Positions 1 through 64,000 of a stretch of DNA of 64,000 bases are shown here, piece by piece. The notes under the pieces were generated by a model. That model saw only the letters and a program-made list of their open reading frames with translations, did not search any database and was not told where the DNA came from. The translations under genes were made by a program, and so were the position numbers. The stretch is from Pseudomonas sp. Teo4. Lineage in GTDB: Bacteria; Pseudomonadota; Gammaproteobacteria; Pseudomonadales; Pseudomonadaceae. The stretch spans positions 1,240,001 to 1,304,000 of the forward strand of contig NZ_JAXCIL010000002.1 of assembly GCF_034387475.1 (NCBI RefSeq), in the 5' to 3' direction. Numbering within the stretch: position 1 is the stretch's first letter; each line of letters starts with the position of its first letter.

Positions 1-478
1 GGGTGAAGCGCACGCTGTTCGGCTCCGGCGCTTCGATCGACTTGATCAGGCTATCCAGTTGCAGCGACTGGGCATGCGGGTAACCGCCTGGGGCTGTCTT
101 GTGCCAGGCATGGGCGGGGTAAAGCATGCGCTGGAAGCTGAACAGCACGTCGTCGGCATTCAGCTCGCGGGTGGGTTTGAAGTAAGGCGTGGTGTGAAAC
201 TTGACGCCTTCGTGCAGCTTGAAGTCGTAGACCAGGCCATCGGCCGACACCGTCCAGCTCTGTGCCAGGCTCGGTACCACCTTGCCCTGGGCAGCATCGA
301 ACTCCACAAGGCGGTTCATCAGCACATCGGCCGAGGCATTGGTGGTGGTCAGCGAGTTGTACTGGACCACATCGAAGCCCTCGGGGCTGGCTTCGCTGCA
401 AACGCTCAGCGGGGCCGCCTGGGCGAGGCCGGTAGCAAGCAGGGAGGTGATCAATAAGGAAAGGGCGGCGGCACGCAT
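1..478 (-). CDS. Dipeptide ABC transporter substrate-binding protein (partial, C-terminus outside window)
   Basis: Family 5 periplasmic solute-binding protein that would deliver peptides to a Dpp-type ABC importer. Only the first 159 codons are here; the rest lies beyond base 1. The ATG at 478 has an AAGGAG Shine-Dalgarno seven bases upstream. Residues 1-21 form a typical signal peptide ending in LAQA, and the mature start (VCSEASPEGFD) is the usual opening of DppA/OppA-type proteins. A binding-protein gene at this place beside rpmB matches PA5317 (DppA5) of P. aeruginosa, from memory. The substrate cannot be deduced from this fragment. It is divergent from rpmB. Confidence 0.85.
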   Translation of the reverse strand, partial: MRAAALSLLITSLLATGLAQAAPLSVCSEASPEGFDVVQYNSLTTTNASADVLMNRLVEFDAAQGKVVPSLAQSWTVSADGLVYDFKLHEGVKFHTTPYFKPTRELNADDVLFSFQRMLYPAHAWHKTAPGGYPHAQSLQLDSLIKSIEAPEPNSVRFT

Positions 479-663
479 CAAAGCTCCTTGGCGAGTCAGT
501 GGCCCATCTGCCAGTGCAGTCTGGAAATGTCCTACCCTAGTGCGCGCGTCGGGAAATGGCCACCCTCTTTTTATGCCAGTCTGCGACGAGCGGTCGACAG
601 CCCGGCGCGCGAGTCGCTATGCTGCCCGCGCGCCATTGGCAGCAAACGGATGCTCATCTTCTG

Positions 664-692
664 TTGTTGCGGCGTAGTCTTTCTGGTATAAA
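664..692 (+). promoter_or_regulatory. Sigma70 promoter for rpmB-rpmG
   Basis: TTGTTG (664-669), a 17-bp spacer and TATAAA (687-692) make a near-consensus sigma70 promoter about 150 bp before rpmB. It sits in a 361-bp gap (479-839) in which I see no gene. The long leader could carry regulation of the ribosomal operon, but I see no named motif in it. Confidence 0.6.
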
Positions 693-839
693 GCAGCGCT
701 CTTTTCTAGGGGCTCGGCCTGTCGCATCAGCGGATCCGGTCGATAAGACCTCCAGAATCACGGCGCCTGGCGCCAAAGACTGAGAGATTAAGCGGCCAAC
801 CCATGCCGGGTTGGGCATGAGGTTTTAGAGGGCTGAGTC

Positions 840-1076
840 ATGTCGAGAGTCTGTCAAGTTACTGGTAAGGGTCCAGTAACCGGGAACAACATTTCCCACG
901 CAAACAACAAAACCCGTCGTCGTTTCCTGCCGAACCTGCAGCACCACCGTTTCTGGGTTGAATCCGAGAACCGTTTCGTGCGTCTGCGCGTTTCCGCCAA
1001 AGGCATGCGTATCATCGACAAGCGCGGCATCGACGCCGTTCTGGTTGATATCCGTAAAGCTGGCGCCAAGGTCTAA
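840..1076 (+). CDS. rpmB: 50S ribosomal protein L28
   Basis: Structural protein of the large ribosomal subunit. At 78 residues it has the usual bacterial L28 length, with the typical N-terminus [20 protein letters not shown] and the basic stretch [10 protein letters not shown]. An AGAGGG ribosome-binding site precedes the ATG. It is co-transcribed with rpmG 11 bp downstream, and a strong intrinsic terminator closes the pair. Identity is secure. Confidence 0.99.
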
Positions 1077-1087
1077 GGGAGAACATC

Positions 1088-1243
1088 ATGCGTGAATTGA
1101 TCCGTCTGGTTTCGAGTGCCGGTACCGGCCACTTCTACACCACCGACAAGAACAAGCGCACCACTCCGGACAAAATCGAGATCAAGAAATACGATCCGGT
1201 TGTTCGCAAGCACGTGGTGTACAAGGAAGCCAAGATCAAGTAA
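1088..1243 (+). CDS. rpmG: 50S ribosomal protein L33
   Basis: Large-subunit protein of 51 residues starting [14 protein letters not shown] and ending KEAKIK. It has no cysteines, so it is the zinc-independent form of L33. It lies 11 bp after rpmB in the standard rpmB-rpmG order and is followed at once by an intrinsic terminator. Confidence 0.99.
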
Positions 1244-1256
1244 TTGATCGGCGACC

Positions 1257-1293
1257 AAAAAAAACCCGCATCCGAAAGGAGGCGGGTTTTTTT
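1257..1293 (+). terminator. Rho-independent terminator of rpmB-rpmG
   Basis: The stem pairs CCCGC (1265-1269) with GCGGG (1282-1286), extended by eight A (1257-1264) against seven T (1287-1293). The A/T flanks make it likely to work in both directions. Confidence 0.9.
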
Positions 1294-1309
1294 ATGCTTG
1301 CGTGGCAGA

Positions 1310-1513
1310 TCAGTTGAAGCTGAAGCCTTGGATCAGGCCGTTGGCATCAGTGTTGATGTGGATCCGATCAGGGTCGTATTCCTTGGTGCTGATTTCCTTG
1401 GGGCCGACGATGCGAGTGCGGCCGGTAATCTCAGCGATGGTGTTTTTTACCGAAGGTTCGTATGGCGTACCGATCAGGTGAGCCAGGGCTTGCAGGGCTT
1501 GTTCGTTGTTCAT
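1310..1513 (-). CDS. I78-family peptidase inhibitor-like small protein
   Basis: A 67-residue cytosolic-looking protein without a signal peptide. The C-terminal half (ISTKEYDPDRIHINTDANGL) has the YxPDRxNxxxDxxGxI signature of the I78 inhibitor family, whose members bind secreted proteases such as elastases. An AAGGT site precedes the ATG at 1513. It converges on rpmG and lies downstream of the cupin gene on the same strand, separated by a hairpin at 1531-1564. The family assignment rests on that motif. Without an export signal, its role may not be protease inhibition. Confidence 0.65.
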   Translation of the reverse strand: MNNEQALQALAHLIGTPYEPSVKNTIAEITGRTRIVGPKEISTKEYDPDRIHINTDANGLIQGFSFN

Positions 1514-1530
1514 GGTGAGTTACCTTTGAA

Positions 1531-1564
1531 AGAGGATGGCCCGAATTGGGCAGGTCCATCCTCT
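1531..1564 (-). terminator. Intergenic hairpin between cupin gene and I78 gene
   Basis: AGAGGATGG (1531-1539) is the exact inverse of CCATCCTCT (1556-1564) around a 16-nt loop. The run of T after it on the minus strand is weak, so it may attenuate rather than fully stop transcription. Confidence 0.45.
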
Positions 1565-1595
1565 TCCAGGGCTGCATCGAGCATGTGCTACATAG

Positions 1596-1955
1596 TTATT
1601 TTTGCTCGAACATCACATAGATCTTGCGGCAAGGCTCCAGCACCTCCCAGGTGCCTTTGAAGCCAGCCGGGATGACAAACCGATCACCGGTACGCAGGGT
1701 CTTGGCATTGCCTTCCTGATCGCGCAGCACCGAAACGCCCTGAACGATTTCACAGTACTCGTGCTCGGTGTAGTTCACCGTCCACTGGCCGATTTCGCCT
1801 TCCCACACACCTGCAGCGAACTGCCCGCAGGGGCTGGAATAGTGGTTGTAGACCGCTTGGTCCGGCTCGCCCTTGATGATTTTTTCCGCTGCCGGACGGT
1901 AGCGTTCAGCCTCGGTCAGAACCTGGGCGAAGTCGATGATGCTGGCGATGCTCAT
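1596..1955 (-). CDS. Cupin-fold protein (EutQ/cupin_3 type)
   Basis: A 119-residue single-domain beta-barrel protein. Motifs typical of cupin_3 proteins are visible: GQWTVNYTEHEYCEIVQG, then GDRFVIPAGFKGTWEVLEP. The ATG at 1955 is preferred over an upstream in-frame ATG because AGGAG lies eight bases before it. It is divergent from the aldehyde dehydrogenase kauB, sharing a 196-bp promoter region, which suggests a link with amine or aldehyde metabolism. The reaction or ligand is unknown. Confidence 0.8.
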   Translation of the reverse strand: MSIASIIDFAQVLTEAERYRPAAEKIIKGEPDQAVYNHYSSPCGQFAAGVWEGEIGQWTVNYTEHEYCEIVQGVSVLRDQEGNAKTLRTGDRFVIPAGFKGTWEVLEPCRKIYVMFEQK

Positions 1956-2015
1956 GGTGCGGCTCCTGTTATTGTTTAATAAAATGCACATCAGTAGGCT
2001 TTTAGGCCGTTCGTG

Positions 2016-2028
2016 TCAAATATATTGA
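2016..2028. promoter_or_regulatory. Candidate PauR/PuuR-type operator upstream of kauB
   Basis: TCAAATATATTGA is an AT-rich dyad (TCAA-N5-TTGA) in the cupin-kauB divergent region. It resembles the CAATATATTGA core I recall for the E. coli PuuR operator. A PauR gene is encoded in this window at 13800. The link is by resemblance only. Confidence 0.35.
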
Positions 2029-2151
2029 TAGTTTGCACGGGCTGGTTTAGGGTATCGCATGCCAGTATGCGCTTGTCGCCTGGCCAGAATTCTGACAACG
2101 CCTGTGAGTCCTCAGTGCGGCGTTGCACCTAAACAAGAGGAGGAGTTTCGT

Positions 2152-3645
2152 ATGACCACCCTGACTCGTGCGGACTGGGAACAGCGTGCCCAGCAACTGA
2201 AGATCGAAGGACGTGCCTTCATCAACGGCGAATACACCGACGCCGCATCCGGTGAAACCTTCGACTGCCTGAGCCCGGTCGACGGACGCTTCCTGGCCAA
2301 GGTTGCCAGCTGTGACCTGGCCGACGCCAACCGTGCCGTGGAAAACGCCCGCGCCACCTTCAACGCTGGCGTCTGGTCGCAACTGGCCCCGGCCAAGCGC
2401 AAAGCCAAGCTGATCCGTTTCGCCGACTTGCTGCGCAAGAACGTCGAAGAGCTGGCCCTGCTGGAAACCCTGGACATGGGCAAGCCAATCGGCGATTCCT
2501 CCAGCATCGACATCCCCGGTGCGGCCAACGCTATTCACTGGACCGCCGAAGCCATCGACAAGGTCTACGACGAAGTCGCCCCGACCCCGCATGACCAGCT
2601 CGGTCTGGTTACCCGTGAGCCGGTGGGCGTGGTCGGTGCCATCGTGCCGTGGAACTTCCCGCTGCTGATGGCCTGCTGGAAACTCGGCCCGGCCCTGGCC
2701 ACCGGTAACTCGGTGGTGCTCAAGCCGTCGGAAAAATCGCCACTGACCGCCATCCGCATTGCCCAGCTGGCCATCGAAGCCGGCATTCCGGCGGGCGTGC
2801 TGAACGTGCTGCCAGGCTACGGCCACACCGTGGGCAAGGCCCTGGCCCTGCACATGGACGTCGACACCCTGGTGTTCACTGGCTCGACCAAGATCGCCAA
2901 GCAACTGATGGTGTACGCGGGCGAGTCGAACATGAAGCGCATCTGGCTGGAAGCCGGTGGCAAGAGCCCGAACATCGTCTTCGCCGACGCCCCGGACCTG
3001 CAAGCTGCCGCCGAAGCCGCCGCCAGCGCCATCGCCTTCAACCAGGGCGAAGTCTGCACCGCAGGTTCGCGTCTGCTGGTCGAGCGTTCGATCAAGGACA
3101 AGTTCCTGCCTATGGTGGTCGAGGCCCTCAAAGGCTGGAAGCCAGGCAACCCGCTGGACCCACAGACCACGGTCGGTGCTCTGGTCGACACCCAGCAGAT
3201 GAACACCGTGCTGTCGTACATCGAAGCGGGCCACCAGGACGGCGCCAAGCTGCTGGCTGGCGGCAAGCGCACCCTGGAGGAGACCGGCGGTACCTACGTC
3301 GAGCCGACCATCTTCGACGGCGTGACCAACGCCATGAAGATCGCCCAGGAAGAAATCTTCGGCCCCGTGCTGTCGGTGATCGCCTTCGACACCGCCGAGG
3401 AAGCCATCGCCATTGCCAACGACACGCCGTATGGCCTGGCCGCGGGCATCTGGACTTCGGACATCTCCAAGGCCCACAAGACCGCCCGCGCTGTGCGTGC
3501 TGGCAGCGTCTGGGTGAACCAGTACGACGGCGGCGACATGACCGCGCCGTTCGGTGGCTTCAAGCAGTCGGGCAACGGCCGTGACAAGTCGCTGCATGCG
3601 CTGGAAAAGTACACCGAGCTGAAGGCGACCTGGATCAAGCTGTAA
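2152..3645 (+). CDS. kauB: Aldehyde dehydrogenase KauB/PuuC type (gamma-glutamyl-aminobutyraldehyde / guanidinobutyraldehyde)
   Basis: NAD(P)-dependent oxidation of amino- or guanidino-aldehydes produced during polyamine and arginine breakdown. The protein has 497 residues and complete ALDH motifs: PWNFPLLM cofactor loop, catalytic Glu267 in LEAGGKSPN, nucleophile Cys302 in GEVCTAG, and the C-terminal PFGGFKQSGNGRD. The ATG at 2152 follows an AGGAGGAG-rich site; the upstream frame has no homologous look. The neighbourhood (PauB-like oxidase, PauR, MFS transporter) matches the pauC/kauB locus of P. aeruginosa (PA5312). The exact aldehyde preference cannot be read from the sequence. Confidence 0.9.
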   Translation: MTTLTRADWEQRAQQLKIEGRAFINGEYTDAASGETFDCLSPVDGRFLAKVASCDLADANRAVENARATFNAGVWSQLAPAKRKAKLIRFADLLRKNVEELALLETLDMGKPIGDSSSIDIPGAANAIHWTAEAIDKVYDEVAPTPHDQLGLVTREPVGVVGAIVPWNFPLLMACWKLGPALATGNSVVLKPSEKSPLTAIRIAQLAIEAGIPAGVLNVLPGYGHTVGKALALHMDVDTLVFTGSTKIAKQLMVYAGESNMKRIWLEAGGKSPNIVFADAPDLQAAAEAAASAIAFNQGEVCTAGSRLLVERSIKDKFLPMVVEALKGWKPGNPLDPQTTVGALVDTQQMNTVLSYIEAGHQDGAKLLAGGKRTLEETGGTYVEPTIFDGVTNAMKIAQEEIFGPVLSVIAFDTAEEAIAIANDTPYGLAAGIWTSDISKAHKTARAVRAGSVWVNQYDGGDMTAPFGGFKQSGNGRDKSLHALEKYTELKATWIKL

Positions 3646-3652
3646 TCCGGTA

Positions 3653-3747
3653 GGGCCTTTTCGCGGGTAAACCCGCTCCCACAGGGACTTCACTGCCTTC
3701 AAATGCGGTGCAGCACTTGTGGGAGCGGGTTTACCCGCGAATGGGCC
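3653..3747. repeat. REP doublet (GCGGGTAAACCCGC type)
   Basis: Two inverted REP units, CGCGGGTAAACCCGCTCCCA at 3662-3681 and its complement at 3719-3740, lie between kauB and the MFS gene. The transcript could fold into a long hairpin. Confidence 0.95.
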
Positions 3748-3776
3748 ATGGAAAATTACTGGCCTGGGAGGCTGCA

Positions 3777-4916
3777 ATGCGTTGGGGTACCTACTTCGCC
3801 GTACTGGCATCGGTGCTCAGCGTCGGGCTTGCGCTCGGCGTGAGCATGCCGCTGGTGTCCCTGCGCCTTGAGGCCTGGGGCTACGGCAGCTTCGCCATCG
3901 GCGTCATGGCTGCCATGCCCGCGCTCGGTGTGTTGCTCGGTGCCAGCCTGGCCAGCCGGCTGGCGGGCTGGGTCGGCGTACCCTCGGCGATGCGCCTGTG
4001 TCTGTGGGGCGGGGCGCTGTCGATCGGCCTGGTGGCGCTGTTGCCGAGTTACCCCCTGTGGCTAGCGTTGCGTCTGCTGATCGGCATGTCCCTCACAGTG
4101 GTGTTCATCCTTGGCGAAAGCTGGATCAACCAGCTTGTTATCGAGCAATGGCGCGGCAGGCTGGTGGCCTTGTATGGCAGCAGTTACGCGCTGAGTCAGC
4201 TTGCAGGCCCGCTGGTACTGGGCTTCCTGGGTTCTGACGATGACTTCGGCTTCTGGGCCGCAACCGGCCTGCTGCTATTGGCACCCTTGCTGTTGCTGGG
4301 GCGCGGAGGTGCGCCGAGCACGGAAGCCTGCAGTGTCACCTTCGGCGACCTGTTCGCATTCTGTCGGCGCTTGCCAGTGATCGCCTGGGCCATCGCGCTG
4401 TTCGCTTCGTTCGAAGCCATGATCCTCACACTGTTGCCGGTGTATTGCCTGCAGCAAGGATTCACTACCGAGCTGGCGCTGTTCATGGTCAGTACCGTGG
4501 TGGTTGGGGATGCCGTGCTTCAACTGCCGATTGGTGCGTTGGCCGACCACATGTCGCGACGCACGCTGTTCACCGGGTGCGCAGTGACCCTGCTCTGCTC
4601 GAGCCTCGCCATTCCGCTGCTGCTTCATACCCCAGCCATCTGGCCGGTTTGGGTACTGTTCGGCGCCAGTGCCGGTGGTTTGTTCACCCTGTCGTTGGTG
4701 CTGATCGGCGAGCGCTATCGGGATGATGCGTTGGTGCGGGCCAATGCCCATGTCGCGCAGCTTTGGGGTATTGGCTGCCTGGTCGGTCCGCTGTTGGCCG
4801 GTGCGGGCAGCCAGTGGATCAGCGGGCACGCGCTGCCGCTGCTGATGGCTGCCGGTGCGGCCGGGCTGGTGCTGTTGACCCGCCGGCGTGGGGCCTTCGA
4901 GCCAGCGTCTGTCTGA
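3777..4916 (+). CDS. MFS transporter, 12 TM
   Basis: Inner-membrane major facilitator of 379 residues with about 12 hydrophobic segments. The conserved MFS loop-2-like motif GxxLASRLAG occurs near residue 60, and ALADHMSRRTL is the matching motif in the second half. The ATG at 3777 follows GGGAGG; the longer upstream frame only translates the REP repeat. An MFS gene beside kauB and the PauB-type oxidase fits uptake or export of amines, but the substrate is not evident. Its stop lies 9 bp from the convergent phospholipase D gene. Confidence 0.85.
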   Translation: MRWGTYFAVLASVLSVGLALGVSMPLVSLRLEAWGYGSFAIGVMAAMPALGVLLGASLASRLAGWVGVPSAMRLCLWGGALSIGLVALLPSYPLWLALRLLIGMSLTVVFILGESWINQLVIEQWRGRLVALYGSSYALSQLAGPLVLGFLGSDDDFGFWAATGLLLLAPLLLLGRGGAPSTEACSVTFGDLFAFCRRLPVIAWAIALFASFEAMILTLLPVYCLQQGFTTELALFMVSTVVVGDAVLQLPIGALADHMSRRTLFTGCAVTLLCSSLAIPLLLHTPAIWPVWVLFGASAGGLFTLSLVLIGERYRDDALVRANAHVAQLWGIGCLVGPLLAGAGSQWISGHALPLLMAAGAAGLVLLTRRRGAFEPASV

Positions 4917-4925
4917 GGTATGGGG

Positions 4926-6482
4926 CTAGAGCATCTTCTCCAGCCCCACCGCCTTGCTGACCCAGGCATTGAAGCGCCGCCAGAGCCCGCCCGGTTCTGA
5001 AGTCAGCATGCGCCTTTTGCCGTTATCTTCAGTGACCCACACCAGCTTGTCGTCCACTAGCGTGGGCTGGTAACTCAGCGCGGGTGCCATGCCTTGTACC
5101 GCAAGGTAGCGGGTGTACTCAGCCAGTTCCGGACTATCGACCAGCACCCCCACTTCGGTATTCCACAGCAATGATCGCGGATCGAAGTTGAACGAGCCGA
5201 TGAACGTCTTGCGTCGGTCGAAGACAATCGCCTTGCTGTGCAGGCTTGAGTCCGAGCTGCCGTGGAAGTTGAGGCGGTATCGAGCGCTGGTGTCACCGGG
5301 CTGGCGACGCAGTTCAAACAGTTGCACGCCGTGCTCGAGCAATGCCCGGCGGTAGGGCGCATAGCCGCCATGCACCGCCGGCACGTCCGTGGCTTCCAGC
5401 GAGTTGGTCAACAACTTGACCGAGATACCCGCGTCGGCGGTGCTGGTCAGGTACACAAGCCCCGATTCGCCCGGCACGAAATACGCCGAGACCAGGATCA
5501 GTTCGTGGCGCACATTTTCCAGGTCAGGTGCCAGTTGCTGGCTAAGCAGCAGTTGTGGGTCAGGCTCATCGTCGGCCAGGACTTTACTGGGCGCATCCCA
5601 CAGAGCTTGGCTGTGTGCCCAGATCAGTTCGTTGCGCCAGATGTCCAGACGAGGCTGGGTCTGATAAGCCATCAGCCGGTCATAAAGGGCCTTGTGCTTG
5701 AACCGGGCCTCGGCCAGTGAAACCTCCAGACGCCGACGGCTGGCATGCAGGTCGCTGGCGTCCGGCTGACGCCACAGGAAGTCGCCTATCGGGCGGCTCA
5801 GTGCGTGGTTCCAGTACTGGTCGAAGCCGTGACTGAGCTGCTCGGCCACAGGCCCGACACCCAGCAGATCGATGTCAGTGAAGTTGAGGTTGGGCTCGGC
5901 ATCAAAGTACTCGTCACCCAGGTTGCGCCCGCCGACGATGGCCATGGCGTTGTCCACCACGAACAGTTTGTTATGCATGCGTCGGTGTTGCCGGGAGAGG
6001 TTGAACAGGCGCCCTGCGGCGCGGGTCACGCCCGTACTGCGGCCCAGGTGCAGCGGGTTGAACACGCGAATCTGGATGTTCGGGTGAGCGTCGAGGGTAC
6101 CCATGATGGTGTCCAGACCATCGCTGGTGGTGTCATCGAGCAGAATCCGCACCCGAACGCCACGGTCGGCCGCGCGCAGCAGCTCGTGGACCAGGGCACG
6201 GGTGCTGAGGCCGTCGTGGACGATGTAGTACTGCAGGTCGATACTGGCTTGGGCATTGCGAATCAACTCGGCCCGGGCACGGAAGGCTTCGTTGCTGTTG
6301 GGCATCAGACGAAATCCTGAACGCCCGCCATAGGGAGCCGCCTGACGCAGCACCGAGCGGCCGAATGCCGATTCTTTGGCCGGCAACGCCTGGCTGATCT
6401 CGCGGGGCGAACTGACGCTGGCGCAGCCCGCGAGGCCGAGCAGCAGCGCTAGCAACAGAGGCAAGGCAGGCGGGAATCTCAA
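4926..6482 (-). CDS. Phospholipase D-family lipoprotein (two HKD motifs)
   Basis: Member of the PLD/cardiolipin synthase superfamily that would act on phosphodiesters at the cell envelope. Both catalytic motifs are present: HNKLFVVDNAMAIVGGRN (His170, Lys172, Asp177) and HSKAIVFDRRKTFIGSFNFD. A TTG start at 6482 gives 518 residues and a clean lipoprotein signal (LLALLLGLAGC lipobox). It has an AGGA about ten bases upstream. A longer TTG start at 6539 has no visible ribosome-binding site. It follows the MocR gene on the same strand and may be co-transcribed with it. The substrate (cardiolipin, phosphatidylglycerol or other) is undetermined. Confidence 0.85.
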   Translation of the reverse strand: MRFPPALPLLLALLLGLAGCASVSSPREISQALPAKESAFGRSVLRQAAPYGGRSGFRLMPNSNEAFRARAELIRNAQASIDLQYYIVHDGLSTRALVHELLRAADRGVRVRILLDDTTSDGLDTIMGTLDAHPNIQIRVFNPLHLGRSTGVTRAAGRLFNLSRQHRRMHNKLFVVDNAMAIVGGRNLGDEYFDAEPNLNFTDIDLLGVGPVAEQLSHGFDQYWNHALSRPIGDFLWRQPDASDLHASRRRLEVSLAEARFKHKALYDRLMAYQTQPRLDIWRNELIWAHSQALWDAPSKVLADDEPDPQLLLSQQLAPDLENVRHELILVSAYFVPGESGLVYLTSTADAGISVKLLTNSLEATDVPAVHGGYAPYRRALLEHGVQLFELRRQPGDTSARYRLNFHGSSDSSLHSKAIVFDRRKTFIGSFNFDPRSLLWNTEVGVLVDSPELAEYTRYLAVQGMAPALSYQPTLVDDKLVWVTEDNGKRRMLTSEPGGLWRRFNAWVSKAVGLEKML

Positions 6483-6541
6483 GGGCGAATCGTCCTGTGC
6501 AGCAAAGGCTTGAAGTTTCGACTGTGGAGGGCGGCGCAAAG

Positions 6542-7972
6542 TTACGCTGAGGTGACGTCCTGATCCAGTAGACGAAGGGCGGTTTCACCTACCTTGCGCA
6601 CGGCGTCTTCGATCTGCGGTGTGGGGCGCGAGGCGAAGTTCATGCGCAGGCAGTGACGAAACTTGCCCGAGGCCGAGAAGATGCTGCCAACCGCAATCTG
6701 CACGCCCTGCTCCAGTAAAGCCCGGTTCAGCCGCAACGTGTCGAAATTTTCAGGCATTTCGACCCACAGCATGAAGCCACCCTGTGGCCGGCTGACTCGC
6801 GTCCCGGTCGGGAAGTATTGGGTGACCCAGTCGCTCATCAGGTCGCGTCCGCGTTGATACTGGCTGCGCATGCGGCGTACATGGGGCTGGTAGTGTCCGG
6901 CGGCGATGAAATCGGCGATGGCCAGTTGTGGTTGGGTGGCCGTGCTGCCGGTGCTGATGTACTTCATGTGCAGCACCCGCTCCAGGTAGCGCCCAGGGGC
7001 GACCCAGCCTATGCGCAAGCCTGGGGCCAGGGTTTTGGAAAATGAGCTGCACAGCAGCACGCGACCGTCGTCGTCGAACGACTTGAGGGTGCGCGGACGA
7101 GGGTAGGTGTATGCCAGGTCGCCATACACATCGTCTTCTAGAATCGCCACGTCATGGCGCTGGGCCAGGCTCAGCAGTGCCTTCTTGCGGGCTTCGGGCA
7201 TGATGTAGCCCAACGGGTTGTTGCAGTTGGGGGTGATCTGGATGAGCTTGATCGGCCACTGTTCCAAAGCCAGCTCCAGCGCTTCCAGGCTGATTCCGGT
7301 GACCGGGTCGGTGGGGATCTCCAATGCCTTCATGCCCAACCCTTTGAGGGTTTGCATGGCGCCGTGGAAGCTCGGCGAGTCGACGGCAACGATGTCACCA
7401 GGCTCGCATACCGCGCGAATGCTGCAGGACAGTGCCTCATGGCAACCTGTGGTCACCACCAGGTCGGCCGGCCCCAGGCGGCAGCCGGAGTCCAGCAGCA
7501 GCCGGGCGATCTGTTCGCGCAGGGCCAGGTTGCCGTGGATGTTGTCGTAGTACAGGCCGGGCATGTCCTGGCGTCGGCTGAGCTGGGCCAAGCTACGCAA
7601 CAATGGCTTGAGGGTCGGGCTGTCGATATCGGGCATGCCACGGCCGAGCTGGATGACATCCTTGCGCGGTGTGCTGCGCACCAGTTCCAGCACTTGCTCC
7701 CACTGGGAGATATCCACAGGGCGCTGGGCCGGGCGGCTGACGGCGGGTAGGGCAGGGAGGTGCCGGCTTTCGCTGACGAAATAGCCGGACTTGGGCCGTG
7801 GCGAGACCAGGCCGCTGTCCTCCAGCATGCGGTAGGCCTGCTGTACGGTGCTCAAGCTGACGCCGTGCTCTTCGCTCAGTGCTCGTACTGACGGCAGTCG
7901 TTGCCCAGGGCGGTAGAGGCCCTGCTCGATACGGGCACTGAGCAGCTCGGCGAGGTTGAGATAGAGCGTCAC
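6542..7972 (-). CDS. MocR/PdxR-type regulator: GntR HTH fused to fold-type I aminotransferase
   Basis: PLP-binding transcription factor of 476 residues. Residues 1-75 form a GntR winged helix (GQRLPSVRALSEEHGVSLST). The rest is an aminotransferase-like domain with TPNCNNPLGYIM, DDVYGDL and the PLP lysine in SSFSKTLAPGLRIGW. The GTG at 7972 has AGGAG six bases upstream. It diverges from a small DUF1127 gene. MocR proteins usually control PLP, GABA, taurine or amine genes near them, so the neighbouring kauB/pauB genes are candidate targets. A true aminotransferase role is less likely given the DNA-binding domain. Confidence 0.88.
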   Translation of the reverse strand: MTLYLNLAELLSARIEQGLYRPGQRLPSVRALSEEHGVSLSTVQQAYRMLEDSGLVSPRPKSGYFVSESRHLPALPAVSRPAQRPVDISQWEQVLELVRSTPRKDVIQLGRGMPDIDSPTLKPLLRSLAQLSRRQDMPGLYYDNIHGNLALREQIARLLLDSGCRLGPADLVVTTGCHEALSCSIRAVCEPGDIVAVDSPSFHGAMQTLKGLGMKALEIPTDPVTGISLEALELALEQWPIKLIQITPNCNNPLGYIMPEARKKALLSLAQRHDVAILEDDVYGDLAYTYPRPRTLKSFDDDGRVLLCSSFSKTLAPGLRIGWVAPGRYLERVLHMKYISTGSTATQPQLAIADFIAAGHYQPHVRRMRSQYQRGRDLMSDWVTQYFPTGTRVSRPQGGFMLWVEMPENFDTLRLNRALLEQGVQIAVGSIFSASGKFRHCLRMNFASRPTPQIEDAVRKVGETALRLLDQDVTSA

Positions 7973-8150
7973 GGCATACTCCTGCGCTGCATGTTGGCGG
8001 CGACCAGTACAGTTTGGTGGAAAATACAGCATTCAGTGGCCGAATCGCCAATTCTGTATGGGAATAATAAGCCTGTATTGGATCTGTATTGCTCGTGCAT
8101 CCAGCGCGCATGCTTTCTCCACGGTATGAACTGATTGGGAGGACGCAGCA

Positions 8151-8381
8151 ATGGGTGGCATGAGCGATGTGCGCTTGCAACTGTTGGCCAAGGAGATGGA
8201 GGCCGGGCAGCGGGCCAAGGTGTTCAATGCGCCGGCCGGTCTGAGCCGCTGGGGCCTGATGCTGCACCGTTGGCACACCCGCAGGGCCCTGCTGCAACTG
8301 AGCGATGATGAGTTGCGTGATATCGGGCTTAGCTGGGAACAGGCCCGAATCGAGGGGTGTAAACCATTCTGGAAGGTGTGA
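8151..8381 (+). CDS. DUF1127 small protein
   Basis: Protein of 76 residues with a C-terminal DUF1127 motif (LLQLSDDELRDIGLSWEQA). In alpha- and gammaproteobacteria, small DUF1127 proteins have been tied to RNA turnover, phosphate/carbon status and arginine regulation. The ATG at 8151 follows GGGAGG eight bases upstream; a second ATG at 8160 is possible. It is divergent from the MocR regulator and shares its promoter region. Confidence 0.8.
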   Translation: MGGMSDVRLQLLAKEMEAGQRAKVFNAPAGLSRWGLMLHRWHTRRALLQLSDDELRDIGLSWEQARIEGCKPFWKV

Positions 8382-8416
8382 ATGGTGGGCATGCCTTTAG
8401 ATGTTTTTTGGCGCTG

Positions 8417-8642
8417 ATATCGAGCGCCGCCCGCGCGGCGCATCGCGAGCAAGGCTCGCTCCTACGCTTGTTTCGGGCCAGTAACGCCTGTGCCAGCCGC
8501 GCGCGACCGCCTTGTTTGTACGACTCGATATCGAGCCATGCGCCTAGGCGTTCGCGCGCGAATCTCGCAGGCATAATTGGCCAGTAACAGACGTAGGAGC
8601 GAGCCTTGCTCGCGATGCGCCGCGTGGGCGGCGCTCGATCTC
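8417..8642. repeat. 226-bp hairpin-ended repeat (non-autonomous, MITE/REP-like)
   Basis: Two arms of about 50 bp (8417-8466 and 8592-8642) are nearly exact inverse complements. They carry GCGAGCAAGGCTCGCTCCTA and a GC-rich palindrome. This is a different family from the other REPs in the window. The 125-bp centre includes the direct repeat GGCCAGTAAC (8477-8486, 8579-8588) and no credible ORF. It fills the gap between DUF1127 and pauB. Confidence 0.8.
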
Positions 8643-8674
8643 GACCTCACCGAAGACTCAAGACATACCCAGAA

Positions 8675-9967
8675 CTACACCAGTTCCTTAAGTCGATGCC
8701 ACAGCATCCCCAGCGCGAGCATCGGCGAACGCAGGTGCTTGCCCCCAGGGAAGGTGATGTGCGGCACTTTGGCGAACAGGTCGAAGCGTCCGCTGTGTTG
8801 GCCGCTGATGGCCTCGCCCAGCAGGCGTGCGGCCAGGTGGGTTGCGTTGACTCCGTGGCCTGAGTAGGCCTGTGCGTAATACACATTCGGATGGCTGGCC
8901 AGGCGGCCGATTTGCGGCAGACGGTTGGCGCCGATGCCGATCATGCCGCCCCATTGGTACTCGATGCGCACATCAGCCAATTGCGGAAATACCTTGAGCA
9001 TTTTCGGCTGCATATAAGCGGCGATGTCTTTTGGGTCGCGACCCGAATAATGGCAGGCGCCACCGAACAGCAGGCGGTGGTCGGCAGACAGGCGGTAGTA
9101 GTCCAGTGCTACCCGCTGGTCGCACACCGCCATGTTCTGCGGCAGCAGCGAGCGGGCACGTTCTTCGCCGAGTGGTTCGGTGGCGATGATGTAGCTGCCG
9201 GCGGGAAGCACCTTGCCGCCCAGTTCGCGGTTGAGGTCATTGTGGTAGGCGTTGCAGCACAGCACCAGGGTCTTGGCGCGCACTTGGCCCTGGGCGGTGT
9301 ACACCTTCACCTGCGGGCCGTATTCGATGCGGCTGACCTCGGACTGCTCGTAGAGGCGCACGCCGAGGCGGCTGGCCACGGCCGCTTCGCCAAGGGCCAG
9401 ATTGAGTGGGTGCAGGTGGCCCGAACCCATGTCGATCAGGCCGCCGACGTAGCGGTCGGAGCCGACCACGCTGTGGATATCTTCCTTTGCGACCAGCCGA
9501 AGCTCGTGCTTGTAGCCCAGGCTGCGCAGTTCTTCGGCATCCTCGGCAAAGCCTTCGAGTTCGCCCGGCTTGTTTGCAAGGTCGCAGTAGCCCCAGGTCA
9601 GGTCACAGTCGATGGCGTGGCGCTCGACGCGTTCACGGACGATATCCACCGCTTCCAGGCCCATCAGCTTCATGCTGCGCACGCCTTCCTCGCCAATCAC
9701 CGGCTTGAACTGCTCCAGGCCGTGACCGACGCCTCGAATGAGCTGCCCGCCGTTGCGTCCGCTGGCTCCCCAACCCAGCTTGCGTGCTTCCAGCAGGATC
9801 ACCGACAGACCGCGTTCGGCCAGCTCGATGGCGGTGTTCAGGCCCGAGTAGCCGCCGCCGACGATGCACACGTCCGCGCTGTGTTCGCCCTGCAGGTAGG
9901 GATGATCGGGGTGTGGCGCGCTGCTGGCGGCGTAGTAGGAGGCGGCGTGCTGCGCGCTGTGGATCAT
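8675..9967 (-). CDS. pauB: FAD-dependent gamma-glutamylpolyamine oxidase (PuuB/PauB type)
   Basis: DAO-superfamily flavoenzyme of 430 residues that oxidises gamma-glutamylated polyamines to the aldehyde that KauB then takes. The dinucleotide-binding motif VGGGYSGLNTAIELAERG is at about residues 37-54, followed by GWGASGRNGGQ, the conserved motif after the FAD site. The ATG at 9967 has AGGAA seven bases upstream. Its place between dadR and the kauB region equals PauB4 (PA5309) of P. aeruginosa as I remember it. The specific polyamine is not predictable from sequence alone. Confidence 0.82.
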   Translation of the reverse strand: MIHSAQHAASYYAASSAPHPDHPYLQGEHSADVCIVGGGYSGLNTAIELAERGLSVILLEARKLGWGASGRNGGQLIRGVGHGLEQFKPVIGEEGVRSMKLMGLEAVDIVRERVERHAIDCDLTWGYCDLANKPGELEGFAEDAEELRSLGYKHELRLVAKEDIHSVVGSDRYVGGLIDMGSGHLHPLNLALGEAAVASRLGVRLYEQSEVSRIEYGPQVKVYTAQGQVRAKTLVLCCNAYHNDLNRELGGKVLPAGSYIIATEPLGEERARSLLPQNMAVCDQRVALDYYRLSADHRLLFGGACHYSGRDPKDIAAYMQPKMLKVFPQLADVRIEYQWGGMIGIGANRLPQIGRLASHPNVYYAQAYSGHGVNATHLAARLLGEAISGQHSGRFDLFAKVPHITFPGGKHLRSPMLALGMLWHRLKELV

Positions 9968-10031
9968 GGGGCGGTTCCTGGGCATTGGGGCAGAATGGGG
10001 AGGATAAGCCGGGGTTTTGCAGTGGGGCAAC

Positions 10032-10125
10032 TGGCCTCATCGCCGGCAAGCCGGCTCCCATAGGATCAACACTGCTCCTGAGATGAGTGGGTTACCTGTG
10101 GGGGCCGGCTTGCCGGCGATTGGCC
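10032..10125. repeat. REP doublet (GCCGGCAAGCCGGC type)
   Basis: Inverted pair of GCCGGCAAGCCGGCTCCCA-class units between the divergent pauB and YkgJ genes. Because the genes diverge, the pair lies in their shared promoter region rather than at a 3' end. Confidence 0.95.
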
Positions 10126-10163
10126 CTATAATTCAACGTCTACCTTCAATTCTGTATTCCGCC

Positions 10164-10517
10164 ATGTCCTGTAACCGCCACAAGATCCACTTCCTGCGAG
10201 AGCTGATCCCGTCGTTCGAGTGCGAGCCCGGCTGCCACGATTGCTGCGGCCCGGTCACCACCTCGGCCGAGGAGATGGCCCGCTTGCCGCGCAAGTCCCA
10301 GGCCGAGCAGGACGCGGCGCTTGAGCGGTTGGACTGCGTCCATCTGGGCCCTGAAGGCTGCACGGTGTACGAAGATCGCCCGATGATCTGCCGCCTTTTC
10401 GGTACCACCCCACGCATGGCCTGCCCGCGTGGTCGTGGCCCTGAACAGATGATCGAACCCGAGGCCGAGCAGCTCGTTCACCAGTTCATCGCCACCACGC
10501 GCCAGGTGCTGGTGTAG
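10164..10517 (+). CDS. YkgJ-family cysteine-cluster protein
   Basis: Small protein of 117 residues with the zinc/iron-chelating YkgJ pattern: CEPGCHDCCG near residue 20 and CxxxxxGCTVYEDRPMICRLFG in the middle. The biochemical role of the family is unsettled. The ATG at 10164 is the first in a frame that otherwise runs through the REP. It ends 2 bp from the convergent dadR gene. Confidence 0.85.
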   Translation: MSCNRHKIHFLRELIPSFECEPGCHDCCGPVTTSAEEMARLPRKSQAEQDAALERLDCVHLGPEGCTVYEDRPMICRLFGTTPRMACPRGRGPEQMIEPEAEQLVHQFIATTRQVLV

Positions 10518-10519
10518 CG

Positions 10520-11008
10520 TCAGTCCGGAATCGGCAGACAGAGGCTCTCTTTCACCTCTTCCATCACGATGTAGCTCTTCGACTCACGCACGTGCGGCAG
10601 TTTGAGCAGGATGTCGCCCAGCAGCTTGCGGTACGAGGCCATCTCCGAAATGCGCGCTTTCACCAGGTAGTCGAAGTCGCCGGAAACCAAGTGGCATTCC
10701 AGCACATGCGGCAGTTTGAGCACCGCGCGGCGGAATTCCTCGAAGGTGTCGCCAGACTTGTAGTCCAGGCTGATCTCGACGAACACCAGCAGGCTGCCCT
10801 TCAGGTGCTGCGGATTGAGCCGTGCGTTGTAGCCCATGATGATGCCCTCGCGCTCCAGGCGGCGTACGCGCTCGGTGCAAGGGGTGGTGGAAAGCCCAAC
10901 TTTCTCGCCCAGTTCGGTGAAGGAAATTCGCCCGTCATTCTGCAGGATGCGCAGGATGTTGCGGTCGATCTTGTCCAGTTCACGCTTGCTCTGGTGCTGG
11001 GTTCTCAT
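10520..11008 (-). CDS. dadR: Lrp/AsnC regulator DadR
   Basis: Leucine-responsive-type regulator of 162 residues. The N-terminal HTH (residues 10-60: LDKIDRNILRILQNDGRISF...) is followed by the RAM ligand-binding domain with LVSGDFDYLVKA. It diverges from dadA by 155 bp. In P. aeruginosa the orthologue at this position activates dadAX in response to alanine. The ATG at 11008 follows GAGGGGC. Regulation of dadA and dadX is inferred from this arrangement. Confidence 0.9.
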   Translation of the reverse strand: MRTQHQSKRELDKIDRNILRILQNDGRISFTELGEKVGLSTTPCTERVRRLEREGIIMGYNARLNPQHLKGSLLVFVEISLDYKSGDTFEEFRRAVLKLPHVLECHLVSGDFDYLVKARISEMASYRKLLGDILLKLPHVRESKSYIVMEEVKESLCLPIPD

Positions 11009-11040
11009 AGGGGATGCCCCTCCGTGAAAGGCGATTTTGC

Positions 11041-11052
11041 CGAGAATTCTCG
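11041..11052. promoter_or_regulatory. Perfect 12-bp palindrome in the dadR-dadA intergenic region
   Basis: CGAGAATTCTCG is self-complementary and lies 112 bp before dadA, just upstream of an AT-rich TTTATATAG stretch. It is a plausible DadR-binding site; no known consensus was tested. Confidence 0.4.
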
Positions 11053-11163
11053 CCAATAATAGGCTTTTATATAGTGAATTGCACTGGGCCTACCTTCATA
11101 TACTGCGCGCATCCATGCCATTTCAACAAAAGACTGCGGTGCGCCGCGTGCGAGGAATAAACA

Positions 11164-12468
11164 ATGCGAGTTCTGGTACTTGGTAGCGGTGTGATCGGAA
11201 CCGCCAGCGCCTACTACCTGGCCCGGCAAGGTTTCGAAGTGACGGTGGTCGACCGCCAACCAGCGGTTGCCATGGAAACCAGCTTCGCAAACGCTGGCCA
11301 GATCTCGCCCGGTTATGCCTCGCCCTGGGCCGCTCCTGGCGTGCCGCTGAAAGCGATCAAATGGCTGCTGGAGCGCCATGCTCCGCTCGCCATCAAGCTC
11401 ACCGGCGACGTTGACCAGTACCTGTGGATGGCGCAGATGCTGCGCAACTGCACCGCCAGCCGTTATGCGGTGAACAAGGAGCGTATGGTGCGCCTGTCCG
11501 AGTACAGCCGCGACTGCCTCGACGAGCTGCGCGCTGAAACTGGCATCGCCTATGAAAGTCGTACCCTGGGCACCACCCAGCTGTTCCGCACCCAGGCTCA
11601 GGTGGACGCCGCAGCCAAGGACATTGCTGTTCTCGAACAGTCCGGCGTGCCTTACGAACTGCTCGACCGCGACGGTATCGCCCGCGTCGAACCGGCCTTG
11701 GCGGGTGTGAAAGACATCCTGGCCGGCGCCCTGCGTCTGCCCAACGACCAGACCGGCGACTGCCAACTGTTCACCACCAAGCTGGCCGATATGGCCGTGA
11801 AGCTGGGCGTTGAGTTCCGCTTCGGTCAGGACATCCAGCGTCTGGACTTCGCGGGTGATCGCATCAATGGCGTATGGATCGATGGCAAGCTGGAAACCGC
11901 CGACCGCTATGTGCTGGCCCTGGGCAGCTACTCGCCGCAGATGCTCAAGCCGCTGGGTATCAAGGCCCCGGTGTATCCGCTCAAGGGTTACTCGCTGACC
12001 GTGCCGATCACCAACGCCGACATGGCGCCGACCTCGACCATTCTCGACGAGACTTACAAGGTCGCCATTACCCGTTTCGACAACCGTATCCGTGTCGGCG
12101 GCATGGCTGAAATCGCCGGCTTTGACCTGTCGCTGAACCCGCGTCGACGCGAAACGCTGGAGATGATCGTCAACGACCTTTATCCTCGCGGCGGCGACCT
12201 GAGCCAGGCCAGTTTCTGGACCGGCCTGCGCCCAGCCACCCCGGACGGTACGCCGATCGTGGGTGCGACTTCGTTCCGTAACCTGTTCCTGAACACCGGT
12301 CACGGTACCTTGGGCTGGACCATGGCGTGTGGCTCTGGTCGCCTGCTGGCAGACCTGATTGCGCGCAAAAAGCCACAGATCAGCGCCGAAGGCCTGGATA
12401 TCTCCCGTTATGGCAACAGCCGGGAAGTGGCCAAGCACGGGCAGACCGCGCCGGTCCACCAGCAGTAA
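11164..12468 (+). CDS. dadA: D-amino acid dehydrogenase, small subunit
   Basis: Membrane-associated flavoenzyme that oxidises D-alanine and other D-amino acids to 2-oxo acids, passing electrons to the respiratory chain. It has 434 residues, the normal length. The N-terminal FAD motif is [19 protein letters not shown], followed by the DadA-specific [20 protein letters not shown]. The C-terminal [15 protein letters not shown] is also diagnostic. GAGGA precedes the ATG. It works with the racemase DadX downstream; a REP doublet separates the two, and there is no ridA gene between them. Confidence 0.97.
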
Positions 12469-12480
12469 GGATCGCTTGAT

Positions 12481-12571
12481 CCGGCCTTATCGCCGGCAAG
12501 CCGGCTCCCACAGGATCAGCGCAGTGCTCTGGTCCTGTGGAGTGCTTGTGGGAGCCGGCTTGCCGGCGATT
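12481..12571. repeat. REP doublet between dadA and dadX
   Basis: Inverted GCCGGCAAGCCGGCTCCCA units. They lie inside the presumed dadA-dadX transcript and could lower dadX expression or protect the dadA mRNA. Confidence 0.95.
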
Positions 12572-12615
12572 AATCCAACACCGATTTCAACCTGAACCAC
12601 CATAAGGCTGCCGCC

Positions 12616-13689
12616 ATGCGTCCCGCCCGTGCCCTGATTGACCTCCAAGCCCTGCGCCACAACTACCGACTGGCCCGTGAACTCACCGGTGCCAAGGCTC
12701 TCGCCGTGATCAAGGCCGACGCCTACGGCCATGGCGCCGTGCGCTGTGCCTTGGCGTTGGAACCTGAAGCCGATGGTTTTGCCGTAGCCTGCATCGAAGA
12801 GGCGCTGGAGTTGCGAGCCGCAGGTATCAAGGCACCCGTGCTACTGCTCGAAGGCTTCTTCGAAGCCAGCGAGCTGGCGCTGATTACTGAGCATGACCTG
12901 TGGTGCGTAGTGCATTCGCTGTGGCAGCTCGAGGCGATCGAAAAGACCCAGGTGAGCAAGCCCCTGACCCTCTGGCTCAAACTCGACAGCGGCATGCACC
13001 GTGTCGGCCTGCACCCCAAGGATTACCAAGAGGCCTACCAGCGGCTGCTGGCCAGCGGCAAGGTCTCGCGCATCGTGCTGATGAGCCACTTCGCCCGCGC
13101 CGATGAGCTGGATGCCGACGCCACCGCCGAGCAGATCGCCGTGTTCGAGGCTGCCCGCCAAGGCCTGGCTGCCGAGTGCAGTCTGCGCAACTCCCCGGGC
13201 GTGCTGGCTTGGCCGCAGGCCCCGAGCGACTGGGTACGCCCTGGCATCATGCTGTACGGCGCCACCCCTTTCGAGGTGGACCAGGCCGAGGCTGCGCGCT
13301 TGCAGCCAGTGATGACCCTGCAATCGCGCATCATCAGCGTACGCGAATTGCCGGCCGGCGAGCCGGTGGGTTACGGCGCCAAGTTCATCAGCCCAAGGCC
13401 AACCCGCGTCGGTGTAGTCGCCATGGGCTATGCCGACGGCTACCCGCGCCAGGCACCCACCGGTACGCCGGTGATGGTCGCCGGCAAGCTCACCCAGCTG
13501 ATTGGCCGGGTGTCGATGGACATGCTCTGTGTCGACCTCACTGACGTGCCTGAAGCCACTATCGGCAGCCCGGTCGAGCTTTGGGGCAAGCAGGTGTTGG
13601 CCAGCGATGTGGCCATGCACGCAGGTACCATTCCGTACCAGATCTTCTGCAACCTCAAGCGCGTGCCGCTGGACTATTGCGGCGAATAA
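12616..13689 (+). CDS. dadX: Catabolic alanine racemase
   Basis: PLP enzyme of 357 residues interconverting L- and D-alanine, feeding D-alanine to DadA. The PLP lysine is Lys33 in [11 protein letters not shown]; the second catalytic base is Tyr253 in [19 protein letters not shown] is the C-terminal signature. Its place after dadA and the dadR operator marks it as the catabolic rather than the biosynthetic racemase, although in P. putida this enzyme is often simply named Alr. Confidence 0.95.
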
Positions 13690-13799
13690 GGCGCCGAAGC
13701 GGACAGGATGATGGGCGGTGTGTTGTAAATACTGAACGGCATTGCCATGATATCGTTCACATCACCCCCCCATCTCTACCGTTTCAGGAGGCTCCAGCT

Positions 13800-14348
13800 T
13801 TGGACGTCGGCGAACGACTGCAAGCCATCCGCAAGCTCAAGGGCCTGTCCCAGCGTGAACTCGCCAAGCGTGCGGGTGTGACCAACAGCACCATCTCGAT
13901 GATCGAGAAGAACAGCGTGAGCCCGTCGATCAGCTCGCTGCGCAAGGTGCTCAGTGGCATCCCGATGTCCATGGTCGAGTTCTTCTCGGTCGAGCTGGAA
14001 CCTGAAAGCCCCTCCCAGATCGTCTACAAGGCCCACGAGTTGATCGACATCTCGGACGGTGCGGTGACCATGAAGTTGGTAGGCAAGTCGCACCCCAACC
14101 GTGCAATCGCCTTCCTCAACGAGGTCTATCCGCCAGGTGCCGACACCGGCGAAGAGATGCTCACCCATGATGGCGAAGAGACCGGCATCCTGCTGGAAGG
14201 GCGTCTGGAGCTGGTGGTGGGGAACGAGACCTTCATCCTCGAAGTAGGCGACAGCTACTACTTCGAAAGCACGCGCCCGCATCGTTTCCGTAACCCGTTC
14301 GAAGAGCCGGCCCGGCTGATCAGCGCGGCTACGCCTTCAAACTTTTGA
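13800..14348 (+). CDS. pauR: XRE-cupin repressor PauR/PuuR type
   Basis: Regulator of polyamine catabolism. Its 182 residues comprise an XRE HTH (residues 1-60; LSQRELAKRAGVTNSTISMI) and a cupin sensor (residues 105-178; GEETGILLEGRLELVVG). The start is TTG at 13800, fixed by AGGAGG eight bases upstream. The gene after dadX in P. aeruginosa is PauR (PA5301), which represses pau genes and responds to putrescine and cadaverine. KauB and PauB in this window are likely targets. Confidence 0.9.
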   Translation: MDVGERLQAIRKLKGLSQRELAKRAGVTNSTISMIEKNSVSPSISSLRKVLSGIPMSMVEFFSVELEPESPSQIVYKAHELIDISDGAVTMKLVGKSHPNRAIAFLNEVYPPGADTGEEMLTHDGEETGILLEGRLELVVGNETFILEVGDSYYFESTRPHRFRNPFEEPARLISAATPSNF

Positions 14349-14483
14349 TCCAGCGCAGCGTATTGTTTCGCCAATACCCCTTTCCCCTGTGGGGTCGTTT
14401 CACGGGTTCCGGGTTCCCGCTATACTTTTCAACGCTCGCATTTCCGTGGCGCGGGCGTGATTAGCCACCATGAGGGTGTTCGC

Positions 14484-14906
14484 GTGAACCAAATCAAGAA
14501 GATGCTGGCCGTACCAGCCGCCGTACTCGCCCTCTGGGCAATCAACGCAACAGCTGCAACCAACGACGACATCGCCAAGCGCCTGGAGCCGGTAGGCCAG
14601 GTGTGCGTCCAAGGCCAGGAGTGCAAGGGCATGGAAGTGGCCGCCGCGGCGGGCGGCGGCGGGGCCAAGACCCCGGACGAAATCATTGCCAAGCACTGCA
14701 ACGCCTGCCATGGCAGCGGCCTGCTTGGTGCGCCGAAGATTGGCGACACCGCAGCGTGGAAGGAACGTGCCGACCACCAGGGCGGCCTCGATGGCATCCT
14801 GGCCAAGGCCATTACCGGTATCAACGCCATGCCGCCGAAAGGTACCTGTGCCGACTGCTCGGATGATGACCTGAAAGGGGCGATCAAGAAGATGTCGGGG
14901 TTGTGA
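14484..14906 (+). CDS. cycB: Cytochrome c5
   Basis: Periplasmic monohaem cytochrome of 140 residues with a signal peptide (residues 1-24), haem motif CNACH at 72-76 and the CADC disulphide pair typical of c5. Cys41 and Cys47 in an N-terminal extension may form another disulphide. Translation probably starts at GTG 14484 after GAGGGTG. It has its own terminator. It is a general electron carrier and its position after pauR is conserved in Pseudomonas. Confidence 0.9.
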   Translation: MNQIKKMLAVPAAVLALWAINATAATNDDIAKRLEPVGQVCVQGQECKGMEVAAAAGGGGAKTPDEIIAKHCNACHGSGLLGAPKIGDTAAWKERADHQGGLDGILAKAITGINAMPPKGTCADCSDDDLKGAIKKMSGL

Positions 14907-14921
14907 GCGACTGCTGATTTT

Positions 14922-14952
14922 CACAAGGCCCGCCTTCATGGCGGGTTTTGTT
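14922..14952 (+). terminator. Rho-independent terminator of cycB
   Basis: CCCGCC (14929-14934) and GGCGGG (14940-14945) pair around a TTCAT loop, flanked by A and T runs that extend the stem and form the U-tract. Confidence 0.88.
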
Positions 14953-14969
14953 TTTGTGTTGGTTGACTT

Positions 14970-15060
14970 GGCCCAATCGCCGGCAAGCCGGCTCCCACAG
15001 GTACTGCGGTGATCTTGAGGTCGGCGCGGTCCTTGTGGGAGCCTTGCCGGCGATGAGGCC
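14970..15060. repeat. REP doublet, one arm shortened
   Basis: The left unit is a normal GCCGGCAAGCCGGCTCCCA. The right unit reads GGGAGCCTTGCCGGCG and lacks about three bases of the core, so the doublet is decaying. Confidence 0.9.
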
Positions 15061-15129
15061 GGTACAGGCAACCAACCCGCTCATGCACATGTCCAACCCC
15101 TGAATACACGGATGACTCAGGAGGCCCAG

Positions 15130-16989
15130 ATGCACCTCTGCTCCATCGATCAGGCCGTCGAGCAGGTTCTCTCCCGCCTGCCTGCCCACATCCACATGGG
15201 CCTACCCCTTGGCCTGGGCAAACCCAACGCCTTCGTCAACGCACTGTACGCGCGGGTCCGCGATCTGCCCGAACGCCGCCTGACGATCTACACCGCGCTC
15301 ACCCTAGGCCGCCCCCCGCTGGGCGATGGATTGCAACGACGCTTCCTCGAACCCTTCGTCGAACGCGTGTTCGCTGACTACGAAGAACTCACCTACCTTA
15401 CTGACCTGCGTAACGACAAACTGCCGCCGAACATCCGCGTCGAGCAGTTCTTTATGCAACCCGGCAGCCTGTTGCACAGCGAGACCGCTCAGCAGGACTA
15501 CATCAGCAGCAACTACAGCCACGCCGCCCGCGACATCAATGCCAAGGGGCTGAACCTGATCGCCCAACTGGTCGCTGCCACACCGGAAAGGCCAGTGCAC
15601 CTGAGCCTGGCCTGCAACCCCGATATCACCCTCGACCTGCTGCCAATGATCGCCAGGCGCCGCGAGGCCGGCGAAACCATTCTCATGCTCGGCCAAGTGC
15701 ATGCCGAACTGCCCTATATGCCGGGCGATGCTGAGTTAAACATCGACGACTTCGACCTGCTGATCGACGTGGCGGAGCAACGTCGGCTGTTTTCCACCCC
15801 GAACATGCCGGTCACCACCCAGGACCACTGCATTGGTCTGCATGCCAGCTCGCTGGTGCGCGATGGCGGCACCTTGCAGATCGGCATCGGCGCCATGGGC
15901 GATGCGGTAACGGCGGCGCTGCTGGCGCGTCAGGGTGACAACGCCGGTTACCGTGCCGTTCTCGACGAACTTGATGTCGGCCCGTGGCAGGCGCTGATCG
16001 CACGGGAAAGGGGGCTGGGTGCTTTTGCCCAGGGCCTGTACGGCTGCAGCGAGATGTTCGTCAACGGCCTGCTGGTGCTGGCTGAAGCAGGCTTGCTGCG
16101 GCGCCCGGCGGATGAGCAGGGGCCGGTGTTGCATGGTGGCTTTTTTCTCGGCCCCCAGGCGTTCTACCAAAGGCTTGCGGAGATGCCGCTTGAGCAGCGG
16201 GCGCGGTTTGCCATGACCCGTATCAGCTACATCAACGAGCTGTACGGGCAGGAAGAACTCAAACGCCGCCAACGCCGTGATGCGCGTTTCATCAACACAG
16301 CGTTCGGCATGACCTTGCTTGGCGCCGGGGTGGCCGACCAGCTGGAAGATGGCCGTGTGCTCAGCGGTGTGGGCGGGCAGTACAACTTCGTCGCCCAAGG
16401 CCACGCCCTGGAGGGCGGGCGTTCGGTCCTGCTGCTGCGCAGTTGGCGCGAATCTGGCGGCACAGTCAGTTCCAACCTGTTCTGGACCTATGGACACTGC
16501 ACCATTCCCCGGCATTTGCGCGACATCGTGGTGACCGAGTACGGCATCGCCGACTTGCGCGGGCAGACCGACAGTGAGGTGATTGCGCGGTTGCTGGCAG
16601 TGTGCGACTCGCGGTTTCAGGGCGAGTTGATGGAACAGGCCAAGGCGGCGGGCAAGCTGGCGAAGGACTTTCAGTTGGATGCGCGCTTTACCGACAACAC
16701 GCCTGAGCGTCTGGAGGCAATTCGTTCGCGGCATGCGCGTTTGTTCCCGGAGTATCCGCTGGGGAGTGACTTCACAGCCGAGGAAAAGGACCTGTTGCGG
16801 GCGCTGAACTGGTTGAAGAGCAAGTTCAGGCTGAGCGAGGTGTTGGAGCTGGGCAAGGCCGCGCTGGATGCGCCAGGGCCTGAGGGGTATGAAACGCACC
16901 TTGAGCGGATGCAGCTGGATGATCCGCAGGGGCTCAAGGAAGAGCTTTATCAGCGACTGTTGCTGGCGGGACTGAAGGCAACCGGCTGA
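15130..16989 (+). CDS. Acetyl-CoA hydrolase/transferase family protein
   Basis: CoA-transferase-fold enzyme of 619 residues that hydrolyses acetyl-CoA or moves CoA between carboxylates. Seen in it: ACNPDITLDLLPM in the N-terminal lobe, and GVGGQYNFVAQGHAL, the conserved acetyl-CoA hydrolase/transferase C-terminal motif (usually GxGGQxDF). The ATG at 15130 with AGGAGG five bases upstream is preferred to the ATG at 15112. This is a longer variant than the ~500-residue form. It stands alone between REP doublets. Physiological direction unknown. Confidence 0.85.
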   Translation: MHLCSIDQAVEQVLSRLPAHIHMGLPLGLGKPNAFVNALYARVRDLPERRLTIYTALTLGRPPLGDGLQRRFLEPFVERVFADYEELTYLTDLRNDKLPPNIRVEQFFMQPGSLLHSETAQQDYISSNYSHAARDINAKGLNLIAQLVAATPERPVHLSLACNPDITLDLLPMIARRREAGETILMLGQVHAELPYMPGDAELNIDDFDLLIDVAEQRRLFSTPNMPVTTQDHCIGLHASSLVRDGGTLQIGIGAMGDAVTAALLARQGDNAGYRAVLDELDVGPWQALIARERGLGAFAQGLYGCSEMFVNGLLVLAEAGLLRRPADEQGPVLHGGFFLGPQAFYQRLAEMPLEQRARFAMTRISYINELYGQEELKRRQRRDARFINTAFGMTLLGAGVADQLEDGRVLSGVGGQYNFVAQGHALEGGRSVLLLRSWRESGGTVSSNLFWTYGHCTIPRHLRDIVVTEYGIADLRGQTDSEVIARLLAVCDSRFQGELMEQAKAAGKLAKDFQLDARFTDNTPERLEAIRSRHARLFPEYPLGSDFTAEEKDLLRALNWLKSKFRLSEVLELGKAALDAPGPEGYETHLERMQLDDPQGLKEELYQRLLLAGLKATG

Positions 16990-17009
16990 ATCCAAAGGGC
17001 TACATTGGC

Positions 17010-17094
17010 ACCTGTGGGAGCGGGTTTACCCGCGAAGGCGGCGGTGAGATCACCGTCGTATTCGCGGGTAAACCCGCTCCCACAGGGACAGGCA
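17010..17094. repeat. REP doublet, reversed (tail-out) orientation
   Basis: GTGGGAGCGGGTTTACCCGC (17013-17032) comes first and its complement second. This order is opposite to most doublets here. It separates the convergent acetyl-CoA hydrolase and xpt genes. Confidence 0.95.
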
Positions 17095-17101
17095 TCAGGC
17101 C

Positions 17102-17728
<627 letters not shown>

Positions 17729-17738
17729 TTAAAGGTGA

Positions 17739-19748
17739 TCAGCGTTTGAGCATGGCCCGTATATCGGCCAGTGCGTTGTTGCCGCGTGCGGCTTTGACTT
17801 CCACGGGCGCGTCGTCCAGGCCTTCCCAGGCCAGGTCGTCAGGCGGCAGTTCATCGAGGAACCGGCTTGGCGTGCAGTCGATGATCTCGCCGTACTGCTT
17901 GCGTTTGGCGGCGAAGGTGAAGGCCAGGGTCTGGCGTGCGCGGGTGATGCCCACGTAGGCCAGGCGGCGTTCCTCTTCGATGGTATCGGCCTCGATGCTG
18001 GAGCGGTGCGGGAGGATTTCCTCCTCCATGCCCATGATGAATACGTAGGGGAACTCCAGGCCCTTGGAGGCGTGCAGGGTCATCATCTGCACACCCTCGG
18101 CGTTTTCTTCCTCTTCCTGCTGGCGCTCGAGCATGTCGCGCAGCACCAGCTTGCCGATGGCGTCCTCGATGGTCATGTCACCCTCTTCGTCCTTCTCGAG
18201 GGTGTTTTTCAGCGCTTCGACCAGGAACCAGACGTTGCTGATGCGGAATTCCGCCGCCTTGTCGCTGGCGGTCTGCTGGCGGATCCAGTTCTCGTAGTCG
18301 ATGTCGCGGATCATCTCGTGCAGCGCGGCAATCGGGTCGTCCAGGGCGACCTTGTGGCGTACCCCGTCGAGCCAGTGCTTGAAGCGCTGCAGGCGCTCGG
18401 TGTAACGGGCGTCCAAGTGCTCACCCAGGCCCAGCTCCTCGCTGGCGGCGTACATCGAGATGCCGCGCTCGGTGGCGTAGTTGCCGAGCTTTTCCAGGGT
18501 GGTCGAGCCGATTTCCCGGCGCGGCACGTTGATCACCCGCAGGTAGGCGTTGTCGTCGTCCGGGTTCACCAGCAGGCGCAGGTAGGCCATCAGGTCCTTG
18601 ACCTCCTGACGGCCGAAGAAGCTGTTGCCACCCGACAGGCGATACGGCACCTGGTGGTGCTGCAGCTTCAGCTCGATCAACTTGGCCTGGTAGTTGCCAC
18701 GATAAAGAATGGCGAAATCGCTGTACGGGCGATTGGTGCGCAGGTGCAGGGTGAGGATCTCCATGGCCACGCGTTCGGCCTCGGCTTCCTCGTTCTTGCA
18801 GCGGATCACGCGGATCTCGTCGCCCACGCCCATCTCGCTCCACAGTTGTTTCTCGAACGCGTGCGGGTTGTTGGCGATCAGTACGTTGGCGCAGCGCAGG
18901 ATGCGGCTGGTGGAGCGGTAGTTCTGCTCCAGCATCACCACTTTCAGGGAGGGGTAGTCCTCCTTGAGTAGCATGAGGTTTTCTGGTCGGGCGCCACGCC
19001 AGGCGTAGATCGACTGGTCATCGTCGCCCACCACGGTGAACTGGTTGCGCATGCCGATCAGCATCTTCACCAGCAGGTACTGGCTGGCGTTGGTGTCCTG
19101 ATACTCGTCCACCAGCAGGTAGCGCACGCGGTTCTGCCAGCGTTCGAGCACGTCCGGGTGCTCCTGGAACAGCTTGACCGGCAGCAGGATCAGGTCGTCG
19201 AAGTCCACTGCGTTGAACGCCTTGAGCGTGCGCTGGTAGTGGGTATAGACGATGGCGGCGGTCTGTTCGCGGGGGTTGCGTGCCTTTTCCAGGGCTTCGG
19301 CGGGCAGGATCAGGTCGTTCTTCCAGGCACCGATCATGTTCTTGATCTCGTCGATGCCGTCGTCGCCGGAATATTCCTTCTGCATGATGTCCGACAGCAA
19401 CGCCTTGATGTCGGACTCGTCGAAGATCGAGAAACCAGGCTTGTAGCCGAGGCGCTCGTGCTCCTTGCGGATGATGTTCAGGCCCAGGTTGTGGAAGGTG
19501 CACACCGTCAGGCCTCGGCCTTCCCCCGGGCGCAGCAGGGTGCCGACCCGCTCCTTCATCTCGCGTGCGGCCTTGTTGGTGAAGGTCATCGCCACGATGT
19601 ACTGGGCGCGGATGCCACAGTTCTGAATGAGGTGGGCAATCTTGCGCGTGATCACGCTGGTCTTGCCGGAGCCTGCACCGGCGAGCACCAAAAGAGGGCC
19701 GCCGACGTAGTCTCGGGCTTCCTGTTGCCGGGGATTGAGTCGGGACAT
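17739..19748 (-). CDS. rep: ATP-dependent DNA helicase Rep
   Basis: Superfamily 1A 3'-5' helicase of 669 residues that helps replication forks past bound proteins. Visible motifs are Walker A LAGAGSGKT (I), TFTNKAAREM (Ia), LLVDEYQDTN (II), VGDDDQSIYAWRGA (III), EQNYRST (IV), LHASKGLEF (V) and VGITRARQTL (VI). Length and opening (MSRLNPRQQEARDYVGGP) fit Rep rather than UvrD. Upstream is a 297-bp gap shared with the divergent c-di-GMP gene. Confidence 0.97.
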   Translation of the reverse strand: MSRLNPRQQEARDYVGGPLLVLAGAGSGKTSVITRKIAHLIQNCGIRAQYIVAMTFTNKAAREMKERVGTLLRPGEGRGLTVCTFHNLGLNIIRKEHERLGYKPGFSIFDESDIKALLSDIMQKEYSGDDGIDEIKNMIGAWKNDLILPAEALEKARNPREQTAAIVYTHYQRTLKAFNAVDFDDLILLPVKLFQEHPDVLERWQNRVRYLLVDEYQDTNASQYLLVKMLIGMRNQFTVVGDDDQSIYAWRGARPENLMLLKEDYPSLKVVMLEQNYRSTSRILRCANVLIANNPHAFEKQLWSEMGVGDEIRVIRCKNEEAEAERVAMEILTLHLRTNRPYSDFAILYRGNYQAKLIELKLQHHQVPYRLSGGNSFFGRQEVKDLMAYLRLLVNPDDDNAYLRVINVPRREIGSTTLEKLGNYATERGISMYAASEELGLGEHLDARYTERLQRFKHWLDGVRHKVALDDPIAALHEMIRDIDYENWIRQQTASDKAAEFRISNVWFLVEALKNTLEKDEEGDMTIEDAIGKLVLRDMLERQQEEEENAEGVQMMTLHASKGLEFPYVFIMGMEEEILPHRSSIEADTIEEERRLAYVGITRARQTLAFTFAAKRKQYGEIIDCTPSRFLDELPPDDLAWEGLDDAPVEVKAARGNNALADIRAMLKR

Positions 19749-19971
19749 GCTAGAAACCGGGGGTCGCCAGAAAATAGCCGCGCATTCTAACAGGCATGGG
19801 GCGGTTGTGGCGCGACCGTCTGACGTCTGAGTCAGACTTTTGTCCGCGCTTACTATTAGTCAGGCTCATGCTAGCCATGGAAAAAATCGGATTTGCTGGT
19901 TGGACGAGTTTCGCGCAGGATGCACGTCAAAATGCGTCGGGGAGCACTGCAGGCAAGGATATGTCTAAAAG

Positions 19972-19986
19972 TGAAAATCATTTTCA
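19972..19986. promoter_or_regulatory. Fur-box-like palindrome
   Basis: TGAAAATCATTTTCA is a perfect 7-1-7 dyad, close to the Fur consensus, 59 bp before the GGDEF-EAL gene and within the rep-GGDEF gap (19749-20045). It could tie this c-di-GMP gene to iron. I see nothing else definable in the gap. Confidence 0.45.
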
Positions 19987-20045
19987 TTAATGCAGTAGCA
20001 TAGCCGGCCTCATACGCTTCACTGTCCAAGCCTTAAGGAGCCCGC

Positions 20046-21713
20046 TTGTCCACGCCTGTCGAACCTTTGCGTTTGCTGTTGTTGGCTGATGAGCCGGAAT
20101 GGGCTGCCCTGTTACGCGAGTGCATGCTGCCCTTGGGCGGCAGTGCCGTGTTGCTGACCGCACCCAATTGGGAGGCTGTCGATACCCTGTTCAACCAGGA
20201 CCGCCAAGCGGTGGTTCTGGCCACCCCGGCCTTGCAGCCAGCACCGGGGCGCTGCGAATTGCCCACTATTTTGTTGCTCGACCATGAGCCTGACTCACAG
20301 CCCACCGCCGTCAGTGATTGGCTGGTGCGTGACCAACTCAGTGCCGATGCCATCCGCCGTTCGTTGCGTCATGTGCGTGAGCGCGGCGTGCTGGTCGCCA
20401 CCTTGCAGCGCCTGGCCGAGCAAGACCCGCTCACCGGCATCGCCAACCGCCAGGGCTTCCAGGCCTTGCTGACCGCGCGCTTGGCTGAGAACGAAGGCCG
20501 CGGCGTGGCGCTCGGCCACCTGGACCTCGACAACTTCCGCCACGTCAACGATGCCCTTGGCCATCAGAGCGGCGACCGCTTGATCCTGCAGGTGGTTGCC
20601 CGCCTGAAGCAGCAACTCGAAGCGGGTGACCAGCTGGCACGCCTGGGCAGCGATGAGTTCGCCTTGCTGATCGACACCCGCCGCGATGCCAACCGTGCGG
20701 AGTGGATGGCCGAGCGTATCGTCGAGGCTTTGGCCGAACCGTTCTGGATCGATGGCGAAAGCCTGCTGCTGGGCTGCAGCCTGGGCCTGGCCCATGCCCG
20801 CGCTCAGAGTGGTCCAGACCCATTGATGTGGCACGCCCATATCGCCATGCGCCAGGCCAAGGGCAGCCAGGGTTGTACCTTCCATGTGTTCAATGAGCGT
20901 ATCAACCGCAACGCGCGCAGCCTGGCCGACCTGGAAAGCGAACTGCGCCGCGCACTGCGCCGTGATGAGCTGGAACTGCACTACCAGCCACGGCTTGACC
21001 TGGAAGATGGCCGCATCGTCGGCCTGGAAGCCCTGGTGCGTTGGCGTCATGCCGAGCGTGGCCTGCTGCCGCCAAGCGAGTTCGTGCCGCTGGCCGAGCA
21101 GAGCGGGCTGATCGTGCCTTTGGGCTACTGGGTGATTTCCCGTGCCCTGCGTGACATGCAGGCCTTGCGTGAACAGGGGCTGGAACCTTTGCACATGGCG
21201 GTGAACCTGAGCTTCCGCCAGTTTCAGGACAGTCAGTTGCTGGCGACCCTGAGCCGTTTGATCATCGAACATGGTGTCGATGCCCGCTGGCTGGAGTTCG
21301 AGCTCACCGAGACCGCTGTCATGCGTCGCAACGAACTGGTGCGCCAGACCATGGATGCCTTGGCGCGGCTGGGCGTGCGCTTTTCGCTGGATGACTTTGG
21401 TACCGGCTTCTCGTCATTCGTCCACCTCAATAGCCTGCCGATCACCTTGCTCAAGGTCGACCGTAGCTTTGTCGCCGAAATGGAGATGCGCGAGGAGAAC
21501 CGCAAGCTGGTGCACGCCATGATCAACCTGGCGCACAACCTCAACCTCGAAGTGGTGGCCGAGGGGGTCGAGAGTGAAGAGCAGATGCAGTTGCTGCGCG
21601 AGTTTGGCTGCGACCAGGTGCAGGGGTTCCTGGTCAGCAAGCCGTTGCCGGTCGGGGAGTTGATCGAGTACCTGCAGCAGGTGCCTGTCAGCGCCTTGGC
21701 GCAGGCACTCTAG
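20046..21713 (+). CDS. GGDEF-EAL c-di-GMP protein, probable phosphodiesterase (ProE-like)
   Basis: Protein of 555 residues: an N-terminal receiver-like region without a clear phospho-Asp (1-115), GGDEF (118-285) and EAL (300-545). The cyclase signature is GSDEF (201-205), a substituted GGDEF. All EAL catalytic elements are present: EAL (328-330), AVNLSFRQF, FELTETAV, SLDDFGTGFSS, LLKVDRSFV, VVAEGVES and CDQVQGF. Net activity is therefore probably c-di-GMP hydrolysis. The start is TTG at 20046 with AAGGAG five bases upstream. It lies next to rep and a MATE gene, as PA5295 (ProE) does in P. aeruginosa. Confidence 0.88.
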   Translation: MSTPVEPLRLLLLADEPEWAALLRECMLPLGGSAVLLTAPNWEAVDTLFNQDRQAVVLATPALQPAPGRCELPTILLLDHEPDSQPTAVSDWLVRDQLSADAIRRSLRHVRERGVLVATLQRLAEQDPLTGIANRQGFQALLTARLAENEGRGVALGHLDLDNFRHVNDALGHQSGDRLILQVVARLKQQLEAGDQLARLGSDEFALLIDTRRDANRAEWMAERIVEALAEPFWIDGESLLLGCSLGLAHARAQSGPDPLMWHAHIAMRQAKGSQGCTFHVFNERINRNARSLADLESELRRALRRDELELHYQPRLDLEDGRIVGLEALVRWRHAERGLLPPSEFVPLAEQSGLIVPLGYWVISRALRDMQALREQGLEPLHMAVNLSFRQFQDSQLLATLSRLIIEHGVDARWLEFELTETAVMRRNELVRQTMDALARLGVRFSLDDFGTGFSSFVHLNSLPITLLKVDRSFVAEMEMREENRKLVHAMINLAHNLNLEVVAEGVESEEQMQLLREFGCDQVQGFLVSKPLPVGELIEYLQQVPVSALAQAL

Positions 21714-21811
21714 GGCCCTTTCGCGGGCAAGCCCGCTCCCACAGGTTTTCCACGGTCCTTTTGTTCAGTGGTAGAGACCTGTGGGAGCGGGCTTGCCCGC
21801 GAAGAGGCCCT
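21714..21811. repeat. REP doublet (GCGGGCAAGCCCGC type)
   Basis: Inverted pair at 21721-21740 and 21781-21800 between the convergent c-di-GMP and MATE genes; a third core variant with C-for-T changes. Confidence 0.95.
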
Positions 21812-21815
21812 GAAG

Positions 21816-23204
21816 TCAGGCCGCAACAGTAGCCTCACCACGACCTGCCGTCTTCCCCAGCAACCGCTTCATCCGCCATTCGAAGCCGATGGTCAAAGCC
21901 ACCGAAGCACACGCCAGCCCCAGGGCCAGCCCCCACCATACGCCTACCGCGCCACCACCAAGGTTGAAGGTGAGCAGCCAGGCAGCCGGCGCCCCGACCA
22001 ACCAATAACAGCACAGGCCAATCAGGAAGGTGGTCTTGGCATCCTTCAACCCTCGGATCGAGCCCATGGCGATGGTTTGCACCCCATCGAACAACTCGAA
22101 CCAGGCCGCGACCATCAGCAGACTTACCGCCAGGTGGTAGATTGCCGCGAAGGCCGGGTCGTCGCCATCGATGAACAGGCTCACCAGCATTTCCGGGCGC
22201 AGCCAGAACAGCGCGGCAAAGGCGAACATGATCATCGCCCCGAAACCGATGCCCACGCGCCCGGCGCTGCGTGCCGCCAGCAGGTTGCCGGCCCCGTAGT
22301 AAAGCCCCACGCGCATGGTCACGGCATAGGAAAGGCCCGTAGGCACCATGAACGCGGTGGACACGATTTGCAGGGCGATCTGGTGGGCCGCCAGCTCCGT
22401 GCTGCCGAGCACGCCCATGCACAGCGCGGCGAAGGCGAACAGGCCGACCTCCACCATGTAGGTGCCGCCAATCGGCAGGCCCAGCCGCCACAGTTCGCGC
22501 AGCGCGGGCAGGGAAGGGCGCGACAGGCCCTTGCGCAGCGGGTAGGCGTCGTAGGCCGGATGCCAGTGGATGTACAGCGCCAGGGCGATGGCCATGCCCA
22601 TCGAGACCACGGCGGTCACCATGCCGATACCCATCAGGCCCAGCTTGGGCAGGCCGAACATGCCCTCGATCAGCGCGACGTTGAACAGGTAGTTGAGCAC
22701 TGTGCCTACAAGGCTGATGACCATCACTGGCGTCGAACGACCCAGGGCGCTGGTGAAACCACGCAAGGCCATGAACGTGAGGTAGCCAGGCAGGGCCAGG
22801 GGCAACAGGGTCAGGAATTCGGTCGCAGAGGCGACGTTCTCCGGCTTCTGGCCGAACAGCAGCAACACCGGCTCGAGGTTCCACAGTGCCAGCGCCGCCA
22901 CCAACGCCAGGCCCCATGCCAACCACAGGCCATTCTGTGCCAGGCGGGTTGCGCCCTCGATGTCATTGGCACCTTTGCGAATCGCCACCAAGGTGCCGAC
23001 CGCCGCGATCACGCCCAGGCAGAAAATCGACACGAACGAATAACTCGCCGCACCCAGGCCGCCACCGGCCAGGGCCTGCGGGCTGATGCGGGCCATCATC
23101 AGGGTGTCGGTCAACACCATCAGCATGTGCGCCAACTGCGAGGCGATCAGCGGCCCGGCCAGGCGCAGCAAAGCCTTGAGTTCGGTAGTGGGCGCTACAT
23201 GCAT
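21816..23204 (-). CDS. MATE-family multidrug efflux protein (NorM-like)
   Basis: Cation-coupled antiporter of 462 residues with 12 hydrophobic segments in two halves, typical of the NorM branch. It begins MHVAPTTELKALLRLAGPLI with the MATE motif LTDTLMMARISPQALAGGGLG at about residues 40-60. The ATG at 23204 has AAGGA upstream; the longer frame is not needed. The divergent LysR gene 156 bp away may regulate it. The substrate range is unknown. Confidence 0.88.
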   Translation of the reverse strand: MHVAPTTELKALLRLAGPLIASQLAHMLMVLTDTLMMARISPQALAGGGLGAASYSFVSIFCLGVIAAVGTLVAIRKGANDIEGATRLAQNGLWLAWGLALVAALALWNLEPVLLLFGQKPENVASATEFLTLLPLALPGYLTFMALRGFTSALGRSTPVMVISLVGTVLNYLFNVALIEGMFGLPKLGLMGIGMVTAVVSMGMAIALALYIHWHPAYDAYPLRKGLSRPSLPALRELWRLGLPIGGTYMVEVGLFAFAALCMGVLGSTELAAHQIALQIVSTAFMVPTGLSYAVTMRVGLYYGAGNLLAARSAGRVGIGFGAMIMFAFAALFWLRPEMLVSLFIDGDDPAFAAIYHLAVSLLMVAAWFELFDGVQTIAMGSIRGLKDAKTTFLIGLCCYWLVGAPAAWLLTFNLGGGAVGVWWGLALGLACASVALTIGFEWRMKRLLGKTAGRGEATVAA

Positions 23205-23360
23205 GGTTGATGTCCTTGTTCCGGATCCTGTGAGCGAGGCGACGATTCTGAGGCTTTGGTCAGCTTTCCACAAAAGGATAAAAGCGATGGTTGGCATGAG
23301 TTGAACTCATGCATATATGATTCTGTGCATCCTTTTCCAACGCCCTCTGCCAGGTGCCCC

Positions 23361-24407
23361 ATGTCCCGTCAGCTGCCGCCGCTTTATGCATTGCGCGCAT
23401 TCGAAGCCGCCGCCCGGCTGAGTTCCTTCACCCGCGCCGGTGAAGAACTTTCGATCACCCAGAGTGCGGTCAGCCGCCACATCCGCACCTTGGAGGAACA
23501 TTTCGCCTGCCGACTGTTCGTGCGCAGCGGTCGCAGCCTGCAGCTGACCGAGGCCGCCCGGGTACTGCTGCCGGGCGTCCGCGAAGGCTTCGCCGCGCTG
23601 GAGCGGGCTTGCGACACCTTGCGCGGTGAGGATGACATCCTGCGCATGAAGGCCCCTTCGACCCTGACCATGCGTTGGCTGCTGGCGCGCCTGAGCCGCT
23701 TCCGTCATCTGCAGCCGGGCAACGAAGTGCAGCTGACCAGTGCCTGGATGGATGTGGACCATGTGGACTTCAACCAGGAACCGTTCGACTGCGCGGTGCT
23801 GCTCAGTGACGGCGTGTTCCCGTCGGACTGGGAAGTGCGCCGGTTGTTCTCCGAGTTGCTGATTCCGGTGGGGGCGCCGGACCTGCTCAAGGATGGCCCT
23901 TGGGACGAGCGCCGGCTGGCGGGTATCGAGCTGCTGCACCCGACGCCGGACAAGCGTGACTGGCGGGCCTGGCTGGAGCGCATGGGGCTTGCTGAAAAGG
24001 TCTCGCTCAAGGGCGGCCAGGTGTTCGACACACTGGAGCTGGGCATGATCGCGGCTGCCCGGGGTTATGGGATATCCATGGGTGACCTGCTGATGGTGGC
24101 GGAGGACGTGGCCCAAGGGCGCCTGAGCCTGCCGTGGCCTACGGCGGTTCCCAGTGGCATGGATTACTACCTGGTATGGCCGCGCACCCGGCCGGGCGGG
24201 GAGCGGTTGCGGCGGTTGAGCGTATTTCTGCAGGAAGAGGCGGCGGCGGTGAGTTTGCCGGATGTGCAGATTTTGCCGGCGATAGGGCCCCAACTGACGA
24301 AAAAAGAAAACGTTTGCGAATACCCAGGTCCGACACTCAAGTATTCCCCTGCGACGCCGATGTCATGGCACCAGCGTCCCGGTAGAGGATGCGGTACCCG
24401 TCGATAA
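23361..24407 (+). CDS. LysR-family regulator (GcvA-like) with anomalous C-terminal extension
   Basis: LysR-type regulator with N-terminal HTH (LYALRAFEAAARLSSFTRAG... TQSAVSRHI) and a GcvA-like effector domain to about residue 305. The protein runs to 348 residues, some 43 longer than normal relatives. The extra tail begins at ILPAIGPQ, exactly where the DNA reads TTGCCGGCGATAGGGCC, a fragment of a REP. The tail is then low-similarity sequence ending 57 bp before the chemoreceptor gene. The regulator is probably intact in its functional part. It may control the divergent MATE pump. Confidence 0.82.
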   Translation: MSRQLPPLYALRAFEAAARLSSFTRAGEELSITQSAVSRHIRTLEEHFACRLFVRSGRSLQLTEAARVLLPGVREGFAALERACDTLRGEDDILRMKAPSTLTMRWLLARLSRFRHLQPGNEVQLTSAWMDVDHVDFNQEPFDCAVLLSDGVFPSDWEVRRLFSELLIPVGAPDLLKDGPWDERRLAGIELLHPTPDKRDWRAWLERMGLAEKVSLKGGQVFDTLELGMIAAARGYGISMGDLLMVAEDVAQGRLSLPWPTAVPSGMDYYLVWPRTRPGGERLRRLSVFLQEEAAAVSLPDVQILPAIGPQLTKKENVCEYPGPTLKYSPATPMSWHQRPGRGCGTRR

Positions 24408-24464
24408 CCCGCAGGCGGTCAGCGCGATCAGGATGATCCCGGCCTCTTGCCAGGAGCTTCCCTC

Positions 24465-26363
24465 ATGTCTCAACCGCGTGCCCGCATTGCCTCGCAGCTT
24501 GGTATCGCCCTCGCCATTGTGCTGGCGCTGGTCATCACCGGCAGTACCTTGTTCGCCCTGCGCTCGCTTGACGATGCCAACCTCGCCACCCGCCAGCAAC
24601 ACCTGGCCAGTGAGGCCCGACTGTTGGCCGACCAGCTCGAAACCTTCCACAGCTCGCTCAAGGACAATACCCAACGCCTGAGCGGCCTGTTCGAGCGGCG
24701 CTTTGCCTCGGGTCTGTCAGTGCATGCCGGTGAGTCCGTGAACGTGGCAGGCCAGGCAACGCCTGCCTTGTACCTGGGCGAGCACCTGCTGAACAACGAC
24801 TTCCAGCAGGTCGATGAATTCCAGCGGATGACTGCGGGTGTCGCGACCCTGTTCGTGCGCAGTGGTGACGACTTCGTACGCATCAGCACCTCGCTGACCA
24901 AGCAGGACGGCAGCCGCGCCATCGGTACCCAGCTCGACCGCCAGCACCCGGCTTATGGGAAGTTGATGGCGGGGCAGACCTATGTCGGGCGTGCCGTGCT
25001 GTTCGAACGCAACTACATGACCCGCTATGTGCCGGTGAGCGATGGCAGTGGCCGGGTGATTGCCGTGCTGTTCGTCGGCTTCGACTACACCGACGCGCAG
25101 AATGCCCAGTTCGCCAATCTCAAGCGGTTCCGCATTGGTGAAACCGGTTCGCTGGCCCTGCGCGATGAGCAGGGCAAATGGCTGGTGCCGCCGGCCAATG
25201 CAGAGCAGCCGCTGTTCAGCGTTACCGCACCGTTCGCCGAAGGCCCATGGACCGTGGTCGCGAGCATGCCGGAAGCGGAAATTCGCGAGGTGACCTGGAG
25301 TGTTGGCTTGCGCCTGGCCATCGGCAGCCTGCTGGCCATGCTGCTGGCGGTGGCGGCAACACTGTGGTTGCTGCGGCGCAAACTGCGTCCACTTGATGAC
25401 CTGGTACTGCAGGCCGAAGCCCTTGGTGCGGGCGACCTCAATGCCCGCCTGAACGTCACCAGTCATGACGAAATCGGCCAGCTGGCACGCAGCTTCAACA
25501 AGATGGGCGAGGCCCTGTCGACCATGGTCGAGCACATTCGCGGTGCGTCCGAGCAGGTCAGTGGCCGGGCTCGCTCGCTGGCCGGGTTGTCGGCCGGAGC
25601 TTGCGAAGGCATGGAACAGCAGTCTGGCGAGATCACCAGCATGGCCGGCGCGGTGGAGGAGTTCAGCGCCACGTCGATGAACATTGCCGACAACATGGCG
25701 GGCACCGAGCGCATGGCCCGCGACAATGCCCAGCAAACCCGCATCGGCCGTAATGCCATGGACCAGGCTTCAAGCTCGCTGCGCCAGATCGCCGAGGCGC
25801 TGGGTGGCACGGCCACGGTGATGGACACCTTGGGCGCTCGTTCCCAGGAAATCGGCGGAATCGTCGGGGTGATCACCGCGATTGCCGAGCAGACCAACCT
25901 GCTGGCGCTCAACGCTGCCATTGAAGCGGCGCGTGCAGGCGAGCAGGGCCGTGGCTTTGCCGTGGTGGCCGATGAAGTGCGTGGGCTGGCTGCCCGTACG
26001 CGCCAGGCGACGGACGAAATTTCCGGCATGATCGCCAGCATTCAGCAACAGACCGGGCATGCCATCAGCACCCTGGAGCAGGGTAACCAGTTGATGCAGG
26101 AAGGGCTGGAGCGTAACGACAAGGTAGCCGAGGCGCTGGCACGCATCGATGAGCAGAGCCGCGTTGCGGGTGAGCAATTTGCCGTGATCAGCACCGCGAC
26201 GCACGAGCAGAGCAGCACTGCGACGGTGCTCAGCCGTAACTTGCAGAGCATCGCCCAGGCCAACAGTGAGCAGCGTGATGTGGCCAATGAGCTGGCGTTT
26301 ACCGCCCGCGAACTGGAAGGGCTGGCGGCGCAGTTGAGGCAGGAAGTGGATCGGTTTCGTTAG
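24465..26363 (+). CDS. Methyl-accepting chemotaxis protein with periplasmic Cache domain
   Basis: Transmembrane chemoreceptor of 632 residues. TM1 is at about 10-30, the periplasmic Cache-type sensor at 35-280 ([35 protein letters not shown]), TM2 at 285-305, HAMP at 307-360, and the cytoplasmic signalling helices with the hairpin tip [26 protein letters not shown] precedes the ATG at 24465. I do not recall a chemoreceptor between this LysR gene and hglS in P. putida KT2440, so it may be a lineage insertion. Ligand unknown. Confidence 0.9.
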
Positions 26364-26371
26364 TGAAGCTT

Positions 26372-26462
26372 GGGGCTGCCTTGCAGCCCATCGCAGGCTT
26401 CGCCAGCTCCTACATCGACCGAGGCCATCTTGAGATCGTGTAGGAGCCGGCTTGCCGGCGAT
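26372..26462. repeat. Mosaic REP doublet
   Basis: The left arm is the CGCAGGCTTCGCCAGCTCC variant and the right arm is the GAGCCGGCTTGCCGGCGAT variant, so the two halves come from different REP subfamilies. It separates the convergent chemoreceptor and hglS. Confidence 0.85.
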
Positions 26463-26476
26463 TGCTGGCTGGAGCC

Positions 26477-27871
26477 TTACATCGACCCGAGGTTCAATGC
26501 CTGCGCACACGCCTGCAGCGAGCGCCGCTCACTCTGGGCATACAACGCCAGTTCATCTTGCACCTTCAGCCCCAGCGCAGCCTCGAAGGCATCGCGGTTG
26601 GCATTGCTGCCGTATTCGGCCTGGGCATCGTCACCCAGGTTGGACTGGAAGATGCCCGCCGCGCTCACTGGCAGGAAGTCTTCATACACCAACGCCTCGA
26701 AGTGCACGTGGCCGGCCTCGATCAGGCCTTCCAGCGTGGTCGGGCGATTGTCCTGGTCCCGTGCGGCCAGCCCCTTCTCGGTGGCGAAGTAACGGAAGTA
26801 CGCCAGACCTTGTTCACGCATCTGTGCCAGGTCGTCCGGGAACGCGGCAAATTGCTCCTTGAGCAACGCCATGTAGCGCTCGGCGTTGGCCTCGGCCGGG
26901 ACACCGCCCAGGGCTGCACGGGTCGCGTCGAGCAGCGTGTCGTAAAGCTGGCGACCTTTAGGCGTCAGCGCCGCACCACGTTGTTCGATTTCGCCGAAAC
27001 GTGCGGTATGGCTGCCTTCGCTGCCTTGCTGGTCACTGAACGCAACCTTCTCTTGCAGGGCCTTGAAGCTGGTCTGACGCAGCAGGATCGGGTGGCGACG
27101 GGTGGGCGGGCCTTCGACCACGGCCTTCGGCGGGATGCCCTTGGCGGGCATGCCGACCTGAATCGCGTCGATATCCAGCGTACGTGGCGTCAGGTGGTTG
27201 ATGTGCGGGCCCTTGAAGGCCACCACATCGGCAATCAGGCGGTGCTGATCGTGCAGTTGCTGGTATTGCTGGGCGGTGACCGTGGCGTCGTGGTGCCAAC
27301 GGAAAGTATGCAGGGCCTCCTGCACGAAGGCCTTGGCGTCGGCCGCGTTCAAGCCGCCGTCACGCTCGCACTGGGCGATCAGCTCAAGGACCCGTGCAGT
27401 GAAGATCTTGCGCTTGGCGAGGATGCCCTGAGCCAGCTCGCGTAGCTGCGGGTTGTCGATCAGTTCCAGGCGCAGCAGCGAGGTGAACACGCGGAACGGG
27501 CTGACATGCAGGGACTGTTCGTGCACGGCGCGGAACGCCGTGGAGTGTACCGGCACGCCTGCAGAGCTGAGGTCGTAATAGCCGACCGGCTCCATGCCCA
27601 TGACGGCGAACAGCTTGGCGATGGTTGCCAGTTCTTCAGCAGTGCCCACGCGGATCGCGCCATGGCGCTCGTGGTCCAGGCGCTCGATCTCGCCGGTCCA
27701 GCGCAGGGCTTCGGCCACCGCGGGTTGCTGGGCCATGACCTGCTGGTTGATTTCGCTCACCAGCTCCAGCAGCGTGCCGTACAGCGGCACTTCCTGTTTG
27801 TACATGAGCGACATGGCGGCAGAGAACTGCGCACGGATGCTGTCGGGGCTGACGAAATCGTGGGCGGGCAT
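26477..27871 (-). CDS. hglS: 2-oxoadipate dioxygenase/decarboxylase (D-2-hydroxyglutarate synthase)
   Basis: DUF1338/VOC iron enzyme that converts 2-oxoadipate to D-2-hydroxyglutarate and CO2 in the D-lysine/2-aminoadipate route. Its 464 residues match HglS (PP_5260). The reported metal ligands fall exactly at His70 (DHERHG), His226 (HINHLT) and Glu294 (RFGEIE), and the substrate arginine at Arg74. The ATG at 27871 follows AGGA. It shares its neighbourhood with amaA and amaB and sits downstream of the LysR gene on the same strand. Confidence 0.95.
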   Translation of the reverse strand: MPAHDFVSPDSIRAQFSAAMSLMYKQEVPLYGTLLELVSEINQQVMAQQPAVAEALRWTGEIERLDHERHGAIRVGTAEELATIAKLFAVMGMEPVGYYDLSSAGVPVHSTAFRAVHEQSLHVSPFRVFTSLLRLELIDNPQLRELAQGILAKRKIFTARVLELIAQCERDGGLNAADAKAFVQEALHTFRWHHDATVTAQQYQQLHDQHRLIADVVAFKGPHINHLTPRTLDIDAIQVGMPAKGIPPKAVVEGPPTRRHPILLRQTSFKALQEKVAFSDQQGSEGSHTARFGEIEQRGAALTPKGRQLYDTLLDATRAALGGVPAEANAERYMALLKEQFAAFPDDLAQMREQGLAYFRYFATEKGLAARDQDNRPTTLEGLIEAGHVHFEALVYEDFLPVSAAGIFQSNLGDDAQAEYGSNANRDAFEAALGLKVQDELALYAQSERRSLQACAQALNLGSM

Positions 27872-27978
27872 CGCAAGCTTCCTGGTTGGGTTCGGACGCT
27901 TACATGAAAGCTGGGAATGCACTTGGGCCACAAGCGAAAAAAAGTGGGTGTGTCATTCCAATTATGATCGACCTCGCT

Positions 27979-28046
27979 GGCCTTTTCGCGGGTAAACCCG
28001 CTCCCACAGGAGTACCTGTGGGAGCGGGTTTACCCGCGAAGAGGCC
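27979..28046. repeat. Compact REP doublet between hglS and its LysR neighbour
   Basis: Inverted CGCGGGTAAACCCGCTCCCA units separated by only about 12 bp, giving one continuous long hairpin one base from the LysR stop codon. Confidence 0.95.
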
Positions 28047-28047
28047 C

Positions 28048-28938
28048 TCAAGCCGTTAGCTGCTCGCGAATCCACTCCACCAACGCCCGCACCTTCGGCA
28101 CCTCTGCGGCATGCTCGGCATACGCCAGGTAATGTGCTCCCGCACTGCGCATCGCATGATTCCACGGAATGACCAGGCTCCCCTCGGCCAATTCCTTGGC
28201 GGCCAGGTACTTCGGCACCAGCGCCACCCCACACCCAGCCTGCGCCGCACTCAACGCCATGTAGAACGTATCGAAGCGCGGCCCGTGGTACGCGCTGACG
28301 CTGTGCAAGCCAAGCTCCAGGAACCACTCGTGCCAAGCCTCCGGCCGTGATGTGCTCTGTAACAGCACCAGCTCTGCCAGCTCACCTGCATCTGCCAGCG
28401 TGCGCCCTGCCAGCAGCTCGGGCGCGCACACCGGCACCACTTCTTCACCGAACAACTCAACGCAGGTGGCGCCCGGCCAGGTGCCTTGGCCATAGAAGAA
28501 CACCACATCGGCCGAGCCTTGCAACAGGGCAAACGGCTCCATCTCGTTGCGGATGTCCAGATGGATGTTCGCGTGGCGTTTGCCGAAGCCCTTCAGGTGC
28601 GGGATCAGCCAGCGCACGCCAAAACTCGGCTGAGTGGCTACCTTCAATATCTCGGTCTGCTCGCCATAGGTCAGGACATAGCGGCTCGACATGTCCACCT
28701 GGGTGAGGATCTTGTTGACCTCGGCCAGGTACAGGCTGCCCGCGGGCGTGAGTTGCAGGCGCCGGCGAATGCGCAGGAACAGGTGATGGCGCAGCATGTC
28801 CTCAAGTTGCGCCACTTGCTTGCTGACCGCGCTCTGGGTCAGGTGCAGCTCTTCGGCGGCTCGGGTAAAACTCAGGTGACGGGCTGCGGCTTCGAAGCAC
28901 TGCAGGGCGGTCATGGAGGGTACCAGGCGTTTTGACAT
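28048..28938 (-). CDS. LysR-family regulator of the amaB/amaA-hglS region
   Basis: LysR regulator of 296 residues: HTH at about 8-65 (ALQCFEAAARHLSFTRAAEE), then a GcvA-type effector domain. It is divergent from amaB and upstream of hglS, the layout of PP_5259 in P. putida. It probably senses a lysine-pathway intermediate and controls amaB, amaA and perhaps hglS. The ATG at 28938 was chosen over 28962 for alignment with relatives; ribosome-binding sites are weak for both. Confidence 0.88.
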   Translation of the reverse strand: MSKRLVPSMTALQCFEAAARHLSFTRAAEELHLTQSAVSKQVAQLEDMLRHHLFLRIRRRLQLTPAGSLYLAEVNKILTQVDMSSRYVLTYGEQTEILKVATQPSFGVRWLIPHLKGFGKRHANIHLDIRNEMEPFALLQGSADVVFFYGQGTWPGATCVELFGEEVVPVCAPELLAGRTLADAGELAELVLLQSTSRPEAWHEWFLELGLHSVSAYHGPRFDTFYMALSAAQAGCGVALVPKYLAAKELAEGSLVIPWNHAMRSAGAHYLAYAEHAAEVPKVRALVEWIREQLTA

Positions 28939-29015
28939 AGCGGTCTCTGCGGCAGAAATCATTACCTGACGGAATGATATGCGGAATAAAGGTCGTTTGT
29001 TGCACTGGTGTGATC

Positions 29016-29031
29016 GGATTAATACTGATCC
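29016..29031. promoter_or_regulatory. Candidate LysR-type operator upstream of amaB
   Basis: GGATTAATACTGATCC is a dyad (GGAT-N8-ATCC) in the 136-bp divergent region, 44 bp before amaB. It matches the geometry expected of a LysR-type site but was not compared with homologues. Confidence 0.35.
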
Positions 29032-29074
29032 ACATCATTTTTCCACCCCATCACCCGATGTAGGAGAAGCACAA

Positions 29075-30565
29075 ATGGTTGCTGGATTGCTCGAGCGCCT
29101 TGGCGTTGCCGCCGAGGCTTACACCCAGGGCGACTACCCTGTTCACACGCCGATCGACGGCAGCCAGATCGCCTCGGTGAAACTGCTCGGCAAAGCCGAG
29201 ACCATCGCTTGCATCGATCAGGCACAAAACGCCTTCGAAGCCTGGCGCAGTGTTCCGGCTCCGCGCCGTGGCGAACTGGTGCGTCTGTTCGGTGAAGTGC
29301 TGCGTGAGCACAAGGCCGACCTGGGCGAGCTGGTGTCCATCGAGGCGGGCAAGATCACCCAGGAAGGTCTGGGTGAAGTGCAGGAAATGATCGACATCTG
29401 CGACTTCGCCGTTGGCCTGTCGCGTCAGCTGTACGGCCTGACCATCGCCTCCGAGCGTCCTGGCCACCACATGCGTGAGTCCTGGCACCCGCTGGGCGTG
29501 GTCGGCGTTATCAGCGCCTTCAACTTCCCGGTTGCCGTCTGGGCCTGGAACACCGCCCTGGCCCTGGTGGCCGGTAACTCGGTGGTATGGAAGCCGTCCG
29601 AGAAGACCCCACTGACCGCCTTGGCTTGCCAGGCGCTGTTCGAGAAAGCCCTGAACGCCTTCGGCGATGCGCCGGCTGGCCTGTCGCAACTGGTCATCGG
29701 TGGCCGTGAGGCTGGTGAAGCCCTGGTCGATGACCCGCGTGTTCCGCTGGTCAGCGCCACCGGCAGCACCCGCATGGGCCGTGAAGTCGGCCCACGTGTG
29801 GCGGCTCGTTTCGGCCGCAGCATCCTGGAACTGGGCGGCAACAACGCCATGATCCTGGCCCCGAGCGCCGACCTGGACCTGGCCGTGCGCGGCATCCTGT
29901 TCTCCGCCGTCGGCACCGCTGGCCAGCGCTGCACCACCCTGCGCCGCCTGATCGTGCACCGCTCCATCAAGGACGAAGTGGTTGCCCGCGTCAAAGCCGC
30001 GTACGGCAAGGTGCGCATCGGCGACCCACGCAAGGACAACTTGGTTGGCCCGCTGATCGACAAGCTGTCGTTCGATGCCATGCAGGGCGCGCTGGCCAAG
30101 GCCCGCGACGAAGGTGGCCAGGTGTTCGGCGGCGAGCGTCAGCTGGCTGACCAGTACCCCAACGCCTACTACGTGTCGCCTGCCATCGCCGAGATGCCGG
30201 CCCAGAGCGACGTGGTACGCCACGAGACCTTCGCGCCGATCCTCTACGTGCTGGCCTATGACGACTTCGAAGAGGCCCTGCGCCTGAACAACGAAGTGCC
30301 ACAGGGCCTGTCCTCGTGCATCTTCACCACCGACATTCGTGAAGCTGAGCGCTTCCAGAGCGCGTCGGGCAGCGACTGCGGTATCGCCAACGTCAACATC
30401 GGCACCAGCGGCGCGGAAATCGGCGGCGCGTTCGGTGGCGAGAAAGAGACTGGCGGTGGCCGTGAGTCGGGTTCGGATGCCTGGAAAGGCTACATGCGTC
30501 GCCAGACCAACACCGTGAACTACTCGCGTGAGCTGCCGCTGGCACAAGGTATCGTGTTCGACTGA
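29075..30565 (+). CDS. amaB: L-piperidine-6-carboxylate / 2-aminoadipate-6-semialdehyde dehydrogenase
   Basis: NAD(P)-dependent enzyme forming 2-aminoadipate from the semialdehyde in lysine catabolism. It has 496 residues of the ALDH7 type: FNFPVAVWAWNTALAL cofactor region, catalytic Glu in LELGGNNAMIL, nucleophile Cys in GQRCTTLRR. The ATG at 29075 follows AGGAGAAG. It is followed by amaA, whose product supplies its substrate, with a REP doublet between. Assignment rests on the amaB-amaA-hglS neighbourhood as well as sequence. Confidence 0.94.
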   Translation: MVAGLLERLGVAAEAYTQGDYPVHTPIDGSQIASVKLLGKAETIACIDQAQNAFEAWRSVPAPRRGELVRLFGEVLREHKADLGELVSIEAGKITQEGLGEVQEMIDICDFAVGLSRQLYGLTIASERPGHHMRESWHPLGVVGVISAFNFPVAVWAWNTALALVAGNSVVWKPSEKTPLTALACQALFEKALNAFGDAPAGLSQLVIGGREAGEALVDDPRVPLVSATGSTRMGREVGPRVAARFGRSILELGGNNAMILAPSADLDLAVRGILFSAVGTAGQRCTTLRRLIVHRSIKDEVVARVKAAYGKVRIGDPRKDNLVGPLIDKLSFDAMQGALAKARDEGGQVFGGERQLADQYPNAYYVSPAIAEMPAQSDVVRHETFAPILYVLAYDDFEEALRLNNEVPQGLSSCIFTTDIREAERFQSASGSDCGIANVNIGTSGAEIGGAFGGEKETGGGRESGSDAWKGYMRRQTNTVNYSRELPLAQGIVFD

Positions 30566-30573
30566 TGACCGCA

Positions 30574-30687
30574 GGCGGGGGCTCTGCCCCCGTTTCGCCG
30601 GCAAGCCAGCTCCCACAGTGATCGTGCAGGCAACGACGATCCTTGTGGGAGCTGGCTTGCCAGCGATGGGCTGCAAGGCAGCCCCAA
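30574..30687. repeat. REP doublet with extra outer hairpins, between amaB and amaA
   Basis: GCCGGCAAGCCAGCTCCCA variants in inverted order, plus outer palindromes GGGGGCTCTGCCCCC on the left and GGGCTGCAAGGCAGCCC on the right. It interrupts the amaB-amaA operon. Confidence 0.92.
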
Positions 30688-30714
30688 ACAAGAACAAATT
30701 GCTGGAGCCGGGCC

Positions 30715-32001
30715 ATGTCCGAACTGCGTCAACAATGCTTGTGGGAACACGTCACCAAACCGACCGTCGCCGCCCAGGCCCTGGCCGGTGAGCACAAGGC
30801 TGACGTCTGCGTGATCGGGGGTGGCATCACCGGGTTGTCCGCAGCCATCCACCTGCTCGAACAGGGCAAGTCGGTGATCCTGCTGGAGGCCTGGAAGATC
30901 GGCCACGGAGGCTCCGGGCGTAACGTCGGCCTGGTCAACGCCGGCACCTGGATTCGCCCCGACGATGTCGAAGCAACCCTTGGCCAGAAGCAAGGCAGCC
31001 GCCTGAACAAGGTGCTGGGTGAAGCCCCGGCCGAGGTGTTCGCCATGATTGACCGCCTCGGCATCGACTGCCAGGCGCAGCACAAAGGCACCTTGCACAT
31101 GGCACACAATGCCACCGGTATCGCCGACCTGGAGGCACGTCATGAGCAATGGCGTCGCCGTGGTGCCGACGTGGAGTTGCTGACTGGCGCTCAATGCCAG
31201 GAATACTGCGGTACCGACAAGATTTCCGCCGCGCTGCTCGACCGCCGCGCCGGCACCATCAACCCCATGGGCTACACCCAAGGCTTGGCCGCTGCGGTCA
31301 CGCGCCTGGGTGGCAAGCTGTTCCAGCAGTCGTCGGTCGAAGGCCTGGAGCGCGACGGCGATGGCTGGCGGGTGAAAACCGCACGCGGTGCGGTGCGCGC
31401 CGACAAGGTGGTGATTTCCACCGGCGCCTACACCGAGGGCGACTGGAGCAACCTGCAGAAGCAGTTCTTCCGCGGTTACTACTACCAGGTGGCCTCCAAG
31501 CCGTTGCACGGCGCCGCCGCCGACAAGGTGCTGCCACATGGCCAGGGTTCGTGGGATACCCGAACCGTGCTCAGCAGCATTCGACGTGACGATCAAGGCC
31601 GCTTGCTGCTTGGCAGCCTGGGCCGGGTCGACAACAAGCCGGCCTGGTTCGTGCGCAGCTGGGCGGATCGCATCCAGAGTCACTACTACCCTGAGCTGGG
31701 CAAGGTCGAGTGGGAGATGCACTGGACCGGTTGCATCGACTTCACCCCCGACCACCTGATGCGCCTGTTCGAGCCTGCGCCTGGGCTGGTGGCTGTGACC
31801 GGTTACAACGGTCGTGGCAACACCACCGGAACCGTGATTGGCCGGGCGTTCGCCGAGTTTCTGCTCAAGGATGACCCGGACAGCCTGCCGATTCCGTTCT
31901 CGCCGATGACGGGGGTCAGCGCGCCATCGTTGCGCACCGCGTTCTACGAGTCCGGGTTCTCGCTGTACCACGCGGGGCAGTGCTTGAGAGTGGTGTTGTA
32001 A
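30715..32001 (+). CDS. amaA: L-pipecolate oxidase
   Basis: FAD-dependent oxidase of 428 residues that converts L-pipecolate to piperideine-6-carboxylate, the substrate source for AmaB. FAD motif VIGGGITGLSAAIHLLEQG at about residues 32-50, then HGGSGRNVGLVNAGTW. The C-terminal GYNGRGNTTGTVIGRAFAE closes the flavin site. The ATG at 30715 follows GGAG; the upstream frame crosses the REP. The order amaB-amaA matches P. putida PP_5258-PP_5257. Confidence 0.94.
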   Translation: MSELRQQCLWEHVTKPTVAAQALAGEHKADVCVIGGGITGLSAAIHLLEQGKSVILLEAWKIGHGGSGRNVGLVNAGTWIRPDDVEATLGQKQGSRLNKVLGEAPAEVFAMIDRLGIDCQAQHKGTLHMAHNATGIADLEARHEQWRRRGADVELLTGAQCQEYCGTDKISAALLDRRAGTINPMGYTQGLAAAVTRLGGKLFQQSSVEGLERDGDGWRVKTARGAVRADKVVISTGAYTEGDWSNLQKQFFRGYYYQVASKPLHGAAADKVLPHGQGSWDTRTVLSSIRRDDQGRLLLGSLGRVDNKPAWFVRSWADRIQSHYYPELGKVEWEMHWTGCIDFTPDHLMRLFEPAPGLVAVTGYNGRGNTTGTVIGRAFAEFLLKDDPDSLPIPFSPMTGVSAPSLRTAFYESGFSLYHAGQCLRVVL

Positions 32002-32002
32002 C

Positions 32003-32074
32003 CTTCGCGGGTAAACCCGCTCCCACACGGGTTGTGGTGAACCTGTGGGAGCGGGTTTACCCGCGAAGAGGCCG
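32003..32074. repeat. REP doublet after amaA
   Basis: Inverted CGCGGGTAAACCCGCTCCCA units with a ~24-bp spacer, two bases after the amaA stop and between convergent genes. Confidence 0.95.
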
Positions 32075-32082
32075 GCACAGGC

Positions 32083-33510
32083 TTACTTGTGCAACCAACT
32101 GAGGAAGCCACCCTTCTTGATCAAAGCCGGCTTCTGCAGCAACAACGATTCCCGGCTCTGCCGCCGGAACCGCTGCAATTTGGTCAGCGCGGTCTGCACT
32201 TCGCCCCGCTGGGTCAGGCAGCTGCGCACCTGCTCCTTGTCGATGCGGTAAAGCACACAGCTGGTCAGCGTGCGGAACTCAGCAAACGAGTTGTCCTCAT
32301 CGACGATGCCCTCTATCCCCAGGACCTCGCCTGGCCCCATGCGCCCAGCCTCCAGCAGCTTGTCACCGTCGCGCACCGACGCCGAGACAACGCCACTGCC
32401 AATCACCAGCAAGTAATCGGACTGCTCACCCACCCCCAGAATCACCTGGTCGGCCAGGTATTCCACGGCGGTCATGCGCTGGCTCAGGGCATCGCGTTCT
32501 TCATCGGTCAATGAGCGGAACACCCGCACCTCGTCCAGCACTTCACGTTGGCGACTGCGGGCTGGCATGGCCAGGTCGACGTTCCACATCACGCCGCTGG
32601 CCTCCAGGTGGCGGTGCGCCAGGTCGAACAGCTGGTTGCGCACTTCGGTCTTGCGGCCCATGTCGGCGATGAAACCGCTGGCCTCATATTCGACCGACTC
32701 CAGTGTCGAGGTCTTCACCGTGACCTTGGGCGCGGGCGTCGCGAGCAGGGCGCTGGTGCCTTGCAGGGCCTTCTCCAGCGCATCGAATACCCGCTTCGGC
32801 CGTACCTTGGCCGGTACCACCACGCTGATCGACACGCCATGGCGGTCCACCGGGCGGCTGTGGTTGAGCAATTTGGCCTTGGCCGCCACCGAGTTGGGGA
32901 TCACCGCCAGGCTACCGCTGCCGGTGATCATGCGAGTGGCGCGCCAGTCGATATCCACCACCTTGCCTTCGGTGCCATCGATGGAGATTGCGTCGCCGAT
33001 CTGATACGGCCGCGTGGTGTTCAGCACGATGCCGGAAAACACGTCGGCCAAGGTGCTTTGCAGCGCAAGGCCGATGACGATGGCCATGACCCCAGAGGTG
33101 GCCAGCAGCCCCTTTACCGGCAGTTGCATCACATAGGCTGCGGCGGCCACCACGGCAGCGAGAAAAATCAGTGCCCCCAGCACATCCTGCAACAAGCGCC
33201 CGCCATGGCTGCCCCGGGCCACCAGCAACAGGCCAAACACGACCGTAACCGTACGTGCGCCGAACAACCACCAGCCGATTGCCAGGATGGTGGCCAGCAG
33301 GTTGCGCGATACGTCGTCGGCCCATGGGGGCGGTTGCAGCGGGCTCATGCCTGCGGCCAGTAGCACCCAGCTGAACAACAGGAAGATCAGCAAGCGAGCG
33401 GCAATGCGCCAGGCGCGACGCTCGACGGGGATAAGTTGCCAAAGCACGAGGTCGAGCAGAATCAGCGAGGTGCCGAGCAACAACGGGGACGACTGGATGA
33501 ACGCCAGCAT
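32083..33510 (-). CDS. MscS-family mechanosensitive channel with C-terminal cyclic-nucleotide-binding-like domain
   Basis: Inner-membrane channel of 475 residues. About five hydrophobic segments fill residues 1-165; the pore/beta region follows (GLALQSTLADVFSGIVLNTTRPYQIGD, then IPNSVAAKAKLLNHSRP). A cNMP-binding-like domain occupies about 330-450 (VIGSGVVSASVRDGDKLLEAGRMGPGEVLG). This is the bCNG-type architecture, so nucleotide rather than tension gating is possible. The ATG at 33510 has GAGAT upstream. Nothing links it functionally to amaA. Confidence 0.85.
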   Translation of the reverse strand: MLAFIQSSPLLLGTSLILLDLVLWQLIPVERRAWRIAARLLIFLLFSWVLLAAGMSPLQPPPWADDVSRNLLATILAIGWWLFGARTVTVVFGLLLVARGSHGGRLLQDVLGALIFLAAVVAAAAYVMQLPVKGLLATSGVMAIVIGLALQSTLADVFSGIVLNTTRPYQIGDAISIDGTEGKVVDIDWRATRMITGSGSLAVIPNSVAAKAKLLNHSRPVDRHGVSISVVVPAKVRPKRVFDALEKALQGTSALLATPAPKVTVKTSTLESVEYEASGFIADMGRKTEVRNQLFDLAHRHLEASGVMWNVDLAMPARSRQREVLDEVRVFRSLTDEERDALSQRMTAVEYLADQVILGVGEQSDYLLVIGSGVVSASVRDGDKLLEAGRMGPGEVLGIEGIVDEDNSFAEFRTLTSCVLYRIDKEQVRSCLTQRGEVQTALTKLQRFRRQSRESLLLQKPALIKKGGFLSWLHK

Positions 33511-33580
33511 GGTGATCTCGGGGTGGGGAAGGCTGTGGGGTAGTAAAGAGCAGGTTGCAGTTGCAGGCAATGGGCGTATC

Positions 33581-33673
33581 GGCCCCATCGCAGGCAGGCC
33601 GGCTCACACGTCGACCACGCCGATCTTGAGATCGCAGCAGTACCTGTGGGAGCCGGCTTGCCGGCGATGAGGT
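33581..33673. repeat. Diverged REP doublet
   Basis: The left arm is degenerate (ATCGCAGGCAGGCCGGCTCA); the right arm is a normal GAGCCGGCTTGCCGGCGATG. It occupies the first part of the 303-bp gap between the MscS gene and ycaC copy 1. Confidence 0.85.
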
Positions 33674-33685
33674 CAGCACAATTAT

Positions 33686-33703
33686 CGTTCATAAAATAGA
33701 ACG
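33686..33703. promoter_or_regulatory. LysR-type operator, copy 1
   Basis: The dyad CGTTC-N8-GAACG is repeated upstream of the second ycaC copy at the same distance from the ATG (110 versus 111 bp). A shared TAATCT at 33748-33753 is a plausible -10, putting the dyad centre near -65, the usual position of a LysR recognition site. Confidence 0.6.
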
Positions 33704-33813
33704 CTAAAGCCAAAATTAGCTATCTACCGCTCCAAAGGGTCTGGTTTTAATCTTCTCCCATCAACGCGAAACACCCAACTTACTGAAGATCAAAACCCTT
33801 AGGAGCACAGACC

Positions 33814-34443
33814 ATGACCAACTTCAAATACAACCGCCTGAACAAAGACGACGCTGCCGTGCTGCTGGTCGACCACCAGGCTGGCCTGCTGTCCCTGGTC
33901 CGCGACATCGAGCCGGACGCGTTCAAGAACAACGTCCTGGCCCTGGCGGACCTGGCCAAGTTCTTCAACCTGCCGACCATCCTCACCACCAGCTTCGAGC
34001 AAGGCCCCAACGGCCCGCTGGTCCCGGAACTCAAAGCGCTGTTCCCGGATGCCCCGTACATCGCCCGTCCAGGCCAGATCAACGCCTGGGACAACGAAGA
34101 CTTCGTCAAGGCGGTGAAGGCCACCGGCAAGAAGCAGCTGATCATCGCCGGCGTGGTGACCGAAGTGTGCGTAGCCTTCCCGGCACTGTCGGCTCTGGAA
34201 GAAGAGTTCGACGTGTTCGTGGTCACCGATGCTTCCGGCACCTTCAACGAAATGACCCGTGACGCCGCCCACAACCGCATGAGCCAGGCCGGTGCGCAAA
34301 TGATGACCTGGTTCGGCGTGGCCTGTGAGCTGCACCGCGACTGGCGCAACGACATCGAAGGCCTGGCGGCGCTGTGCTCCAACCACATCCCGGACTACCG
34401 CAACCTGATCACCAGCTACAACGCCTTCACCGCCGGCAAGTAA
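33814..34443 (+). CDS. ycaC: YcaC-type cysteine hydrolase (isochorismatase fold), copy 1
   Basis: Isochorismatase-like hydrolase of 209 residues, very similar to E. coli YcaC as I recall it, an octameric enzyme of unknown substrate. Probable catalytic residues are Asp20 (LLVDHQAG) and Cys119 (VVTEVCVAF). AGGAG precedes the ATG. It is 205/209 identical to the gene at 40712 (differences at residues 2, 36, 133 and 205), and the similarity extends 130 bp upstream. It is the first gene of a co-directional set with the ABM protein and hydrolase. Confidence 0.88.
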   Translation: MTNFKYNRLNKDDAAVLLVDHQAGLLSLVRDIEPDAFKNNVLALADLAKFFNLPTILTTSFEQGPNGPLVPELKALFPDAPYIARPGQINAWDNEDFVKAVKATGKKQLIIAGVVTEVCVAFPALSALEEEFDVFVVTDASGTFNEMTRDAAHNRMSQAGAQMMTWFGVACELHRDWRNDIEGLAALCSNHIPDYRNLITSYNAFTAGK

Positions 34444-34454
34444 ACCGCGCCGCT

Positions 34455-34479
34455 CCGGGCACCGCCAATCGGTGCCCGG
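34455..34479 (+). terminator. Strong hairpin after ycaC copy 1
   Basis: CCGGGCACCG (34455-34464) pairs perfectly with CGGTGCCCGG (34470-34479) around CCAAT. There is no U-tract, so partial termination or mRNA stabilisation is more likely than full termination. Confidence 0.5.
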
Positions 34480-34560
34480 GCAAGGCAGCACACCCATCCA
34501 ATCCTCCGCCCGTCCGCCGTTGCACAGTGGATGCGGGCAAGCTCATCCCAAGGAACGCCG

Positions 34561-35127
34561 ATGAACACCGCATTCCAAGACAACCGCAACGTGGTGACCC
34601 TGGTCATCCAGCACAAGGTCCGCGCCGAGTCGCTGGCGGGCTACGAGGCCTGGCTCAAGCGCACGGTCAGCACTGCGCGCCGTCAGCCGGGGCACCTGGA
34701 CGTCAACGTGATCCGCCCCGACGACGGCGGACGCCACTTCACCACCGTGGTGCGCTTTGCCGATGCCAGCCTGCTGCAGGCCTGGGTCAACTCGGCCGAA
34801 CGCCAGGCGCTGGTCGAAGAAGTGCTGCCACTGCTCGAAGGCGGTGACCACACCCAGGTCCACGATGACCCGGAGTTCTGGTTCACCCCGCCCAGCACCA
34901 CCGCTGCACCGCCGCCGCGCTGGAAACAGGCGCTGCTGACCTACCTGGTGATCTGCCCGATGACCATGGTCATTCCACAGTTGCTGGCGCCGTTCTTTGC
35001 CCAGTTCCCGCTGTTGGGCGGCCGGTTCACCAGCAACCTGATCGTCAACCTGTTCGTCATCCTGCCCGTGGTGTTCTACATCATGCCTTGGGTAACCCGC
35101 CGCTGCGCCAACTGGCTGCGTGGCTGA
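34561..35127 (+). CDS. ABM-domain protein with C-terminal membrane anchor
   Basis: Protein of 188 residues. Residues 10-105 are an antibiotic-biosynthesis-monooxygenase (dimeric ferredoxin-like) domain: VTLVIQHKVRAESLAGYEAWL, RQPGHLDVNVIRP, FTTVVRFADASLLQAW. Two membrane segments follow at about 125-145 and 155-175. Such two-helix ABM proteins are known as uncharacterised membrane relatives of quinol or haem monooxygenases. AAGGA precedes the ATG. It lies 38 bp before the esterase-like gene, so the two are probably co-transcribed. Activity unknown. Confidence 0.8.
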   Translation: MNTAFQDNRNVVTLVIQHKVRAESLAGYEAWLKRTVSTARRQPGHLDVNVIRPDDGGRHFTTVVRFADASLLQAWVNSAERQALVEEVLPLLEGGDHTQVHDDPEFWFTPPSTTAAPPPRWKQALLTYLVICPMTMVIPQLLAPFFAQFPLLGGRFTSNLIVNLFVILPVVFYIMPWVTRRCANWLRG

Positions 35128-35165
35128 TTCACACCTTACCTGCAGACTTTCAAGGAGATACCGAC

Positions 35166-35984
35166 ATGAGCACACTCGTTACCCGCGATGGCACTTCGAT
35201 CTATTACAAGGACTGGGGCAGCGGCAAGCCCGTGCTGTTCAGCCACGGCTGGCCGCTGGATGCCGACATGTGGGATTCGCAGATGGAGTACCTGGCGAGC
35301 CGTGGCTACCGCGCCATCGCCTTCGACCGCCGCGGTTTTGGCCGGTCTGATCAGCCGTGGACTGGCTATGACTACGACACCTTCGCCGACGATATCGCCC
35401 AACTGATCGAGCACCTCGACCTGCGTGACGTGACCCTGGTGGGCTTCTCCATGGGCGGTGGCGACGTCAGCCGCTACATCGCCCGTCACGGCAGCGAGCG
35501 TGTTGCCGGTCTGGTGCTGCTGGGGGCGGTGACGCCGGTGTTCGGCAAGATCGAAAGCAACCAGGAGGGCGTCGACCTCTCGGTATTCGAAGGCATCAAG
35601 GCTGGCTTGCGCGCTGATCGTGCCCAGTTCATCGCCGACTTCGCTGCGCCGTTCTATGGGCTGAACCATGGGCAGAAGGTTTCCCAAGGTGTGCAGACCC
35701 AAACCTTGAACATTGCCCTGATGGCGTCGATCAAAGGCACCCTGGATTGCGTGACCGCGTTCTCCGAGACCGATTTCCGCCCGGACATGGCCAAGATCGA
35801 TGTGCCGACACTGGTGATCCATGGTGACGACGACCAGATCGTGCCGTTCGAGACCACCGGCAAGCGGGCTGCGGAGTTGATCCGTGGGGCTGAGTTGAAG
35901 GTGTACAGCGGTGCGCCGCACGGGTTTGCGGTGACCCATGCGCAGCAGCTGAATGAAGACTTGCTGGCTTTCCTGGAACGCTGA
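35166..35984 (+). CDS. Alpha/beta hydrolase, arylesterase / cofactor-free haloperoxidase type
   Basis: Enzyme of 272 residues equal in length and layout to the P. fluorescens arylesterase (PFE). The catalytic triad is Ser95 (GFSMGG), Asp223 (GDDDQIVP) and His252 (APHGFAVTH). HGWPLDADMW carries the oxyanion-hole tryptophan. Family members hydrolyse esters and lactones and perform perhydrolysis. AAGGAG precedes the ATG at 35166. It belongs to the ycaC-ABM-esterase-amidohydrolase run. The natural substrate is unknown. Confidence 0.9.
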   Translation: MSTLVTRDGTSIYYKDWGSGKPVLFSHGWPLDADMWDSQMEYLASRGYRAIAFDRRGFGRSDQPWTGYDYDTFADDIAQLIEHLDLRDVTLVGFSMGGGDVSRYIARHGSERVAGLVLLGAVTPVFGKIESNQEGVDLSVFEGIKAGLRADRAQFIADFAAPFYGLNHGQKVSQGVQTQTLNIALMASIKGTLDCVTAFSETDFRPDMAKIDVPTLVIHGDDDQIVPFETTGKRAAELIRGAELKVYSGAPHGFAVTHAQQLNEDLLAFLER

Positions 35985-35988
35985 AAGC

Positions 35989-36078
35989 GGGGCCGCTGTG
36001 CGGCCCATCGCCGGCAAGCCAGCTCCCACAGTGATCGTGTCGCCGCTGGAATCTGTGGGAACTGTCTTGCGGTGCAGC
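35989..36078. repeat. Diverged REP doublet
   Basis: The left unit CGCCGGCAAGCCAGCTCCCA is good; the right unit (TGGGAACTGTCTTGCGGTG) has several changes. It lies between the esterase and amidohydrolase genes (215-bp gap). Confidence 0.85.
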
Positions 36079-36199
36079 CAGCACAAATCAGGGCTGTTGC
36101 TAGTCTTCAACCACCCCACCGCACATCCATTCAATCCTTAGCCCGGCGTGAACCGGCATGCTCGGCAGTCGCCTGCCGCCTAGCCAGACGGAGAAGCCT

Positions 36200-38182
36200 A
36201 TGTCCCAGGACCCCAACGACAAGACGCGTCGCCAGTTCCTCGCCACCAGCACCGTGCTCGGTGCTGCCGGTGCGCTCTGGTCGGCGCTTCCCTTCACCGG
36301 CTCAGCCGGTTCCGCTCATGCATCTACCCAAGGAGGCTCCATGACCGCCGACCTCATCCTGTTCAACGGCAAACTGCACACGGTCGACCGCGAGAAGCCC
36401 ACGGCCACCGCCGTCGCCATCAAGGATGGCCGCTTCATCGCCGTTGGCAACGACGCCGAGGCCATGGCCCACAAGGGCACCGCCACGCAGATCATCGACC
36501 TCAAGCAACGCACGGTCATCCCTGGTCTGAACGACTCGCACCTGCACCTGATCCGTGGAGGCCTGAACTACAACCTTGAGCTGCGCTGGGAAGGCGTGCC
36601 GTCGGTGGCCGATGCCCTGCGCATGCTCAAGGACCAGGCCGCACGCACGCCGACCCCGCAGTGGGTGCGCGTGGTCGGTGGCTGGAACGAATTCCAGTTC
36701 GCCGAAAAACGCATGCCGACCCTGGAAGAAATCAACCAGGCCGCGCCGGACACCCCGGTGTTCCTGTTGCACCTGTATGACCGCGCGCTGCTCAACCGCG
36801 CCGCACTCAAGGCCGTCGGCTACGACAAGACCACTCCGAACCCCCCAGGTGGCGAGATCCAGCGCGACAAGTTCGGCAACCCGACCGGCATGCTCATCGC
36901 CCGCCCCAACGCGATGATCCTGTATTCCACCTTGGCCAAGGGGCCGAAGCTTCCGCTGGAATATCAGGTCAACTCCACGCGCCAGTTCATGCGTGAGCTG
37001 AATCGCCTGGGCCTGACCAGCGCCATCGACGCTGGCGGCGGTTTCCAGAACTATCCGGACGACTACCAGGTGATCCAGGAGCTGGCAGACAACGGCCAGC
37101 TGACCGTGCGCATCGCCTACAACCTGTTCACCCAGAAGCCCAAGGAAGAGCTGGCCGACTTCAAGAACTGGACGTCCAGCGTCAAGCTGCACGGCGGCAG
37201 CGACTTCTTCCGCCACAACGGTGCAGGCGAAATGCTGGTGTTCTCTGCCGCCGACTTCGAGGACTTCCTCGAACCGCGCCCGGACCTGCCGCAGACCATG
37301 GAGCAGGAGCTGGAACCGGTGGTTCGCCACTTGGTAGAGCAGCGCTGGCCGTTCCGCCTGCACGCCACCTACAACGAGTCGATCTCGCGCATGCTCGACG
37401 TGTTCGAGAAGGTCAACCGCGACATTCCGTTCAATGGCCTGCCGTGGTTCTTCGACCATGCCGAAACCATCACCCCGCAGAACATCGAGCGCGTGCGTGC
37501 TCTGGGCGGCGGTATCGCCATTCAGGACCGCATGGCCTTCCAGGGTGAGTACTTCGTCGACCGCTATGGCGCCAAAGCCGCCGAGCAGACTCCGCCGATC
37601 AAGCGCATGCTCGACATGGGCGTGCCGGTGGGTGCCGGTACCGACGCCACCCGCGTGTCCAGCTACAACCCGTGGACCTCGCTGTACTGGCTGGTCAGCG
37701 GCAAGACCGTCGGTGGCATGGAGCTGTATCCGGAAGGCCTGAGCCGCGACACCGCGCTGCAGTTGTTCACCCAGGGTAGTGCCTGGTTCTCGAGCGAGCA
37801 GGGCAAGAAGGGTCAGATCAAGGTGGGCCAGCTGGCCGACCTGGCGGCACTGTCGCTGGACTTCTTCAGCGTCGATGAAGAGGCGATCAAGGGCATCGAG
37901 TCGGTGCTGACTGTCGTCGACGGCAAGGTGGTGTATGGCGCGGCCGAGTTCGACAAACTGAGCCCTCCACAAGTACCGGTGCTTCCGGAATGGTCGCCAG
38001 TGGTCAAGGTGCCAGGGCACTGGCGTGCGGGCACGCCGTCGCTGGCTGCTGTGGCGCACCAATGCGTGGGGCCTTGCGGGGTGCATGCGCACAGCCATGA
38101 GAAGGCGCGGCATTCCAGTGTTCCTGTGAATGACTTCCAGGGCTTCTGGGGCGCGCTGGGTTGTTCGTGCTTCGCGTTCTGA
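36200..38182 (+). CDS. Tat-exported YtcJ-type amidohydrolase
   Basis: Metal-dependent amidohydrolase (amidohydrolase_3) of 660 residues. The N-terminus has a twin-arginine signal (TRRQFLATSTVLGAAG) ending near AHA at 39-41. Metal motifs are HLH (114-116), FDHAET and GTDATR. The ATG at 36200 follows GGAG. A second in-frame ATG at 36341 (residue 48) has a stronger AAGGAGG, so a cytosolic form of 613 residues may also be made. Last in the ycaC-ABM-esterase run; substrate unknown. Confidence 0.87.
   Translation: MSQDPNDKTRRQFLATSTVLGAAGALWSALPFTGSAGSAHASTQGGSMTADLILFNGKLHTVDREKPTATAVAIKDGRFIAVGNDAEAMAHKGTATQIIDLKQRTVIPGLNDSHLHLIRGGLNYNLELRWEGVPSVADALRMLKDQAARTPTPQWVRVVGGWNEFQFAEKRMPTLEEINQAAPDTPVFLLHLYDRALLNRAALKAVGYDKTTPNPPGGEIQRDKFGNPTGMLIARPNAMILYSTLAKGPKLPLEYQVNSTRQFMRELNRLGLTSAIDAGGGFQNYPDDYQVIQELADNGQLTVRIAYNLFTQKPKEELADFKNWTSSVKLHGGSDFFRHNGAGEMLVFSAADFEDFLEPRPDLPQTMEQELEPVVRHLVEQRWPFRLHATYNESISRMLDVFEKVNRDIPFNGLPWFFDHAETITPQNIERVRALGGGIAIQDRMAFQGEYFVDRYGAKAAEQTPPIKRMLDMGVPVGAGTDATRVSSYNPWTSLYWLVSGKTVGGMELYPEGLSRDTALQLFTQGSAWFSSEQGKKGQIKVGQLADLAALSLDFFSVDEEAIKGIESVLTVVDGKVVYGAAEFDKLSPPQVPVLPEWSPVVKVPGHWRAGTPSLAAVAHQCVGPCGVHAHSHEKARHSSVPVNDFQGFWGALGCSCFAF
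36327..36343 (+). promoter_or_regulatory. Internal Shine-Dalgarno and ATG within the amidohydrolase gene
   Basis: CCAAGGAGGCTCCATG places a near-perfect ribosome-binding site five bases before an in-frame ATG (36341), exactly after the Tat signal and before the first strand of the enzyme domain (MTADLILFNGKL). Confidence 0.6.
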
Positions 38183-38196
38183 GGTGTTAGAAACAA

Positions 38197-38305
38197 GGGG
38201 GCCGCTTTGCGGCCCATCGCCGGCTTCGCCAGCTCCCACAGAGCTGATCAGGTACTGAATTTGTGGGAGCTGGCGAAGCCGGCGATGGGCTGCATGGCAG
38301 CCCCC
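38197..38305. repeat. REP doublet with outer hairpins
   Basis: CGCCGGCTTCGCCAGCTCCC and its complement flank a ~28-bp centre, with GGGGCCGCTTTGCGGCCC outside on the left. It separates the convergent amidohydrolase and porin genes. Confidence 0.93.
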
Positions 38306-38319
38306 GGTTCAGACCTTTT

Positions 38320-39582
38320 TCAGAACCCGCCTTTGAGCGGGTATTCGACAATCAGGTAGAACCGGTCGATATCGTCGCCAGCCTGGGCCTCGTTGGCGCG
38401 GTGGCTGACATGCGACAGCGACAAGCTCAGGTCTTTTGCCGCGCCGGACTGCACCACGTACTTGAGGTCGAGGTCGCGTTCCCAGTGCTTGCCGCCCTTA
38501 CCTTGTTGCCCGACGTAGACACCGCCTGCCGGCGCATGGGTGCCGTCTATGCCGCGTCCGCTCACATAACGCCCCATCAGGCTCAGGCCAGGCACGCCGA
38601 GGGTGGCGAAGTTCAAGTCGTAGCGCAGCTGCCATGAGCGCTCGCCGGGGCCGTTGAAGTCGGCGTACTTGATCGAGTTGGCCAGGTAGATCGAGTCGCC
38701 ACCGACGAAATCAAACGGCGTATTTCCCTCAATCTTCTGATACGCAACGGTCACGGCCTGGGCGTTGAAACTGTATTTGGCCGCAAGGCTGTAGGCCCGG
38801 GTGTCGATGGCACCGGCGCTGGCATTGCCGGTGTCGCGGGTTTCATAAAGGTTGCCATCCAGGTGCCAGTTGCTGACGGCCAGGTTCAGATTGAGGTAAG
38901 CCTGGCGCCAGGTATCCTCCAACTGCGAGGCAAACAATGCACCGCCAAACGGACCGGCGGGGGCGAAGGTGGCACCCGCCAGGCTGATGGCACGCCCATG
39001 GGTGCTGGCACCGTAGCCGGCGAAATCGTCATGGGTCGAACTGTTGTCCTGGTTGTTGAACGCCGTGAAACGGCCAGCTTGCAGGCGCCAGTCGGGCAGA
39101 TCTGTATTTTCCAACAGCCAGCCGGTGGCGTACTCCGGATGCAGGCGTTTGTCGCCCGTGTCGAACACCGGCGTTTCCACCATCATCTCGCCATAGCGCA
39201 GCAGTGTCTTGCCCAGTCGCAGTTTCAGCGCAGCTCCCGCGCTGGAGTAGTCGGACTCGGCACGCCCGTCGCTGTCGCGGGGTAACAGGCCAGTACCGGC
39301 ATGGCCACGACCACCGTCGAGCTTGAGCCCAAGGAAACCGTGGGCGTCCACACCGACGCCGAATGTGCCCTCGGTGAAGCCCGAGCGGACTTCACCGATG
39401 AAGCCTTGGGCCCATTCCTGCCGGTAGCTTTGGCCGCTGGGGGAGGGCGAGCGGAAGTCGCTGTGCAGGAAGTAGTTGCGGCTGAGCAGTGACCAGCCAG
39501 GCTCGTCGGCCAGCGCGATTGCGGGGCCCAAGGCGGCGAAAGCTGCCAGCAGGGCACGAGAGGAAAAGGTTTGGGTGTGCAT
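38320..39582 (-). CDS. OprD-family outer-membrane porin
   Basis: Substrate-specific 18-stranded porin of 420 residues with a signal peptide (cleavage after LADEP region, about residue 25), SRNYFLHSDFRSPSPSG at the mature start, RLGKTLLRYGEM, and a C-terminal FYLIVEYPLKGGF ending in Phe for BAM recognition. OprD porins import amino acids, aromatic acids or small peptides. It lies in the ycaC cluster next to a LysR gene, so it probably admits the substrate of the Tat-exported amidohydrolase or a related compound. Confidence 0.9.
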   Translation of the reverse strand: MHTQTFSSRALLAAFAALGPAIALADEPGWSLLSRNYFLHSDFRSPSPSGQSYRQEWAQGFIGEVRSGFTEGTFGVGVDAHGFLGLKLDGGRGHAGTGLLPRDSDGRAESDYSSAGAALKLRLGKTLLRYGEMMVETPVFDTGDKRLHPEYATGWLLENTDLPDWRLQAGRFTAFNNQDNSSTHDDFAGYGASTHGRAISLAGATFAPAGPFGGALFASQLEDTWRQAYLNLNLAVSNWHLDGNLYETRDTGNASAGAIDTRAYSLAAKYSFNAQAVTVAYQKIEGNTPFDFVGGDSIYLANSIKYADFNGPGERSWQLRYDLNFATLGVPGLSLMGRYVSGRGIDGTHAPAGGVYVGQQGKGGKHWERDLDLKYVVQSGAAKDLSLSLSHVSHRANEAQAGDDIDRFYLIVEYPLKGGF

Positions 39583-39666
39583 GAGCCGGGACTGTGCGGC
39601 ACCGGCCCGTGGGGGTCTTGTATGGGTGTGCTGGGTACGCTGGCGATGACACTGGAACAGGCTGAA

Positions 39667-40578
39667 TCAAGCCATGTCACTGGTCGCGAATTCTTCCGCC
39701 AGATGATCGATCAACGACCGCACCGAGGGCAGCAACCCGCGCCGCGACGGGAAGATCGCATGCACGATACCGCAGCGCGGGTGCCACTGCGGCAGCAGTT
39801 CCACCAGCCGGCCCGATGCCAGGTCCTCGCGTACCGCCACCCGCGGCAAGTGCGCGATGCCTACGCCGGCCACCACGAAGTGGCGCAGTGCGAACAGGTC
39901 GTCGGTGACCATGCGCGGTGTATGCGGGATCACCAGGCTGTGCGTCATGTCCTCGCCCTGGAACAGCTCCCATTGATACTCACGCTGGGCACTGCCCCAA
40001 TGCAGGCTGGGTAGTGTGCTCAGCTGTTGCGGATCGAAGCCTTGCGGCAGTTGCTCCAGGAACGCTGGGTGCCCCACCAGGCATTGGGTGCTGTTGCTCA
40101 GCACCTTCATCACCATGTCGGTGTTTTCCAGCGGCGGAAAGCGCACGCGCAGGGCAACGTCGAAGCCCTCGTGCAGCAGGTCGACGCGCCGGTTGGTGCT
40201 TTCGATGAACAACTCCACTTGCGGGTACTTGAGCATGTAGCGGGTCAGCATCGGGCCGACCCAGGAGTTGAGCAGGGTGGTGGGGCAGCTGATGCGCACC
40301 AGCCCACGTGGCTCGCTGCGATTGCGCTCGATGATTTCCGCCGCGCCTTCGGCCTCCACCCGCATGGCCAGGCAACGGTTGTAGTAGGCCTGGCCGATCT
40401 CGGTCAGCGAGCAGTGCCGGCTGGTACGGTTCAACAGGCGCACACCCAGGCGGTCTTCAAGGTCGGCGATGCGCCGGCTCAGCTTCGACTTGGGCATGTC
40501 CAGCGCCCGCCCGGCCGGCGCGAAGCCGCCATGCTCGACTACTTGAGTGAAGTAGTAGAGGGAGTTCAGGTCTTCCAA
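39667..40578 (-). CDS. LysR-family regulator of the ycaC/OprD cluster
   Basis: LysR regulator of 303 residues, HTH at 3-60 (LNSLYYFTQVVEHGGFAPAG). The start is TTG at 40578 with GGAG eight bases upstream. The dyad at 40583-40600 overlaps that ribosome-binding site, so the protein probably represses its own synthesis while acting on the divergent ycaC copy 2. The same dyad upstream of ycaC copy 1 makes it the likely regulator of that run too. It is adjacent to the OprD gene on the same strand. Confidence 0.87.
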   Translation of the reverse strand: MEDLNSLYYFTQVVEHGGFAPAGRALDMPKSKLSRRIADLEDRLGVRLLNRTSRHCSLTEIGQAYYNRCLAMRVEAEGAAEIIERNRSEPRGLVRISCPTTLLNSWVGPMLTRYMLKYPQVELFIESTNRRVDLLHEGFDVALRVRFPPLENTDMVMKVLSNSTQCLVGHPAFLEQLPQGFDPQQLSTLPSLHWGSAQREYQWELFQGEDMTHSLVIPHTPRMVTDDLFALRHFVVAGVGIAHLPRVAVREDLASGRLVELLPQWHPRCGIVHAIFPSRRGLLPSVRSLIDHLAEEFATSDMA

Positions 40579-40582
40579 TGAT

Positions 40583-40600
40583 CGTTCTCCAAATGGAACG
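40583..40600. promoter_or_regulatory. LysR-type operator, copy 2
   Basis: CGTTC-N8-GAACG dyad; the left half is also the Shine-Dalgarno of the LysR gene on the other strand. A TAATCT at 40645-40650 is the corresponding -10 for ycaC copy 2, again placing the dyad near -65. Confidence 0.6.
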
Positions 40601-40711
40601 CTAAAGGCGATTTTCGCAGTCTACCGCGCCAAAGGTGATGAATCTAATCTTTGCTCATCAACGCGAAACACCGAACTTACCGAAAATCAAAACCCTTTAG
40701 GAGCAAAGACC

Positions 40712-41341
40712 ATGGCCAATTTCAAATACAACCGCCTGAACAAAGACGACGCTGCCGTGCTGCTGGTCGACCACCAGGCTGGCCTGCTGTCCCTGGTGCG
40801 CGACATCGAGCCGGACAAGTTCAAGAACAACGTCCTGGCCCTGGCGGACCTGGCCAAGTTCTTCAACCTGCCAACCATCCTCACCACCAGCTTCGAGCAA
40901 GGCCCCAACGGCCCGCTGGTGCCGGAGTTGAAAGCGCTGTTCCCGGATGCCCCGTACATTGCCCGTCCAGGCCAGATCAACGCCTGGGACAACGAAGACT
41001 TCGTCAAGGCGGTGAAGGCCACCGGCAAGAAGCAGCTGATCATCGCCGGCGTGGTGACCGAAGTGTGCGTAGCCTTCCCGGCCCTGTCGGCCCTGGAAGA
41101 AGAATTCGAAGTGTTCGTGGTCACCGATGCCTCCGGCACCTTCAACGAAATGACCCGCGACGCCGCCCACAACCGCATGAGCCAGGCCGGTGCGCAGATG
41201 ATGACCTGGTTCGGCGTGGCCTGTGAGCTGCACCGCGACTGGCGCAACGACATCGAAGGGCTGGCGGCGCTGTGCTCCAACCACATCCCGGACTACCGCA
41301 ACCTGATCACCAGCTACAACGCGCTGACTGCTGGCAAGTAA
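40712..41341 (+). CDS. ycaC: YcaC-type cysteine hydrolase, copy 2
   Basis: Same family as the gene at 33814: 209 residues, Asp20 and Cys119 retained, only four amino-acid differences (Ala2, Lys36, Glu133, Leu205). AGGAG precedes the ATG. It is divergent from the LysR regulator, the standard layout, which suggests this is the ancestral copy. A strong terminator follows, so it is transcribed alone. Sequence similarity with copy 1 stops at the stop codon. Confidence 0.88.
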   Translation: MANFKYNRLNKDDAAVLLVDHQAGLLSLVRDIEPDKFKNNVLALADLAKFFNLPTILTTSFEQGPNGPLVPELKALFPDAPYIARPGQINAWDNEDFVKAVKATGKKQLIIAGVVTEVCVAFPALSALEEEFEVFVVTDASGTFNEMTRDAAHNRMSQAGAQMMTWFGVACELHRDWRNDIEGLAALCSNHIPDYRNLITSYNALTAGK

Positions 41342-41361
41342 CGCCAAGGCAGTTTCAGGTC

Positions 41362-41394
41362 AAGGCCGGCCCCTGTTGCGGGGGCCGGCTTTTC
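41362..41394. terminator. Bidirectional terminator between ycaC copy 2 and the WYL-type gene
   Basis: GCCGGCCCC (41365-41373) pairs with GGGGCCGGC (41381-41389), followed by TTTT; the other strand has a weaker AA/TT flank. Confidence 0.85.
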
Positions 41395-41397
41395 TGT

Positions 41398-41955
41398 TCA
41401 GTCCTGATAGAGGCCCGCCGCCCTTCTCAAGGTGTTGGCAACCTCCTGGCGCAGTTCCAGAGGCAGCTCCACCACCACTTGATCCCCCTGGCTCAGCAGC
41501 CACCAACGCAGCGGCCAGCCATCACGGACCGTGGCGCGCAAGCGATGCCCGTGATCCAAGGCCGTCAACTGCATGTCGGTGCTCAGGGGTGATTCGCGCA
41601 ACTGGCGGGCGAGCGAGTCGCTGACCCACACTTGCAACTCGAGCCCATCCGCTTGGGGTGTCTGCAGCACGCCATCGCGCAGGAGCACCTGCAGGTCGAA
41701 GTTGCCGCGCAGTTCCCCCGCAACATTGGCCGACCAATGCCAGCCGAACGGAATGCTCTTGTCGTTGCGCTCCAGCGGGAAGATCAGCGACAGCTCGTTG
41801 AGGTCGCGCTCCACGGTGCGCTTGCTGACATTGAAGCCCACATCTCGCAGGCGCCAGACCAGTTCGGCGCTGGTGGTCCCGGGGGAGCGGCTGGGTAACT
41901 GGCGCAACAGCGCCCACTGACGGCTGAGGGTGGCGCGGGTGGTGGCGAACGGCAA
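41398..41955 (-). CDS. WYL-family transcriptional regulator lacking the WYL core
   Basis: DeoR/WYL-type regulator of 185 residues, about 145 shorter than the relatives I remember. The winged helix is intact (residues 1-70; SAELVWRLRDVGFNVSKRTVERDLN), and so is the C-terminal WCX part (residues 85-185; LELQVWVSDSLARQL, RDGWPLRWWLLSQGDQV). The ligand-binding WYL segment normally between them is missing without a frameshift; the join is near GWHWSANVAGELRG. The start is TTG at 41955 with AAGGA nine bases upstream. It may be a constitutive or ligand-blind regulator. Confidence 0.75.
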   Translation of the reverse strand: MPFATTRATLSRQWALLRQLPSRSPGTTSAELVWRLRDVGFNVSKRTVERDLNELSLIFPLERNDKSIPFGWHWSANVAGELRGNFDLQVLLRDGVLQTPQADGLELQVWVSDSLARQLRESPLSTDMQLTALDHGHRLRATVRDGWPLRWWLLSQGDQVVVELPLELRQEVANTLRRAAGLYQD

Positions 41956-42149
41956 AAGGTAACGTCCTTGTCTAGGCTTGCCGCACTAGGATGGCGGCAC
42001 AGGCGTGGCATGGCAATTGGCCATTGGTTGATCAGATCAAGGATCGTGCATTTGGTTGCCTGTGCCCGAATCGTTCGCGACAGGTTCTGTCGTGTCGTCG
42101 CGCAGAATCACGCCTCATCACAGCCGAGGTCGGGACTGTGGGTCGTTCA

Positions 42150-42956
42150 ATGGGGATGAACATGTCTGCTGCCGGCAATATCCATTCGCTGCTTGCCCGT
42201 CTTCTGCCCGAGCGGGTTTTCTCGTCTCCAGCCCCTGCTGGGAGGCGGGCGCGACGGTTCGCAGGGGTAGGGATGCCCAGCCAGCGCGCACTGTTGGTCA
42301 ACCGACTGGACGAGGCGGTCGACGTGCAGATGGTGTATGCCGACCTGCGGCATCAGGCATTGCAAGGCAACGTCGGTGCCCTCAATGACCTGGGCTGGAT
42401 CTGGCTCAACGGCAAGTATTGGCAGGCCGATACAGACTTGGCTGGGCACTTGCTGCGCATGGCGGCCTTGCAAGGCTACCCGGCTGCCTGGTTCAACCTG
42501 GGCCAGCAGCATTACTTCGGTAAAGGGGTCGCAACTTCCTACGAGCAGGCCGCCGAGTGTTATCGGCAGGCTTTCGAACGTGGCATGTTGCAAGCTGCCG
42601 CCGCGCTGGCTGACCTGTACGAAGAAGAGGTCTGCGATGCGCAACTGGGTTGGCAGGTCGACTTGGCTCAGGCCTATCAGTGGTTTCTGCGGGGGGCCGA
42701 GCAGGGTGAGGCGCGTTGTCGGTTCGAAGTGGGCTACCGGTTGTTGCATGGCCTGACTGTGGCGGTCGACCTGAAGGCGGCGCTGTACTGGCTGGAACTG
42801 GCGGCAGCGGCGGGGGTGATGCAGGCGGCTGAGGAACTGGCGGTGCATTTCAGCCGTAGCGACACTGCGCGTTACCTCGACTGGCGTGACCGGGCGGTGC
42901 GGCTGGGCAGCAGCCTGGCGCTGGCGATGAAACTCGAAGACCAAGTGCAACCCTGA
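42150..42956 (+). CDS. Sel1-repeat (TPR-like) protein
   Basis: Protein of 268 residues with four to five Sel1-like alpha-helical repeats from about residue 60, each with the GxxxAxxxLGxxY pattern (GNVGALNDLGWIWLNGKYW, GYPAAWFNLGQQHYFGKG, GMLQAAAALADLYEEE, GEARCRFEVGYRLLHG). Such proteins are adaptors for protein-protein interaction. Starts at 42150, 42156 and 42162 are all possible; none has a strong ribosome-binding site, and the frame is open further upstream. No signal peptide is evident. Partner unknown. Confidence 0.75.
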   Translation: MGMNMSAAGNIHSLLARLLPERVFSSPAPAGRRARRFAGVGMPSQRALLVNRLDEAVDVQMVYADLRHQALQGNVGALNDLGWIWLNGKYWQADTDLAGHLLRMAALQGYPAAWFNLGQQHYFGKGVATSYEQAAECYRQAFERGMLQAAAALADLYEEEVCDAQLGWQVDLAQAYQWFLRGAEQGEARCRFEVGYRLLHGLTVAVDLKAALYWLELAAAAGVMQAAEELAVHFSRSDTARYLDWRDRAVRLGSSLALAMKLEDQVQP

Positions 42957-42973
42957 CCCCGCGCCCCTTGTAC

Positions 42974-43066
42974 CGGCCTCATCGCCGGCAAGCCGGCTCC
43001 CACAGGTACAGTGGTGCCCGCAAGATTGGCGCGGGCCATGTGGGAGCCGGCTTGCCGGCGATAGCG
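42974..43066. repeat. REP doublet (GCCGGCAAGCCGGC type)
   Basis: Inverted units at 42982-43004 and 43041-43063, downstream of the Sel1-repeat gene and before the marR operator. Confidence 0.95.
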
Positions 43067-43157
43067 CCCGAACAGGCACAAACGAACTGCCGGATAAAAA
43101 ACAATTCATCCAAGCTACCCGTCGCCCCCTGTTGACGACAGGGGGAGGGCGAGGCGT

Positions 43158-43185
43158 ATATTGATAGTTAGCAAACTATGAATAT
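43158..43185. promoter_or_regulatory. MarR-type operator
   Basis: Nested dyad: ATAGTT (43164-43169), spacer AGCA, AACTAT (43174-43179), with outer ATATT (43158-43162) and AATAT (43181-43185). It ends 14 bp before the marR start. A TTGACG at 43132 and TATATT at 43157 could be the promoter (19-bp spacer), so the operator would block RNA polymerase. Confidence 0.6.
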
Positions 43186-43199
43186 GTTCGGTTCCCCTC

Positions 43200-43652
43200 A
43201 TGACGCTCGATGCACTGCACCTGAAAGTCAGTAGCGGTATGGTCGTGGCCGCCCGCCATTGGCGGCGGATCTGCCATGCCGCGCTGACCAGCTACGGTAT
43301 TTCCGAGGCCTGTGCCGCGCCTTTGCTGATGATCGTGCGCCTGGGCGACGGTGTGCATCAGGTGGCCGTGGCCCAGGCCGCGGGCCTGGAGAGCCCGTCG
43401 CTGGTGCGCCTGCTCGACCAGCTGTGCAAGGCCGGCCTGGTGTGCCGCAGCGAGGACCCGCTGGACCGCCGTGCCAAGGCCCTGAGCCTGACGGCTGAAG
43501 GCCGTGCCTTGGCCGAGTCCATCGAAATTGAACTGGTGCGCCTGCGCCGCGATGTGTTGCGCGGCATCGACCAGGCCGACCTGGAAGCCACCTTGCGCGT
43601 GCTCGGGGCGTTCGAGGCCGCAGGTCTGGGCACGTCTGGCGGGGCGATATGA
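43200..43652 (+). CDS. MarR-family repressor of the efflux operon
   Basis: Winged-helix regulator of 150 residues: VAQAAGLESPSLVRLLDQLCKAGLV recognition region, RSEDPLDRRAKALSLTAEG wing. First gene of a five-gene operon; its stop overlaps the FUSC start by 4 bp (ATGA). The dyad operator just upstream suggests autorepression relieved by a phenolic or aromatic acid ligand, as in similar efflux systems. The ATG at 43200 lacks a clear Shine-Dalgarno. Confidence 0.88.
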   Translation: MTLDALHLKVSSGMVVAARHWRRICHAALTSYGISEACAAPLLMIVRLGDGVHQVAVAQAAGLESPSLVRLLDQLCKAGLVCRSEDPLDRRAKALSLTAEGRALAESIEIELVRLRRDVLRGIDQADLEATLRVLGAFEAAGLGTSGGAI

Positions 43653-45736
43653 GCGGCTTCTTCAGCTCGGTGCCACCGGCCCGCGACTGGTTCTACGGCG
43701 TGCGTACCTTCATCGCGTCGATGATCGCGCTGTACATCGCCCTCTACATGGAACTGCCGCGTCCCTATTGGGCCATGGCCACGGTCTACATCGTCTCCAG
43801 CCCCTTCGTCGGGCCGACCAGTTCCAAGGCACTGTACCGTGCGCTCGGTACCCTGCTGGGGGCGGGCGGTGCGGTGTTTTTGGTGCCACCACTGGTGCAG
43901 TCGCCGCTGTTGCTGAGCACGGCCATCGCGCTGTGGACCGGTACCCTGCTGTTCCTCTCGCTTAACCTGCGCACCGCCAACAACTACGTGCTGATGCTGG
44001 CCGGCTACACCTTGCCGATGATTGCCCTGGCGGTGGTCGACAACCCCACTGCAGTGTTCGATGTGGCCTCGTCGCGCGCCCAGGAAATCTGCCTGGGCAT
44101 TGTCTGTGCGGCGGTGGTCGGTGCGATCTTCTGGCCGCGTCGACTGGCGCCGGTGGTGGTCGGTTCGACCGGCAACTGGTTCAACGAGGCGATTCGCTAT
44201 AGCGACACCTACCTGGCCCGTGATGTGGCCGCTGACAAAGTCGGCGGCATGCGGGCTTCCATGGTGGCCACGTTCAATACGCTGGAAATGATGATCGGCC
44301 AGCTTGGCCACGAAGGTGCTGGCCCCCACACCGTGAAGAACGCTCGCGAACTGCGTGGCCGGATGATTCATCTGCTGCCGGTAATCGATGCCCTGGACGA
44401 TGCCTTGGTCGCCCTCGAAGGCCGTGCGCCGGAACAGTTCGCCCGCTTGCAACCTGTGCTGAGTGCTGCGCGTGAGTGGCTTGAGGGCACTGCCAAGGAC
44501 GCCTCCTTGCCGCGTTGGACCGCCCTGCACGAGCAGATCGACCGCCTGCAACCCAGCGCGGCTGCGTTGGATGTACGTGCGGAACTGCTGCTTTCCAACG
44601 CGTTGTACCGCCTGACCGAGTGGGTCGACCTGTGGCAGGACTGCTGCGCCCTGCAGCATGCCCTGCGCCTGGACGACGCCACCCCCTGGCGCGCCACCTA
44701 CCGCCACTGGCGCCTGGGCCGCCTGACCCCCTTCTTCGACCGCGGCCTGATGCTCTATTCGGTGTTCTCCACCGTGACCGCAATCATCGTCGCCAGTGGC
44801 CTTTGGATTCTGCTGGGCTGGAACGACGGCGGCAGCGCGGTCATTCTGGCCGCCGTGGCGTGCAGCTTCTTCGCCGCCATGGACGACCCGGCACCGCAGA
44901 TCTACCGGTTCTTCTTCTGGACGCTGATGTCGGTGATCTTCTCCAGCGTCTACCTGTTCCTGGTACTGCCCAACCTGCACGACTTCCCGATGCTGGTGCT
45001 GGCCTTTGCCGTGCCCTTCATTTGCGTGGGCACCCTGACGGTGCAGCCGCGCTTCTACCTGGGCACCTTGCTGACCATCGTCAACACCGCCACCTTCATC
45101 AGCATCCAGGGCGCCTACGACGCCGACTTCCTGACCTTCATCAACGCCAACATGGCCGGCCCCGTGGGCCTGTTGTTCGCCTTCATCTGGACCTTGCTGC
45201 TGCGCCCGTTCGGGGTGGAGCTGGCCGCCAAGCGCATGACCCGCTTCGCCTGGCTCGATATCGTCGAGATGACCCATTCGGCGACCCTGGCCGAGCATCG
45301 CCAGGTCGGTGTGCAAATGCTCGACCGCCTGATGCAGCACTTGCCGCGCCTGTCGCAGACCGGACAGGACAGCGGCGTGGCCCTGCGCGACCTGCGCGTG
45401 GGCCTAAACCTGCTGGACCTTCTGGCCTACATGCCCCGCGTTGGCCAGCAAGCGCGCGAGCGTCTGGAAACCGTGATCGAAGAAGTCGGTGAGCACTACG
45501 CCGCCTGCTTACGTGCCAACCGCCGCCTGCGCGCTCCGGCGGAGCTGTTGCGCAACATGGAGCGCGCCCGCCAGGGCCTGGCGCTGGATGAGCACAACGA
45601 CCGTGGCGATGCCCGTGTGCACTTGCTGCACGCGCTGAGCGGCCTGCGCCTGGCCTTGCTGCCGGGTGTCGAAGTGATGCTCGAACCAACCGAACAACCG
45701 CAACTGCCCCAAGGCATCGATGGAGCGCCCCTGTGA
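43649..45736 (+). CDS. FUSC/AaeB-type inner-membrane efflux protein
   Basis: Aromatic-acid exporter family protein of 695 residues with two membrane blocks (about 15-165 and 370-520), each of six segments, and cytoplasmic regions between and after. FVGPTSSKALYRALGTLLGA near residue 50 is the FUSC signature. With the DUF1656, HlyD and NodT proteins downstream it would form a tripartite pump for weak organic acids such as p-hydroxybenzoate. It overlaps both neighbours by 4 bp. Confidence 0.9.
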   Translation: MSGFFSSVPPARDWFYGVRTFIASMIALYIALYMELPRPYWAMATVYIVSSPFVGPTSSKALYRALGTLLGAGGAVFLVPPLVQSPLLLSTAIALWTGTLLFLSLNLRTANNYVLMLAGYTLPMIALAVVDNPTAVFDVASSRAQEICLGIVCAAVVGAIFWPRRLAPVVVGSTGNWFNEAIRYSDTYLARDVAADKVGGMRASMVATFNTLEMMIGQLGHEGAGPHTVKNARELRGRMIHLLPVIDALDDALVALEGRAPEQFARLQPVLSAAREWLEGTAKDASLPRWTALHEQIDRLQPSAAALDVRAELLLSNALYRLTEWVDLWQDCCALQHALRLDDATPWRATYRHWRLGRLTPFFDRGLMLYSVFSTVTAIIVASGLWILLGWNDGGSAVILAAVACSFFAAMDDPAPQIYRFFFWTLMSVIFSSVYLFLVLPNLHDFPMLVLAFAVPFICVGTLTVQPRFYLGTLLTIVNTATFISIQGAYDADFLTFINANMAGPVGLLFAFIWTLLLRPFGVELAAKRMTRFAWLDIVEMTHSATLAEHRQVGVQMLDRLMQHLPRLSQTGQDSGVALRDLRVGLNLLDLLAYMPRVGQQARERLETVIEEVGEHYAACLRANRRLRAPAELLRNMERARQGLALDEHNDRGDARVHLLHALSGLRLALLPGVEVMLEPTEQPQLPQGIDGAPL

Positions 45737-45945
45737 TCGGTGATCTGGATATCAGCGGGGTATTCCTGCCCACGCTGCTGGTGATGATGGTGTTCACCTA
45801 CCTGTTGTTCCTGGGCGTCCACGCCGTGCTGGTGCGCCTGCATTTCTACCGCCTGGTCTGGCACCGGGCGTTGTTCAACGTTGCCCTGTATGCCGTGCTG
45901 CTGGGCGCGGTCGACCACTTTTGCCGAAACCTGATGCTGCCATGA
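45733..45945 (+). CDS. DUF1656 membrane protein (AaeX-like)
   Basis: Small protein of 70 residues with two membrane helices (about 9-30 and 45-65; GVFLPTLLVMMVFTYLLFLG). DUF1656 proteins regularly sit between FUSC and HlyD genes, as AaeX does in E. coli. GTG start overlapping the preceding stop (GTGA) and ATGA overlap with the next gene show translational coupling. Confidence 0.87.
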   Translation: MIGDLDISGVFLPTLLVMMVFTYLLFLGVHAVLVRLHFYRLVWHRALFNVALYAVLLGAVDHFCRNLMLP

Positions 45946-46817
45946 AAAAACCTTTGCTGACCTTGGGCCGTGTGGTCCTGACCTTGCTGGTAGTGAGCTT
46001 CGCCGCCGTGCTCGTGTGGCAGATGGTGGTGTACTACCTGTTCGCCCCCTGGACTCGCGACGGCCACATTCGCGCCGACGTGATCCAGATTGCCCCCGAC
46101 GTCTCCGGGCTGATCCAGAAGGTCGAGGTGCGCGACAACCAGGTGGTCAAGCGCGGCGACGTGCTGTTCACCATCGACCAGGACCGCTTCAGTCTGGCCC
46201 TGCGCCAGGCCAAGGCGACCCTGGCCGAGCGCTCGGAAACCTTGGCCCAGGCCTCCCGCGAGGCGCAGCGAAACCGCAAGCTGGGCAACCTGGTGGCGGC
46301 CGAGCAGCTTGAAGAAAGCCAGTCCCGCGAGGCCCGCGCCCGCTCGGCGGTGAACGAAGCCCAGGTAGCGGTCGACACCGCCCAGCTCAACCTCGACCGT
46401 TCGGTGGTGCGCAGCCCGGTGGATGGCTACCTCAACGACCGTGCGCCGCGTAACCATGAGTTCGTCACCGCTGGCCGCCCGGTGCTGTCGGTGGTCGACA
46501 GCGCTTCGTACCACGTGGACGGTTACTTCGAAGAAACCAAACTCGGTGGCATCCACATTGGCGATGCCGTGGACATCCGCGTGATGGGCGACAACACCCG
46601 CCTGCGTGGCCGCGTGCAGAGCTTCGCCGCCGCCATCGAAGACCGCGACCGCAGCAGCGGCGCCAACCTGTTGCCCAACGTCAACCCGGCGTTCAGCTGG
46701 GTGCGCCTGGCCCAGCGGATTCCGGTGCGTATCGCCTTCGACGAAGTGCCAGAAGACTTCCGCATGATCGCCGGGCGTACCGCAACCGTTTCGATCATCG
46801 AGGGCCAGCGCCCATGA
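45942..46817 (+). CDS. HlyD-family periplasmic adaptor (AaeA-like)
   Basis: Membrane-fusion protein of 291 residues: N-terminal anchor (8-32), lipoyl/barrel halves (APDVSGLIQKVEVRDNQVVK and VVRSPVDGYLNDRAPRNHEF) around a short coiled coil (about 90-150), and a C-terminal beta domain (GDAVDIRVMGDNTRLRG). It connects the FUSC pump to the outer-membrane channel. ATGA overlaps at both ends. Confidence 0.92.
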   Translation: MKKPLLTLGRVVLTLLVVSFAAVLVWQMVVYYLFAPWTRDGHIRADVIQIAPDVSGLIQKVEVRDNQVVKRGDVLFTIDQDRFSLALRQAKATLAERSETLAQASREAQRNRKLGNLVAAEQLEESQSREARARSAVNEAQVAVDTAQLNLDRSVVRSPVDGYLNDRAPRNHEFVTAGRPVLSVVDSASYHVDGYFEETKLGGIHIGDAVDIRVMGDNTRLRGRVQSFAAAIEDRDRSSGANLLPNVNPAFSWVRLAQRIPVRIAFDEVPEDFRMIAGRTATVSIIEGQRP

Positions 46818-48232
46818 AACAGCTGATCCTGGCCGGTTTCTGCCTGTCTCTGGGGGCCTGCATGATGGTGGGCCCGGACTATGAAGTGCCGAAGGACGCT
46901 GCGGTACAGCGCAGCGACCTCAACGGCCCGCTGCGCCAGGATGCCGACAGCGTGGTGTCGGCGCCGGTGCCCGAGGACTGGTGGCAGCTGTATCAGGATC
47001 AACGGCTCAATGAACTGGTGCGCCAGGCGTTGAGTGCCAACACCGAGCTGCGCGTGGCGGCGGCCAACATCGCCAAGGCCCGTGCCCAGGTTGAAGTGGC
47101 CGAATCGCAGGGTGGCTTCAATGGCGGCGTTAAACTGGGCGCCCAGCGTTTGCAGGAGTCTGGCGAAGCCTTCCTGCTCAGCGAGAAAGTGCCGGTGGCC
47201 AACATCGGCGAGGCGATCATCAGCGCTTCTTACCAGTTCGACCTGTGGGGCACCTTCAAGCGCGGTACCGAAGCGGCCAAGGCCAACGCCGACGCCGTGC
47301 AGGCTGCTGCCGATACCGCGCGCATCACCTTGGTGGCGGATGTGGTCAAGGCCTACACCCAGGTGTGTTCGGCCAACGAGGAATACCACATCGCCCGCGA
47401 GTCGCTCGACTTGCAACAGCAGAGCGTGCAGCTGAACCAGCGCCTGCGTGATGCTGGCCGAGGCGACGAGACTCAGGTCACCCGTTCGCAGACCCAGTTC
47501 AAGTCGTTGCGTGCCGAGTTGCCGCGCTTCAAGGCCGAGCGGGAAACGGGTCTGTATACCTTGGCGGCATTGCTGGCCAAACCTGTGAACCAGTTGCCAG
47601 CCGGCACAGCCGATTGCGCCGAGTTGCCGCACCTTGCCCAACTGGTCCCGGTGGGCGACGGCGCCGCACTGCTCAAGCGCCGCCCCGACGTGCGCCAGGC
47701 CGAACGCCAGCTCGCGGCGGCAACGGCAAACATTGGCGTGGCCACTGGCGCGCTGTACCCGGACATCAGCATCGGCGCCCAGGTGGGCACCATCGGTATT
47801 CTGGAAAACCTCGGCGAACCCGCGACCAACCGCTGGGGCTTTGGCCCACAGATCAGCTGGACTATTCCTACCAATGGCACCCGTGCACGTATCCGCATGG
47901 CCGAAGCCTCGACCCAGGCGGCACTGGCTAATTTCGACGGTGTAGTGCTGAACGCCATTCGCGAGACCCAGACACGATTGGCGCAGTACAGCGCGTTGCT
48001 GGATCGGCGTGATGCGCTGGCCGAGGCTGAGAAGTCGGCCAAGGAAGCAGCAGACCAGACGCACCGGTATTACCAGGCCGGGCGTGAGTCGTTCCTGGCG
48101 GATTTGCAGGCGACACGGACCTATACCGATATGCGCGCGCAGTTGGCGGCGGCCAATAGCCAGGTGGCGTTGGGGCAGGTTGGGGTGTTCCTGGCGTTGG
48201 GTGGTGGCTGGAAGGACACGACCAAGCATTGA
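46814..48232 (+). CDS. NodT-family outer-membrane efflux lipoprotein
   Basis: TolC-like channel of 472 residues with lipobox LGAC (Cys16), two OEP repeats (PEDWWQLYQDQRLNELVRQAL; RRPDVRQAERQLAAATANIG) and coiled-coil segments. Last gene of the marR operon, overlapping the adaptor by 4 bp and followed at once by a terminator. It completes the tripartite pump. Confidence 0.93.
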   Translation: MKQLILAGFCLSLGACMMVGPDYEVPKDAAVQRSDLNGPLRQDADSVVSAPVPEDWWQLYQDQRLNELVRQALSANTELRVAAANIAKARAQVEVAESQGGFNGGVKLGAQRLQESGEAFLLSEKVPVANIGEAIISASYQFDLWGTFKRGTEAAKANADAVQAAADTARITLVADVVKAYTQVCSANEEYHIARESLDLQQQSVQLNQRLRDAGRGDETQVTRSQTQFKSLRAELPRFKAERETGLYTLAALLAKPVNQLPAGTADCAELPHLAQLVPVGDGAALLKRRPDVRQAERQLAAATANIGVATGALYPDISIGAQVGTIGILENLGEPATNRWGFGPQISWTIPTNGTRARIRMAEASTQAALANFDGVVLNAIRETQTRLAQYSALLDRRDALAEAEKSAKEAADQTHRYYQAGRESFLADLQATRTYTDMRAQLAAANSQVALGQVGVFLALGGGWKDTTKH

Positions 48233-48240
48233 GATTGCCC

Positions 48241-48260
48241 GGGCCGCCTTGCGGCCCTTT
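48241..48260 (+). terminator. Rho-independent terminator of the efflux operon
   Basis: GGGCCGC (48241-48247), loop CTT, GCGGCCC (48251-48257), then TTT and a pyrimidine-rich stretch. Confidence 0.75.
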
Positions 48261-48265
48261 CTAAT

Positions 48266-48373
48266 CTGAAACCAAATACTTCAGTTCCAACTCTCTGGCG
48301 AATACTCCTACGACGCCTATCGCTAGCTGCTGTCTTGGCCCGCACGCGCACCAGGAATAACGTCCCCCGAGTC
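48266..48373. repeat. Direct repeat copy A (108 bp)
   Basis: Starts CTGAAACCAAATACTTCAGT and ends near AGGAATAACGTCC; about 80% identical to copy B at 48787-48893, same orientation. Translated on the minus strand both copies keep an open frame with shared residues (AKTAASDR, IRQR, FGFR), but no start or ribosome-binding site is convincing, so I list it as a repeat and not a gene. Confidence 0.8.
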
Positions 48374-48408
48374 AACTCGATGGTGTTGTAAAACAGAGGG
48401 GTTCAACA

Positions 48409-48693
48409 ATGGCAAACGAACGCTCTACTTCCGTATGGGATGCGTTGGTTGATTCGCCTGAAGAAGCCGAAAACCTTCGGCTACGTTCCAAGCTGATGCG
48501 TGTATTGACCAAGGCCGTGCGGTCTTGGGACCTCCCACAAAAGGAAGCGGCTCGACGGCTGCATGTGACCCAGCCTCGCTTGAGCGAGTTACTGAACGGG
48601 AAAATTGACAAGTTCTCTCTGGATGCACTGGTGAACCTGCTGGCAAATGCAGATTTGGAAGTGGATTTCGTCGTTAAAGAAAGAGCTGCCTGA
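48409..48693 (+). CDS. XRE/HigA-type HTH protein, orphan antitoxin-like
   Basis: Protein of 94 residues with a central HTH (SWDLPQKEAARRLHVTQPRL, SELLNGKIDKFSLDALVNLL), the form typical of antitoxins that pair with RelE/HigB-like toxins. In such pairs the toxin gene normally precedes the antitoxin. Here the 176 bp upstream hold only a terminator and direct repeat copy A, and nothing toxin-like follows. It may be a solitary regulator. AGAGGGG precedes the ATG at 48409. It lies between the two copies of the direct repeat. Confidence 0.83.
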   Translation: MANERSTSVWDALVDSPEEAENLRLRSKLMRVLTKAVRSWDLPQKEAARRLHVTQPRLSELLNGKIDKFSLDALVNLLANADLEVDFVVKERAA

Positions 48694-48786
48694 TAAGTGC
48701 GGTTGATAAGTTACGGGCTGGCCTTGGGGCTGGCCCGTATCATTTCCGCTGGTCTTAGGTTCAAGAGACGTAAGACTTTTCCGAAC

Positions 48787-48893
48787 CTGAAACCAAATGC
48801 TTCAGTTCTGATTCTCTGTCGAATTATCCTACGGCACCTGTCGGAAGCTGCTGTCTTGGCTTGGAAGTGCCCCAGGAATAACGTCCTCGGGTC
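48787..48893. repeat. Direct repeat copy B (107 bp)
   Basis: Diverged copy of 48266-48373 (CTGAAACCAAATGCTTCAGT ... AGGAATAACGTCC). It lies in the 388-bp gap 48694-49081, which also contains a small hairpin (48907-48927) and the structured RNA candidate. Confidence 0.8.
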
Positions 48894-48950
48894 GCCTTGC
48901 AAGGTGATCGGGCGTGAGACACCCGATGGTTACAGGTTGCGCCACTCTAT

Positions 48951-49027
48951 GGTGGTCGTGCGCGGGCAGGCTTCGGCCTGGCCGGGTCTCCTGTACCCCG
49001 GGTCTCACCCCGTGCACGACTGCCACC
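48951..49027 (+). ncRNA. Candidate structured leader RNA (three-way junction)
   Basis: Outer stem P1: GGTGG (48951-48955) with CCACC (49023-49027), a three-base bulge, then TCGTGCGCGGG (48956-48966) with CCCGTGCACGA (49009-49019), one G-U pair. P2: CAGGC-TTCG-GCCTG (48967-48980), a cUUCGg tetraloop. P3: CCGGG (48982-48986) with CCCGG (48997-49001). An upstream CCAC (48942-48945) can alternatively pair with GTGG of P1. It lies 54 bp before a two-gene DUF operon. Either a cis-regulatory leader or an sRNA; no Rfam name comes to mind. Confidence 0.6.
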
Positions 49028-49081
49028 CAAATCCGTGAGACGAGGAGGAAGGCAGACCATTCCCAAGTACAGGAGTCCGCC

Positions 49082-49357
49082 ATGAAAAAGCTCGTCCCCG
49101 ACCCACCTCCCTCATCCCTGCTTCTACTCGATCCCCCCTTGTTCTCACTGCAAGTCCCTCCAAGCGCCGAAGAATGCGACCAGTTGATCAGCGCAATGAC
49201 CCTGACCGTAGAACAGACAACCACCGTCCTGATCGACAGCGGCCCAGGCCTGATTCGCGATGCCATGGGCATGAACCTGCGTCTGCTGTGCCGGATGATC
49301 AACGTCCTGAGCGAGCACACAAGCAACGCCATTCGAACCAGGGAGCAGCAGCGATGA
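49082..49357 (+). CDS. Small DUF6124/DUF3077-like protein
   Basis: Protein of 91 residues: a proline-rich head (MKKLVPDPPPSSLLLLDPP) followed by LFSLQVPPSAEECDQLISAM and a helical region. The form 'LFxVxPxxxxEdAL' plus helices is typical of small Pseudomonas proteins of unknown function found in pairs. AGGAG six bases before ATG 49082 fixes the start. It overlaps the next gene by 4 bp (ATGA) and follows the structured RNA candidate. No function can be given. Confidence 0.75.
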   Translation: MKKLVPDPPPSSLLLLDPPLFSLQVPPSAEECDQLISAMTLTVEQTTTVLIDSGPGLIRDAMGMNLRLLCRMINVLSEHTSNAIRTREQQR

Positions 49358-49602
49358 GCGATGACCCGAAGCTCACTTCAACAGCCGGCGAGGAAACCTT
49401 CGACCTGTTCCGCCTGCAGCCCGATGTGCCTTTCAACCATGCCTTTTCGCAGCTATCCGTGTTGCTCGGCTGCATTCGCCACCTGACCACCGAAGCCGAA
49501 ATGGAAGGCGACCGCGTGGCCGGGAGTGCGGCGCGGATTCTCAGTGAGATGGCCAAGGCATTGATCGATGATATGGAGCGGGGGATGAACAGGGTGCTCT
49601 GA
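49354..49602 (+). CDS. DUF3077-family small protein
   Basis: Protein of 82 residues with LFRLQPDVPFNHAFSQLSVLLGCIRHLT and a C-terminal helix, matching DUF3077 as I know it. Translationally coupled to the preceding gene. Related to it in layout (LFxLQxxxxxxxA), so the pair may have arisen by duplication. Function unknown. It converges on the Fic gene. Confidence 0.78.
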   Translation: MSDDPKLTSTAGEETFDLFRLQPDVPFNHAFSQLSVLLGCIRHLTTEAEMEGDRVAGSAARILSEMAKALIDDMERGMNRVL

Positions 49603-49631
49603 GCGATGTGCAAGCTTGGGCAGGAGTGGAT

Positions 49632-51128
49632 TCACTCCTGCTCGGTTTCCGTTCGCTGAGCCGCAAGCATCTGCTGGGACTTCTGCTCGATGAACTCGAA
49701 CACCTCCTCCGGTACGGAGTACAGATATTGCTTGCGCCTGTTCTTGGAAACGATTCCGTCATTGGTAAGGCACATCATCACCAGGTTGGCCAGATCACTG
49801 CCGCGAACATCGTATCGCTCGTTTACCGCACGGTAGACTGCGTCATAGCAGGCGAGGAAGTCCGCTTCTTTCTGCAGTTCCACCTCAAGGGCGATCTTGG
49901 CCATGTCGAGTGTGAAGGCAACGCAGGGCGTCGCATCCCAGTAGCGATACACTGCTTCGCTTCCCCTGAACTCGAAGCTGTATTGACCGAAGTCGATCCA
50001 CCTGACGTCCCAAAACTCCCGCACTGGTCGTGAAAACGTTTGCAGTGCTTCAAGGTAGCGTAGCTCCTGGCTCTTCATGGCAACCGACATGGGTAGCAGC
50101 AAGCCGTCTTCCAATGCCCCTGCTCGGCAGAGCGCTTGATGGATCAAGAAACGGGACAGGCGACCATTGCCATCCATGAATGGATGAAGCAGCACGAAAC
50201 CAAACGAGATGATGCCTGCCGCTACCAGTGGGTCGACTTGTGTCGGGGCGTCGTTGGCAAAGTGCATCAGGCTTTCCATGAGCTCTCGGCACAGGTCGGG
50301 AGGTGGTGGCAGGAATGTGACTCCGGTAGCCCCGGGCGTACCGTCCGACAGATAGTTTTGCTCGTGCCTGAATGCCGCCGCGAGATCGAAGGGATTGGAG
50401 ACAGTTGCATTCTGTAGGCCTACCAGGTAGTCCTCGCTCAATGGTTGGCGTTGGTGTGCCTGACGAAGCAGTTGAATGAAGCGGCGGGATTTGTCCTCGG
50501 AAGGCGACTCGCGCTCAATGGCGAAAGAGTCCTTCGTTTCATGCAGGTAGGCCCAGTTCAGTGCCCGGTCCATCATGATAGGCGGCAATGCCGCGATGAA
50601 GGCTCGTGCTTTCATGAGGATGTCATGGTCGAGTAGCGCCAGGATCTCAGGCGTGCGCTCGACAGTGGCGCAGTAGGTCAGGTCGCCCAAGCCGTTGAAG
50701 TCGACCCGCCATTTGGCGTTTCGCTCGCCAGGGCGGGTGATATAGCGTTCAGGATCAAAGAGCGGAACATATGGCGTGCGCACGGGTGCATGCTGCTTGA
50801 CTTCCTCCCCAGTGAACGCCTCTCTGAGATAGCACGCCTTTCTGATGTATATGCCGTTGGGGGCTTGTTGATGGGATTGTTCCAACGCTGCGGCTGGGAT
50901 TTGCGGCAAGGCCTGCGCGAGAATCGAGAGGTTGATACCCTCGTGCTTGAGGGCAAACAGTACGTGGCCAAGCAGATCATCCGACGCTGGGGTGATACTT
51001 GCGGGTACGGCCAGTGTATGTCCTATCGGTTCAAGCCTGGTTACTGGCTTTATGATTGCAGGTCTGCGCAGGGGCACTGCTGTGAGGCTGAGCTTCTGGA
51101 TGAGAAATGAATAACCAACGGCGTCCAT
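49632..51128 (-). CDS. Fic-domain protein (probable AMP transferase)
   Basis: Protein of 498 residues with an intact Fic motif HPFMDGNGRLSR (315-326), which catalyses transfer of AMP or other nucleotides to protein hydroxyls. An N-terminal helix contains SFAIER (201-206), which fits the class II self-inhibitory motif [S/T]xxxE[G/N] except for Arg at the last place. A C-terminal winged-helix-like region (DVRGSDLANLVMMCLTND) resembles DNA-binding tails of similar Fic proteins. The ATG at 51128 has AGGA ten bases upstream. No separate antitoxin is adjacent. Target unknown. Confidence 0.87.
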   Translation of the reverse strand: MDAVGYSFLIQKLSLTAVPLRRPAIIKPVTRLEPIGHTLAVPASITPASDDLLGHVLFALKHEGINLSILAQALPQIPAAALEQSHQQAPNGIYIRKACYLREAFTGEEVKQHAPVRTPYVPLFDPERYITRPGERNAKWRVDFNGLGDLTYCATVERTPEILALLDHDILMKARAFIAALPPIMMDRALNWAYLHETKDSFAIERESPSEDKSRRFIQLLRQAHQRQPLSEDYLVGLQNATVSNPFDLAAAFRHEQNYLSDGTPGATGVTFLPPPPDLCRELMESLMHFANDAPTQVDPLVAAGIISFGFVLLHPFMDGNGRLSRFLIHQALCRAGALEDGLLLPMSVAMKSQELRYLEALQTFSRPVREFWDVRWIDFGQYSFEFRGSEAVYRYWDATPCVAFTLDMAKIALEVELQKEADFLACYDAVYRAVNERYDVRGSDLANLVMMCLTNDGIVSKNRRKQYLYSVPEEVFEFIEQKSQQMLAAQRTETEQE

Positions 51129-51162
51129 CTCAAAAAATCCTCATGGAGATTCGGTTAAACCA

Positions 51163-51189
51163 GATTTTCTTAACTGTACTAAGAAAATC
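51163..51189. promoter_or_regulatory. AT-rich palindromic operator upstream of fic
   Basis: GATTTTCTTA (51163-51172) and TAAGAAAATC (51180-51189) are perfect 10-bp inverted arms around ACTGTAC. A third half-site, GATTTCTT, follows at 51192-51199, and GATTTTTCATGAAATC is at 51271-51286. The 197-bp gap is much more AT-rich than its surroundings and separates fic from the divergent FTR1 gene. Confidence 0.6.
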
Positions 51190-51325
51190 CTGATTTCTTG
51201 GCATTTTGCCAATTTTTTCCTAACTGGCCATTCAGATCTGGCCGCATAGAGCCTTGCAAAGTTGTCACAAGATTTTTCATGAAATCCGCCCACAAACCTT
51301 GAGGGAACCAGAGTGGAAGTGAACA

Positions 51326-53269
51326 ATGTTCTCTTTCGTATTCCCTTCGAGATTGGCCATGAACTCCCGTTCCCGTCTACTAGCCTGGCTGCCCGCTGTC
51401 TTGCTGGGCCCGATGCTGGTGCTGTGCAGCACTTTGGCGCAGGCCGAAGCCCCTGCCGAGGCCGCCAAGGCCTTGCATTTGCTCGATTACCTGGGCGCCG
51501 ACTACCCGCCGACCGTGCGTGACGGCAAGGTGGTCGACGAAGGCGAATACCGCGAGCAACAGGAGTTCAGCGCGGTGCTCGCCGACTTGGTCAAGGGCTT
51601 GCCGGCCAACGCTGAGCAGGCCGCGCTGGAGCAGGGCGTGCAAGCGCTGCGACAAGCCATCGACCAGCGTCTGGACGGCGGCACTGTCGCCAAGCAAGCG
51701 CGCCAGTTGGGCGCTCGCCTGGCTGTGGCCTATGAAGTCAGCCAGGCGCCGATCATCACCCCGGACCCGGCACGTGGCGCATCGCTGTACGCCCAGAACT
51801 GCTCGATCTGCCACGGTGACTCCGGCGCCGGCGATGGCCCTGCCGGCGTGGGCCTGGAGCCGCCACCGGCCAACCTGCGCAGCACCGAGCGCCTCGATCA
51901 ATTGAGCTTGTTCGACCTCTACAACACCCTGGCCCTGGGCATCGATGGCACCGAGATGCCTTCCTTCGCCGACCAACTCGACGAGCGTCAGCGCTGGGAC
52001 GTGGCGGCCTATATCGCCAGCTTCACTGCCAACCCGCAGGCCGCCAAGGGTGAGAAGATCTGGAACCTGGCCGATTTGGCCCGCCAGACGCCGGCCGAAG
52101 TCGCCGCCAGCGAAGGCGCCGCCGTGGTTGAGGCGTTCCGTGCCCAACGCGCCCAGCCGCCGCAGGTCAAGCGCGGCCCGGCGCAGTTGCTCGAATACAC
52201 CGCCAGCACCTTGGACAAGAGCCTGGCGGCGTATCGCGAAGGCGATCACGACCAAGCCTATGACCTGTCGGTAGCCGCTTACCTGGAAGGCTTCGAGCTG
52301 GTGGAAAGCTCGCTGGACAACATCGATGCCGACGCCCGCAAGGATACGGAAAAAGCCCTGATGGCCTACCGTCAGTCGCTGCAGGACGGCTTGCCCGTTG
52401 CCCAGGCCGAACAGCACCTGGCCGTGGCCAAGACCAAGCTCGACCAAGCCGCCAAGCTGCTGGGCAGCGATGGCCTGAGCTGGTCGCTGAGCTACATCTC
52501 GGGCCTGCTGATTCTGCTACGCGAAGGCCTTGAAGCGATTCTGGTGCTGGCGGCGATCCTCGCCTTCCTGCGCAACACTGGCCAGCAGTCGGCGGTGCGC
52601 AGCGTCAACATCGGTTGGGGCTTGGCGCTGGTCGCCGGCTTCGCCACCTGGGCGCTGGCGGCCTATGTGATCGACGTGGGCGGTGCCCAGCGCGAGCTGC
52701 TCGAAGGCTGCACGGCGCTGTTTGCCAGTGTCATGGTGCTGTGGCTCGGGGTGTGGATGCATGACCGGCGTCACGCGGCAGCCTGGCAGAACTACATCAA
52801 GAGCAGCCTGGTCAGCGGCGGTGGGCGGTTTGGCTTTGCGCTGCTGGCGTTCTTCTCGGTGTACCGCGAGCTGTTCGAAGTGATCCTGTTCTACGAAACC
52901 CTGTGGCTGCAGGCAGGCCCGGCCGGTCATCAGGCTGTGCTGGCCGGTGGCGCCACGGCGCTGGTGCTGCTGGTCGGTTTGGCCTGGGTGATTCTGCGTG
53001 GCTCGGCGAAGTTACCGCTGTCGCTGTTCTTCAGCATCAATGCCGCGCTGTTGTGCGCGCTGTCGGTGGTGTTCGCCGGGCATGGCGTGAAGGCGTTGCA
53101 GGAGGCTGGTGTGCTGGGGACGCGGCCGGTGTCGTTCTTCGAGTTCGACTGGCTGGGGATTCATGCCGACGCATACTCGCTGGCGGCGCAGGTGGCGGCG
53201 TTGATGGCTATCGTTGTGTTGTATAGCCGCAGCCGTTTGGCCGAGAAGCGGCGGGCTGAGGCAAACTAA
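51326..53269 (+). CDS. FTR1-family iron permease with N-terminal cytochrome c domain
   Basis: Iron transporter of 647 residues. Signal peptide to about residue 40; periplasmic part with a class I cytochrome c (CSICH at 159-163, GTEMPSFADQL carrying the Met ligand); then the FTR1 permease from about 385 with seven helices and the iron-binding REGLE (399-403) and RELFE (514-518). The haem domain suggests Fe(II) is oxidised in the periplasm before import, replacing the EfeO/EfeB partners. GGAAG precedes ATG 51326; ATG 51359 also gives a good signal peptide. No obvious Fur box upstream. Confidence 0.9.
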   Translation: MFSFVFPSRLAMNSRSRLLAWLPAVLLGPMLVLCSTLAQAEAPAEAAKALHLLDYLGADYPPTVRDGKVVDEGEYREQQEFSAVLADLVKGLPANAEQAALEQGVQALRQAIDQRLDGGTVAKQARQLGARLAVAYEVSQAPIITPDPARGASLYAQNCSICHGDSGAGDGPAGVGLEPPPANLRSTERLDQLSLFDLYNTLALGIDGTEMPSFADQLDERQRWDVAAYIASFTANPQAAKGEKIWNLADLARQTPAEVAASEGAAVVEAFRAQRAQPPQVKRGPAQLLEYTASTLDKSLAAYREGDHDQAYDLSVAAYLEGFELVESSLDNIDADARKDTEKALMAYRQSLQDGLPVAQAEQHLAVAKTKLDQAAKLLGSDGLSWSLSYISGLLILLREGLEAILVLAAILAFLRNTGQQSAVRSVNIGWGLALVAGFATWALAAYVIDVGGAQRELLEGCTALFASVMVLWLGVWMHDRRHAAAWQNYIKSSLVSGGGRFGFALLAFFSVYRELFEVILFYETLWLQAGPAGHQAVLAGGATALVLLVGLAWVILRGSAKLPLSLFFSINAALLCALSVVFAGHGVKALQEAGVLGTRPVSFFEFDWLGIHADAYSLAAQVAALMAIVVLYSRSRLAEKRRAEAN

Positions 53270-53280
53270 GCAAGGTGTTG

Positions 53281-53374
53281 GCTTCTTCGCGGGTAAACCC
53301 GCTCCCACAGGGTCGGCGCAGTATCTGCAGACTGTGCAGAACCTGTGGGAGCGGGTTTACCCGCGAAAGGGCCG
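53281..53374. repeat. REP doublet
   Basis: Inverted CGCGGGTAAACCCGCTCCCA units at 53288-53307 and 53345-53365, between the FTR1 and YaiI genes. Confidence 0.95.
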
Positions 53375-53417
53375 TACCTGACACAATGGTCACCTCACAG
53401 TAGATGGGACAAGTTGC

Positions 53418-53870
53418 ATGCGTATATGGATCGATGCCGACGCCTGCCCCAAGGCGGCCAAGGACCTGATCGTCAAATTCGCCCTCAAGCGCAAGCTCGA
53501 AGTGGTGATGGTGGCCGGCCAGGCCGTGGCCAAACCGGCATTCGCCGTTGTGAAACTGATCGTGGTGCCCAGCGGTATGGATGCGGCCGACGACTACCTG
53601 GTTGAGAATGCCGTGCCTGGCGAGCTGGTGATTTGCAGCGATGTGCCGTTGGCCGACCGCTTGATCAAGAAGGGCGTGGCCGCGCTGGACCCAAGGGGGC
53701 GTGAGTTCGACGAGCGCAACATGGGTGATCGGTTGGCGGTGCGTAACCTGTTCACCGAGCTGCGTGAGCAGGGGCAGGTCGGAGGCGGGCAGGCGCCTTA
53801 TGGCGAGCGGGAGAAGCAGGCGTTCGCCAATGCGCTGGACCGGATTCTGACGCGTCTGACGAAGGGGTAG
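53418..53870 (+). CDS. yaiI: YaiI/YqxD family protein (UPF0178, NYN-like)
   Basis: Protein of 150 residues with the DUF188 opening MRIWIDADACPKAAKDLIVK and SDVPLADRLIKKGVAALDPRG (about residues 74-94), a PIN/NYN-related fold with conserved acidic residues suggesting nuclease activity. Function is not established in any species that I recall. Single gene between repeats. Confidence 0.88.
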   Translation: MRIWIDADACPKAAKDLIVKFALKRKLEVVMVAGQAVAKPAFAVVKLIVVPSGMDAADDYLVENAVPGELVICSDVPLADRLIKKGVAALDPRGREFDERNMGDRLAVRNLFTELREQGQVGGGQAPYGEREKQAFANALDRILTRLTKG

Positions 53871-53876
53871 TGGGGA

Positions 53877-54008
53877 GGGCTGCTTTGCAGCCCTATCGCA
53901 GGCTTCGCCAGCTCCCACGAGAGAAATTCCCAACGGCGGCCTGACCCGTGGGAGCTGGCGAAGTCGGGGCGCCGAACCGCCGCGATGGCCCGCAAAGCGG
54001 GTCCGGCC
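53877..54008. repeat. Mosaic REP cluster
   Basis: GGGCTGCTTTGCAGCCC hairpin, then CGCAGGCTTCGCCAGCTCCC, then GTGGGAGCTGGCGAAGTCGG, then a degenerate GGCCCGCAAAGCGGGTCC hairpin; two REP types and their outer stems between convergent genes. Confidence 0.88.
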
Positions 54009-54010
54009 TC

Positions 54011-54679
54011 TTACTGCTCACCCTCGTGAGTGAGTTCCAGCACCCGATCCACCAGCTTGTAGATACCACCCGCCGCTTCGCTGATCGACTGGGCCAGCAT
54101 GTAGGCCGGGGTGGTCACCAGCTTGCGCTGGGTATCTTCGACGATGTCATGCACATCGCACTCTTCGTGTGTTCCGCCCATCTTCGCCACCGCAGCAGCG
54201 GTACCGGCATCGTTGCCGATGGTGCAGACCACACCCGGACCATAGATCTTGGCCGCCAGCGCTGGCGAAATGCAGATCAGGCCTACCGGTTTGCAGGCAT
54301 CGGCAAAGGCTTCGGCCAGGGCGAGCACGTCCGGATTGACGGTGCAGCCGGCACCTTCGACGGCAAAGTTGGACAGGTTCTTCGCCGCGCCAAAGCCACC
54401 CGGCACGATCAGCGCGTCGAAATCTTCGGCCTTGGCTTCACGGATGTCCTTCACCTCGCCACGAGCGATGCGCGCCGATTCGACCAGTACATTGCGCGAC
54501 TCGGGCATTTCCTCGCCGGTCAGGTGGTTGATCACATGCATCTGCGCAATGTTCGGCGCGAAGCACTGTACCTGTGCACCGCGCTGGTCGAGGCGCAGCA
54601 GGGTGATCACGCTTTCATGGATTTCGGCGCCGTCGTATACGCCACAGCCGGAAAGAATCACCGCTACTTTTTTGGTCAT
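54011..54679 (-). CDS. elbB: Isoprenoid biosynthesis glyoxalase ElbB (DJ-1/PfpI-like)
   Basis: Class I glutamine amidotransferase-like protein of 222 residues with glyoxalase activity in the E. coli homologue. Seen: MTKKVAVILSGCGVYDGAEI opening, ALIVPGGFGAAKNLSNF, nucleophile Cys in GLICISPAL. The ATG at 54679 is chosen over 54685 because GGAG is eight bases before it and only two before the other. Convergent with yaiI. Confidence 0.93.
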   Translation of the reverse strand: MTKKVAVILSGCGVYDGAEIHESVITLLRLDQRGAQVQCFAPNIAQMHVINHLTGEEMPESRNVLVESARIARGEVKDIREAKAEDFDALIVPGGFGAAKNLSNFAVEGAGCTVNPDVLALAEAFADACKPVGLICISPALAAKIYGPGVVCTIGNDAGTAAAVAKMGGTHEECDVHDIVEDTQRKLVTTPAYMLAQSISEAAGGIYKLVDRVLELTHEGEQ

Positions 54680-54791
54680 GCTCATTACTCCAGTGTCGAG
54701 GCGCTAAATGTCCTCTAGTTTGGCAGATGTCGCCATAGGGTTTCCTGTAGCTGCGGCCTAATCTCTTTTGATCATGCCGGAGCCGTTGCCC

Positions 54792-56087
54792 ATGGACCTG
54801 ATTCTGCTGGCCGTGCCGTTCTTCTTTGTGCTGATCGCCGTCGAGCTGGTGGCCGACCTGGTGCGTGGCCAGCGCAACTTCACCCTGGCCGATTCGATCA
54901 ACAGCCTGAGCACAGGGGTACTGTCGACTAGCACAGGTTTGCTTACCAAAGGGGTAGGGCTGGTGACTTATGTCGTGGCCTGGGAGCACCTTGCGCTGCT
55001 GCGGCTGCCGCAGGATGCCTGGTGGGTATGGCTGCTGGCGTTCGTGCTGTACGACCTGTGCTACTACTGGCTGCACCGCCTGGGACATGAGCGCAACGTG
55101 CTGTGGGCCGCCCACTCGGTGCATCATCAGAGTGAGGAATACAACCTCACCACTGCCTTGCGCCAGACCAGCAGCGGCTTCATCTTCTCGTGGATCTTCT
55201 ACCTGCCGCTGGCGCTGATCGGCGTGCCGCCGGTGGTGTTCATCACCGTGGCATCGCTGAACCTTTTGTACCAGTTCTGGGTGCACACCCGGCATATCCC
55301 TAAACTGGGTTGGCTCGAGTGGGTGCTGATCACGCCGTCCAACCATCGCGTCCACCATGCGCAGAATCCTGCTTACTTGGATCGTAACTATGGCGGCGTG
55401 TTCATTCTCTGGGACCGCCTGTTCGGCACTTTCAAGGAAGAAGACCCGACTGAGCCCGTGGTGTTCGGTGTGACCACGCCCCTGGCCAGCTGGAATCCGC
55501 TGTGGGCCAACCTGCAGTTCTACGCGCAGCTTTGGCATGACGCGCGAAACACCCGCAGCCTATGGGACAAATTGCGCATCTGGTTCATGCCCACCGGCTG
55601 GCGCCCGGCCGATGTCGCGGCACGTTACCCGCAGGCCAAGCAAAACCTGGCCTTGTTTCGCAAATTCGAGGTGGCCTTGGGGCGTGCGCAACAGGTCTAC
55701 GTGGTAGCGCAGTTCACCGTCTATGTGGCGTTGGGTAGTTATTTGATGGGCGTGGCAGAGCAGGTGCCGACGTCTGCCCTGGTGTTGGGATGGTCGGTGA
55801 TGGCGTTCGGCTTGTTCGTGCTGGGTGCGATGCTGGAGAACCGGCCGTGGGCGCAGCGCCTGGAGTGGGTGCGCTTGCTGTCCAGTGTGCCGGCACTTTA
55901 CCTGGCCGGCGCACTGGGCTTAGGGCCGGTCACTGTGTTGGTCTGGTGCCTGCTTCTGGCCTACTGCTTGGCCAGCCTGTGGGCCCTGGCCGTTTGCCGC
56001 CGCCTTGCGCTCGGCGCGCAACGTACGAAAGCGCCGACGCAGCCAGAGCAGGCCGCCCAGCACCAGCAGGCCGCCAAGCACCCATAG
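54792..56087 (+). CDS. Sterol desaturase / fatty acid hydroxylase superfamily membrane protein
   Basis: Di-iron membrane oxygenase-type protein of 431 residues. The histidine clusters are HRLGH, HSVHH and HRVHH, set among hydrophobic helices. The C-terminal third adds further membrane helices. GGAG lies nine bases before ATG 54792. The last 168 bp overlap the convergent dedA gene, and the hydrophilic tail (GAQRTKAPTQPEQAAQHQQA) is encoded opposite dedA sequence. Substrate unknown; bacterial members modify lipids or ethers. Confidence 0.87.
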   Translation: MDLILLAVPFFFVLIAVELVADLVRGQRNFTLADSINSLSTGVLSTSTGLLTKGVGLVTYVVAWEHLALLRLPQDAWWVWLLAFVLYDLCYYWLHRLGHERNVLWAAHSVHHQSEEYNLTTALRQTSSGFIFSWIFYLPLALIGVPPVVFITVASLNLLYQFWVHTRHIPKLGWLEWVLITPSNHRVHHAQNPAYLDRNYGGVFILWDRLFGTFKEEDPTEPVVFGVTTPLASWNPLWANLQFYAQLWHDARNTRSLWDKLRIWFMPTGWRPADVAARYPQAKQNLALFRKFEVALGRAQQVYVVAQFTVYVALGSYLMGVAEQVPTSALVLGWSVMAFGLFVLGAMLENRPWAQRLEWVRLLSSVPALYLAGALGLGPVTVLVWCLLLAYCLASLWALAVCRRLALGAQRTKAPTQPEQAAQHQQAAKHP

Positions 56088-56564
56088 CTCGTACTTCTTC
56101 ACATTGCCCAGCATGCCTTCGAGGATGGCGCCGAAGTGGTACGCGGCAGCGCCCAACGCCAAGGCCCACACGGCTGCTCCGATACCGTTGAGCAGCAAGT
56201 AGCGGCGTGGCGGGTAGCCGGAAAGGCCGATGGCTACTGGCATCACCGTGCGCAGGCCGTACACGAAGCGGAAGCTCAGCACCCAGATATCGGGGTGGCG
56301 GCGAATGTGGTCCAGCGCCCGGTCACCCATGGCCTGCCAGCGCGGTTTGCGTGCCAGGATCTTGCGCCCATGGCGGCGGCCCATGAAGTACCACAGCTGG
56401 TCACCGGCGTAGCTGCCGAAGAATGCGGTCAGGACCACCAGGTTGATGTCCATGTAACCGCGGAACGCAAGGAACCCCGCAAGCACCAGGATGGTCTCGC
56501 CTTCGAAGAAGGTGCCAAGAAAGAGGGCGAAGTAGCCGAAATCCTGCAGGAATTGTTGAAGCAT
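55920..56564 (-). CDS. DedA-family membrane protein
   Basis: DedA/SNARE-associated protein of 214 residues, a family now linked to undecaprenyl-phosphate or phospholipid flipping. Visible: FEGETILVLAGFLAFRG, the FFGSYAGDQLWYFMGRRHGR motif, RFVYGLRTVMPVAIGLSG. Start at ATG 56564, with no good ribosome-binding site; upstream in-frame ATGs are no better. The hydrophilic 30-residue tail lies opposite the last membrane helix of the hydroxylase gene. Divergent from ppk. Confidence 0.88.
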   Translation of the reverse strand: MLQQFLQDFGYFALFLGTFFEGETILVLAGFLAFRGYMDINLVVLTAFFGSYAGDQLWYFMGRRHGRKILARKPRWQAMGDRALDHIRRHPDIWVLSFRFVYGLRTVMPVAIGLSGYPPRRYLLLNGIGAAVWALALGAAAYHFGAILEGMLGNVKKYELWVLGGLLVLGGLLWLRRRFRTLRAERKAAANGQGPQAGQAVGQKQAPDQHSDRP

Positions 56565-56778
56565 TTTCTGAGGTGCTGGCGAAATGAACGCGCAGCCTAC
56601 CCCTTCGCGCGCATTCATGAAAGTGTCCAAATGTGTCTCGACGTGAACAATCCCTGTGCAGACAATGCCTGCGGCCATAAGTCGCGACTTGCCTTGGCAT
56701 GTAACACAGGCGTCATAATGGCCGCTTATCGTGCCGCTCAATTGATGATAGGGCGTTAACGTCCTCCAGGAACGCCAG

Positions 56779-59013
56779 ATGAATAATGAAGTGCTAACCC
56801 CTGTCGCGATCAAGGACGCCCAGGCTCTTCCCGAAGAGATGGTGCAGACCCCGCCGGACCTGCCCGTGACGCCGGAGCCGGTGGTCGAGGCTGCCGCCGC
56901 GCCGGCCCCTGCGCCTGCACCGGCAATCGCCATCCCGGGCCTGGACGACAGCAGCCTGTACATTCATCGCGAGCTTTCGCAGCTGCAATTCAACATTCGT
57001 GTGCTGGAGCAGGCGCTGGATGAGTCCTATCCGCTGCTCGAGCGCCTCAAGTTCCTGCTGATCTTCTCCAGCAACCTGGACGAATTCTTCGAAATCCGTG
57101 TTGCCGGCCTGAAGAAGCAGATCAATTTTGCCCGTGAACAAGCCGGTGCCGACGGTTTGCAGCCGCACCAGGCGCTGGCACGGATCAGCGATCTGGTGCA
57201 CACGGAAGTCGACCGCCAATACGCGATCCTCAACGATGTGCTGCTGCCTGAGCTGGAAAAGCATCAGATCCGCTTCATCCGCCGTCGTTACTGGACGCCC
57301 AAGCTCAAGACCTGGGTGCGTCGTTACTTCCGTGACGAGATCGCGCCGATCATCACCCCGATCGGTCTCGACCCGACTCACCCTTTCCCGTTGCTGGTGA
57401 ACAAGAGCCTCAACTTCATCGTCGAGCTGGAAGGTGTCGATGCCTTCGGCCGCGACTCGGGCCTGGCGATCATCCCGGCCCCGCGTTTGCTGCCACGGGT
57501 CATCCGCGTGCCTGAAGATGTGGGTGGCCCAGGCGACAACTATGTGTTCCTGTCTTCGATGATCCACGCCCACGCCGACGACCTGTTCCAAGGCATGAAG
57601 GTCAAGGGCTGCTACCAGTTCCGCCTGACCCGAAACGCCGACCTCGCGCTGGACTCCGAAGAAGTCGACGACCTGGCCCGTGCCCTGCGCGGCGAGCTGT
57701 TCTCGCGTCGATACGGTGATGCTGTACGCCTGGAAGTGGCTGACACTTGCCCGAAACACTTGTCCGACTACTTGCTCAAGCAGTTCAGCCTGAGCGAGAG
57801 CGAGCTGTACCAGGTCAACGGCCCGGTCAACCTGACCCGCCTGTTCAGCATCACTGGCCTGGATAGCCACCCGGAGCTGCAGTACACCCCGTTCACCCCG
57901 GCGATCCCCAAGCTGCTGCAGAACGCCGACAACATCTTCAGCGTGATCGGCAAGCAGGACGTGTTGCTGATGCACCCGTTCGAGTCCTTCACCCCGGTGA
58001 TCGACCTGCTGCGCCAGGCCGCCAAGGACCCGCACGTGCTTGCCGTGCGGCAGACCCTGTATCGCTCCGGCGCCAACTCGGAGATCGTCGACGCCCTGGT
58101 GGACGCGGCGCGTAACGGCAAGGAGGTCACCGCGGTGATCGAGCTGCGTGCGCGTTTCGACGAAGAGTCCAACCTGCAGATGGCCAGCCGCCTGCAAGCG
58201 GCCGGCGCAGTGGTGATCTACGGTGTGGTCGGCTTCAAGACCCACGCCAAGATGATGCTGATTCTGCGCCGCGAGCAGGGCGAGATCGTCCGTTATGCAC
58301 ACCTGGGTACCGGTAACTACCACGCCGGCAACGCCCGCCTGTACACCGACTACAGCCTGCTCACCTCCGACGATGCCCTCACCGAGGACGTCGGCAAGCT
58401 GTTCAGCCAGTTGATCGGCATGGGTAAGACCCTGCGCATGAAAAAGCTGCTGCATGCGCCGTTCACCCTGAAAAAGGGCATGCTCGACATGATTGCCCGC
58501 GAGACGCAGTTCGCCCTCGAAGGCAAGCCGGCGCACATCATCGCCAAGTTCAACTCGCTGACCGACGCCAAGGTCATCAAGGCCCTGTACAAGGCCAGCC
58601 AGTCCGGCGTGCGTATCGACCTGGTGGTGCGCGGTATGTGCTGCCTGCGACCGGGCATTCCGGGGGTGTCGCACAACATCCAGGTGCGCTCGATCATCGG
58701 CCGCTTCCTGGAGCACACGCGGGTGTTCTACTTCCTCAATGGCGGCGAAGAGCAGATCTACCTGTCCAGTGCCGACTGGATGGAGCGCAACCTCGACAAG
58801 CGTGTCGAGACCTGCTTCCCGGTGGAGGGCAAGAAGTTGCTGCTGCGGGTGAAGAAGGAGCTGGAAGGCTACCTGACCGACAACACCCACGCCTGGACCT
58901 TGCAGTCGGATGGGCGCTACGTGCGCAGCACCCCGACCGGTAACCAGAACCCGCGCAGTGCTCAGGCCACCCTGTTGGAGCGCTTGAGCAACCCGGTCCT
59001 CAACGTACGCTGA
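56779..59013 (+). CDS. ppk: Polyphosphate kinase 1
   Basis: Makes inorganic polyphosphate from ATP. 744 residues, with an N-terminal Pro/Ala-rich extension (about 25-50) before the PPK core, which begins [18 protein letters not shown]. The probable phosphorylated His is His489 in [26 protein letters not shown] follows. AGGAA precedes the ATG. Converges on ppx with a 14-bp overlap of coding ends. Membrane-associated in other bacteria. Confidence 0.97.
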
Positions 59014-60502
59014 GGACGAAGCCGACCCGGGCCAGCCACTCCGCCTCGTTGGCGAAGTCGGCCTGGGTCAGCTGGTTCTGTTCCAGCCAGCCATCCGGGA
59101 AGGCCACATCCAGGGTGTCTTCGCTGGCATGCAGTTCCACTTTCGGCATCTGCTGGTTACCACGGATGTGGTGGAACAGGATGGCGAAGCGCAGTAGCAC
59201 GCACAGGCGGATCAACTGGATGCCTTCGTCGCCGAATTCGGCGAACTTGTCCTTGGGAATGTTGCGGCGGTGGCCACGCACCAGCAGGGCCAGCATCTGT
59301 TGGTCTTCGCGAGAGAAACCGGCCAGGTCGGAGTGCTCGATCAGGTAGGCGCCGTGCTTGTGGTAGTGGTAATGGGCAATATCCAGGCCGATTTCGTGAA
59401 CTTTGGCCGCCCAGCCCAGAAGATCGCGCCAGTTACCCTCTTCAAGCCCCCACACCTTGGCTACCTGGTCAAAGGCGTGCAGCGCTTTGCGCTCGACACG
59501 TGCTGCCTGCCCCTGATCGACGTGGTAGCGCTCCATCAGCGAGTTCAGAGTGCGTTCGCGTACGTCTTCGTGGTGGTGGCGGCCCAGCAGGTCGAACAGC
59601 ACACCTTCACGCAGGGCGCCGTCGCAGTGGTCCATGCGTTGCAATTCGAGCGCGTCGAAGATGGCTTCGAGAATCGCCAGGCCGGCCGGGAAAATGGTGC
59701 GGCGGTCTGGTTTCACGCCGTCGAAATCGATCTTGTCGACTTCGCCCAGCTTGAACAGCTTGCGCTTGACCATGGCCAGGCCTTCGGCGTTGACCTCGCC
59801 ATTGCCCAGGCCCAAGGCCTTGATGGCGGCGCCGATGGCGCGGATGGTGCCGGACGAACCGATGGCTTCGTCCCAGGTCAGGCGGTGCAGGGCGTTCTCG
59901 ATGCTCATCAGTTCCAGGCGTGCGGCGGTGTAGGCCTGGGCGTAGCGCGCCGGGGTGATCTTGCCGTCGCGGAAATAGCGCTGGGTGAAGCTCACGCAGC
60001 CCATCTGCAGGCTTTCGCGCAGCAGCGGTTCGAAGCGTTGGCCGATGATGAATTCGGTACTGCCGCCGCCGATGTCGGCGACCAGGCGTTTGCCGGGGGT
60101 GTCGGCCAGGGTATGGGACACACCGAGGTAGATCAGGCGGGCCTCTTCACGGCCGGAGATGACTTCCACCGGGTGGCCAAGAATCGCCTCTGCACGCTGG
60201 ATGAACTCATTGCGGTTACGCGCTTCGCGCAGGGCGTTGGTGCCGACGATGCGCACGGCGCCGGAATGCATGCCATTGATCAGCTGGGCGAAGCGCTTGA
60301 GGCAATCGAGGCCCCGCTCCATGGCTTCTTCGCTGAGCAGACGATCTTCGCCGATGCCGGCGGCCAGCTGAACCTTTTCGCCCAGCCGCTCAAGAATACG
60401 GATCTCGGTGTGGTGAGCCTTGGCCACGACCATGTGAAAGCTGTTGGAGCCAAGGTCGATGGCGGCGATCAGAGACAGGTTCTTCGCGGATGTTTGCGGC
60501 AT
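59000..60502 (-). CDS. ppx: Exopolyphosphatase
   Basis: Releases phosphate from polyphosphate chain ends; may also act on pppGpp. 500 residues: ASKHA-fold motifs [14 protein letters not shown] (about 12-25) and [15 protein letters not shown], then an HD-like domain ([19 protein letters not shown]). Start ATG 60502 gives the usual family length. Opposite strand to ppk and overlapping its end by 14 bp; divergent from trxA. Confidence 0.96.
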
Positions 60503-60745
60503 GGTCTGAGTGTTCTCGGTCGTTAACCTGGCAATCGTGCCACGATCCTTGGCTGTCGCCAACGCGGGGCACGTCAAGGTTTGATGCAAGGCAATGTGCC
60601 ATTCGATGCTATGACACTTGTGTGACAGTTTCGATTCGCGGCGTCTTGCACAACTATAGTTACACTCAATCGTCCGTGACTTCCTGTAGACAGCCTCTGC
60701 GGCTATGATGGGCCACGTTTTTTGCTTACGACCCTGGAGATATCC
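60503..60745. other. ppx-trxA divergent intergenic region (243 bp)
   Basis: No ORF is credible here. It must hold promoters for both genes; a TATAGT at 60655-60660 in an AT-rich patch is a possible -10 for trxA, with no good -35. No named operator is seen. Confidence 0.5.
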
Positions 60746-61075
60746 ATGAGCAGCGATCTGATCAAACACGTCACCGACGCGACCTTCGAAGCCGAAGTCC
60801 TGCAGGCTCAAGGCCCGGTGCTGGTCGACTACTGGGCTGAATGGTGCGGCCCATGCAAGATGATCGCCCCGGTTCTGGACGACATCGCCGCCACCTACGA
60901 GGGCAAACTGACCGTCGCCAAGCTGAACATCGACGACAACCAGGAAACCCCGGCCAAGCACGGCGTGCGTGGCATCCCGACCCTGATGCTGTTCAAGAAC
61001 GGCAACGTCGAAGCCACCAAGGTCGGCGCCCTGTCCAAATCCCAGCTGGCCGCGTTCCTCGACGCCCACCTGTGA
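60746..61075 (+). CDS. trxA: Thioredoxin 1
   Basis: General protein disulphide reductase of 109 residues with active site WCGPC (Cys34, Cys37), the conserved cis-Pro in GIPTLML, and the usual [13 protein letters not shown] context. GGAGAT precedes ATG 60746. Own terminator. The trxA-rho order is conserved in gammaproteobacteria. Confidence 0.99.
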
Positions 61076-61078
61076 TGT

Positions 61079-61112
61079 GAAAAAGCCCCGCGAATGCGGG
61101 GCTTTTTTTTAA
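61079..61112 (+). terminator. Rho-independent terminator of trxA
   Basis: GCCCCGC (61086-61092), loop GAAT, GCGGGGC (61097-61103), flanked by five A and followed by nine T. Confidence 0.93.
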
Positions 61113-61125
61113 CTCGAAGGTTTTG

Positions 61126-61200
61126 TGGGGGCGGGTTTTTCCGCGTATTCAAGGGTTGATCCACCGCCGCCTTCGCGGGTAAACCCGCTCCCACAAGGAT
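61126..61200. repeat. REP doublet, left arm degenerate
   Basis: The left unit (TGTGGGGGCGGGTTTTTCCG) has lost several bases; the right unit CGCGGGTAAACCCGCTCCCA is intact. Part of the 328-bp trxA-rho gap. Confidence 0.88.
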
Positions 61201-61352
61201 CGATTTACCCCGTCAAAACCACTAGACGTCGAAAAAAGCAAGTGTTACATTCGGCCTCGCACTGCTTCTCCAGTGCCCTCTGCACGCCGTCGCCGAAGCA
61301 TCCCTAATTCGAATCAGTACGCGATCTTGTCGCCATCTAGCGGCGCGGCCTC

Positions 61353-61370
61353 ATTAAGCCACAGCTTAAT
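61353..61370 (+). promoter_or_regulatory. rho: Hairpin in the rho leader (possible Pseudomon-Rho element)
   Basis: ATTAAGC-CACA-GCTTAAT is a perfect 7-bp stem 33 bp before the rho ATG. A conserved leader RNA named Pseudomon-Rho is known upstream of rho in Pseudomonas; this hairpin and the GC-rich stretch 61328-61350 are the likely part of it. A match to the Rfam model was not tested. Confidence 0.5.
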
Positions 61371-61403
61371 TCTCCCTTCTTACATGATTACGTCACTCCC
61401 CTT

Positions 61404-62663
61404 ATGAACCTGACTGAACTCAAGCAAAAGCCGATTACCGATCTTTTGGAAATGGCCGAACAGATGGGCATCGAAAACATGGCCCGTTCGCGCAAACAGG
61501 ACGTGATTTTCGCCCTGCTGAAGAAGCACGCGAAAAGCGGCGAAGAGATCTCGGGTGACGGCGTGCTGGAGATTCTCCAGGATGGTTTCGGTTTCCTGCG
61601 TTCGGCTGATGCGTCCTACCTGGCCGGCCCCGATGACATCTACGTCTCGCCTAGCCAGATCCGCCGTTTCAACCTGCGTACCGGCGACACCATCGTCGGC
61701 AAGATCCGCCCGCCGAAGGAAGGGGAGCGTTACTTCGCTCTGCTGAAGGTCGATACCATCAACTTCGACCGTCCGGAAAACGCGAAGAACAAGATTCTGT
61801 TTGAAAACCTGACGCCGCTGTTCCCCAACAAGCGCCTGAAGATGGAAGCCGGTAACGGCTCCACCGAAGACCTTACCGGCCGCGTCATCGACCTGTGCGC
61901 TCCAATCGGCAAGGGCCAGCGCGGCCTGATCGTCGCCCCGCCGAAAGCGGGTAAAACGATCATGCTGCAGAACATCGCGGCCAACATCACCCGTAACAAC
62001 CCAGAGTGCCACCTGATCGTCCTGCTGATCGACGAGCGCCCTGAGGAAGTGACCGAAATGCAGCGCACCGTGCGCGGCGAAGTGGTCGCTTCGACCTTCG
62101 ACGAGCCGCCAACCCGCCACGTGCAGGTTGCCGAGATGGTCATCGAAAAGGCCAAGCGTCTGGTCGAACACAAGAAAGACGTGGTTATTCTGCTCGACTC
62201 CATCACCCGTCTGGCGCGTGCCTACAACACCGTGATCCCGAGCTCCGGCAAGGTGCTGACCGGTGGTGTCGACGCCCACGCCCTGGAGAAGCCGAAGCGT
62301 TTCTTCGGTGCCGCCCGTAACATCGAGGAAGGCGGTTCGCTGACCATCATCGCCACCGCGCTGGTCGAAACCGGCTCGAAGATGGACGAGGTGATCTACG
62401 AAGAGTTCAAGGGTACCGGCAACATGGAGCTGCCGCTGGACCGCCGCATCGCCGAGAAGCGCGTGTTCCCAGCCATCAACATCAACCGTTCGGGCACCCG
62501 TCGCGAAGAGTTGCTGACCGCCGACGACGAACTGCAGCGCATGTGGATTCTGCGCAAGCTGCTGCACCCGATGGACGAGATCGCCGCCATCGAGTTCCTG
62601 GTCGACAAGCTCAAGCAGACCAAGACCAACGATGAGTTCTTCCTGTCGATGAAGCGCAAGTAA
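61404..62663 (+). CDS. rho: Transcription termination factor Rho
   Basis: Hexameric RNA-dependent ATPase/helicase of 419 residues. N-terminal [20 protein letters not shown], cold-shock RNA-binding fold ([14 protein letters not shown]), Walker A PPKAGKT, Walker [12 protein letters not shown]-loop [20 protein letters not shown]-loop and [21 protein letters not shown]. Preceded by a long leader consistent with autoregulation. Confidence 0.99.
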
Positions 62664-62681
62664 GCACTTTCGGCCAGGCTG

Positions 62682-62810
62682 TAGTTGGGGCCGCTTCGCG
62701 CCCCTTCGCGGGTAAACCCGCTCCCACAGGTTCACCGTCGTCGCTTGATTCGGCGCTGTACCTGTGGGAGCGGGTTTACCCGCGAAGGGCTGCGAAGCGG
62801 CCCCAACTCA
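62682..62810. repeat. Extended REP doublet forming a ~128-bp inverted repeat
   Basis: Inner CGCGGGTAAACCCGCTCCCA units plus matching outer arms: AGTTGGGGCCGCTTCGCG on the left and GCTGCGAAGCGGCCCCAACT on the right. Nearly the whole element is self-complementary; it fills the rho-ubiD gap. Confidence 0.93.
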
Positions 62811-62884
62811 TTTTGCCCCCAATAAAGGCCTGAACGGCGCTACACTCTGCACCCCGACCGATACGGCCAATACGAGGCTCATGC

Positions 62885-64000
62885 ATGCAGTATCGCGATT
62901 TGCGCGACTTCATCCGTGGCCTGGAGCAGCGCGGTGAACTCAAGCGCATCCAGGTTCCGATCTCCCCAGTCCTGGAAATGACCGAGGTCTGCGACCGCAC
63001 CCTGCGTGCCAAGGGCCCGGCGTTGCTGTTCGAAAAGCCCACGGGCTTCGACATCCCGGTACTGGGCAACCTGTTCGGCACCCCGGAGCGGGTAGCGATG
63101 GGCATGGGCGCCGAGTCGGTCGAAGAGCTGCGCGAGATCGGCAAGCTGCTGGCGTTCCTCAAGGAACCCGAGCCACCCAAGGGCCTGAAGGACGCCTGGT
63201 CCAAACTTCCGATCTTCAAGAAAGTCGTGTCCATGGCGCCGAAGGTGGTCAAGGATGCGGTGTGCCAGGAGATCGTGGTCGAGGGCGAGGATGTCGACCT
63301 TTCCCAGTTGCCGATTCAGCACTGCTGGCCGGGCGATGTGGCGCCACTGATCACCTGGGGCCTGACCGTGACCCGCGGCCCCAACAAAGACCGTCAGAAC
63401 CTGGGCATTTACCGTCAGCAGGTGATCGGCCGCAATAAAGTCATCATGCGTTGGCTGAGCCACCGTGGCGGCGCACTGGACTACCGCGAATGGTGCGAGA
63501 AGCACCCCGGCCAGCCATTCCCGGTTGCCGTGGCGCTGGGTGCGGATCCGGCGACTATCCTCGGTGCGGTCACGCCAGTGCCTGACACGTTGTCCGAGTA
63601 CGCCTTTGCCGGCCTGCTGCGGGGTAACCGCACCGAACTGGTCAAATGCCGCGGCAGCGACCTGCAGGTGCCAGCGACCGCCGAGATCATTCTTGAAGGT
63701 GTGATCCACCCGGGGGAAATGGCCCCGGAAGGCCCTTACGGCGACCACACTGGCTACTACAACGAAGTGGACAGCTTCCCAGTGTTCACCGTCGAGCGTA
63801 TCACCCACCGGCAGAAACCCATTTACCACAGCACCTACACCGGACGGCCGCCAGATGAGCCGGCGATCCTCGGCGTGGCGCTGAATGAAGTGTTCGTGCC
63901 GATCCTGCAGAAGCAGTTCCCGGAAATCGTCGACTTCTACCTGCCGCCGGAAGGTTGCTCGTACCGCATGGCGGTGGTAACCATGAAGAAGCAGTACCCA
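62885..64000 (+). CDS. ubiD: UbiD decarboxylase (partial, C-terminus outside window)
   Basis: 3-octaprenyl-4-hydroxybenzoate decarboxylase of ubiquinone synthesis, using the prenylated flavin made by UbiX. The first 372 codons are present (full length about 488). Seen: [56 protein letters not shown] (prFMN/metal region). ATG 62885 has GAGG seven bases upstream; the overlapping ATG at 62881 is out of frame. Confidence 0.97.

Follow-up and report, generated by a model that had tools for sequence, protein, structure and literature searches.

C4 antisense RNAs originate from phages. In the immI operon of phages P1 and P7 (c4-icd-ant), C4 has a predicted length of 77 nt, carries the loops a′ and b′, lies in the order a1-C4-a2-b2, and is followed about 50 nt downstream by the start of a small first ORF and then by another gene; in P1, C4 acts in trans. 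The excerpts consulted record C4 in Proteobacteria as well as in phages (Weinberg 2010, PMC2864571), and in those of a study of A. baumannii, the Group 1 sRNAs comprise 21 C4-like RNAs that are expressed and apparently trimmed at a GGW site, with many chromosomal copies in a single genome and a variable a′ loop (PMC5320573). Two related leaders appear in excerpts of a further paper (PMC4825925): the Salmonella Gifsy-1 isrK-orf45-anrP operon, in which alternative folds of one operon leader are combined with a trans RNA, IsrK, and a small ORF is coupled to an antirepressor gene, and the CI RNA of phage P4, an antisense RNA lying between two complementary target copies, seqA and seqC, on the same transcript.

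Here, we analyzed a 64,000-nt stretch of the genome of Pseudomonas sp. Teo4 (hereafter, the window), which contains a C4 RNA upstream of two small ORFs. The locus resembles the P1/P7 system in its fold, predicted 77-nt length, loops, order of elements, ORF spacing, and presence of a further gene behind a small first ORF, but the Pseudomonas C4s are chromosomal and occur in many copies per genome, and the cargo behind them is ORF1-DUF3077 at the window and most often DUF6124 elsewhere, instead of icd-ant. The multiplicity of chromosomal copies and the variable a′ loop are shared with the A. baumannii RNAs, for which the excerpted text assigns no targets (PMC5320573), whereas most of the Pseudomonas RNAs have a cis target and a protein family behind them. 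Unlike the window RNA as we interpret it, IsrK activates its operon in trans and the P4 CI RNA acts on transcription termination (both from excerpts of PMC4825925); the window gave no isrK match up to an E-value of 1. In the open-access library searched, which covers few subscription journals, we found no literature linking C4 to DUF6124 or DUF3077 genes and no mention of DUF6124, and DUF3077 appeared in one paper, as a mutated P. putida gene (excerpt of PMC9630843).

A C4 RNA and its target words in the window

The first-pass annotation of the window had described positions 48951–49027 as a 77-nt RNA with an outer stem, a CAGGC-UUCG-GCCUG hairpin, and a CCGGG/CCCGG hairpin, and had assigned it to no named family. 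The described fold is present: folded alone, the segment reached −47.8 kcal/mol (z = −3.7), an energy matched by none of 200 shuffles, and CCGGGTCTC is duplicated as claimed, at 48982–48990 and 48998–49006. However, comparison with Rfam supplied a name, RF01695, the C4 antisense RNA of phages P1/P7 (69.1 bits, E-value 2.4e−11, cut-off 45; Table 1), and this match rules out an unnamed RNA family. The Rfam scan of the window gave two matches, the second being Pseudomon-Rho RNA (RF01720) at 61250–61349 on the forward strand (111.7 bits). Phage P1, used as a positive control, scored 68.8 bits, with matches by script of 8 nt for b′ and 6 nt for a′, and had a 73-aa ORF at +47 behind C4, which we take to be icd. 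Covariation, the test that the annotation had named, was evaluated in an alignment of 17 C4 sequences (13 from the same genome and 4 from window-type relatives) and was restricted to stem P1 and hairpin 1, because the alignment slips by one column at hairpin 2. Over these 22 pairs, 96.3% of positions were paired, 14 pairs had changed on both sides, and there were 55 double-change cells against 18 in shuffles, none of 500 shuffles being as good; pairing fell to 30–45% once the partners were slid by 1–3 columns. The GGT site and the length of the segment fit a predicted RNase P-processed C4, both features being taken from excerpts of PMC5320573. The segment belongs to an already named RNA family, here in a chromosomal, amplified, and individually addressed form.

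Table 1. Features of the C4 operon in the window (position 1 is the first nucleotide of the stretch)
Feature	Position	Strand	Evidence or remark
Conserved leader and putative promoter region of the C4 operon	48779..48886	+	81% direct repeat of 48258–48365
Weak match to c4-a1b1 (RF03163), the family of target copies preceding C4	48878..48929	+	19.2 bits
a1 (GTGAGAC), loop of hairpin 48907–48927	48914..48920	+	complement of a′
b1 (TACAGG)	48931..48936	+	6-nt complement of b′
CCAC, competing for the outer-stem 5′ strand of C4	48942..48945	+	minimum-energy fold of 48878–49090
C4 antisense RNA (RF01695)	48945..49030	+	Rfam score; covariation of stem P1 and hairpin 1
Predicted mature C4 form	48951..49027	+	5′ end placed by the GGW site described in excerpts of PMC5320573
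b′ (CTCCTGTAC), loop of hairpin 2	48988..48996	+	
a′ (GTCTCAC), following hairpin 2 and preceding the P1 3′ strand	49002..49008	+	
a2 target word (GTGAGAC)	49035..49041	+	complement of a′
b2 target word (GTACAGGAG), holds the Shine-Dalgarno AGGAG of ORF1	49067..49075	+	complement of b′
ORF1 (91 aa; MKKLVPDPP...), first gene targeted, predicted to form a helical hairpin	49082..49357	+	
ORF2 (82 aa, DUF3077), its start overlapping the ORF1 stop codon in ATGA	49354..49602	+	
Intrinsic-terminator-like hairpin after ORF2	49616..49645	+	consensus match only

The C4 segment is complementary in two parts to the region that follows it, at the places where C4 targets lie. The a′ word is an exact 7-nt complement to both a2 and a1, a match reached by 41 of 5,000 shuffled a′ words, and b′ (CTCCTGTAC) forms 9 exact pairs with b2 (GTACAGGAG) across the Shine-Dalgarno sequence of ORF1, which only 2 of 5,000 shuffled loops achieved. 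Across the 6.5-Mb genome, an exact pattern holding both target words was found a single time, at the window locus. Complementarity of b′ to the ribosome-binding site of the next gene, present at the window, was not found in three of seven relatives, and part of the Shine-Dalgarno sequence (49072–49075) is already paired when the target region is folded alone.

We consider it very probable that the locus is a chromosomal switch of the P1 immI type, in which a C4 RNA cut out of the operon leader represses translation of ORF1 and ORF2 through a′ and b′. C4 would be made as part of its operon's leader transcript, from which RNase P probably cuts out a 77-nt RNA starting at G48951. The freed C4 would pair in trans with the mRNA of the same operon, a′ with a2 and b′ with b2; by analogy with phage P1, the b′/b2 pairing over the Shine-Dalgarno sequence would block translation of ORF1, and the DUF3077 gene, ORF2, would be silenced through its coupling to ORF1. 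In the uncut leader, a1 and b1, helped by CCAC, would sequester a′, b′, and the 5′ strand of the stem; the probable role of these upstream copies is to slow the formation of C4 or, as a decoy, to set the threshold for repression. Processing, repression, and coupling are thus all modeled on phage P1.

The small proteins and their neighboring genes

The first-pass annotation had placed two translationally coupled small DUF genes 54 bp past the RNA. The first ATG, at 49082, is indeed 54 nt past 49027, the two genes overlap by ATGA, and ORF2 is a DUF3077 protein (Pfam, 58.6 bits, cut-off 21), but ORF1 matched no Pfam family, and DUF6124 is therefore unsupported for it. Twenty proteins of the ORF1 type were found, itself counted. 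Relatives of ORF1 are encoded at eight loci, of which L147 is distant (29% identity), and a C4 accompanies seven of them, the eighth (L146) being cut by a contig end. In seven sequences of each, with silent sites saturated in several pairs, dN/dS was at most 0.57 in all ORF1 pairs and at most 0.24 in all ORF2 pairs, indicating that both genes are under purifying selection. Structure models of ORF1 (pLDDT 82.6) and ORF2 (pLDDT 91.5) both end in two long helices. Neither model matched a solved PDB fold at an E-value ≤0.001, and DUF3077 matched no PDB sequence at an E-value ≤1. Profile comparison related ORF1 to DUF3077 with 86% probability, resting partly on a few extended N-termini, while comparisons of DUF6124 with DUF3077 and with ORF1 gave no usable match. 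As to the role of the small proteins, an antirepressor-like or prophage-related one is our guess.

Upstream of C4 lies an XRE gene (HTH_37, 48409–48693), in front of which, at 48258–48365, the C4 leader is repeated over 108 nt (81%). This gene was rejected as a regular partner of C4, since of 110 loci only the window's own had an XRE gene of this kind within 1.5 kb of its C4. Genes of the same type also stand beside the relatives L144 and L145, where they follow a Gp49/HigB-like toxin gene (PF05973); the window has no such neighbor, and its XRE gene therefore looks like an orphan antitoxin. Downstream, on the reverse strand, a Fic-domain gene (49632–51128) matched the PADLOC candidate defense model PDC-S24 (2.4e−174). 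The site of this gene may be variable, because L144, by eye, has the next (FTR1-like) gene without an intervening Fic gene.

The orphan HigA-like gene and the Fic gene, together with a small ORF under an antisense RNA and the ability of P1 Icd to block cell division (excerpt of PMC8201110), speak for a type I-like antitoxin-toxin locus, in which C4 silences a growth-inhibiting small protein for locus stability or abortive infection. However, no defense model matched ORF1 or ORF2 at an E-value ≤0.01, and C4 shares both strand and transcript with its target, unlike type I antitoxins; we therefore regard this possibility as rather doubtful.

The leader and its alternative folds

The hairpin that had been noted upstream, at 48907–48927, is present, and its loop is the a1 target copy. 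The proposed CCAC competitor (48942–48945) likewise pairs with 48952–48955 when the whole leader is folded to its energy minimum, as far as energies can tell. In this fold of 48878–49090 (−92.6 kcal/mol), a1 and b1 occupy a′ and b′, respectively, and CCAC takes up the outer stem's 5′ strand; forcing the intact C4 fold on the same sequence costs 3.3 kcal/mol. The energies thus support the two-state leader that the annotation had thought possible at the window locus, and do so less clearly at other loci. Among the relatives, the leaders of L140–L145 favor the same alternative by 1.1–7.6 kcal/mol, and energy folding of the L147 leader did not yield it. A leader-end hairpin of 5–6 pairs occurs in seven of eight window-type loci (CCAC/GTGG at the window; CCGC/GCGG in L140, L141, L143, and L145). 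Because the whole leader favors a fold without C4, C4 must either fold at an earlier stage of transcription or be cut free; the leader energies take no account of pseudoknots or timing.

Further matches were found in the upstream region. The c4-a1b1 match at the window (RF03163, E-value 0.053) lies below the gathering score of 46.7; among 12 sampled C4 loci, 11 matched at an E-value ≤0.1 and 5 attained the gathering score. The isrK family (RF01394) matched 4 of 12 sampled Pseudomonas C4 leaders (L028, L053, L064, and L013), one of them above the cut-off, and these matches overlap the a1b1 leader of the C4 modules, a link between Gifsy-1 isrK and C4 leaders. A stretch similar to the conserved leader region of Table 1 also occurs in L140–L145 and L147. 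No sigma-70 consensus was found in this region, and a sigma-70 promoter by consensus was rejected.

A leader of this kind could also work in cis only, as a two-state leader or riboswitch in which a1/b1, CCAC, and C4 refold within one transcript and no free antisense RNA arises. The energetic preference at the window and in L140–L145 speaks for this, as do the isrK matches on C4 leaders and the use of alternative leader folds at the Salmonella IsrK locus, combined there with a trans RNA (excerpt of PMC4825925). Against it, the leader-end hairpin was found in 6 of 13 loci of the same genome and 1 of 55 loci of a second, C4-rich Pseudomonas genome (G049), and only about half of the loci pair at least 8 C4 nucleotides with the upstream leader (7 of 13 and 26 of 55, respectively). 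Furthermore, own leaders were barely better than foreign ones (−0.7 vs −0.1 and −2.0 vs −0.7 kcal/mol, computed for leader and C4 only), and the fixed places of a2 and b2 suit an antisense RNA, as in P1. A purely cis-acting leader is thus unlikely.

Address words and the spread of C4 across Pseudomonas

The impression that a similar RNA precedes small DUF genes in other Pseudomonas was borne out. Of 59 Pseudomonas genomes, our own among them, 54 had C4 at an E-value ≤0.001, and 53 had it above the cut-off. The genus set gave 999 matches (median 14, maximum 54; ten or more in 37 genomes), counts that are lower bounds because stricter filters were used. The genome of Pseudomonas sp. Teo4 has 13 C4 loci, all above the cut-off, and G049 has 55 (52 above the cut-off) at 48 sites separated by more than 20 kb. 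In a sample of the class, C4 occurred in 19 of 275 other genomes (median 1, maximum 10), and in a sample of the order, in 22 of 145 genomes, including our own genome and one other Pseudomonas genome. Within the order, an AT-rich genus (GC 0.36–0.37 in two loci) had one to three copies in 11 of 29 genomes, 10 of them above the cut-off, and at two of its loci the next gene was KilA-N-like by eye. In the literature found in the open-access library, beyond which most subscription journals lie, such large chromosomal sets of C4 across Pseudomonas are undescribed.

For further analysis, we took 110 loci: all 13 of the own genome, all 55 of G049 (3 below the Rfam cut-off), and 42 more from among the top-scoring places listed by the genus search, with L029 excluded for its short length. 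A match of a′ of at least 6 nt was present in 106 of the 110 loci (vs 8.2%), and one of b′ of at least 7 nt in 82 (vs 4.4%). Of 93 loci, 89 had their own 7-nt a-word again upstream; among 1,796 control pairings, 106 did. The a2 word lies a median of 4.5 nt past C4 and the start codon a median of 51 nt past it (100 Pseudomonas loci). When both words were required to match over at least 6 nt, 13 of 13 cognate pairs in the own genome qualified, against 1 of 156 non-cognate pairs. In G049, the corresponding counts were 41 of 55 and 11 of 2,970, 14 cognate pairs falling short of 6 nt on a or b; at 7 nt or more on both words, they were 29 of 55 and 0 of 2,970. By summed length, the own target was the unique best in 11 of 13 and 43 of 55 loci. 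By the duplex energy of b′ alone, it ranked first in only 8 of 13 and 10 of 55, and the address therefore resides in both words jointly. Outside the genus, both words matched over at least 7 nt in 33 of 49 loci (leaving out the short L149 and L168 and the same-genus L148 and L167), against 3 of 2,352 non-cognate pairs. These comparisons of sequence words indicate that most Pseudomonas C4s carry an address of their own, matched to the neighboring gene.

The relatives of the window locus suggest how such addresses change. Across the seven with a C4, a′, a1, and a2 agreed at 7 nt in every case, even though a′ takes three forms; in the four loci whose a′ differs from that of the window, both targets, a1 and a2, had changed along with it. 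The b′ and b2 words matched over 7–9 nt in four relatives and had no match in three, L140, L141, and L143, where they shared 4 nt although a′ matched. Re-coding is possibly in progress at these three loci, with a′/a1/a2 matched and b′/b2 no longer so.

Such agreement also bears on whether C4 regulates other genes or incoming phages in trans, the local match being an ancestral remnant. Trans regulation of this kind was proposed for the Acinetobacter C4-like sRNAs (excerpt of PMC5320573), C4 acts in trans in P1, and a cell rich in C4s might encounter phages with matching targets. In contrast, the local two-word match is private (no non-cognate pair at 7 + 7 nt in G049), the exact target pair was found once in the genome, and a1 and a2 keep agreeing with a′ in all seven relatives, which makes this explanation quite improbable. 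Finally, non-functional prophage debris can be virtually dismissed: C4 stems from phages, and outside the genus the class sample has 1–10 copies, several beside antirepressor-like genes by eye, but covariation, the private target match, ORF conservation, the 48 separate places of the G049 copies, unlike one prophage, and the way a1 and a2 keep matching a′ when the words change largely contradict it.

Behind C4, a callable ORF1 of at least 45 aa was present in 95 of the 110 loci, and 15 had none in the expected place. Among the 95 modules, at an E-value ≤0.001, laxer than the Pfam cut-offs, and with L003 counted twice, DUF6124 was the commonest cargo (52), followed by Bro-N (7) and DUF3077 (6), the rest having no family. 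The icd/ant antirepressor cargo of P1 immI is absent from the window locus; the Bro-N cargo is antirepressor-like, and one scanned example of it resembles phage antirepressors. DUF3077 was encoded in 45 of the 59 genus genomes, none of which lacked a C4 match at an E-value ≤0.001 (in G037, the sole C4 match scores below the cut-off), and in the own genome, it lies 348–595 nt past a C4 among the seven matches listed, of nine. It was absent from the phages and viral contigs searched. DUF6124 was found in one phage record, in none of the plasmids searched, and in at least 79 viral-contig loci among the best 80 of 93 matched stretches; in this same set, C4 lay within 150 nt upstream of DUF6124 in 63 of the 76 viral loci with context. 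Two of three inspected viral modules adjoin tail or lysis genes. In a P. fluorescens phage record (EU982300; L195/L194), a C4-DUF6124 module lies near a prtR repressor gene, and a near-identical prtR stands beside the C4 module at L106; prtR was rejected as a regular neighbor, having been found at L106 alone among the 110 loci.

If the immI-type switch operates at the window as proposed, Pseudomonas may, we suggest tentatively, hold a large array of parallel, non-interfering C4 switches that derive from phage immunity operons and were diversified by duplication and loop re-coding. Each would silence one small helical protein (DUF6124, DUF3077, or Bro-N), and these proteins might be host-kept antirepressor-like or phage-responsive effectors, released when a phage that enters the cell or awakens in it titrates the matching C4. 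The analysis offers a candidate regulator for two uncharacterized protein families, DUF6124 and DUF3077, and a route to the targets of chromosomal C4-like RNAs, for which the excerpts of the Acinetobacter study give none (PMC5320573). It also provides a large natural collection, within a single cell, of antisense RNAs matched to their targets, which would be useful for learning how such pairs stay separate and how they are re-coded after duplication.
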